Shown here: positions 1-35,194 of the stretch, one piece after another
Layout: every line of letters starts with the position of its first letter
Numbering within the stretch: position 1 is the stretch's first letter
From: Myxococcus sp.
GTDB lineage: Bacteria; Myxococcota; Myxococcia; Myxococcales; Myxococcaceae
Length of the DNA: 35,194 nt
Reading direction: 5' to 3'
NCBI GenBank assembly: GCA_014879945.1
Contig: JACSRE010000058.1
Location: 1-35,194, forward strand
Translations under genes and position numbers: made by a program
Notes under the pieces: generated by a model
The model's database searches: none
Told to the model about the DNA's origin: nothing
What the model saw: the letters and a program-made list of their open reading frames with translations, nothing else

Positions 1-3734
<3,734 letters not shown>

Positions 3735-3829
3735 GGCTCGAGCGTAGCAGCGTCACGCGGTGCCGCGAGCCCACTCGGATGGGCGCACACTGGGCGCCGG
3801 TGTGCTCCCTGCGCCCGGGCTCGAGCACC

Positions 3830-5344
3830 CTACGGCGCGAGGACGGTGAAGGTGTCCATCGCGTCGGGGCCGTTGGCGTTCTGATCGGTCCACTCCACCA
3901 CGTACCAGCCCGAGGTGAGGCTGGCGCGCATCGGCAACAGTACGTTGCGGAAGTACCAGGCGCCGGCCGTGGTGCCCTCGCCATAGAAGCCGCCGGTGTT
4001 GAGCACCGTGGCGCCGGTCGGGGTGCGCACGAGCTGAATCACGAAGACGTCATGGGTCGCCCCCAGGCTCGAGACGGCGCCGCTGGCCACCGCGCCGCCG
4101 TCGCGCAGGCTCAGGCGGTACTGGGTGGCGGTGCTGGTGTCGCGAACGGGCGCGAGGTTCACGCTCTCGAGCCAGCCGATGGACCGCTGGAAGAACGAGC
4201 CTCCGCCGACGCAGAGCATGGGCCCGAAGAGGAGCGGCTCACCGGTGACGGCGTCGAGCACGCCGCTGTCGAGCTGCGGCACCGACGAGGTGGTGATGGT
4301 GGCGGGGGCGCACTGCGTCGCCAGCCCCTGCGCCAAGGTGTTCCCCGCGCCGTCGTCTTCGACGAGGCCGTCGAGGAGCGCGGTCGCCTGGCGCACCTGG
4401 CAGACGTTCGAGACGATCGCCGCGCGGCAGCCGCTGGCGCCGCAGAAGGTCTCGCCGGCGCAGACCTGCCCGCACTGGCCGCAGTGCGAGGGGTCGAAGG
4501 CGGTGTTCACGCAGCGGGTGCCGCAGCACTCGAAGCCCGAGGGGCAGGTGAGCGAGGTGGCGCACGAGGCGCCGCAGACGCCAGAGCCGCAGACCCGGCT
4601 CGCCTCGCACTCCACGTCGCCCTGGCAGGTGACGCAGTCGTGAGAGGGGAGGCAGAGGCCGCTGCGGCAGTCGGCGCCGGCGCGGCAGCCGCGGGCGCAG
4701 GCGCCCTGCGCGGTGCAGTAGCTGCCGGCGTCACAGGTGTCGTTGGTGGCGCGGCACTGCACGCAGATGTTCAGCGCGGTGTCGCAGAAGGGGGTGGGCG
4801 CGGCGCAGTGCGGGTCGCTCAAGCAGTCCGCGCAGCCGCCGTCGCTCAGGCACTGACGCGCGCCGCACCCGCAGCCGCCGTCGGGGGTACCGGCGTCCAT
4901 CACGCTCCCGCCGTCGCTGACCGAGCCGCCCGCCGTGCCACCCGCGGTGGAGCTACCGGCTGTTCCACCCGCGCTGGAGCCGCCTGCCGTCCCGCCTGCG
5001 GTGGAGCCACCGGCTGTTCCACCCGCGCTGGAGCCGCCTGCCGTGCCGCCCGCGGTGGAGCCACCTGCCGTCCCGCCTGCGCTGGAGCCGCCTGCCGTCC
5101 CGCCTGCGCTGGAGCCGCCTGCCGTCCCGCCTGCGCTGGAGCCACCGGCTGTTCCACCCGCGGTGGAGCCACCTGCCGTGCCGCCTGCGCTGGAGCCGCC
5201 GGCCGTCCCGCCTGCGCTGGAGCCGCCGGCCGTCCCGCCTGCGGTGGAGCCGCCTGCCGTGCCGCCCCCGTCTGGCGTGCCGCCGCCGCCACACGCCGCG
5301 AGCGCGCCAATGAGCCACAACCAACCTGCGGAACTCCGAGCCAT
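3830..5344 (-). CDS. Cys-rich surface lipoprotein with Gly/Ser/Thr repeat linker
   Basis: 504 residues. The N-terminus is a lipoprotein signal with lipobox LAAC (Cys about 18). Residues about 26-142 are thirteen copies of a nine-residue Ala/Gly/Thr/Ser unit, a flexible stalk that would hold the rest away from the membrane. Residues about 150-320 are very rich in cysteine, with many CxxG/CxxC spacings typical of myxobacterial secreted proteins. The last 180 residues form a beta-rich domain without cysteine pairs that I do not recognise. The start has a purine-rich GTGAGGGGG about 5-12 bases upstream. It sits 95 bases upstream of the kinase on the same strand and is divergent from the pseudouridine synthase gene. 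Enzyme activity is not apparent; adhesin or structural surface protein is only a guess. Confidence 0.85.
   Translation of the reverse strand: MARSSAGWLWLIGALAACGGGGTPDGGGTAGGSTAGGTAGGSSAGGTAGGSSAGGTAGGSTAGGTAGGSSAGGTAGGSSAGGTAGGSSAGGTAGGSTAGGTAGGSSAGGTAGGSTAGGTAGGSSAGGTAGSSTAGGTAGGSVSDGGSVMDAGTPDGGCGCGARQCLSDGGCADCLSDPHCAAPTPFCDTALNICVQCRATNDTCDAGSYCTAQGACARGCRAGADCRSGLCLPSHDCVTCQGDVECEASRVCGSGVCGASCATSLTCPSGFECCGTRCVNTAFDPSHCGQCGQVCAGETFCGASGCRAAIVSNVCQVRQATALLDGLVEDDGAGNTLAQGLATQCAPATITTSSVPQLDSGVLDAVTGEPLLFGPMLCVGGGSFFQRSIGWLESVNLAPVRDTSTATQYRLSLRDGGAVASGAVSSLGATHDVFVIQLVRTPTGATVLNTGGFYGEGTTAGAWYFRNVLLPMRASLTSGWYVVEWTDQNANGPDAMDTFTVLAP
4919..5269 (-). repeat. 27-bp in-frame minisatellite, 13 units
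   Basis: Thirteen consecutive 27-bp units (351 bp) encode the nine-residue unit AGGTAGGSS or AGGTAGGST. The first unit begins with Gly instead of Ala, one unit has Ser for Gly, and the last ends in Val. The two main variants (S or T at position 9) alternate irregularly, as expected from unit duplication. The unit length is a multiple of three, so copy number changes would keep the frame. Confidence 0.92.
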
Positions 5345-5487
5345 GAGCGCCCCCTCACCTGTGAATGCTCGTCATACGTCGAACGCGAGCGCCTTGCTCG
5401 ACGTCCCCTTCGCGCCGTCGCGCCGAGCGCCACTGGGGCAGGACGGGTGTGCCCCCGATGACGTGAACCCGAGTAGCCTCGCGCGCC

Positions 5488-7155
5488 TTGTCGCCGTTCC
5501 TCACCTGGCTCTCGCCGCAGCCGACGCGCGACGAGCGACCCGCGCAGCTCAACAGCCCGTTCGACGTCGGCGAGCCCGGCGCGTTGCTCGAGCGCGCGGT
5601 GGACGCGGTGATGGCGCCGCTGCGCGCGGGCGAGCTCGGCGACGGGCTCACCGTCGAGGTGCTGCGCGGCCCCGAGGGAGGGAAGATGTTCGGCGTGCTC
5701 GTCGTCGAGGCGCCCGACGGCCGCGTGGGCTTCTTGAAGGCGTTCTCGGGCCAGCTCCGGCAGCGGTGGGACGTCGAGGGCTTCGTGCCTCCGGTGTTCG
5801 ACCGCGCGGCGCGGCTGGCGGTCGAGCCCGCCGGCGAGCGCGTGGTGAAGGCGATGACCGCGCGCGTCGAGGCCTACCGGACCTCGCCCGAGCGCCTCGA
5901 GCTGCTCGACGCGAAGGTGCAGCTCTCGGCCGCGCACGACGGTGCGCGGGCCGCGCTCCGAGCGCTCCACGAGGCGCGCCGCGTCGAGCGTCACCGCGAA
6001 CGGGCCCGCTTGAGCGCTCGAGGGCTCGACACCCCGGCTGCCCTGCGCGCGCTCGATCGACAGAGCCAGGCCGACGACGTCGAGCTCCAGGCGCAGAAGC
6101 GGGCCTGGCGCGCCGAGCGTGAGGCCCTCGACGAGCTGCTGCGCCGCGACGCCCGACGCCTCAAGGCCCTGGAGCGCCTGCGCCGCATCGTCTCTCAGGT
6201 GGTGTCGTGGCAGATCTACGACACGTACCTGTTCGAGAACGCCCGCGGCCAGCAGCGCTCGGTGCGCGCGCTCTTCGCGCCCAACGTCCCGTCCTCGGGC
6301 ACCGGCGACTGCGCGGCGCCCAAGCTGTTGGTGTTCGCCCTTCGTCACGGGCTGCGGCCGCTCGGCCTGGCAGAGTTCTGGTGGGGAGCGCCCCCGCCGG
6401 GCGGCGGCCGCGTCGAGGGCGCCTTCTTCCCCGCGTGCAAGGACAAGTGCGGGCCGCTGCTGCCGTTCCTCCTCGAGGGCGTCGACGTCGCGCCGTCGCG
6501 GCGCTTTCGGCCGAAGGAGCTCGGCGCGCACCCGCTCGAGGTGGTGCTCGAAGACGAGCGCTTCATCGTCGTGAACAAGCCCGAGGGCCTGCTGTCGGTG
6601 CCCGGCACCGACGCGTCGGTGACCGACTCGGTGCTGGCGCGGGTGCGGGCGCGACACCCGAAGGCCACCGGCCCGCTCCTGGTGCACCGGCTCGACGTCG
6701 AGACCTCGGGGCTGCTGCTGGTCGCGCTCGACGAGGCGGCCTACGTGGCGCTGCAGGCCCAGTTCATCGCGCGCACGGTGCACAAGCGGTACGTCGCGGT
6801 GCTCGACGGCGTGTTGTCGCGCGACGCCGGCGACGTCTCGCTCCCGCTGCGGGTCGACCTCGAGCAGCGGCCCCGGCAGCTGGTCGACTTCGAGCACGGC
6901 AAGCCGGCCGAGACCTCGTTCACCGTGCTCGCGCGCGCCAACGGGCGCACCCGGGTCGCCTTCTTCCCCAGGACGGGGCGGACGCACCAGCTCCGCGTTC
7001 ACGCCGCGCACGCCCAGGGCCTGGGGCTGCCCATCGTGGGAGACCGCCTCTACGGCAAGCCCGATTCGCGCCTGCTCCTGCACGCGGAGCGCTTGTCGTT
7101 CACGCACCCCACCACCGGCGCGCAGGTGGTGGTCGAGCTGCCGGCCCCGTTCTGA
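5488..7155 (+). CDS. RluA-family RNA pseudouridine synthase with long N-terminal extension
   Basis: 555 residues. The C-terminal third (about 340-555) is a PseudoU_synth_2 domain: VVNKPEGLLSVPG, the catalytic HRLDVETSG (Asp about 403), and RTGRTHQLRVH. It would isomerise uridine to pseudouridine in rRNA or tRNA. The first 340 residues are an extension with a long charged helical, probably coiled-coil stretch (about 130-250), then a segment containing GDCAAPKLL, LAEFWWGAPPPGG and a CKDKCG motif. I recall this arrangement from a subfamily of large RluA proteins; the role of the extension is unknown. The start is TTG: an in-frame TGA at 5464-5466 leaves no earlier start. The RNA target cannot be read from sequence. 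Confidence 0.9.
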   Translation: MSPFLTWLSPQPTRDERPAQLNSPFDVGEPGALLERAVDAVMAPLRAGELGDGLTVEVLRGPEGGKMFGVLVVEAPDGRVGFLKAFSGQLRQRWDVEGFVPPVFDRAARLAVEPAGERVVKAMTARVEAYRTSPERLELLDAKVQLSAAHDGARAALRALHEARRVERHRERARLSARGLDTPAALRALDRQSQADDVELQAQKRAWRAEREALDELLRRDARRLKALERLRRIVSQVVSWQIYDTYLFENARGQQRSVRALFAPNVPSSGTGDCAAPKLLVFALRHGLRPLGLAEFWWGAPPPGGGRVEGAFFPACKDKCGPLLPFLLEGVDVAPSRRFRPKELGAHPLEVVLEDERFIVVNKPEGLLSVPGTDASVTDSVLARVRARHPKATGPLLVHRLDVETSGLLLVALDEAAYVALQAQFIARTVHKRYVAVLDGVLSRDAGDVSLPLRVDLEQRPRQLVDFEHGKPAETSFTVLARANGRTRVAFFPRTGRTHQLRVHAAHAQGLGLPIVGDRLYGKPDSRLLLHAERLSFTHPTTGAQVVVELPAPF

Positions 7156-7207
7156 GCGGGCCGCTGGTTCGCGGCGAGCCAAAGGCTGATCAATACTCGC
7201 GGCGTCG

Positions 7208-8461
7208 ATGTCGCTCTGCGCCACAGGCCTGTTGCTCCTCACCCTGAGCGCCGCGCCAGCGCCGCCCCGCATGACGCTGGTCTTCGGCGGCGACGTCATT
7301 CCCCACGAGCCGGTGAAGAAGGCGGCCGAGAAGCACGCGCGCTTCGCCAAAGACGGCAGGCCGCTCAACGACTCGGGGTGGGGGCACGTCTTCGGGCCGC
7401 TCGCGCCGGTCTTCGGCGCCTACGACTTCGCCATCGTCAACCTCGAGACGCCGGTGACGCGGCGGGAGCAGCGCGAGGTGAAGGAGATGCTCTTCAACGC
7501 GCCGCCCGAGCTGCTGGCCGGGCTCAAGTCGTCGGGCGTCGACGTGGCGACCTTCGCCAACAACCACTGCCTCGACATGCACCCCGAGGGCATCACCAAC
7601 ACCCGAGACCTGCTCGACGAGGTCGGCTTGCGCGCCGCCGGGGCCGGGCGCACCGAGGCCGAGGCGTGGACGCCGCTCATCCTCGAGAAGAACGGGCTGA
7701 GGGTCGCGCTCATCGCCGTCAGCCGGTGGCTCAACAAGTTCCACAACAAGGGTGGGCCGGGCGATCCGCACGTGCCGGTGGTGCCCTACCTCGAGGAGCC
7801 CATCGGCGGCGGCCGCACCTTCGAGGCGTTCTTCCAGCACATCCGCGAGACCGCGAAGACGGTCGACGCGGTCATCGTCGCCGTGCACTGGGGCGCCGAG
7901 TACGTGCACGAGCCGATGAGCTACGACCGCGAGCTGGCGCGCGGCATGCTCGACGCCGGCGCGCTGGTCGTCATCGGGCACCACCCGCACGTGCTCCAGC
8001 CGGTGACGCCGCAGCGCCTGCGCGACGGCCGCGTGGGCCTGGTCGCCTACTCGCTGGGCAACCTCGTCTCGAACCAGGACTACGACGTCGCCGATGGCAC
8101 CAAGCGCGACGGGCTGCTGCTGGGCCTGGAGCTGACGCGCGCGACGCCCGGCGGGCCGTTGATCATCACCCGGGTGACGCCGGTGGGCATCGGCACCGAG
8201 AACCGCACCGGCACGGCGAAGCGAAACGTGCAGCCGGTGGTGCTCGACGACGAGGTGCTGGCGGTGAAGGAGCGGCTCGAGGCGCTCGAGCTCCGCGCGG
8301 GGCGCGGCTCGTCGAAGGAGCGCGCGCGGCTGCTGGAGCGGCTCAAGGTCCTCCAGACGCGGCAGCGGCGGGTGCGCGAGATGGTGGGCGCGGTGCCCGG
8401 GAGCCGTTCGCCGGCGGCGCAGCCCGGCGCGGTGCCGATGGGGGCCATGCCCGTGCGCTGA
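7208..8461 (+). CDS. CapA-family (poly-gamma-glutamate capsule type) exported metallophosphatase-like protein
   Basis: 417 residues with a short hydrophobic N-terminus (about 1-18) that looks like a signal peptide. The body shows the CapA series: FGGDVIPHE near 27-34, VNLETPVT, FANNHCLD, HWGAEYVHEP, GHHPHVLQP and YSLGNLVSNQ. In this family the Asp, Asn and His residues resemble those of calcineurin-like metallophosphoesterases, and several members take part in polyglutamate capsule synthesis or release. No other capsule gene is nearby, so the substrate is open. The last 80 residues are charged and helical, then a Pro/Ala/Met-rich tail, both outside the family core. It lies 52 bases after the pseudouridine synthase and may be read with it. 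Confidence 0.88.
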   Translation: MSLCATGLLLLTLSAAPAPPRMTLVFGGDVIPHEPVKKAAEKHARFAKDGRPLNDSGWGHVFGPLAPVFGAYDFAIVNLETPVTRREQREVKEMLFNAPPELLAGLKSSGVDVATFANNHCLDMHPEGITNTRDLLDEVGLRAAGAGRTEAEAWTPLILEKNGLRVALIAVSRWLNKFHNKGGPGDPHVPVVPYLEEPIGGGRTFEAFFQHIRETAKTVDAVIVAVHWGAEYVHEPMSYDRELARGMLDAGALVVIGHHPHVLQPVTPQRLRDGRVGLVAYSLGNLVSNQDYDVADGTKRDGLLLGLELTRATPGGPLIITRVTPVGIGTENRTGTAKRNVQPVVLDDEVLAVKERLEALELRAGRGSSKERARLLERLKVLQTRQRRVREMVGAVPGSRSPAAQPGAVPMGAMPVR

Positions 8462-8484
8462 GGGGTGTAGGGGCAGACCCCCTC
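8460..8484 (+). terminator. possible GC-rich hairpin after capA-like gene
   Basis: GAGGGG at 8460-8465 pairs with CCCCTC at 8479-8484; alternatively GGGG at 8470-8473 pairs with CCCC after a four-base loop. It lies right after the stop codon. There is no T-tract, so an intrinsic terminator is uncertain. Confidence 0.3.
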
Positions 8485-8569
8485 GTCACGGCAGACCCGA
8501 ACCCGGCAGCTTCAACCGGGCGACACGCCACGGTGGGCGGGCGGCACCGGGCGTGCACTCAGGCCCCGC

Positions 8570-10006
8570 ATGTCCCGGCTGAATCAGCTCTTCGACTACC
8601 TCTTCCTGAACGCGGGCAGCGCCCTCGAGCTCGACTCGGGCACCACCGGGGTCTTCCAGCAAGAGGGCGCCGCGCCGCTGCCGGTGTTCCGCGCCCCGCT
8701 GTCGAGCGGCCAGATTCTGCTCCTCTTCACCGACGTGGTGCCCAAGGCGCTGTCCACGCAGCTGCTGTCGGGCGTGCCGGTGGAGTTTCAGTACGAGGCC
8801 GACGCGGGCGTGGTGAACGTGCACATGACGCTGCAGGGCGACGACCTGCGGGTCACCGCGCGCGCCCTCAAGAAGCACCCGCCCACGCTGGTGCCCATCA
8901 ACGGCGGGCAGCACCCGTCGCTGGGGCCGCCGCCGCCCGACGTCGTCACCCCGCCCAGCCGCGCGGCCCTCAAGGCGTTGATGATCGAGATGGAGGGACG
9001 GCGGGCCACGCACCTCCACGTCGCCGCTGGTGGCGGCGCGCTGCTGCGCCTCGACGGCCAGCTGGTGCCGGTTCAGTCGCTGAGCTTCACCGAGGCCGAG
9101 CTCTTCGCGGAGCTCACGGCCCTCGCGCCGGCGGCGCTGCGCGACACCCTGCACCAGCACGCCCGCATCGACTTCTCGCACGTCACCGACGACTCGGTGT
9201 TCCACCTCTCTGCCCAGCACGCCCGCACGGGGCTGTCGGTGGTGGTGCGGCGCCTGCCGCGCGTGGTGCCGTCGGTCACCGCGCTGGGCCTGCCGGGAGA
9301 GCTGGTGCAGGCCATGGGCGGCGCCGGGCTGTGGGTGCTGTCGGGCCCCGCAGGCCACGGCGTCACCACCTCGCTGGCGAGCGTGATGCAGTCGGTCGTC
9401 TCGCAGCGCCCGCTCTCGGTGCGGTGCCTCGAGGCGCCCATCGAGTACCTGCTCGCGCCCGGCGCGGGGCCGCTGGGGCAGCTCGAGGTCGGCGCGCACG
9501 CCGCGTCGTTCGCCGAGGGGCTGCGCGACGCGCGCCGTGACGACGTCGACGTGGTGATGGTGAGCGAGCTCGACGACGCCGAGGTGCTGCGCGAGGCGCT
9601 GGCCCTGGCCGAGCGCGGCAAGCTGGTCGTCGGCTCGCTCCACGCCCGCGGCGCGGCCCAGGCGGCCGAGAAGCTCGTGCACCTCACCCAGGGGCACCCC
9701 ACGGCGCGCTGGCAGCTGGGGCAGGCGCTGCGCGGGGTGTTCTCGCAGGTGCTCTGTCGCAACCGAAACGGCGGCAAGCACCTGGCCTGGGAGCTGCTCC
9801 CCGGGGTGGCGCAGGTCCGCTCGGCGCTCTTCGAGGGGCAGGCGGCTTCGTTCCCGGCGATGCGCACGCGCACGCTCGAGCAGGGCCTCTCCGAGCTGGT
9901 CTCGGCGGGCCTGGTCGAGCGCGAAGAGGCGCTCTCGGTCGCGCCCGACAGGTCGGCGCTCGAGAGCGCGCTCGCGCGGCCCGGAGTCGGTCGCAGCGCG
10001 GCCTGA
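8570..10006 (+). CDS. PilT/GspE-like secretion ATPase homologue lacking the Walker A lysine
   Basis: 478 residues. From about 135 onward the PilT fold can be followed: a PAS-like N-domain (THLHVAAGG, LLRLDGQLVP), then the nucleotide core. The P-loop reads GPAGHGVTT, so the invariant lysine is valine (about 265). The Walker B region reads VMVSELDDAE where PilT has GEMRD: the glutamate is kept, the arginine is not. The His box is kept as SLHARGAA. The C-terminal part (LRGVFSQVLCR, TLEQGLSELV) follows PilT. The first 130 residues look like a second, diverged N-domain. Pilus retraction ATPases of this family are hexamers; this copy probably binds ATP poorly and may regulate or cap an active paralogue. 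No pilus genes lie beside it. Confidence 0.85.
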   Translation: MSRLNQLFDYLFLNAGSALELDSGTTGVFQQEGAAPLPVFRAPLSSGQILLLFTDVVPKALSTQLLSGVPVEFQYEADAGVVNVHMTLQGDDLRVTARALKKHPPTLVPINGGQHPSLGPPPPDVVTPPSRAALKALMIEMEGRRATHLHVAAGGGALLRLDGQLVPVQSLSFTEAELFAELTALAPAALRDTLHQHARIDFSHVTDDSVFHLSAQHARTGLSVVVRRLPRVVPSVTALGLPGELVQAMGGAGLWVLSGPAGHGVTTSLASVMQSVVSQRPLSVRCLEAPIEYLLAPGAGPLGQLEVGAHAASFAEGLRDARRDDVDVVMVSELDDAEVLREALALAERGKLVVGSLHARGAAQAAEKLVHLTQGHPTARWQLGQALRGVFSQVLCRNRNGGKHLAWELLPGVAQVRSALFEGQAASFPAMRTRTLEQGLSELVSAGLVEREEALSVAPDRSALESALARPGVGRSAA

Positions 10007-10051
10007 GTTGCGGGCCCGGGCTGCACCCTGCGCCTGCTAGGTTCGGCCGCC

Positions 10052-11437
10052 ATGGTCATGCCCCTTTGCCGTCCGTCGACGCCCCTCGAGCTCATCGGCA
10101 ACACGCCGATGGTGAAGGTCACCCGGCTCGACACCGGGCCGTGCGAGCTGTTCCTCAAGCTCGAGTCGCACAACCCCGGCGGGAGCATCAAAGACCGCAT
10201 CGGCCTGTCGATGATCCGCGCGGCCGAAGAGGCCGGCCTGGTGGGCCCGACCCAGATGAAGCTCGTCGAGGCCACCGCGGGGAACACTGGGCTGGGCCTG
10301 GCGCTGGTGGCGGCGGTGCGCGGCTACCAGCTCACCCTCGTCATCCCCGACAAGATGAGCCAGGAGAAGATCGCCCACCTCAAGGCCATGGGGGCGCAGG
10401 TGGTGATGACGCGCTCCGACGTCGGCAAGGGCCACCCGCAGTACTACCAGGACGTCGCCCAGCGGCTGGCCGCCGAGACGGGCGCGTTCTACGTCAACCA
10501 GTTCGAGAACCCGGCGAACCCGAAGGCCCACGAAGAGGGCACTGGCCCCGAGATCGCCGCCCAGCTCGACGGCGACCTCGACGCGATGGTGGTGGGCGTC
10601 GGCTCGGGCGGCACGCTCACCGGCCTGGCGCGGGCCTTCAAGGACCGCATCCCGAAGTGCGAGATGGTGCTCGCCGACCCGAAGGGCTCGGTGCTGGCTG
10701 GCTACCTCGAGACGGGGCGCCTGGGGGAAGCGGGCAGCTGGGTCGTCGAGGGCATCGGCGAAGACTTCATTCCCGTCATCTGCGACCTCTCGAGCGTGAA
10801 GAAGGCCTACACCATCACCGACGCCGAGAGCCTCGAGACCGCGCGGGCGCTGCTGCGCGCCGAGGGCCTGCTCGCGGGCTCCTCGTCAGGCACGCTCCTG
10901 GCCGCGGCGCTCAGGTACTGCCGCGAGCAGACGACGAAGAAGCGCGTGTGCACCTTCGTCTGCGACTCGGGCAACAAGTACCTCTCGAAGATGTTCAACG
11001 ACGGGTGGATGCTCGACCAGGGCTTCCTCAAGCGGGAGCAGCAGGGCGATCTGCGCGACGTCATCTCGCGGCGCTTCGCCGACGACGCGGTGGTGACGGC
11101 GGCGCCCGACGACACGCTGCTGACCGCGCACGCGCGCATGAAGCTCTACGACATCTCGCAGCTGCCGGTGATGGAGCGCGGGGTGCTCGCCGGCATCATC
11201 GACGAGTCCGACGTGCTGCTGGCGGCGGTCGACGACGAGAAGCAGCTCAAGCGGCCGGTGCGCGAGGTGATGGTGCCGCGCGCGCGGCTGAAGACGGTGC
11301 AGGTGAACACGCCCGTGCGTGAGCTGATGCCGCTGCTCGACAGCGGGCTGGTGGCCATCGTGATGGAGCAGGACGCCTTCGTCGGCCTCATCACCCGCAT
11401 GGACGTGCTCAACCACCTGCGCCGCCGGCTCCGCTGA
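10052..11437 (+). CDS. PLP-dependent cystathionine beta-synthase / cysteine synthase with CBS domain pair
   Basis: 461 residues. The fold-type II PLP core covers about 8-320: LIGNTPMV, the PLP lysine in GGSIKDR (Lys about 47), the substrate loop EATAGNTGLGLA, and the phosphate-binding GVGSGGTLTG. Two CBS domains follow (about 325-385 and 395-455), the arrangement of eukaryotic-type cystathionine beta-synthase. The reaction is beta-replacement on serine or O-acetylserine to give cystathionine or cysteine; the sequence alone does not decide between them. CBS pairs usually sense adenosyl compounds such as S-adenosylmethionine. It lies 45 bases after the PilT-like gene. No cystathionine gamma-lyase gene is in the window. 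Confidence 0.92.
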   Translation: MVMPLCRPSTPLELIGNTPMVKVTRLDTGPCELFLKLESHNPGGSIKDRIGLSMIRAAEEAGLVGPTQMKLVEATAGNTGLGLALVAAVRGYQLTLVIPDKMSQEKIAHLKAMGAQVVMTRSDVGKGHPQYYQDVAQRLAAETGAFYVNQFENPANPKAHEEGTGPEIAAQLDGDLDAMVVGVGSGGTLTGLARAFKDRIPKCEMVLADPKGSVLAGYLETGRLGEAGSWVVEGIGEDFIPVICDLSSVKKAYTITDAESLETARALLRAEGLLAGSSSGTLLAAALRYCREQTTKKRVCTFVCDSGNKYLSKMFNDGWMLDQGFLKREQQGDLRDVISRRFADDAVVTAAPDDTLLTAHARMKLYDISQLPVMERGVLAGIIDESDVLLAAVDDEKQLKRPVREVMVPRARLKTVQVNTPVRELMPLLDSGLVAIVMEQDAFVGLITRMDVLNHLRRRLR

Positions 11438-11499
11438 CCGTTCTCTGGGTGCGCCGAGGCTGGCCTCGGCCGCCTCGATCGCGCTCTGATGCCCCCCGG

Positions 11500-12297
11500 G
11501 TGGAGACGACGCGCGCCGATGGGGCTTCGGAGGCTGCCGCGAGCGCGCGGGTCGGCCGGTGTCCGCGCTGCGCCGCCTTCACCTACGACGTCGACGGGCT
11601 CTCGGAGGAGGCGGTGCGCCGGCTGGTGCTCGAGACGGAAGGGCGGGTGCTGACCCGGTTGGTGCCGCGCGCCGATGGGCGCAGCATGAGCGTCGACTGC
11701 GGGCACGGCACCGTGCGGCCCCCGGCGACCCGGCCCCGGTGGCCGTTGCTGGCGCTGGTGGCGGTGCTGCTGCTGGTCGTCACCGGGCGAGCGCTGTGGG
11801 GGCGCTGGCCGGCGGCCGAGGTCGGAGAGGCGCGCGAGGCGTCGCCCCCGGCGCTCGAGGCCCCGCCGCTGGCCGACCCTCGACAGCCGCCCCCTGAGGT
11901 GGTCGTGGTCGTCGAGGCCCCAACCGCGCCGCTCGAGCCCGTGGTGCCGGCGCCCCGCCCCGACGTGCACCTCGCCGACGTGTCGGCCTTCTGGGACGAC
12001 GGGCGCGCCCGCGCCCTGGGGGAGCTCGTCGACGCGCTCGAGACGCAGCTGGAGCCGATGCGGCGCTGCGCCCTGGCGCGGATGAAGGCCGACCCCCACT
12101 ACCGCGGCACGGTGACGACCCGGCTCGCGGTCGATCGCGAGGGCGCGGTGTCGCGGGTCTCGATTCCGCTGCAGAGCAACCGGCGGCTGGACCCGCAGCT
12201 CGAGGCCTGCGTCGAGGCCGCGCTCAAGGCCCTGCGCTTTGCGCCCAGGCGGCCGGGCTCGGTCTCGTTTCGGCTCGTCTTCGCCGGCATGCTCTAG
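11500..12297 (+). CDS. single-pass membrane protein with AgmX/TonB-like C-terminal domain
   Basis: 265 residues from the GTG at 11500; a longer frame opens at GTG 11449, only 12 bases after the upstream stop, with an Arg/Pro-rich leader that looks non-coding. The N-terminus has a CPRC pair and a later CGHG, a possible zinc knuckle. One membrane helix follows (PLLALVAVLLLVV), then a Pro/Glu-rich periplasmic spacer, then a C-terminal domain (last 100 residues) with a conserved Cys in RRCA and the pattern VTTRLAVDREGAVS...CVEAALKALRFAP. That is the TonB_C/AgmX shape, where the C-terminal strand contacts a partner protein. Function in this organism unknown; gliding-motility AgmX and TonB-like energy coupling are the known relatives. 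Confidence 0.75.
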   Translation: METTRADGASEAAASARVGRCPRCAAFTYDVDGLSEEAVRRLVLETEGRVLTRLVPRADGRSMSVDCGHGTVRPPATRPRWPLLALVAVLLLVVTGRALWGRWPAAEVGEAREASPPALEAPPLADPRQPPPEVVVVVEAPTAPLEPVVPAPRPDVHLADVSAFWDDGRARALGELVDALETQLEPMRRCALARMKADPHYRGTVTTRLAVDREGAVSRVSIPLQSNRRLDPQLEACVEAALKALRFAPRRPGSVSFRLVFAGML

Positions 12298-12303
12298 GCC
12301 TTC

Positions 12304-13008
12304 ATGTTCCACCCCGACGGCCCCTCGCTCATCGACCTCACCCGCCAGGCGCTCTCGTCGACCGAGCGCGGGTACGATCTGCTGGCCCAGAAGTTCGACG
12401 TCACGCCCTTCCGCACGCCCGATCTGCTGCTGGCGCCGTTCTTCGCCCACGTCTTCGCCGGCGGCTCGGTGTCGAGCGCGCTCGACGTCGCCTGTGGCAC
12501 CGGGGCGCAGCTCGGCCACCTCGCGCCCTTCGTCAAAGGCCGGCTGACCGGCGTCGACTTCTCGCAGGGCATGCTCGACGAGGCGCGGCGACGCCTGGGG
12601 CCCCGGCCGGAGCTCCTCAAGCTCGACGCCCGCGCGCTGCCCTTCGACCGTGAGTTCGAGCTCGTCACCAGCGCGGGCGCGTTCGGCCACTTCGTGGGCG
12701 CTGACGAAGACGCGCTGCTCTCAGGCGTTTCGCGCGCGCTGGTGCCGGGCGGGCGCTTCGTCTTCCTCACCACGCCCAGGCCGAAGGCGACGTCACCGGC
12801 CTTCTGGGTGGCCCGCGGCTTCAACGCGGTGATGCACGTGCGCAACGCGTTGGTCACGCCGCCGTTCATCATGTTCTACCTGACGTTCACCTGGCCCGAG
12901 CTGCGCCCGGCGCTGGAGCGCCACGGCTTCTCGGTGTCGGCGCGCGACGGGCTGGTGCCGGGCCGGCTCTCGAGGGTGGTGGCGGTGACGGCCACCCGAC
13001 GCGGCTGA
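12304..13008 (+). CDS. class I SAM-dependent methyltransferase
   Basis: 234 residues. Motif I is ALDVACGTGAQLG (about 59-71), the acidic end of strand 2 is GVDFSQGML, and a post-motif LKLDARALPF follows, as in Methyltransf_11/25 proteins. A hydrophobic segment near 175-200 (PPFIMFYLTFTWP) may contact a lipid or quinone-like substrate. It begins 6 bases after the AgmX-like stop, so the two are probably co-transcribed. It is convergent with the biotin carrier gene, with only 5 bases between the stop codons. Substrate unknown. Confidence 0.85.
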   Translation: MFHPDGPSLIDLTRQALSSTERGYDLLAQKFDVTPFRTPDLLLAPFFAHVFAGGSVSSALDVACGTGAQLGHLAPFVKGRLTGVDFSQGMLDEARRRLGPRPELLKLDARALPFDREFELVTSAGAFGHFVGADEDALLSGVSRALVPGGRFVFLTTPRPKATSPAFWVARGFNAVMHVRNALVTPPFIMFYLTFTWPELRPALERHGFSVSARDGLVPGRLSRVVAVTATRRG

Positions 13009-13013
13009 GCGCG

Positions 13014-13541
13014 CTACTCGACCACCAACAGCTTCGCGCCGTTCTCGACCGTCTGGCCCTCGCTGGCGACGACCTCGAGCACCGTGCCGGCCTTGGGCGA
13101 CTTGAGCTCGTTCTCCATCTTCATCGCCTCGACCACCACCAGGCCCTGACCCTCGGTCACCACGTCGCCGACCTTCACGAAGACCTTCACCACCTTGCCG
13201 GGCATGGGCGAGACGATGGTTTGCCGGCCCTCGACCTCGAAGACGGCGTTGGCCGCGCGCAAGATGTTCTGGCGCTCATCGACGACGTCGAAGCGGGTGA
13301 CCTGCCCCTTGAGGAGCACGCCCACCTCGTCGCCCTTCTCTTCGAACTCGGCGAGGAAGGTGTCGCTCCCCGTGCGCAGCGTCATCGCCAGCCCGGGCAG
13401 GGCCTGGGCCTCGAGCTCCAGGCGCTCACCGTCGAGCGTGACGGCGTAGCGGTCGTCGCCGAGCGCCTCGACGTCGAGCGAGACGGCCTCGCCCTTCGGC
13501 TTCGAGAGGTCCTTCGCGAAGTAGCGGGTGGTGCGCGACAT
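13014..13541 (-). CDS. biotin carboxyl carrier protein of an acyl-CoA carboxylase
   Basis: 175 residues. The last 75 residues are a biotinyl domain with SPMPGKVVKV and the biotin site EAMKMEN (Lys about 141). The first 100 residues are a beta-rich region like the linker found in the alpha subunits of propionyl- and acetyl-CoA carboxylases. Biotin ligase would attach biotin, and the carboxylase encoded just upstream would carboxylate it. A GAGGAG ribosome-binding site lies 7 bases before the ATG, inside the end of the upstream gene; the stop-to-start gap is 3 bases, so translation is probably coupled. The carboxyltransferase needed to complete the enzyme is not in the window. Confidence 0.92.
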   Translation of the reverse strand: MSRTTRYFAKDLSKPKGEAVSLDVEALGDDRYAVTLDGERLELEAQALPGLAMTLRTGSDTFLAEFEEKGDEVGVLLKGQVTRFDVVDERQNILRAANAVFEVEGRQTIVSPMPGKVVKVFVKVGDVVTEGQGLVVVEAMKMENELKSPKAGTVLEVVASEGQTVENGAKLLVVE

Positions 13542-13544
13542 GGG

Positions 13545-15062
13545 TCAGCTCCTCTTCCAGCTCGAGGCGCGGCCGGCGCTGCGCCAGGCCGAGGTGGCGG
13601 CGATGGCGCCCGGCGCGGCGGCGGCCAGGCGCGCCTTCGCCTCGGCGCGCTGGTGGGCGCGGAGCGCGGCGGCGATCATCGAGAGCTTCGTCAGCGCGGG
13701 CTTCGGCGCGCCCAGGAGCGCCTGGTGCTCCCGCCCCAGGAAGCCGGTGTCGTAGTCACCGCGCTGGAACTCGGCGTGCGCGAGGATGCCCTTGAGGTAG
13801 GCGATGTTGGTGGTGATGCCCTTGACGACGTACTCGTCGAGCGCGCGCTGCATGCGGCGAATCGCCTCGGCGCGGGTCGGCGCCCAGACCGAGAGCTTGC
13901 TGATCATCGGGTCGTACGTGTTGGGCACGGTGTAGCCGGCGTAGACGCCCGAGTCGTCGCGCATGAAGGGCCCGCTGGGCACGCGCAGGGCCTCGATCTT
14001 CCCCGGCGAGGGCATGAAGTTGGTCGCCGGGTCTTCGGCGTACACCCGCACCTCGATGGAGTGCCCGCGCGGCTGAACCGGCGCCAGGAAGGGCAGCACG
14101 CCGCCCTGCGCGACGTGGAGCTGCCACGAGACGAGGTCGACGCCCGTCACCCACTCGGTCACCGGGTGCTCGACCTGCAGGCGGGTGTTCATCTCGAGGA
14201 AGTAGAAGTTGCGCGAGCTGTCGACGAGGAACTCCACCGTGCCGGCGCCGACGTAGCCGACCGCCTTGGCCGCCTTCACCGCCACCTCGCCCATGGCCGC
14301 GCGCATCTGCGGGGTGAGGATGGGGGAGGGCGTCTCTTCGACGACCTTCTGGTTGCGGCGCTGGGCCGAGCACTCGCGCTCGTTGAGGTGAATGCAGTTG
14401 CCGTGGGTGTCGGCGAAGACCTGAATCTCGACGTGGTGCGGCTGGTCGAGGAACTTCTCCATGTAGACGGAGTCGTTGCCGAACGCGCTCATGGCCTCGC
14501 TGCGGGCGGTGCGCCAGGCCGCGTCGAGGTCTTCGTCGCGGTCCACCCGCCGCATGCCCTTGCCGCCGCCGCCGCCGGCCGCCTTGAGCATCACCGGGTA
14601 GCCGATCTTCTTCGCGTAGGCGTGCGCCTCGTCGGCGTTGGTGAAGGGCTCGGTGGAGCCGGGCACCACCGGCACGCCCGCCTTCATCATGTTGGTGCGG
14701 GCGCGGGTCTTCTCACCCATGGCGTCCATCGCCGAGGCGGGCGGGCCGATGAAGGTGACGCCGGCCTTGTCGCAGGCGCGCACGAACGAGGCGTTCTCGG
14801 ACAAGAAGCCGTAGCCGGGGTGAATGGCGTCGGCGCCGGTCTGCTTCGCGGCGCCCAGGATGTTCTCGGCCACCAGGTAGCTCTGGCGCGACGGCGCGGG
14901 CCCGATGCAGACCGCCTCGTCGGCGAAGCGCGCGTGCAGCGCGGTGCGGTCGGCCTCGGAGTAGACGGCGACCGTCTTCAACCCCAGCTCTTTGCAGGTG
15001 CGCATCACGCGGACGGCGATCTCGCCGCGGTTCGCCACCAGCACCTTCGCGATGCGTGCCAT
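13545..15062 (-). CDS. biotin carboxylase subunit of an acyl-CoA carboxylase
   Basis: 505 residues from the ATG at 15062; the frame is open further upstream to 15230 but the start MARIAKVLVANRGEIA matches the family exactly. It carries the ATP-grasp glycine loop KAAGGGGGKGMR, the bicarbonate and ATP site EMNTRLQVEHPVTEW, and the C-terminal domain SIEVRVYAEDP. It uses ATP and bicarbonate to carboxylate biotin on the carrier protein encoded 3 bases downstream. Acetyl-, propionyl- or methylcrotonyl-CoA could be the final acceptor; the absent carboxyltransferase would decide. The last 45 residues are Ala-rich and extend past the usual core. Confidence 0.93.
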   Translation of the reverse strand: MARIAKVLVANRGEIAVRVMRTCKELGLKTVAVYSEADRTALHARFADEAVCIGPAPSRQSYLVAENILGAAKQTGADAIHPGYGFLSENASFVRACDKAGVTFIGPPASAMDAMGEKTRARTNMMKAGVPVVPGSTEPFTNADEAHAYAKKIGYPVMLKAAGGGGGKGMRRVDRDEDLDAAWRTARSEAMSAFGNDSVYMEKFLDQPHHVEIQVFADTHGNCIHLNERECSAQRRNQKVVEETPSPILTPQMRAAMGEVAVKAAKAVGYVGAGTVEFLVDSSRNFYFLEMNTRLQVEHPVTEWVTGVDLVSWQLHVAQGGVLPFLAPVQPRGHSIEVRVYAEDPATNFMPSPGKIEALRVPSGPFMRDDSGVYAGYTVPNTYDPMISKLSVWAPTRAEAIRRMQRALDEYVVKGITTNIAYLKGILAHAEFQRGDYDTGFLGREHQALLGAPKPALTKLSMIAAALRAHQRAEAKARLAAAAPGAIAATSAWRSAGRASSWKRS

Positions 15063-15079
15063 GGGTCGGGCCCTGTAGC

Positions 15080-15104
15080 CCCGTCGGTGACTTGAGTCGA
15101 CGGG
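15080..15104. promoter_or_regulatory. inverted repeat 18 bases upstream of the carboxylase start
   Basis: CCCGTCG (15080-15086) and CGACGGG (15098-15104) form a perfect 7-bp inverted repeat with an 11-base loop. It lies just before the biotin carboxylase ATG, so it could be an operator or a leader hairpin. In this GC-rich DNA such a repeat can occur by chance. Confidence 0.3.
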
Positions 15105-15314
15105 CTTGTTGGGCGGGCGGGTGCGACGCTTCCTGGGGCTCTCGCCCGTGACGGGGCCCTTCGCGTGCTCGAAGGCTGGCAGCGGGCTGACACAGCCCCG
15201 CGCGAGCGTGGCGTCGGTGGTCAGCGCCATGCTGCAGGGCCGGCAGGATGGACGCCCGGCTTCCCGATGCAGGCTCGCAGCTCGGCGTGGACGGGCGGGC
15301 AGCGGACCGGGACA

Positions 15315-15329
15315 GGCCCGTCAGGGGCC
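15315..15329 (-). terminator. possible hairpin downstream of the nuclease operon
   Basis: GGCCC (15315-15319) and GGGCC (15325-15329) pair across a 5-base loop, about 35 bases past the stop of the last gene of the minus-strand nuclease cluster. No T-tract follows, so the call is weak. Confidence 0.25.
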
Positions 15330-15364
15330 CGAGCCCACCGCTCGCTGGTGCCGGGTCGGCCGGC

Positions 15365-15853
15365 CTACTCGCACGTCACGGTGGAGCACTGCCCCCACAT
15401 GCCCGCGCGGCTGGTCTTCGCCTGCGACTCGTAGATCTCGAACTCCTCGCGACGGCTCTTTCCGGCCGGCGAGATGTAGAGCACGCAGGCATAGCCACCC
15501 TCGGCCAGCGCGCGGTTGAGGTCGAGCCCGCCGACCTTCACGTAGGCCAGCGTGCGCCCGTACCGGTCGGTGCAGCCGGCCTCGTCGTAGCTCAGCTCGA
15601 TCGGCTTGCCGGTCACCTTGTCGGCGGTGAACTGCGCCGCCTGCTGGCCGAAGCAGTCGGTCTTCCCGTTGGTCGTCTCGGGGGTGTCGACGAGCAGCAG
15701 GCGCACCTTCTTGCCGTCGGTGAGCTCGAGCGTGTCGCCGTCGACGGCGCGCGCCACCGTGGCCGTCGAGGGCCCGCACGCGCTCGGCGGCGTGGGCGTT
15801 CCACAGCTCGCCGCGGCGACGGCGAGGGCCAGCGTGAGGGCGCGCGTCGTCAC
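15365..15853 (-). CDS. thermonuclease-fold (SNase) lipoprotein, small form
   Basis: 162 residues from the GTG at 15853, which follows the upstream stop TGA (15855-15857) by one base; a GTG at 15874 would add seven residues and overlap the upstream gene. A signal peptide ends in AAASC (Cys about 17), suggesting a lipoprotein. The Staphylococcal-nuclease residues are all present: VDGDT (Asp 38, Asp 40), RLLLVDTPE (Arg 51, Asp 56, Thr 57, Glu 59) and DRYGRTLAYV (Arg 100). It should be a calcium-dependent DNA/RNA nuclease at the cell surface or in the periplasm. Six or more cysteines suggest disulfides. Last gene of the four-gene nuclease and lamin-tail cluster. Confidence 0.88.
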   Translation of the reverse strand: MTTRALTLALAVAAASCGTPTPPSACGPSTATVARAVDGDTLELTDGKKVRLLLVDTPETTNGKTDCFGQQAAQFTADKVTGKPIELSYDEAGCTDRYGRTLAYVKVGGLDLNRALAEGGYACVLYISPAGKSRREEFEIYESQAKTSRAGMWGQCSTVTCE

Positions 15854-15854
15854 C

Positions 15855-18167
15855 TCAGGGCGTGCCGCCGTCACAGAGCGGGTTGATGGCCGCGGGGCTG
15901 CCGAAGTCTCCCGGGGTGCCGGCGTCGGTCATGAACCGGTTGGGCGCCAGGCACAGGTTCATCGGCACGTCGTTGATGGTGGCGTTGATGAGCGCCGGGT
16001 CGGTGAGCAGCTCGCCAGGCACCTGCCACGAGGTCTGGCTCGTGGAGCGGAAGAACTGGATCTCGTCGATGCCCGCGTCGCCCCGGAAGAGCCGCAGCAG
16101 CTCGTTGCCCGAGCTGCTGATGCCGATGCTGTAGGTGGCGATGGGGGGCGGCAGCCCGCCGTTGAGGAACGCGTTCGTGCTGCGGGCGAGGATGGCGTAG
16201 GTCGTCGCGGGGACGCGCAGGCAGGTCATCGCGGTGATGGTGTTCCGCGTGCCCGCGCCGTTGGCGACCGACACGCCGTTGAGGTCGACGTCGGTGGTCG
16301 CGTACACCTCGAACCAGGTGCCGACGGTGGTGCTCACCGAGGGGTTGGCCATCACCTCGGTGATGACGAGGTCGCCGGGCTCGGCCGCGACGATGGGGCG
16401 GGGCGTGCCGTTCTCGAGGCAGGTGCCGGTCATCGCCTCAGGGGCGCACATGGGGTTGGCGGCGCCAGGCGTACCCGCGCTCCCCGGGGTGTACTCGGTG
16501 CTGGTGGGCGTGTCGCACCAGTTGGCCTCGTTCGCGCCGAGCGTGGCCGAAGGGGTGGCGGGACCGCCGAGCATGCGGCTGCGGCCCGAGCGCGCCGTGC
16601 GCACCCAGGTGTACTCGTTGACGATCTTGGTGCCGCAGCGCACGCCCACGGTGGCCGCCGAGTTGTTGAGCGCCCCCAGGTCGGCGCCGTAGGCGTAGGC
16701 GATCCACGCGGGGTTCGGGCCGGAGCGCACGTCGCCCACCGCGACCGCCTGGCCGGGCATCACCACCACCGAGCTCGCCACGGTGTGCGTGCGCGGAGCG
16801 GTGGCGCCCTGGCGGTACGAGAGCTGGAGGCCCGCGAGGTCGATGGGCGCCCCGGTGGTGTTGTAGAGCTCGAACCACTCGAGCCCGGTGTCGGTGCTGG
16901 GCGGGTCGATCATCACCTCGGTCACCACCAGGTCGCCGGGGTTGATGGTGTTGCAGTCGAACGTCACCTGGCCGCCGTCGGGCGGCGTCATCACGCCCGA
17001 GTCGGCTGCGCAGGTGCCGTTGGGCGCGCCGGGGCTGCCGAAGTCGCCGCCGCCGTCAGGCCACGCCGAGATCGACTTGCAGAACGAGTCGGGCAGGTCG
17101 TTGAGGTTGGGGCGGATCTCGTCGGGGTTCGCCAGCAGCTCGGGCCTGACCTGCCACGAGACGCCGCGCTCCGAGGCGAAGAAGCTCGCTTCGTCGACGC
17201 CCGCGTCACCGCGCAAGAGGCGCAGGCGCTCATTGGCCGGCGAGAGGCTGACCGAGAAGGTCGCGACCGCAGGCGGCAGGCCGCCGTTGACGAACGAGTC
17301 GCCGTTGCGCGCGAGCACGTTGTACGTCTGGGCCCGCACGGTGAGGCAGTTGTTCGACGTGAAGGTCGTGCGGCTGGTGCTGGTGGCGAGCGACAGGCCG
17401 TTCAAGTCGACGTCGGTGGTGGCGTACAGCTCGATCCACTCGCCGAGGGTGTCGGTGACGGCGCGCGGCGACGCCATCACCTCGGTGATGAGCACGTCAC
17501 CGGCCTCGGCCGCGACGATGGGGCGCGGCATGCCGTCCTGCAGACAGGTGCCCAGCATGGCCTCGGGCGCGCAGAGGGGGTTGGGGCCGCCGGGGGTGCC
17601 GTAGTTCCGCGGCGCGTACTCGGTGGCGGGCGGCGTGTCGCACCAGTTGGCCTCGTTCGAGACCCGCGAGGCGTCAGGGTCGGCCGCGCCGCCCAGCATG
17701 CGCGAGCGCCCCGGCCGCGCGGTGCGGGTGTACGAGTACTCGTTGATGGCGGTCATGCCGCAGCGAATGGCCACGGTGCCGGTGCTCTGCCCGAACGCGC
17801 CCAGGCCGTCGCCGTAGCTGTACGAGATCCACGAGGGGTTGGGGCCCGAGCGCACGTCGCCGAGCGCGACGTAGCCCCGCGCGGGGATCTGCACCGAAGC
17901 GCGCACGGTGTGTGACTTGGCCGTCGAGGTGCCGGAGCGGTACGTGATGGTGTAGCCGCGCAGGTCGATGGGGGAGCCGAGGGTGTTGAAGATCTCGACC
18001 CACTCGCCGCCGGTGTCGGTGCCGTCGGGGTCGAGCATCAGCTCGGTGATGACGAGGTCGCCGGCCACGCGCCCCTTGCAGGCGTCGACCGTCATCTCGG
18101 GAGGCGGGGCGCAGGAGACGGCCAGGGCCAGCGCCGCCAGGGGGTACGTCAATCGATGTGAAGTCAC
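15855..18167 (-). CDS. lipoprotein with four lamin-tail-like domains in two tandem pairs
   Basis: 770 residues; signal peptide ending LAVSC (Cys about 19). Four lamin-tail (LTD) immunoglobulin-like domains begin at about 37, 224, 411 and 598, each opening with GD(L/V)(V/L)(I/V)TE(V/L)M and a (G/L)(E/T)W(V/I/F)E(I/L/V)(F/Y) strand. Domains 1 and 3 resemble each other (YRSG / YRQG, GDVRSGPNP), and so do 2 and 4 (YATTDVDLNG, FVNGGLPP / FLNGGLPP), so an A-B block was duplicated with an offset of 374 residues. Bacterial LTDs occur on exported proteins, often beside or fused to nucleases, and are thought to bind DNA or other ligands. The GTG start follows the upstream TAA with no gap. A nuclease gene lies on each side. 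Confidence 0.87.
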   Translation of the reverse strand: MTSHRLTYPLAALALAVSCAPPPEMTVDACKGRVAGDLVITELMLDPDGTDTGGEWVEIFNTLGSPIDLRGYTITYRSGTSTAKSHTVRASVQIPARGYVALGDVRSGPNPSWISYSYGDGLGAFGQSTGTVAIRCGMTAINEYSYTRTARPGRSRMLGGAADPDASRVSNEANWCDTPPATEYAPRNYGTPGGPNPLCAPEAMLGTCLQDGMPRPIVAAEAGDVLITEVMASPRAVTDTLGEWIELYATTDVDLNGLSLATSTSRTTFTSNNCLTVRAQTYNVLARNGDSFVNGGLPPAVATFSVSLSPANERLRLLRGDAGVDEASFFASERGVSWQVRPELLANPDEIRPNLNDLPDSFCKSISAWPDGGGDFGSPGAPNGTCAADSGVMTPPDGGQVTFDCNTINPGDLVVTEVMIDPPSTDTGLEWFELYNTTGAPIDLAGLQLSYRQGATAPRTHTVASSVVVMPGQAVAVGDVRSGPNPAWIAYAYGADLGALNNSAATVGVRCGTKIVNEYTWVRTARSGRSRMLGGPATPSATLGANEANWCDTPTSTEYTPGSAGTPGAANPMCAPEAMTGTCLENGTPRPIVAAEPGDLVITEVMANPSVSTTVGTWFEVYATTDVDLNGVSVANGAGTRNTITAMTCLRVPATTYAILARSTNAFLNGGLPPPIATYSIGISSSGNELLRLFRGDAGIDEIQFFRSTSQTSWQVPGELLTDPALINATINDVPMNLCLAPNRFMTDAGTPGDFGSPAAINPLCDGGTP
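15891..18059 (-). repeat. internal duplication of an LTD pair (offset 1,122 bp)
   Basis: Residues about 37-385 and 411-759 of the lamin-tail protein align along their whole length at a constant offset of 374 residues. Matching landmarks include GDVRSGPNP, NEANWCDTP, GRSRMLGG, PRPIVAAE, GDAG(V/I)DE and GDFGSP. The copies have diverged, so the duplication is not recent. Confidence 0.88.
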
Positions 18168-19307
18168 TTAGTCATCCTCGTCGCTGCTGCCACGTTCGGC
18201 CCTCTTCTGCTCATCGGTCAGCAGCTTCTCGAGCGCCGTCGACGGCGCGAGCACCTGCCCGGGGAGTGAGACGACCACCTGCAGGCGCTCCCAGCCCTTC
18301 TCGTTCTTGTACTTCTGCACGGTGCCGCGCACCTGCACGTACTCGCTCTTCTTGAACTGCACGCCGGTCGAGAGGAGCACGTCGCGGTCGAAGAAGACGA
18401 TGTCGAAGTCGTTGGTGCGGGTGCGGGCCAGCTTCACCACCGAGGGGCCGTTGCCCTCGCTGTACTTCACGTCGCTCACCGAGCCGAGAATGGTGACGTC
18501 CTGGCCGACCTTGCCTTCGAGCTTGAGCATGGCGTCCCACCGCGTCAGCGCGATGTAGTTGTCGGGGTCTTCGGCGGCGGCCTTCTCGAACCGGGTAATG
18601 ACGGCCTCGCGCTCTGCCCACCACTTCAGGCGCTCGTCGTAGTCGGGGTAGGCCATGGCGCCGGGCTTCCAGATGCCGCGCTGGCCCTCGCGGGCCTCAC
18701 GCTCGGCGTCGACGAACTCCTTGTGGAAGCGGCGGCTGCGGCCGTACTTGACGAAGTAGGGCGTGAAGCCCGCGCGCACGCACTCGACGTTGTAGTTGAC
18801 CCACTCGCCGTTCTTCTTCGCGAACACGTAGGCCAGGTAGCGGTTGTAGAAGTCGCGAATCTCGCCCGGGTGGTCGCGCTCCAGGCGCACCGAGCGCACG
18901 TCTTCGAAGAAGGCCTGCGCGTAGTGCTTGGCGTCTTCACCCAGCGGGGTGGCGTACTTGGTCGGGCGCCCCGAGCTGCCGCGCATCTTCTTCTTGTAGT
19001 CCTCCCAGCCCGCCGCGAAGGCCGCGCGCTCCGAGTCCTTCTTGAAGGTCTCTTCGGTGTCGATGCCCAGCAGGCGCAGCGACGCGGGCAGGCCCTTGAC
19101 GCGAATGGTGTCGCCGTCGAGCACCGACGAGGCGCCGTCGATGGGGAACTCGCCCAGCTCGAGGCTGACGGTCTCGAGGCGCTTGAGGAGCGAGCGGGCC
19201 TCGTCCCTCGTGTAGCGCTTGGTCTGCTCGGTCGCCACGCCGGCGCACGAGGGTGAGAAGGCCAGGAGCAGGGCGAAGACGACGGGGCGGGAGCGGAGCG
19301 CGGTCAT
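18168..19307 (-). CDS. thermonuclease-fold (SNase) exported protein with extra C-terminal domain
   Basis: 379 residues. A hydrophobic signal (about 8-20) ends in SPSC, a weak lipobox. The SNase domain (about 58-215) keeps the catalytic set: LDGDT (Asp 64, Asp 66), RLLGIDTEE (Arg 78, Asp 83, Thr 84, Glu 86) and YNRYLAYVF (Arg 156). An insertion of about 45 residues (near 90-135) is rich in Lys. After residue about 265 a second beta-rich domain (DVTILGSVSDV, YVQVRGTVQKY) looks like a nucleic-acid-binding OB fold. The tail is acidic (SSDEDD). The gene ends TAA with the lamin-tail GTG next to it. Probably a surface or periplasmic nuclease; longer and more elaborate than the small paralogue. Confidence 0.87.
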   Translation of the reverse strand: MTALRSRPVVFALLLAFSPSCAGVATEQTKRYTRDEARSLLKRLETVSLELGEFPIDGASSVLDGDTIRVKGLPASLRLLGIDTEETFKKDSERAAFAAGWEDYKKKMRGSSGRPTKYATPLGEDAKHYAQAFFEDVRSVRLERDHPGEIRDFYNRYLAYVFAKKNGEWVNYNVECVRAGFTPYFVKYGRSRRFHKEFVDAEREAREGQRGIWKPGAMAYPDYDERLKWWAEREAVITRFEKAAAEDPDNYIALTRWDAMLKLEGKVGQDVTILGSVSDVKYSEGNGPSVVKLARTRTNDFDIVFFDRDVLLSTGVQFKKSEYVQVRGTVQKYKNEKGWERLQVVVSLPGQVLAPSTALEKLLTDEQKRAERGSSDEDD

Positions 19308-19311
19308 GGGG

Positions 19312-21519
19312 TCAGAAGCTCGTGCGCAGGTCGAGGAGGAAGCGGTGCTCGGGCGAGGGCTGGCGGCGCAGCGTCGAGGCGCGCTGGTCGAGCCAGACGT
19401 ACAGGTCGTATCGGGCGGCCAGGCGGGTACCCTTGAAGGGAATCCACGCGGCCTCGAAGTAGGTCCACAACGAGTCCTCGTAGGTGGTGGGGCTGTCGAT
19501 GCCCTCGGAGCGTAGCCGCGACCGGAGCCTGAGCGCCAACCAGTCGACCGGCTGGCTGGTGGCCTCGAGCCAGGCCTGCACGTCGTTGCGGAACTTGTCG
19601 TTGTACGCGCTCGAGATGTCGTCGCGCCACGAGAACGAGGCCTGCTCGCTCAGGGTGAGCACCTTGCCCAGCGGGCGGAAGTCGATGCGCTGCACGATGC
19701 GGTACGAGTCGCAGGTGAAGTAGGTGACGTCGCCCTCGAAGTCGTCGGGCGTGTTGACGAACTCGGGCATGCCCGAGGCCACCGAGGTGACCGCGCAGAT
19801 GCCGCGCTGGCTGACGCCCAGGTTGCGGTCGCTCAAGCGGAACCAGACGCTCGGCTTGATGACCTTGAACCCGGTGAAGTCAACCCGGGTGAGGATGAGC
19901 AGGTTGGCGGTGCCGGCGCGGCCACCGTTCGCGCTGTAGGGCAGCGTCCAGAAGTCGACGGTGGCGCGGAACTGCCAGTCGCGGCTGAACTTGCCGAAGT
20001 AGCGGAGGCGGGCGCCGAGCTCGTTGCGCGCGCGCTGCCCCGCGTCTTCGTCGGGGCCCGAGAAGGGGCGCGCGTAGGGGTTGAGCAGGCGGTTGTCGTA
20101 GTAGCGCAGCACCAGCTCGAGCTCGTGGCCCTTGGGCGAGTAGGTGGTGCGCTGGATCGCGCCGAAGCCGCCGCCCTGGTTGTTGATGGCCTTGTCGAAG
20201 CTGCGCGACACCTCGAGGTGCAGGTTGACGGGGCCGACCACCGCCTGGGCGTCGAGGCCGATGGCGCCGAACGCGCCGCCGTTGGGGTACTTCGCGGTGT
20301 CTTGAAAGTCGGGCTGCACGGCGCTCCCCGGGGGCACCGAGTTGAAGAAGGGCACCGAGCCGTAGCCGGTGAGGCCGAAGCGCAGCGCGTAGCTGGGCTT
20401 GAAGTCGACGTGGCCGCCGCTGGCGAGCTCGTCGAAGAAGCCGGGCAGGGTGGCGTAGCGCGTGCGCCAGCCGGTCGTCGGGTCCTGGGGCCGGAGGATC
20501 GAGATGCGGGGCGAGCTGCACGAGGTGCTGGTCGAGGCCGGGTCGTCGCAGACGGCGCGGTCGAAGAGGTCGTACTGATAGACGCCGCGCGACTGGTACG
20601 AGAGGAACCCGTACATCGACAGCGAGCGCTGGTCGCCCAGGTCGAGGTTCTCGATGCTGGCGGCGATGCCGCGGAACACGTCGCGGGTCGAGTAGTCGGC
20701 GGTGACGTACTTGCTGGGCGTCTCACACTCGGGCGGCGGCGGGCTGCCGCTGTCGACGCTGGTGCGGCAGAGCGTCGAGAGGTCCTGCGAGCGGCGGAAG
20801 TCGTCGGTCAGGTAGATGCCGCGCGGCGTGGTGCGGCGCGTGTTGTCGAGGGTGAGGCGCTCGCCGAAGCCGATGGTGTAGGTGCCGACGACGACCCGCC
20901 GGTTCGCGTTCTGCCACTGCAGGAACAGGCGCGGCGCGTCGAGGCGGTACTTGTAGCCCTCGGTGGCCAGGCCCTGGAGCGTCGGGTCGAACACCGGCCG
21001 CACCGGGTCGAGGCGGCTGGTGACGAGCATCGCGCCCACGGTGAGGTCGAGCGGGCCCTTGAGCCGCGCCGCGAACAGGGCCGGCGGGGCGATGGGGTCG
21101 GTGAGGGTGTACTGCGAGAGCAGGCGGAACTTGCCGCTGACCGGCAGCTTCTCTCTGGCAGGGGCAAGGGTGATGTAGGGCGCGATGCCGATCAGCTGCT
21201 CGGCCGTGAGCACCTCGGCCCCCACCAGCTCGGCCGGGTCTTCGATGCGACCCTTCTGCGCGCGGTAGAGGAGGAGCTTGTCGACGTCGTCGTAGGTGAT
21301 GCCCGGCAAGTCATAGAGCTTCTCACGCGGCGCGTTGTTGAGGTCGACGCCCTCACGGAACAGCTCCAGCAGCGTGTCGGCGGTGTCCTGCGAGATGTCT
21401 CCGCGCTGCACCATCGCGAAGATGTCTTCTTCGTCGTCGGCGTCGACGACGGCCTCGTAGATGGCGCCGAACGCCGTGGCCGAGAACAGGCTGAACGCGA
21501 AGGCGATGACCGGGCGCAT
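19312..21519 (-). CDS. outer-membrane beta-barrel protein with N-terminal ComEA-like helix-hairpin-helix domain
   Basis: 735 residues from ATG 21519, which gives a clean signal peptide (MRPVIAFAFSLFSATAFGA); ATG 21543 is an alternative. Residues about 57-115 form a helix-hairpin-helix domain of ComEA type: VDLNNAPREKLYDLPGIT, then LLLYRAQKGRI. Such domains bind double-stranded DNA without sequence preference. From about 130 onward the protein alternates short beta strands with aromatic ends and polar loops, and the last residue is Phe (DLRTSF), as in outer-membrane barrels. Six or more cysteines lie in the loops. It is the first gene of a tight cluster (4 bases to the SNase gene). Related HhH-barrel proteins are known from several phyla without firm function; DNA transport is plausible here. 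Confidence 0.8.
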   Translation of the reverse strand: MRPVIAFAFSLFSATAFGAIYEAVVDADDEEDIFAMVQRGDISQDTADTLLELFREGVDLNNAPREKLYDLPGITYDDVDKLLLYRAQKGRIEDPAELVGAEVLTAEQLIGIAPYITLAPAREKLPVSGKFRLLSQYTLTDPIAPPALFAARLKGPLDLTVGAMLVTSRLDPVRPVFDPTLQGLATEGYKYRLDAPRLFLQWQNANRRVVVGTYTIGFGERLTLDNTRRTTPRGIYLTDDFRRSQDLSTLCRTSVDSGSPPPPECETPSKYVTADYSTRDVFRGIAASIENLDLGDQRSLSMYGFLSYQSRGVYQYDLFDRAVCDDPASTSTSCSSPRISILRPQDPTTGWRTRYATLPGFFDELASGGHVDFKPSYALRFGLTGYGSVPFFNSVPPGSAVQPDFQDTAKYPNGGAFGAIGLDAQAVVGPVNLHLEVSRSFDKAINNQGGGFGAIQRTTYSPKGHELELVLRYYDNRLLNPYARPFSGPDEDAGQRARNELGARLRYFGKFSRDWQFRATVDFWTLPYSANGGRAGTANLLILTRVDFTGFKVIKPSVWFRLSDRNLGVSQRGICAVTSVASGMPEFVNTPDDFEGDVTYFTCDSYRIVQRIDFRPLGKVLTLSEQASFSWRDDISSAYNDKFRNDVQAWLEATSQPVDWLALRLRSRLRSEGIDSPTTYEDSLWTYFEAAWIPFKGTRLAARYDLYVWLDQRASTLRRQPSPEHRFLLDLRTSF

Positions 21520-21611
21520 CGAAGGGGAGCACCCTACCCGCATTCGGACGGCAGGGCTTCAGAGCTTTCGGCCAGAGCGGCCTTCGGGTGACACCACTGA
21601 AACGAAGCCGC

Positions 21612-22115
21612 TCAGTTGTTGGGGGCGCCCGCGTTGATCCACTCGCGGAACAGGTCGAGCTGGTTCTGTGGCAGGCACGAGGTGCCGCTGCAGTTGAGCG
21701 GCATTCGCCCGCCGCAGGTCTGGGTGCCCGAGATCTTCTTGAAGAGCAGGCTGTTGGTCGCGTTGCCCGCGGTGATGCGCGCGCCCTGCGACGAACACGC
21801 GCCGCGGCTGGCGTTGCCACGCACGAAGGCGTTGGCCGCCGCGACGTCGGCGAGCGAGTGGCAGGTGCCACAGCGGTTCACGAGAATCGGACCGAGCTGC
21901 GTCATGAAGCTGACCTGCGCGCTCCCGCCCGCGGCGCCGCCACCGGCTGAGCCGCCCGCCGCCGAGCCGCCGCCCGTGGCGGAGCCGCCGCCGGTCGCGG
22001 AGCCGCCGCCCGTCGCGGCGCCACCGCCGCTTCCGGCGTCAGCCATCATCTGATCCATGGGACCGCAGGCAGAAGCGACCAGGACGACCGCAGACGCGAG
22101 CAGGAGCTTGTTCAT
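21612..22115 (-). CDS. lipoprotein with one c-type heme motif
   Basis: 167 residues. Lipobox VASAC (Cys about 17). Residues about 29-66 are a Gly/Ser/Ala/Thr linker with GGGSATGGGSATGGGSA repeats. Then a single CGTCH heme c motif in ILVNRCGTCHSLADV, a later GGRMPLN that may give the second ligand methionine, and the ending LDLFREWINAGAPNN common in small cytochrome-like domains. Likely an outer-membrane or periplasmic electron carrier, or a heme-free relative. The ATG at 22115 follows the hairpin region 22131-22162. It is 92 bases upstream of the barrel gene start. Confidence 0.82.
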   Translation of the reverse strand: MNKLLLASAVVLVASACGPMDQMMADAGSGGGAATGGGSATGGGSATGGGSAAGGSAGGGAAGGSAQVSFMTQLGPILVNRCGTCHSLADVAAANAFVRGNASRGACSSQGARITAGNATNSLLFKKISGTQTCGGRMPLNCSGTSCLPQNQLDLFREWINAGAPNN

Positions 22116-22130
22116 GGTCCCGAACCCAAT

Positions 22131-22162
22131 CACCGAGTTGACCGAGATCAAAGAACTCGGTG
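22131..22162. promoter_or_regulatory. 9-bp perfect inverted repeat over a stop codon, upstream of the cytochrome-like gene
   Basis: CACCGAGTT (22131-22139) and AACTCGGTG (22154-22162) are perfect reverse complements with a 14-base loop. The loop side contains the stop codon of the methyltransferase-like gene (22148-22150), and the left arm is 16 bases before the cytochrome-like ATG. The region is clearly less GC-rich than its surroundings. It may be a terminator-like or operator hairpin. Confidence 0.45.
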
Positions 22163-22597
22163 ACCCAGGAGCACCCGAGCCCGGCCTTCCATGGGCAGCT
22201 CGAGCTCCTCGACGGTGAGGCCGAGCGAGGTGCCCAGCGCCGCGAGGTGCCGCATCCACGGCTTGTAGGGCATCGAGTTGTCGGAGCAGCACGGCACCAC
22301 GGCGAAGGGCAGCCCGTGCCTGGCGGCGTACTCGATGATGACGCGGGTCGCGCCGTCGGCGTGCATGCCCACCACCAGGTCGGCGGCGCAGGGCTCGTCG
22401 AGGGTGAACTCGCGCTCGGCGTAGGCGACGGGCAGGTGCTTGTGCCGCCGGTCGAAGGTGACGCACTCCCGCCCCCGGGCCACCAGCGCCTCGTTGAGCT
22501 TGCCCATGCCGCCGGCCACGTCGAACACCCGCTTCGCGTCGGGGAAGCGGGCGACGAGCAGGTCGGCGAAGAGGTCGAAGCGGCGCTTGTCGGCCAT
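22148..22597 (-). CDS. small Rossmann-type methyltransferase-like protein with PCC motif
   Basis: 149 residues. The motif VFDVAGGMGKLNEALVARG (about 24-42) is a SAM-binding Rossmann start, FDRRHKH follows strand 2, and ADLVVGMHADGATRVI plus VVPCCSDN resemble the conserved core of the Methyltransf_32 group (HA.G..T..., PCC). It is short for an enzyme with its own substrate domain. It begins 13 bases after the TonB-like stop, so the two genes are probably one unit. Substrate unknown. Confidence 0.65.
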   Translation of the reverse strand: MADKRRFDLFADLLVARFPDAKRVFDVAGGMGKLNEALVARGRECVTFDRRHKHLPVAYAEREFTLDEPCAADLVVGMHADGATRVIIEYAARHGLPFAVVPCCSDNSMPYKPWMRHLAALGTSLGLTVEELELPMEGRARVLLGHRVL

Positions 22598-22610
22598 GGG
22601 GCGGCGCTCT

Positions 22611-23750
22611 CTAGTCCACCGAGACCAGGCGCACCTTCTTGTAGATGCGGCGGTCGAGCGGGAGGCGGGCGTCGATGAAGCCGAGCGCCTCGTCGAACTC
22701 GAAGGTGAAGGTGGGGATGGGCGGGGTGATGCTCACCACCAGCTCGAAGGCCCAGGTGCTGACGAGCTCCTTCTTGCCGCCGACGACCTCGTCGGGCGGC
22801 GGCGGCAGCTTCTCGGCGGCGGCGCGCACGTCGGCCAGCGCCTCGCGGTCCACCGCGGCGTCGTTCGAGGGCGAGAGGAGCTCGACCTTGAGCAGCTTCC
22901 CGCCGGGGGCCTGGATGACGCGAATGGTGGCGCGGCGGGTGGTCTTGAACTGCTCGCGCATCTGGCGAGACACCTCTTTGCGCGCCTCGAGGTCGACGCC
23001 GCCGATGCCCTGAATGTTGTTGGTCACCGTCGCGGTGCGCCGCGAGGCGTTGTCGTTCGAGACGGGCGCCGAGATGGGCGCGCCGCTGCTGCCGAACTGC
23101 GCCGCCTTCTCGAGCCAGATCTCGTTGAAGACCTTCGAGTTCTGCACGAACTGCTCGCCGAACCCCGCGAGGCCCTTCTTCGAGACGGCGCGGTCGGCGT
23201 CCCAGTTCTTGATGAGGGCCTTGCCGAGCTGCACGTAATACGGGTGCACCAGGCCGCGGTCGACCTTGCCCCGGCCGATGGTCTCGCGCGTCAGCTCGCC
23301 CACCAGGTCCTTCGCGATGGTCGGCGCGCGCAGGCCGCGGGGCTCGTCGTCGGGCTCGAAGGCGCCAGCGTCGAGCGCGAGCGCGAACGCCCCGCCGGGG
23401 ATCAGCGAGGGGCGCTCCGCCGTGGGTGCCCGCAGCGGCTCGGCGCGCGGCGCTTCGGCCTGCGGTCGGTCGGTGGCGAGGGCGGGGGGCGGCACCGGAG
23501 CCGGCGGCGCCGTCTCTCTCGGGGCCCGCGGCTTCACCGGCTGCGGCAGCGGCTTTTCGGGGGCGGGCGGGTCCTCGACCGGTGGCGCAGGCGCCTCGGG
23601 CGCGACGAAGTCGAACAGGGTCAGCTCCGAGCCCGCGCTCGCTGGCGCCAGGTGATCAGGCCGTGACACGACGTAGACGACCGCGACGCCGTGCACCGCG
23701 AGGCTGACGACGATCGCCCAGAGCGAGAATCTGTCGTCGCGCCGCTTCAC
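22611..23750 (-). CDS. TonB-like energy transducer / AgmX-type periplasmic protein
   Basis: 379 residues from GTG 23750, preceded by TTGAGGCG at a good distance; a TTG start at 23762 would add four residues. One N-terminal membrane helix (SLWAIVVSLAVHGVAVVYVV) carries the Ser and His typical of TonB. A long Pro/Glu/Ala-rich spacer follows (about 45-115), then charged helices and a C-terminal domain (about 220-379) with VNNIQGIGGVDLEA and TIRVIQAPGGKLLKVEL, VSTWAFELVVSITPP, matching the TonB_C/AgmX layout. It probably spans the periplasm from the inner membrane to an outer-membrane partner. It is the first gene of the minus-strand run leading to the HhH barrel, about 1 kb upstream. Confidence 0.75.
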   Translation of the reverse strand: MKRRDDRFSLWAIVVSLAVHGVAVVYVVSRPDHLAPASAGSELTLFDFVAPEAPAPPVEDPPAPEKPLPQPVKPRAPRETAPPAPVPPPALATDRPQAEAPRAEPLRAPTAERPSLIPGGAFALALDAGAFEPDDEPRGLRAPTIAKDLVGELTRETIGRGKVDRGLVHPYYVQLGKALIKNWDADRAVSKKGLAGFGEQFVQNSKVFNEIWLEKAAQFGSSGAPISAPVSNDNASRRTATVTNNIQGIGGVDLEARKEVSRQMREQFKTTRRATIRVIQAPGGKLLKVELLSPSNDAAVDREALADVRAAAEKLPPPPDEVVGGKKELVSTWAFELVVSITPPIPTFTFEFDEALGFIDARLPLDRRIYKKVRLVSVD

Positions 23751-23813
23751 GGTTCGCCTCAACCCTACCGCTGACTCGCCGTCACCGCCCGAACCCTGCT
23801 CGAACGGGTGACG

Positions 23814-24503
23814 TCAGGCCTTGAGCCCATCGAGGATGAGCGTGGCGAGCGCGTCTGGAACCTCGAGCGGGTTGCCGATGTCCTCTTCCTGCAGCACCGC
23901 CAGCAGCAGCCGCTCCGACGCGCCCACCACCGTCAGCGCGCTCACCGGCACGGGGATCGGCTTCAAGATGCCGTGGCCCTGCGCCTGCGCGGTGATGCTG
24001 ATGGCGTACTTCGACACCGTGCGCGAGAGCTCGACGATGGGGCCGCGGGGCCCGTTGTCGGGGGCGCGGCACTCCTGCAGGTACAGCCGCACCTCGCCCG
24101 GGTGCTCCATCAACAGGGTGGCCACCACGTCACCCACCTTCCGGTACGCGGCGAACTGCGCGTCGCGCGTCGAGGCGGTGCGGAGGTCGACGCTGCACCG
24201 CTCGAGCGCCCCGGTCATCAGGCTGCGCGCGCCGTCGATGAGCTCGTTCACCAGCGCCGTCTGCGTCTCGAAGTACCGGTAGAACCCGCCCTTGGCCATG
24301 CCCGCCCGGCTCATGATGTCGTCGACGCTCACCGCGTCGATGCCGCGCTCGAGGAAGAGGTGGAGCGCCGCCTCTTTGATGGCCGCCGCCTTCTCGCGAC
24401 GGTTGGTGTCTCGCACCCCGCCCACCGGCCCGGGACGGCGCACCTCGGCCGCGGGGCTCTTTTTCTTCGAAACCGGCTTGTTTTGTCGTGACCGTTTGGT
24501 CAT
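23814..24503 (-). CDS. TetR-family transcriptional regulator
   Basis: 229 residues. A basic, Lys/Arg-rich leader (1-35) is followed by the TetR helix-turn-helix (about 40-85): IKEAALHLFLERGID, VDDIMSRAGMAKGGFYRYFE. The C-terminal half is the ligand domain, here without recognisable specificity. It is divergent from the fatty acid hydroxylase-like gene with only 32 bases between start codons, so it most likely controls that gene and itself. GAGGTGG lies 10 bases before the ATG. Confidence 0.92.
   Translation of the reverse strand: MTKRSRQNKPVSKKKSPAAEVRRPGPVGGVRDTNRREKAAAIKEAALHLFLERGIDAVSVDDIMSRAGMAKGGFYRYFETQTALVNELIDGARSLMTGALERCSVDLRTASTRDAQFAAYRKVGDVVATLLMEHPGEVRLYLQECRAPDNGPRGPIVELSRTVSKYAISITAQAQGHGILKPIPVPVSALTVVGASERLLLAVLQEEDIGNPLEVPDALATLILDGLKA
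24489..24502. promoter_or_regulatory. candidate TetR operator overlapping the regulator's start codon
   Basis: TGACCGTTTGGTCA: the arms TGACC (24489-24493) and GGTCA (24498-24502) are perfect reverse complements around GTTT. It overlaps the start codon of the TetR gene and lies 34 bases before the hydroxylase ATG. It falls in an AT-richer pocket (24478-24512). Confidence 0.5.
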
Positions 24504-24535
24504 GATTCTAATCCACCTCGAAGAGGAGCTTCACC
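24504..24535. promoter_or_regulatory. 32-base divergent leader with two face-to-face ribosome-binding sites
   Basis: AGAGGAG (24522-24528, plus) serves the hydroxylase ATG at 24536 with 7 bases spacing. The complement of GAGGTGG (24513-24519, minus) serves the TetR ATG at 24503. There is no room for two full promoters, so at least one must lie inside a coding region. Confidence 0.6.
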
Positions 24536-25144
24536 ATGATCGGCATTCCAGTGGCCCTCGCGGCATCGAACGCAGGTGAGTGGCTGATTCACAAGTACTG
24601 GCTGCATGGCCTGGGCAAGAACAAGAAGAGCTTCTGGGCCTTTCACTGGCACGAGCACCACCGCGAGTCGCGGAAGAACGACATGTTCGACGCCCAGTAC
24701 GTGCGCAGCGTGTTGAGCTGGTCGCCGCAGGGGAAAGAGGCGCTGGCCCTGTCGCTGGGCGCGGTGGCGATGCTCCCGATGTTCCCGGTGGCGCCCTTCT
24801 TCACCGGCACCGTCTGGTACCGCATGTACCGCTACTACGTGGTCCACAAGCGCTCGCACCTCGACCACCAGTGGGCGAAGCAGCACCTGCCCTGGCACTA
24901 CGATCACCACATGGGGAAAGACCAGAACGCCAACTGGTGCGTCACCCACCCGTGGTTCGACCACGTGATGGGCACCCGCAAGCTGTACGAGTACGGCGCG
25001 CGTGGGCCGGGTGAAGAGCACGCGCCCGAGTCGCAGCAGAAGGGCCTGCTGGGCCGCGCGTGGGCGGGCCTCAAAGAGGCGTGGGACGTCGGCAGGCAGG
25101 TCAAGACCTCGCTGAAGAAGCCGAACCTGCGCGTCGCCGCCTGA
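24536..25144 (+). CDS. fatty acid hydroxylase / sterol desaturase superfamily protein
   Basis: 202 residues. The His-cluster pattern for a di-iron site is present: HKYWLH (about 19-24), HWHEHH (about 38-43), HKRSHLDH and HYDHHMG in the second half. The middle (about 75-100) is hydrophobic, so it is likely an inner-membrane enzyme that hydroxylates or desaturates a lipid with oxygen. The C-terminal 45 residues are charged and not part of the core. The ATG has a good ribosome-binding site. Regulation by the divergent TetR gene is likely. Substrate (fatty acid, carotenoid or sterol-like) cannot be told. Confidence 0.82.
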   Translation: MIGIPVALAASNAGEWLIHKYWLHGLGKNKKSFWAFHWHEHHRESRKNDMFDAQYVRSVLSWSPQGKEALALSLGAVAMLPMFPVAPFFTGTVWYRMYRYYVVHKRSHLDHQWAKQHLPWHYDHHMGKDQNANWCVTHPWFDHVMGTRKLYEYGARGPGEEHAPESQQKGLLGRAWAGLKEAWDVGRQVKTSLKKPNLRVAA

Positions 25145-25208
25145 GCCCGGGCGCTCGCCGGACAGGCCAGTCGCTTTCGCGGCCGCCCGCGGCCAGACTC
25201 CAGCCCTC

Positions 25209-25622
25209 ATGGCGCTCCTCCTCTCGCTGGTCCTCTCAGGCACCCCGGCCTCGTGCGACGCCCTCTGGCCGTCGGTGTGGAAGGCCTATGCGGCGCGCGA
25301 GCTCAAGGGGGCCCCGCCCCCGTTCTTCCGCCAGTTCCCCGACGCCGTCGCGCGCATCGGCCGGCAGTGGGTAGTGGAGTGCCAGGCCTTCGACGCCCCG
25401 ACGCTCGCGTGCGCGCGTGGCGAGTGGCTCGAGGCTGAGATCGCGGAGCTCCGCGAGCAGCTGAAGAAAGACAAGACCCCGCCGGCCGAGCGTGAGGGGC
25501 TGCTCGACCGCTACCGCGCCCAATGGTCGGTGCTCGACTGCAAGCAGGTCAACCGGGCCATCGACCGCGCCGCCGAGAAGGTCGCCCGGCTGCTGCTCGA
25601 CGCCGGCGTTCCGGCCCCCTGA
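25209..25622 (+). CDS. small exported protein of unknown function
   Basis: 137 residues. The first 14 residues are hydrophobic and could be a signal peptide. The body is helical and charged with four cysteines (C16, C58, C68, C111), the latter two pairs perhaps bonded. I do not recognise a family. The codon use and the absence of a long competing frame support coding. The gene's last 26 bases are the first unit of the repeat array that follows. Confidence 0.65.
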   Translation: MALLLSLVLSGTPASCDALWPSVWKAYAARELKGAPPPFFRQFPDAVARIGRQWVVECQAFDAPTLACARGEWLEAEIAELREQLKKDKTPPAEREGLLDRYRAQWSVLDCKQVNRAIDRAAEKVARLLLDAGVPAP

Positions 25623-25945
25623 GGCGTCCACCACGGTGCATCGTCGACGGCTCGCTGGAGTGCTGCGCGACGCGGCGTTCCGGCCCCCGAGGCTCCGTTC
25701 GACGGGCTGCTCGACGCCGACGCTCCGGCCGCATGAGGCGATCGGCCACGCTGCAGCGTCGAGGCTCCGTGCGACGGGCTCCTCGACGCCGACGCTCCGG
25801 CCGCATGAGGCGATCGGCCACGCTGCAGCGTCGAGGCTCCGTGCGACGCTGCTCGACGCCGACGCTCCGGCCGCATGAGGCGATCGGCCACGCTGCAGCG
25901 TCGAGGCTCCGTGCGCCGGTCTGCTCGACGCCGGCGCTCCGTCTG
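25597..25945 (+). repeat. about 70-bp degenerate tandem array beginning inside a gene's 3' end
   Basis: The landmark TCGACGCC recurs at 25597, 25711, 25783, 25853 and 25925, with a variant GCGACGCG at 25667. The spacings are 70, 44, 72, 70 and 72 bases. The three middle units are nearly identical; the first two are diverged and the last is cut short. Each of the three carries the perfect 12-bp palindrome ACGCTGCAGCGT. The first unit covers the last codons and stop of the small exported protein gene; the rest is non-coding. It fills most of the 382-base gap up to 26004; the last 60 bases hold nothing I recognise. Confidence 0.85.
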
Positions 25946-26004
25946 GGCGCGGCGTGGCCGCGTCAGCGCGTTCGTCGAGCAGAAGTCACGCGCGACCGAC
26001 CGCT

Positions 26005-26472
26005 TCACTTCTTCGTCTTCAAGTCCTGTGACCGGTCTCGGCGCTCGAGGCGCTTCAGCGGCTCCTCGTGCCCGACGAAGTTCGCCGCGCGCGCCGCCAC
26101 CTCGACGGCCTTCTGGTGCAGGCGTGACGCGTCGTACTCGTACTCCGGCGCGTGCGAGGCGCCGTAGGCCGCCAGGAAGCTCTCGGCGAGGTCGCGGTCG
26201 TCGTCGCTCGAGACAGGCGCCAGCAGCGCCACCACCTCGCGGTGCCCGTTGGCCCCCGCCTTCAGAATCGCCGTCTCCTGCTCGTCGTCGCGCCAGGTCG
26301 GCTCGGCGCCCGCCGCCAGCAGGAGCTTCACCCCGTGCGTCAGGCCCCGGCGCGCGGCCTCGATGAGCGGCGTGGTGCGGCCGGGCCCCAGCACGTTCAC
26401 GTCGGCCGTGGCCGAGAGCGCGCGCTGCAGGGTCTCGAGGTTCTCGGAGGCGACGGCGTCGAACAGGGACAT
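26005..26472 (-). CDS. ankyrin-repeat protein
   Basis: 155 residues from ATG 26472; the frame stays open upstream but that part is antisense to another gene. Residues about 3-90 form two to three ankyrin repeats: LFDAVASENLETLQRAL, TTPLIEAARRGLTHGVKLLLAAGAEPT, ETAILKAGANGHREVVALL. The C-terminal 65 residues are charged and end in a Lys/Arg-rich tail. Probably a cytoplasmic protein-protein interaction module; partner unknown. It is divergent from the MopE-like gene, with 93 bases between the starts. Confidence 0.85.
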   Translation of the reverse strand: MSLFDAVASENLETLQRALSATADVNVLGPGRTTPLIEAARRGLTHGVKLLLAAGAEPTWRDDEQETAILKAGANGHREVVALLAPVSSDDDRDLAESFLAAYGASHAPEYEYDASRLHQKAVEVAARAANFVGHEEPLKRLERRDRSQDLKTKK

Positions 26473-26565
26473 GGGCGCAGCAGACCGCAGAGCGCCCGTG
26501 GGTTCAAAGCGGTTTGGAGGGCCGTGGCGTGACTTCGGCGTTCGATCTGTGCGACACGCCGCGCC

Positions 26566-28149
26566 ATGCGGGTCGTGTCGATCGTGCTGCTTCTCTCCCT
26601 CGCGGGCTGCACCTGCTCCGGGCCGCGCATTCAGGTCGTCCGCGAAGAAGACGCCGGCCTGCCGCCCGGGTGCGTGCCCACCGTCGAGCTCTGCAACGGC
26701 CGCGACGACGACTGCGACGAGCTGATCGACGAAGACCAGCCTTCGGTGGAGTGCGGCGTGGGCGCCTGCCGACGGCAGCTGTCGAGCTGCCTCGACGGCG
26801 CGCCGCAGGCCTGCACCCCGGGCGCGCCGACCGCCGAGCGATGCAACGGCGTCGACGACGACTGCAACGGGGCGACCGACGAGAACCTGATGCCCACCAC
26901 CTGCGGCGTCGGGGAGTGCGGCGTGGTGCAGTCCACCTGCGCCCTGGGCGCGCCCCAGGTGTGCACGCCCGGCGCGCCCGGCGCCGAGGTCTGCAACGGC
27001 AAAGACGACGACTGCGACGGCACCGTCGACGAGGGCCTGCTCACCAACGCCTCGGGCGACCTGCGCCTCACCGACGACCCGGCGTCGAGCGACTTCGTCT
27101 ACATGGCCTCGTCGACGAACGGCTTCGGCCTGGCCTGGCAGGACACCCGCGACGGCGCCAACGCGAAGGGCGAGATCTACTTCGCTGCGCTCGACAAGCG
27201 CGGCGTCCGGCAGGGCGGCGACGTGCGCGTCACCGTCACCCCGGGCGTCACCACCCACCCGGCGCTGGCCTTCACCGGCGCGCGCTGGGGCCTGGTGTAC
27301 GCCGACGACTCCGTCGACAACCTCGAGCTCTACTACCGGGCCGTCTCGGGCAGCGGGCAGCCCCTGGGCGCGCCAGTGCGGCTCACCACCGCGCCCCTCA
27401 ACTCCGACTGGCCCGACGTGGTGTGGACGGGCACCGAGTTCGCGGTGGCGTGGGAGGACGAGCGGCTCGGCGCCAACCGGCACGACCTCTTCTTCATGCG
27501 CTTCGACGAGAGCGGCACCCGCCTGGGCAGTGAGGTGCGCGTCACCACCGACCCGCAGCGGCAGGGCTACCCAATCCTCAAGTGGAGCGGGCAGGGCTAC
27601 GGCCTCGCGTGGACCGACTGGCGCGACGGCAACCGTGAGATCTACTTCCGCCGGCTCGGCGCCGACGGTGCGTTGCTCGGGCCCGAGGTGCGCGTCACCA
27701 GCAACGCCGCCGACTCGGCCTGGGCCGACCTCGCGTGGAACTCCGACCGCAAGGAGTGGGCGCTGGTGTGGCACGACACGCGCGACGGCAACGCCGAGGT
27801 CTACTTCCAGCGGCTGTCGGAGCAGGGCCAGAAGGTGGGCGGCGAGGTGCGCCTGACGTCGGCGGGCGGCTTCTCGGGCTACGCCAGCATCGACTGGAAC
27901 GGCTTCGAGTACGGCGTGTCGTGGCAGGACGACCGCGTCACCGCCGGCCGGCCGGCCATCTACTTCATGCAGCTGTCGGCGACGGGCGTGAAGAACGGCA
28001 ACGACCTGCGCCTGTCGAGCGGCTCGGGCTCGGCCACGTTCACCACCGCGTTGTGGAACGGGAGCACCTTCGCGTTCAGCTGGCGCGACGACCGCAACCC
28101 GCCCGCCGGCAACACCGAGCTGTACTTCGCCTACGTCGGCTGCCCGTAG
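26566..28149 (+). CDS. MopE-like Cys-rich lipoprotein with C-terminal beta-propeller
   Basis: 527 residues; lipobox SLAGC (Cys about 15). Three copies of the MopE-type metal-binding motif follow (CNGRDDDCDELIDE, CNGVDDDCNGATDE, CNGKDDDCDGTVDE) at about 43, 93 and 143; the Asp-rich loops likely bind calcium or another metal. From about 160 the protein has seven repeats of a W-x-D-x-R-D-G...(E/D)(I/L/V)YF pattern, which suggests a seven-bladed beta-propeller. Such proteins are surface or outer-membrane bound in myxobacteria. Ligand unknown. Three bases separate its stop from the convergent bioD stop. Confidence 0.87.
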   Translation: MRVVSIVLLLSLAGCTCSGPRIQVVREEDAGLPPGCVPTVELCNGRDDDCDELIDEDQPSVECGVGACRRQLSSCLDGAPQACTPGAPTAERCNGVDDDCNGATDENLMPTTCGVGECGVVQSTCALGAPQVCTPGAPGAEVCNGKDDDCDGTVDEGLLTNASGDLRLTDDPASSDFVYMASSTNGFGLAWQDTRDGANAKGEIYFAALDKRGVRQGGDVRVTVTPGVTTHPALAFTGARWGLVYADDSVDNLELYYRAVSGSGQPLGAPVRLTTAPLNSDWPDVVWTGTEFAVAWEDERLGANRHDLFFMRFDESGTRLGSEVRVTTDPQRQGYPILKWSGQGYGLAWTDWRDGNREIYFRRLGADGALLGPEVRVTSNAADSAWADLAWNSDRKEWALVWHDTRDGNAEVYFQRLSEQGQKVGGEVRLTSAGGFSGYASIDWNGFEYGVSWQDDRVTAGRPAIYFMQLSATGVKNGNDLRLSSGSGSATFTTALWNGSTFAFSWRDDRNPPAGNTELYFAYVGCP

Positions 28150-28152
28150 CCG

Positions 28153-28818
28153 TCACTTCACCAGCGGCGCGACCGCGGCGTCGAAGGCGGCGCGCCGGTC
28201 TGTCGCGCGCCCCGCGTAGGCCACGGGGCCCAGGAAGCGCACCCGCGGAAACCGTCGCTCGAGCTCCGACCGGTTGAGCGGCGCCGAAGGGTCCTCGCGC
28301 TTCGTGGCGTGCACCAACACCACCGCGGCCACGGCCAGGCGCCGCGCGGCCAGGGCCTCGAGCGTCAGCGCCGTGTGGTTGATGGTGCCCAGCCCGGCGC
28401 GCGCGACGACGACCGCGGGCAGCCCAAACTCGTGCAGCGCGTCGATGACGTCGTGGGTGGCGTCGAGTGGAACGTGGAGCCCGCCCGCGCCCTCCACCAC
28501 CCCGGGCCTTGCGCCGAACGAGCGGAACGTCCTCGAGACCGCTCGCCACGAGGTGGCGCGGCGCTCGACCTTCGCGGCCATGGCTGGCGCGAGCGGCGCG
28601 TGAAACCGGAAGAGCGTGACCGTCTCGAGCGGCTGCCGGCCCCCCGCGGCCTGCTGGAGCGTGAGGCCATCGCCAGGCCGCGAGAGAGACACCAGGCCGC
28701 TCTCGAACGGCTTGAAGGCGAACGGCTCGAGGCCCCGGGCCGCCATCACGCGAAGGAGCGCGGCGCTGACCTGGGTCTTTCCCACGCCGGTGTCGGTGCC
28801 GGTGACGAAGAAGCGCAT
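28153..28818 (-). CDS. bioD: dethiobiotin synthetase
   Basis: 221 residues from ATG 28818 (MRFFVTGTDTGVGKT); ATG 28824 is two codons earlier, and the open frame beyond it is not conserved. The P-loop GTDTGVGKT, the substrate lysine region FKPFESG, VVEGAGGLHVPL and LGTINHTALT are all in place. It makes dethiobiotin from 7,8-diaminononanoate, CO2 and ATP, the step before biotin synthase. No other bio gene lies beside it. The biotin-dependent carboxylase genes in this window are 13 kb away. AGAAGAG lies 9 bases before the chosen ATG. Confidence 0.93.
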   Translation of the reverse strand: MRFFVTGTDTGVGKTQVSAALLRVMAARGLEPFAFKPFESGLVSLSRPGDGLTLQQAAGGRQPLETVTLFRFHAPLAPAMAAKVERRATSWRAVSRTFRSFGARPGVVEGAGGLHVPLDATHDVIDALHEFGLPAVVVARAGLGTINHTALTLEALAARRLAVAAVVLVHATKREDPSAPLNRSELERRFPRVRFLGPVAYAGRATDRRAAFDAAVAPLVK

Positions 28819-28875
28819 GCCCATGCGCTCTTCTGGCGTCGGGCCCCGCCGGGAGCAACCGTTCCGTGCCGGTGG

Positions 28876-28904
28876 TTGGCAAGCGATGCCAGCCTCGCTA
28901 CACA
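28876..28904 (+). promoter_or_regulatory. candidate sigma-70-type promoter with overlapping inverted repeat
   Basis: TTGGCA (28876-28881) and TACACA (28899-28904) are 17 bases apart, about 40 bases before the ATG at 28944. TGGCA (28877-28881) and TGCCA (28887-28891) form an inverted repeat over the -35 box. Confidence 0.4.
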
Positions 28905-28943
28905 GGCGCACGCCTTCCCGGCCGAGGGAGGCAGGAGTCGCCC

Positions 28944-29501
28944 ATGTCCCACCGCCCCCTCGTCGCGCTGTCGCTGCTGGCGCCCGTGTCTGTCTTCGCG
29001 ACCGTCGTCATCGCCATGTCGATGGAGGAGATGACCGAGCGGTCGCCCCTCGTCGTGCGCGGCACCGTGCACCGCGTCGACACCCAGTGGGCCGAAGGGC
29101 GCTCGAAGATCTGGACCTACAGCGAGATCGTCGTTCAAGAGACCCTCAAGGGCGCCGCGCGCACCTCGGTGCTGGTGAAGCAGCCCGGCGGCGTCATCGG
29201 CAACATCGGCGAGCACGTCTCGGGCGCGGCCACCTTCACGCCGGGCGAAGACGTGGTGCTCTTCCTCGAGCCGGCGGTCGACGAGCCCAACTGCTTCGTG
29301 CCGTTCGCGATGTCGGCGGCCAAGGTGTCGCTGGTGAGCAAGGGCGGCAAGCGGGTGGCCCTGCGCGACCTCTCGGGCGTCTCGCTGGCGAGCCCCGGCA
29401 AACAGGGCGTGGTGCGGCCAGTCGACGAGCGCGAGACGCTCGGCTTCGAAGACGCCTTCCTCGCCCGCATTCGCGCCGCCGCGAAGGGCGGTGCGCGATG
29501 A
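28944..29501 (+). CDS. exported protein of unknown function, coupled to the metalloprotease
   Basis: 185 residues from the ATG with AGGAG 6 bases upstream; an open frame extends to 28866 but lacks a site. A hydrophobic segment (about 6-24) is a signal peptide. The rest is beta-rich with a VVRGTVHRVDTQW opening and VVLFLEP, a pattern I have seen in secreted myxobacterial proteins preceding matrixin-type proteases. Its stop TGA overlaps the protease start in ATGA, so the two are translationally coupled. It may be an inhibitor, chaperone or accessory of the protease; this is inference. Confidence 0.75.
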   Translation: MSHRPLVALSLLAPVSVFATVVIAMSMEEMTERSPLVVRGTVHRVDTQWAEGRSKIWTYSEIVVQETLKGAARTSVLVKQPGGVIGNIGEHVSGAATFTPGEDVVLFLEPAVDEPNCFVPFAMSAAKVSLVSKGGKRVALRDLSGVSLASPGKQGVVRPVDERETLGFEDAFLARIRAAAKGGAR

Positions 29502-31486
29502 GCCGCTTCGTCGCGCTCGCGCTGGGCCTCTCGTCGCTGGTCGCCCTCGCCGCGCCCAGCGGCAAGTCGTGGCCGCTCGACCCCTGCACCGGCGCCTGCA
29601 ACACCCGCACGACGGGGCAGCCGAGCGGCAACCTCGTCTGCGTCAGCAACCGCTGCCTGCCTGAGGTGCGCTTCGCCGCGTCGGTGGGCAACACCGGCGG
29701 CGCGACGCTGACCGGGTCGCAGGGCGTCTCGTACGCCACCGCGCTGGCCGGCATGCGCTCGGGCTTCGAGCGGTGGACGTCGGCCAACGTCACCGCGTGC
29801 GGCACCTCGCTCGACTTCTCGTTCGCAGGCACCTTCACCACGCCGACGCTCACCGCGGCGGTCAGCGGCAGCGACGGCAACAACAACGTCATCTTCCTCA
29901 CCAGCCCCAACTGGCGCTACGGCAGCGGCACCCTCGGCCTCACCGGCACCCGCTTCTTCACCAACGGCGAGTTGACCGACGCCGACATGGAGATGAACGG
30001 CAACACGGCCTGGGCCAACGACGGGCGCTCGAACTCGTGGGACTACGAGAGCGTCATCGCGCACGAGGCGGGCCACTTCATCGGCTTCGACCACACCAAC
30101 TCGGGCAACGCGGTGATGAACCCCTCCATCGGCAACGGCGTCATCAAGCGCGCGCTGCTGGGGCCCGACTCGAGCGACGTCTGCACCGTCTACCCCGGCA
30201 CCTCGGGGGGCCAGGGCGCCACCTGCACCACCGGCGCGATGTGCAGCGGCGGCCGCGTCTGTGAAGGGGCGAACGGGAGCACCACGCTCATCTGCACCCA
30301 GGACTGCGCGTCGGCGGGCGCGAGCTGCCCCACCGGCTACACCTGCCAGGCCTCGACGGCGGGCTTCGCCTGTCTGCCGCAGGTCGGCGCGTCGGATCAG
30401 TGCCGCTTCTGCACCGCGGGCTCGGACTGCTCGACGGGCACCTGCCTCACCAACGGCAGCGGCATCAACTGGTGCTCGTCGTCCTGCAACCCGTCGGTCT
30501 CGGGCTCGTGCGGGGCGGGGTACCAGTGCTCGGGCTCCTCGGGCAGCGCGTTCTGCGTGCCCACCACCGCGTGCACCAACCAGTGCACGCCGGCCACCGT
30601 GCAGACCGACTGCGCGCCGGGCTACGGCTGCGTGGGCGGCACCTGTACGCCCACCGGCGCGCCTGGCGATCGCTGTGACGTCTCGAGCTTCTGCGCCATG
30701 TGCGGCGTGTGCACGCTCGACGACACCGACCCGAACCTCGCCTTCTGCCGCACCTGCTGCAACGGGCTGGGCGAGTGCATGGGCTGCACCTCGACGACCT
30801 GTCAGTCGGTGTCTGGCACTCCGACGGCGTGTACCGGCTTCACCAACTCGCCGGAGCGCATCTGCTACCCGTCGTCGGGCGCCACGCTCTGCCAGGCCTG
30901 CAGCGCCAGTGTCCCCTGCCAGAACGGGCTCTCGTGTGTCGCCGGCGCCTGCCGCGCGCCGTGCAACCCCTCCAACCCCGGCACCTGTCCCGCGTGTCTG
31001 GCGTCGGGCACCTCGGGCGTGTGCGCGTGCACCACCGGTGAGGTGCGCAGTGAAGGTCAGCCCTGCTCGGGCTCCGCGCCGCTGGGCATCTGCCGCACGG
31101 GGCTGCGCTGCGCCTCGGGGACCTGTCGGACGCCGTGCACGCCGACCGCGCCCGTGCCGTGCAGCACCGGCTTCGTCTGCTCCAACGTGGGCGGCTCGAA
31201 CGTGTGTGTGCCGGGTGGCGGCGCGGGCGCCGGTGGCCCGGGCCTCACCTGCGGCCCGTCGAACTGCAACGGCTGCTGCGCGAGCGGTATCTGCGTCTCG
31301 TTCCCCTCGGACGAGCGCTGCGGCGTGAGCGGGAGCGAGTGCAAGCTGTGTCCATCGACGCAGACGTGCAACGCCGGCATGTGCGTGGCGCGGCCAACCA
31401 GCAACAGCTGCCTCGGGTGCTCCTCGGCTGAGCTCTCGCCGTTGCTGCTGCTCGCGCTCGGGCTGTTGCGCCGTCGTCGGCGCTGA
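29498..31486 (+). CDS. secreted matrixin-like zinc metalloprotease with Cys-rich modules and MYXO-CTERM-like tail
   Basis: 662 residues from ATG 29498. Signal peptide about 1-19. The protease domain (about 50-225) has the zinc site HEAGHFIGFDH (His 189, Glu 190, His 193, His 199) and a Met-turn-like AVMNPS. Thereafter about 400 residues contain many cysteines in repeated modules. The tail has SCLGC, a hydrophobic helix (LLLLALGLL) and RRRRR, the shape of the MYXO-CTERM sorting signal, which is thought to anchor proteins at the surface. So it should be displayed outside the cell, perhaps in predation or development. Its start overlaps the upstream stop. Confidence 0.88.
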   Translation: MSRFVALALGLSSLVALAAPSGKSWPLDPCTGACNTRTTGQPSGNLVCVSNRCLPEVRFAASVGNTGGATLTGSQGVSYATALAGMRSGFERWTSANVTACGTSLDFSFAGTFTTPTLTAAVSGSDGNNNVIFLTSPNWRYGSGTLGLTGTRFFTNGELTDADMEMNGNTAWANDGRSNSWDYESVIAHEAGHFIGFDHTNSGNAVMNPSIGNGVIKRALLGPDSSDVCTVYPGTSGGQGATCTTGAMCSGGRVCEGANGSTTLICTQDCASAGASCPTGYTCQASTAGFACLPQVGASDQCRFCTAGSDCSTGTCLTNGSGINWCSSSCNPSVSGSCGAGYQCSGSSGSAFCVPTTACTNQCTPATVQTDCAPGYGCVGGTCTPTGAPGDRCDVSSFCAMCGVCTLDDTDPNLAFCRTCCNGLGECMGCTSTTCQSVSGTPTACTGFTNSPERICYPSSGATLCQACSASVPCQNGLSCVAGACRAPCNPSNPGTCPACLASGTSGVCACTTGEVRSEGQPCSGSAPLGICRTGLRCASGTCRTPCTPTAPVPCSTGFVCSNVGGSNVCVPGGGAGAGGPGLTCGPSNCNGCCASGICVSFPSDERCGVSGSECKLCPSTQTCNAGMCVARPTSNSCLGCSSAELSPLLLLALGLLRRRRR

Positions 31487-31521
31487 AGCCGGTCAGCCGT
31501 GGGTCGGGCCTCTCAGCCAAC

Positions 31522-31680
31522 TCAAGGTGCGGGGCTGGGCGTGAAGACGAAGGGGTACTCCACCCGGACGAGGCGTGTGGGGCTGAACGGGAAGCGCCAC
31601 TCCGTGATGATCGCGCGGAGGCAGGCCTCGATCGCGCCCTCGTACGGGCTCAGCGTGTTTTCCGCGACCCACGAGGTGCA
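31522..31680 (-). pseudogene. C-terminal fragment of an AgmX/TonB-like protein
   Basis: About 52 codons end at TGA 31522-31524. The segment includes GAIEACLRAIITEWRFPF and LVRVEYPFVFTP, the last strands of an AgmX-type C-terminal domain with its conserved Cys and WRFP pattern. Upstream of about 31680 the frame changes to antisense of a glycosyltransferase, so the gene has no N-terminal part. Confidence 0.65.
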
Positions 31681-31686
31681 CCTCGT
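31671..31686. other. 16-bp perfect palindrome at the junction of two gene fragments
   Basis: ACGAGGTGCACCTCGT is its own reverse complement. It sits where homology changes from the AgmX-like fragment (minus, left) to the glycosyltransferase fragment (plus, right). Confidence 0.75.
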
Positions 31687-32532
31687 CGCGCACCCGAAGT
31701 GTGTGCGGGTGCTGGAGGGCCTGCCCGGCCTCACCGGCCTCCACCCGCTTCGAGCGGCGGTGGCTTTTGTGGGGCGTCTTCTCGCCCGAGGTGCGGCGGC
31801 TGCGGGCGCTGTGTCGGGCGCGGTGGTGGTGAACGCGGCGAGCTGGGTGGAGTACTCGGGCACGCCGGCGCTCGTGGCGCGGCTGCTCGGCGCGCACGGC
31901 GTCGTGGTCGGCCCGGCGGTGGGGCCCGCGCGGGGGCTGATGGACGTGGCGGTGTCACCGCGCGAGGACACGCGCAACGAGGTGGCGCAGCGCCTCCACC
32001 TGCTCTCACCCGTGGTGGACGCTCCCGCCGGCGCGATGGCCTTCCGGACGCCGCGCTCGACGCCAGCCGTGGACGCAGTCGTCGCCGCGTATCCGCGCTT
32101 CGCGGTAGTCAACCCCGGCGGCCTCAACACCCCGGCGGCCAGCTGGGAGCGCGCCGGGTGCCGCCGGCCGTCTTCTCCGGCGTGACGAAGGCGCCCGAGG
32201 CGCGCGGGGTGACGCCGCTCGTCACCTGGGGCCCGGGGGAGGAGGCGCTCGCGAAGGAGGTCGTCTCCGCCGGCGCGGGCGTGGTGGCGCCGCCGACGTC
32301 GCTCGACGAGCTCGCCGCGGTGATGGCGAAGGCCGAGGTGGTGGTGTGCAACAACACCGGGCCGATGCACCTGTCGGTGGCCGTGGGCGGGAAGACGGTG
32401 GCGCTCTTCTGGAAGATGCCGGTGGCGCAGTGGGGCCACCCCGCGCCGCCGCACGTGATGCTGGAGCTGACGCACGAGAAGGACGTGGAGGCGATGGTGG
32501 GGCGGGTGCGCGAGGCGCTGGAGCGGCGCTGA
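31673..32532 (+). pseudogene. glycosyltransferase family 9 (heptosyltransferase-like) remnant with frameshifts
   Basis: The remnant starts at EVHLVAHPKCVRVLEGLPG, in the first Rossmann domain; the N-terminal GLGD region is gone. It then needs frame changes near 31742 (to a frame reading TRFERRWLLWGVFSPEVRRLRAL), near 31830 (back) and near 32155 (to the last frame). The C-terminal part is well kept: LVTWGPGEEALAKEV, ELAAVMAKAEVVV, CNNTGPMHLSVAVG and LFWKMPVAQWGHP. GT9 enzymes add heptose to lipopolysaccharide core. Either a pseudogene or a good gene with sequence errors; the missing start argues for the former. Confidence 0.75.
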
Positions 32533-32585
32533 CACCGGGCGAGGCTCGAGAGGCGGCGGCAGCGAAGGCGAGCCAGTTCGAGCAG

Positions 32586-34874
32586 CTACGGGTTCTGGAA
32601 CGACAAGCTGCTGAGGAACTTGTCGAACGCGTCGCTTCGCATCGTCTTGATGAACGCGTCGGCCAGCCGGTCGCTCTCGGTCGCCACGCTCGCCGAAGCG
32701 AGCTGGGCCTTTCGGTGAAGCCCAAGCGACTTGGCGAGGGACCTCGCGTTCGAACAAGCGAAGTCGGCCTGGGCTTTCAGCGCGGCGTCCTCCGAGGCGT
32801 AGTCGTTCGAGAAGATCAGCACGTCGAATCCACCTGCCCACTCCGAGCGGAGCGTCAGCTTGACGTCGAACACCGTGCGCTCGCCGGGCGGGAAGGACAC
32901 CACCCGCTGCCTCGGCTCGTCGAGCTCCGCCAGCTCCGCCCTGATTCGCTCCCGCTCGGCGTCGGCCCATCTTCTCGCCTCGCCGGCCGCCGACTCGACC
33001 TTCCGGTAGCTCGAGTCGAAGTTGCGGTCGCGTGCGGTCTCCCGGCCGTACCGGAGCTTGTCATCTGACGCCTTCAGGCGCGTGGCGCGGCCCCTCACGT
33101 AGGCGGCGTAGTCCTCGACGCGTTCAATCTCGGCCAGCTCGTTCTTGAGCGCTCGCTCGAGAAGCCGCCGTTCATCGTCGGGCAGGTAGTAGGTCTCCGT
33201 CCGCTTCCCGCCGGCTGACTTCACGACTCGCGAGGTCGGCGCGTCGAAGCTGATCTTGACGGCCATGACGTCTGGCTTCGCGGCGGTGCGCCGGATTCCG
33301 CTGCTCTCGAGACAGCTTGCGACGCGGTCCGCGTGCGGTCCTTCGAGGCTCAGTTGAGGGTCGAGGGCCGACCTCAGCCACGAGACCACCGCTCGCGTCG
33401 CCGAGCCTGGCGCGCCGGCCGAGAGCCGCTCCACCGCGAGTCGCGCCGCCAGGCGCTCGGCCGACCTCTTGCCCCAGTCCTCCGAGGCCCCGCTGCTGAA
33501 GAGGCGACTGCCGAGGGAGAGGGCACCCAGGGCGTCGCGGGGCGTCTTCTCGAGGCGAGCGCTCACCAGCGGGCCGATGGTCATCAGGCTCGCGCGCAGC
33601 GCGTGTGGGTCCTGCAGTCGCTCAATGAGCTTCTGGGTGAGGTTCGTCTTCTTCATCACAGGCTCCCCACGCATGAGGAGCCGCATGGCCATCACCAGGG
33701 GGACGTCTGCGGCAGGGTCTCCCGACCAACCGCGTTCGATGGCACGTTGTATCAGCGCAGCCCACTCGCTCGCAGCTCGCTCTCGCGCCGGGCTCGCGAA
33801 GTAGGCTTCCGCATTCTTTTCGAGCGCCATGATCGCGCTCGGGAGCGTGGGCGCTCCGCCCGATGGAGCGCGCAGCCACCCGGGGTCGAACGTCTGGTTT
33901 TTCTGAGCCAGGCCAAGAAGCCAGCGATAGGTGTCTCTGAGGAGGGCATCGGGCTCGGCGCTGAGCTGTGCGTCCAGCGGTTGGAGCGCCTGTACGAGCG
34001 CTGGAGCAGGGTCCGAGGGCTTGAAGGTCTGGCTGGCCAACTCCTTCCGGAGCACGCGCGTGAGCTCGGAGAACACCAGGGGCCTCAGGCAATTCGGCTT
34101 CTCGGCAGTCTCGGAGCGGGCTTCCGCTTCCAGCTGAGGGAACTCCTTCAACGACGGGAAGACGCGCTGATCGCGGGTGTCGAGCAGGGCGCTCGCGAGG
34201 GTCTGGAAGTCGACGTCGGCGGGCAACGGAGCGGTGGCTCGTCGCAGCTGGGTGACTCCCGCCGAGCATCGCCAGAAGTAGTCCTTCTCGAGCTTGCGGG
34301 TGAAGAACCCGACTCGGTCCTGGTAGGAGCCCTGCATTGACTTGTCCTTCTGCATCTCCCTCAGGACCTGTCTCTCATTCTCGTTGAAGCCATCCGACAT
34401 CAAGACATCCAGGGGAGCGTCCTTGAGCGGGAAGCGCTCGTGGAACGTCCCGGTGTCGGCGAGCAACCTGGGGTTCGCCCTCAAGAGGAGGTAGCGAACC
34501 TTCTCGAGGAGGAGGTCGTCAGCGATGCGACCGGAGTATCGGAGCTTGCGGAGGCGGCCAAACAGCTCGGCCAGGCGATCCTCCCGCAGGTCGTCGAACG
34601 CGCACGCCTGCGTGAAGAGCCCGTAGTTGGAAGGGCATTGGAAGGTCCTCCGCTGCGCATCGTATTTCCTGTCCTCCTGGTCCCAGAGGAACTGGAGCGT
34701 GTCTCGGAGCTCTGGCGGGGAGTTGGGAGGCAGCTCCCGCAGACTGCTTTCCCGCTGCTTCGCCCGGGCGAGTTGCACGTCATTGGGGATGACGGGCACA
34801 GACGCGCATCCCATCGACCCGATCGCCAGTACGACGACGAAGTGCTGCATCCCATTCCACACGAGCGCTCGCAT
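32586..34874 (-). CDS. large lipoprotein of unknown function, lower GC
   Basis: 762 residues from ATG 34874, which has AGGAGG 5 bases upstream (complement at 34880-34885). The signal peptide ends in SMGC (Cys about 23). The body is mostly alpha-helical with many Leu/Arg/Glu, and no catalytic motif that I know. Residues about 590-680 are strongly charged and could be coiled-coil. The last 90 residues (VFDVKLTLRSEWAGGFDVLIFSNDY) look like a separate beta-containing domain. The DNA, chiefly 33.6-34.9 kb, is visibly less GC-rich than the neighbours, with more A/T at third positions, which may mean horizontal gain. It follows the decayed region 31.5-32.5 kb. Confidence 0.8.
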   Translation of the reverse strand: MRALVWNGMQHFVVVLAIGSMGCASVPVIPNDVQLARAKQRESSLRELPPNSPPELRDTLQFLWDQEDRKYDAQRRTFQCPSNYGLFTQACAFDDLREDRLAELFGRLRKLRYSGRIADDLLLEKVRYLLLRANPRLLADTGTFHERFPLKDAPLDVLMSDGFNENERQVLREMQKDKSMQGSYQDRVGFFTRKLEKDYFWRCSAGVTQLRRATAPLPADVDFQTLASALLDTRDQRVFPSLKEFPQLEAEARSETAEKPNCLRPLVFSELTRVLRKELASQTFKPSDPAPALVQALQPLDAQLSAEPDALLRDTYRWLLGLAQKNQTFDPGWLRAPSGGAPTLPSAIMALEKNAEAYFASPARERAASEWAALIQRAIERGWSGDPAADVPLVMAMRLLMRGEPVMKKTNLTQKLIERLQDPHALRASLMTIGPLVSARLEKTPRDALGALSLGSRLFSSGASEDWGKRSAERLAARLAVERLSAGAPGSATRAVVSWLRSALDPQLSLEGPHADRVASCLESSGIRRTAAKPDVMAVKISFDAPTSRVVKSAGGKRTETYYLPDDERRLLERALKNELAEIERVEDYAAYVRGRATRLKASDDKLRYGRETARDRNFDSSYRKVESAAGEARRWADAERERIRAELAELDEPRQRVVSFPPGERTVFDVKLTLRSEWAGGFDVLIFSNDYASEDAALKAQADFACSNARSLAKSLGLHRKAQLASASVATESDRLADAFIKTMRSDAFDKFLSSLSFQNP

Positions 34875-35081
34875 TCCTTCCTCCTGGAACGACGTTTTCC
34901 ACGGACAGAAGAACAAAGCAGGAAACGGGGGGGAAGGGTCGAGTGCCGAGCCCGGCGTGGGGGGGCCCTGAGCGGTCGCTCTGAGAGGCCCAGCGTGCGC
35001 GCGGACGGCGAGAACTCCAGCTCCGGGCAGACCCGGCCAGCGGCGGAGCTCGAGCGTTCGGGCCCCTTGCTCCGCGCGAGC

Positions 35082-35194
35082 TCAGCGCGCCGCGGTGGGG
35101 GCCTCACCTTCGGTCTTCTCGGCCTCCACCTGCTTCACGGCATCGCGGGCGGGCGCGACCGGGGCCTCTGCGGCCGCGACGGGTGAGGCCGGCG
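35082..35194 (-). CDS. C-terminal end of an Ala/Pro/Glu-rich protein (cut by window edge)
   Basis: A frame open from the right edge ends at TGA 35082-35084. The visible 36 residues are rich in Ala, Pro, Val, Glu (AAAEAPVAPARDAVKQVEAE near the middle), a low-complexity tail. The gene itself lies outside the window, so nothing can be said of its function. The 207 bases between it and the next gene (34875-35081) hold only a short CCGGG/CCCGG inverted repeat at 35023-35036. Confidence 0.4.
   Translation of the reverse strand, partial: PASPVAAAEAPVAPARDAVKQVEAEKTEGEAPTAAR

Follow-up and report, generated by a model that had tools for sequence, protein, structure and literature searches.

A PilT-like protein without the Walker A lysine in three related myxobacterial genera: a probable pseudo-ATPase with a possible pilus-linked role

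We describe a PilT-like protein, here called psPilT, that lacks the lysine of the Walker A motif, as do all of its close orthologues, and in which several other catalytic residues have been lost together while the PilT fold has been retained under selection. It is encoded in the window, a stretch of 35,194 nucleotides from a Myxococcus sp. contig. Judged from its sequence, psPilT is very probably a pseudo-ATPase and not a motor. The fuller statement, that it is a PilT-derived pseudo-ATPase with a regulatory role linked to pili, is our tentative reading and, taken as a whole, falls somewhat short of probable.

8570..10006, + strand: psPilT, PilT-like probable pseudo-ATPase of 478 aa (open reading frame with ATG start, translation, matches to PF00437 and TIGR01420)
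9344..9370, + strand: degenerate Walker A motif GPAGHGVTT, with Val265 (9362-9364) in place of lysine (translation, orthologue alignment)

The frame and its unusual P-loop, first pointed out in an earlier note on this DNA, are real: the motif spans residues 259-267, and Val265 is the codon GTC. The protein belongs to the T2SSE superfamily, scoring 65.3 bits against the Pfam profile PF00437 (gathering cut-off 24.9). Its best NCBIfam model by E-value is TIGR01420 (PilT/PilU), which is matched by 10 of 10 psPilT members, and its score of 173.9 bits lies under the cut-off of 319.1 bits; the PilT of its own genome reaches 492.8 bits. The full-length AlphaFold model (pLDDT 83.4, pTM 0.64) has the PilT fold, with residues 126-473 matching PilT4 (6ok2_D) with Z 34.1 and rmsd 3.9 over 348 aligned residues, and PilU (9n32) with Z 33.1. 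Among solved structures PilT was the best match, at E 6.5e-63 versus 1.8e-14 for PilB. Several PilT paralogues of the same genome have an intact Walker A motif, and psPilT is about 27-33% identical to them; none of the 14 own-genome matches to psPilT is a two-N-domain PilT with the lysine. Two further loci of this genome (L113 on contig C121 and L114 on C96) carry tandem PilT-type genes, the first of which is extended at its N-terminus (total lengths 832 and 467 aa).

The loss of the lysine extends to a family of orthologues. Matches at E <= 1e-46 were found in 12 of 96 genomes of the family, namely the 11 psPilT carriers and one genome (G013) whose match is an intact two-N-domain PilT outside the psPilT clade. 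Carriers make up six of the seven genomes of the window's genus (g1), the single genome of g13 and four of the six of g16, each of them represented here solely by a metagenome-assembled genome. A profile of the clade (E <= 1e-97) recovered no further genome among 195 of the phylum, a search that a divergent member could escape. None of the 11 carriers has the lysine, its position being occupied by Val throughout g1 (6/6) and by Thr in the five genomes of g13 and g16. The alignment of orthologues thus bears out the conservation of the residue within the genus. The case that the earlier note had named as fatal to its reading, close orthologues with an intact GxGK, was encountered in none of the 11; intact forms occur only in a distinct and more distant group at about 30-35% identity. 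A mutation of a single strain or a sequencing error is ruled out by the absence of the lysine in all 11 genomes. In another genome of the family, an apparently separate Walker A change is seen in a different PilT paralogue (L015, G019:C4:657919-658929), which reads GPKGSGRSTT, with Arg for the lysine, and lies beside a second PilT-like gene.

A comparison of the active-site columns shows how far the loss has gone.

9203..9205, + strand: His212, first arginine-finger position, His or Tyr in 10/10 of the clade (column counts, PilB alignment)
9248..9250, + strand: Arg227, second arginine-finger position, kept in 10/10 (column counts, PilB alignment)
9425..9448, + strand: degenerate Asp box, EAPIE for EDPIE, with Asp289 lost in 10/10 (column counts)
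9551..9577, + strand: Walker B region VVMVSELDD for VVLVGEMRD, with Glu333 kept here and Arg335 replaced by Asp in 10/10 (column counts)
9614..9646, + strand: His box, in which Lys351 replaces the first His while His358 is retained (column counts)

The counts set 10 psPilT proteins against 23 intact PilTs (22 two-N-domain PilTs, with L099 and L102 excluded, and the PilT of the same genome). The psPilT set excludes the copy of G003, which is split over two contigs, its N-terminal piece running out of register at the contig end and the other piece reading GHGVST; one of its rows (L003) ends at a contig end. Of 96 columns invariant in the intact PilTs, 30 are lost in 10/10 psPilT proteins and 34 are kept in at least nine. 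K265, D289, R305, R210, R212, R335 and H351 are lost in all 10, and G259, G262, G264, Thr267, Glu288, Asp325, Asp327, Arg227 and His358 are kept in all 10. The catalytic Glu333 survives in four, including the window protein, and is lost in six, and the acidic residue of pore loop 1, Asp336, is kept in nine. According to an excerpt of PMC5424180, the Walker motifs, the catalytic Glu, the two arginine fingers and the Asp-box Glu are completely conserved across the family. psPilT departs from PilT and PilU in the Walker A lysine, the Asp of the Asp box, usually the catalytic Glu, one of the two arginine fingers and the first His of the His box. The change that had been noticed just past the Walker B glutamate holds for the whole clade, as the residue two positions further on is Asp335 in psPilT and Arg in 23 of 23 intact PilTs.

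The first finger position is Arg in all intact PilTs and in both PilB-type proteins of the genome that were compared. In the alignment with the genome's own PilB, the R212 and R227 positions of psPilT fall on PilB R269 and R284, and the spacing of 15 residues is that of R271 and R286, the pair described at the ADP site in the same excerpt (PMC5424180). By this spacing and alignment, the kept R227 would correspond to the phosphate-contacting finger and the lost R212 to the finger that contacts the Asp-box Glu.

The earlier note also held that the rest of the PilT framework is kept, His box and C-terminal helices included. This stands for the fold, for H358 and for 34 of the 96 columns, and fails for the 30 lost columns, for H351, for an AIRNLIRE-type helix and for the full length of pore loop 3. 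At 20 positions the clade has an invariant residue of its own that occurs in at most one of the 23 intact PilTs (W255, D335, R349 and W407 among them), and new constraints have therefore arisen.

The N-terminal half of the protein consists, as had been suspected, of two N-domains.

8570..8887, + strand: first, extra PilT-type N-domain, residues 1-106 (AlphaFold pLDDT 92.1, Z 14.1, profile comparison)
8969..9265, + strand: second N-domain, residues ~134-232, as in ordinary PilT (structure matches over 126-473, alignment)

Modelled alone, residues 1-106 match residues 1-105 of PilT4 (Z 14.1, rmsd 3.1, 104 aligned). Comparison of the profiles of the two N-domains gives a probability of 97.7% when lysine-intact relatives are included and 22.3% with the psPilT clade alone. 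The same arrangement, with tandem PilT N-domains ahead of the ATPase domain, defines the two-N-domain PilTs found elsewhere in the order, whose P-loop reads GPTGSGKST. Because of the common extra N-domain, we infer that psPilT likely descended from a two-N-domain PilT with an intact lysine. In a tree of 44 rows, the 10 psPilT rows group at 100/100 on a stem of 2.63 changes per site, a length expected after release from catalysis; their attachment within the two-N-domain group is not placed by the tree, in which the stem is long and the composition of six rows is skewed. Three rows were trimmed, L099 at 430 residues, where its C-terminus leaves the homologous frame, and L034 and L039 at 380. 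Directly upstream of the intact two-N-domain PilT gene in six loci (L059, L060, L062, L063, L066 and L067) lies a gene for a DUF6812-like protein of about 155 aa, a conserved and uncharacterised PilT neighbour. A search with one such protein found matches in 41 of 145 genomes of the order (36 with E < 1e-19) and in none of the 11 psPilT carriers.

psPilT is maintained as a protein. All complete copies have open frames, at 39-77% identity. For each of five pairs, 500 neutral simulations were run; the amino-acid identity that they reached was at most 0.55-0.66, below the observed 0.68-0.82, and the frame stayed open in only 7-14 of the 500 copies. The simulation is simple, with the same number of differences per pair and unequal target-base frequencies in place of a codon model; it was used instead of Nei-Gojobori ratios, which we set aside since synonymous distances look held down by high-GC third positions. 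Together with the loss of the lysine and other catalytic residues across the clade, the excess of identity agrees with the original proposal that selection has kept the fold without the usual catalysis, and it makes psPilT a probable pseudoenzyme, its catalytic residues being lost across orthologues under purifying selection.

One neighbouring gene is constant.

7208..8461, + strand: CapA-like gene (PGA_cap, PF09587, 231.8 bits), directly upstream of psPilT
10052..11437, + strand: CBS-domain PLP enzyme of the cystathionine beta-synthase type, the downstream neighbour, in g1 only, where the contig reaches

The N-terminus of the CapA-like protein is hydrophobic and, by eye, resembles a signal peptide. 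In 11 of 11 carriers capA lies directly upstream of psPilT on the same strand, with a gap of 73-132 nt if ATG starts are used, and it is the sole neighbour common to the three genera; three of four g16 loci have another short gene and a protein kinase. (Neighbouring genes were called by codon usage; the called psPilT start lies upstream of the ATG used in L048 and internally in L057.) A promoter scan of 7000-10200 detected neither a sigma-70-type site nor a terminator-like site in the gap between the two genes. CapA-like genes occur in 80 of the 96 family genomes, 69 of which have no psPilT. In a tree of 29 CapA loci, one from each of 29 of these 80 genomes, the carriers belong to a single group (14 members, 92/97), in which three genomes, G023, G065 and G068, have no psPilT. 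G065 preserves the order of capA, next gene and kinase, minus psPilT, on a single contig of an assembly that is 80% complete. In G023 (L122:6089-7603) the gene right after capA reads by eye as a DnaK/Hsp70-type protein. The link between capA and psPilT thus had either one origin followed by more than one loss, or some of these three genomes never had psPilT. As psPilT is absent from G065, which keeps pilB and capA, and from three of the 14 members of the CapA clade, it is dispensable. The usual poly-gamma-glutamate pathway is unlikely in g1: PgsB was found in none of its seven genomes, whereas the control search matched 6 of 14 genomes, B. subtilis included, and a link to a poly-gamma-glutamate capsule through PgsB is accordingly disfavoured.

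We recognised no pil gene in the 3.5-20 kb examined around each psPilT locus, nor in the 35-kb window. All 11 carriers, and G065 too, encode a canonical PilB that scores over its cut-off; the score is under the cut-off in G004 and G068, both of which are without psPilT and have incomplete assemblies (85% and 79%). The genome of the window has a pilB, pilT, pilC cluster, whose adjoining genes read by eye as a sensor kinase, a response regulator and a pilin. Another of its loci (L119, contig C375) shows, also by eye, several pseudopilin-like genes together with those of a platform-like protein and an ATPase of the GspE/PilB type, which makes a type II secretion system probable as well.

The surface that would face the pilus has been altered as well.

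9680..9709, + strand: shortened pore loop 3 (alignment; loop located through structure-match numbering and an excerpt of PMC5424180)

That excerpt predicts a binding site for PilC on an extension of pore loop 3 that is specific to PilT and centred, in the A. aeolicus protein, on N260 (PMC5424180). Counted along the structure-match alignment, the extension corresponds to residues ~371-380 of the window protein. Here two residues are missing from the psPilT of g1 and g13 and five to seven from that of g16, and none from any of the 26 intact sequences aligned with them, so that the six-residue extension of PilT and PilU is incomplete, by 2-7 residues, in 10 of 10 psPilT proteins. Also gone from psPilT is the AIRNLIRE-type stretch, which reads NLIRE in the two-N-domain group, and about eight more residues are absent ahead of the C-terminal helices. 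The short loop and the lost helix disfavour ordinary coupling of PilT to PilC, and psPilT probably does not grip PilC in the manner presumed for PilT, whatever partner it binds.

The explanation that we tentatively prefer begins with a two-N-domain PilT. In the ancestor of the three related genera, its gene would have come into linkage with a capA-like gene, and the residues for ATP binding and hydrolysis would have been lost, with the fold remaining under selection. psPilT would since have been permanently nucleotide-free, acting as a scaffold or regulator in place of a motor. It would most likely dock with proteins of the pilus motor, either an active PilT-type ring or, less likely, PilC, and this docking may tune retraction or the myxobacterial envelope-polymer response governed by pilus motors, the CapA-like protein being a putative exported partner or output. 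A pilus-linked role is favoured by PilT being the best match among solved structures and by the canonical PilB of all carriers. Against it stand the lack of an adjacent pil gene, the CapA-like protein as the conserved partner and the short loop at the predicted PilC contact. Two laboratory precedents make such a role plausible. According to excerpts of PMC6762196 and PMC6821130, a V. cholerae PilT whose Walker A lysine has been replaced can still support retraction driven by PilU, and PilT Walker mutants retain interaction with PilC and PilU in two-hybrid assays. An excerpt of PMC5544727 describes a Lys-to-Ala change in the Walker A motif of M. xanthus PilB; the altered protein switches on the production of exopolysaccharide, and the apo form is proposed as the signalling state. 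The latter precedent is limited, as it concerns PilB and exopolysaccharide, whereas here we have PilT and CapA.

The same neighbourhood and loop data could be read differently, with psPilT detached from pili altogether and acting as a cytoplasmic scaffold, possibly a ring, that serves an envelope or surface-polymer process together with the exported CapA-like protein. The constancy of capA in 11 of 11 carriers amid neighbours that vary among the genera, the altered pore loop 3 extension and AIRNLIRE stretch, and the absence of pil genes nearby all suit this reading, which we regard as unlikely, though a serious competitor. A conserved neighbour is not an interaction; CapA does not need psPilT, given the 69 of 80 genomes that have the former without the latter; and no capsule pathway was identified, PgsB being absent from all seven g1 genomes. 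Slightly less likely still is that a nucleotide-free, PilT-shaped and perhaps ring-forming scaffold, removed from the pilus machine, would form with the exported CapA-family protein a new two-gene envelope module of one myxobacterial lineage.

Retention of Arg227 in 10/10 despite the loss of the lysine from the protein's own site raises the idea of a dead subunit in mixed rings. If psPilT entered hexamers of one of the several active PilT paralogues, it could lend this residue, aligned to the phosphate-contacting finger of PilB, to the neighbour's site and slow or gate the ring. However, the other finger, R212, is lost in 10/10, identity to these paralogues is only about 27-33%, the extra N-domain may clash, and V. 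cholerae PilT and PilU are independent homohexamers according to an excerpt of PMC6821130; we consider such rings quite improbable. Only a little less probable is that psPilT binds ATP, ADP or another nucleotide as a ligand in some unconventional way. The P-loop (residues 261-270) is modelled with a pLDDT of 86, and the three glycines, Thr267, Glu288, Asp325 and Asp327 are kept throughout, but the lysine, the Asp-box Asp, R212, R305 and R335 have gone together, and in PilB the change of the Walker A Lys to Ala alone strongly lowered ATP affinity (PMC5544727, in excerpt). Finally, the patchy presence of the gene, which may have been lost three times within the CapA clade, and the long stem branch might suggest a decaying relic devoid of function. 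This we hold to be very improbable, because the frames are open in all complete copies, identity exceeds that of 500/500 neutral simulations in 5/5 pairs, so few simulated copies stay open, and the clade has invariant residues of its own.

That myxobacteria have multiple PilT paralogues is known (PMC6060248, PMC6762196) and is also treated in PMC8833165, all three sources being cited here from excerpts. In the open-licence literature, covered by titles and the starts of abstracts, we found no description of a natural PilT clade without the Walker A lysine. Engineered Walker mutants suggest that the tasks of pilus ATPases are not confined to ATP hydrolysis and include partner docking and signalling by the apo form. 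A natural clade fixed in the nucleotide-free state would provide an independent test of this, since it would reveal the surfaces that stay under selection when catalysis has been lost, and psPilT would constitute a separation-of-function protein ready for use. Annotators would also be alerted that matches to the PilT family below a curated cut-off can be non-motors.

Among known systems, PilT and PilU resemble psPilT in fold, whereas psPilT scores below their cut-off, has lost catalytic residues, carries an extra N-domain and has a short pore loop 3. The CapA-family protein (PF09587), although encoded upstream in all carriers, is a different protein, and g1 has no PgsB to go with it. The closest relatives are the two-N-domain PilTs of other Myxococcales, which share the N-N-ATPase order (first N-domain match E 3.9e-24) and about 30-35% identity. 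Unlike psPilT, they keep the lysine, the Asp box, GE[ML]RD and both His, the two that were tested pass the TIGR01420 cut-off (445.7 and 468.3 bits), and six of the nine loci viewed have the DUF6812-like neighbour in place of capA. Laboratory parallels are PilT K136A of V. cholerae and PilB K327A of M. xanthus, which like psPilT have no Walker A lysine and which, according to excerpts of PMC6821130, PMC6762196 and PMC5544727, still do a non-motor job. However, these are single engineered changes, whereas in psPilT many losses have occurred in co-ordination across a natural clade.
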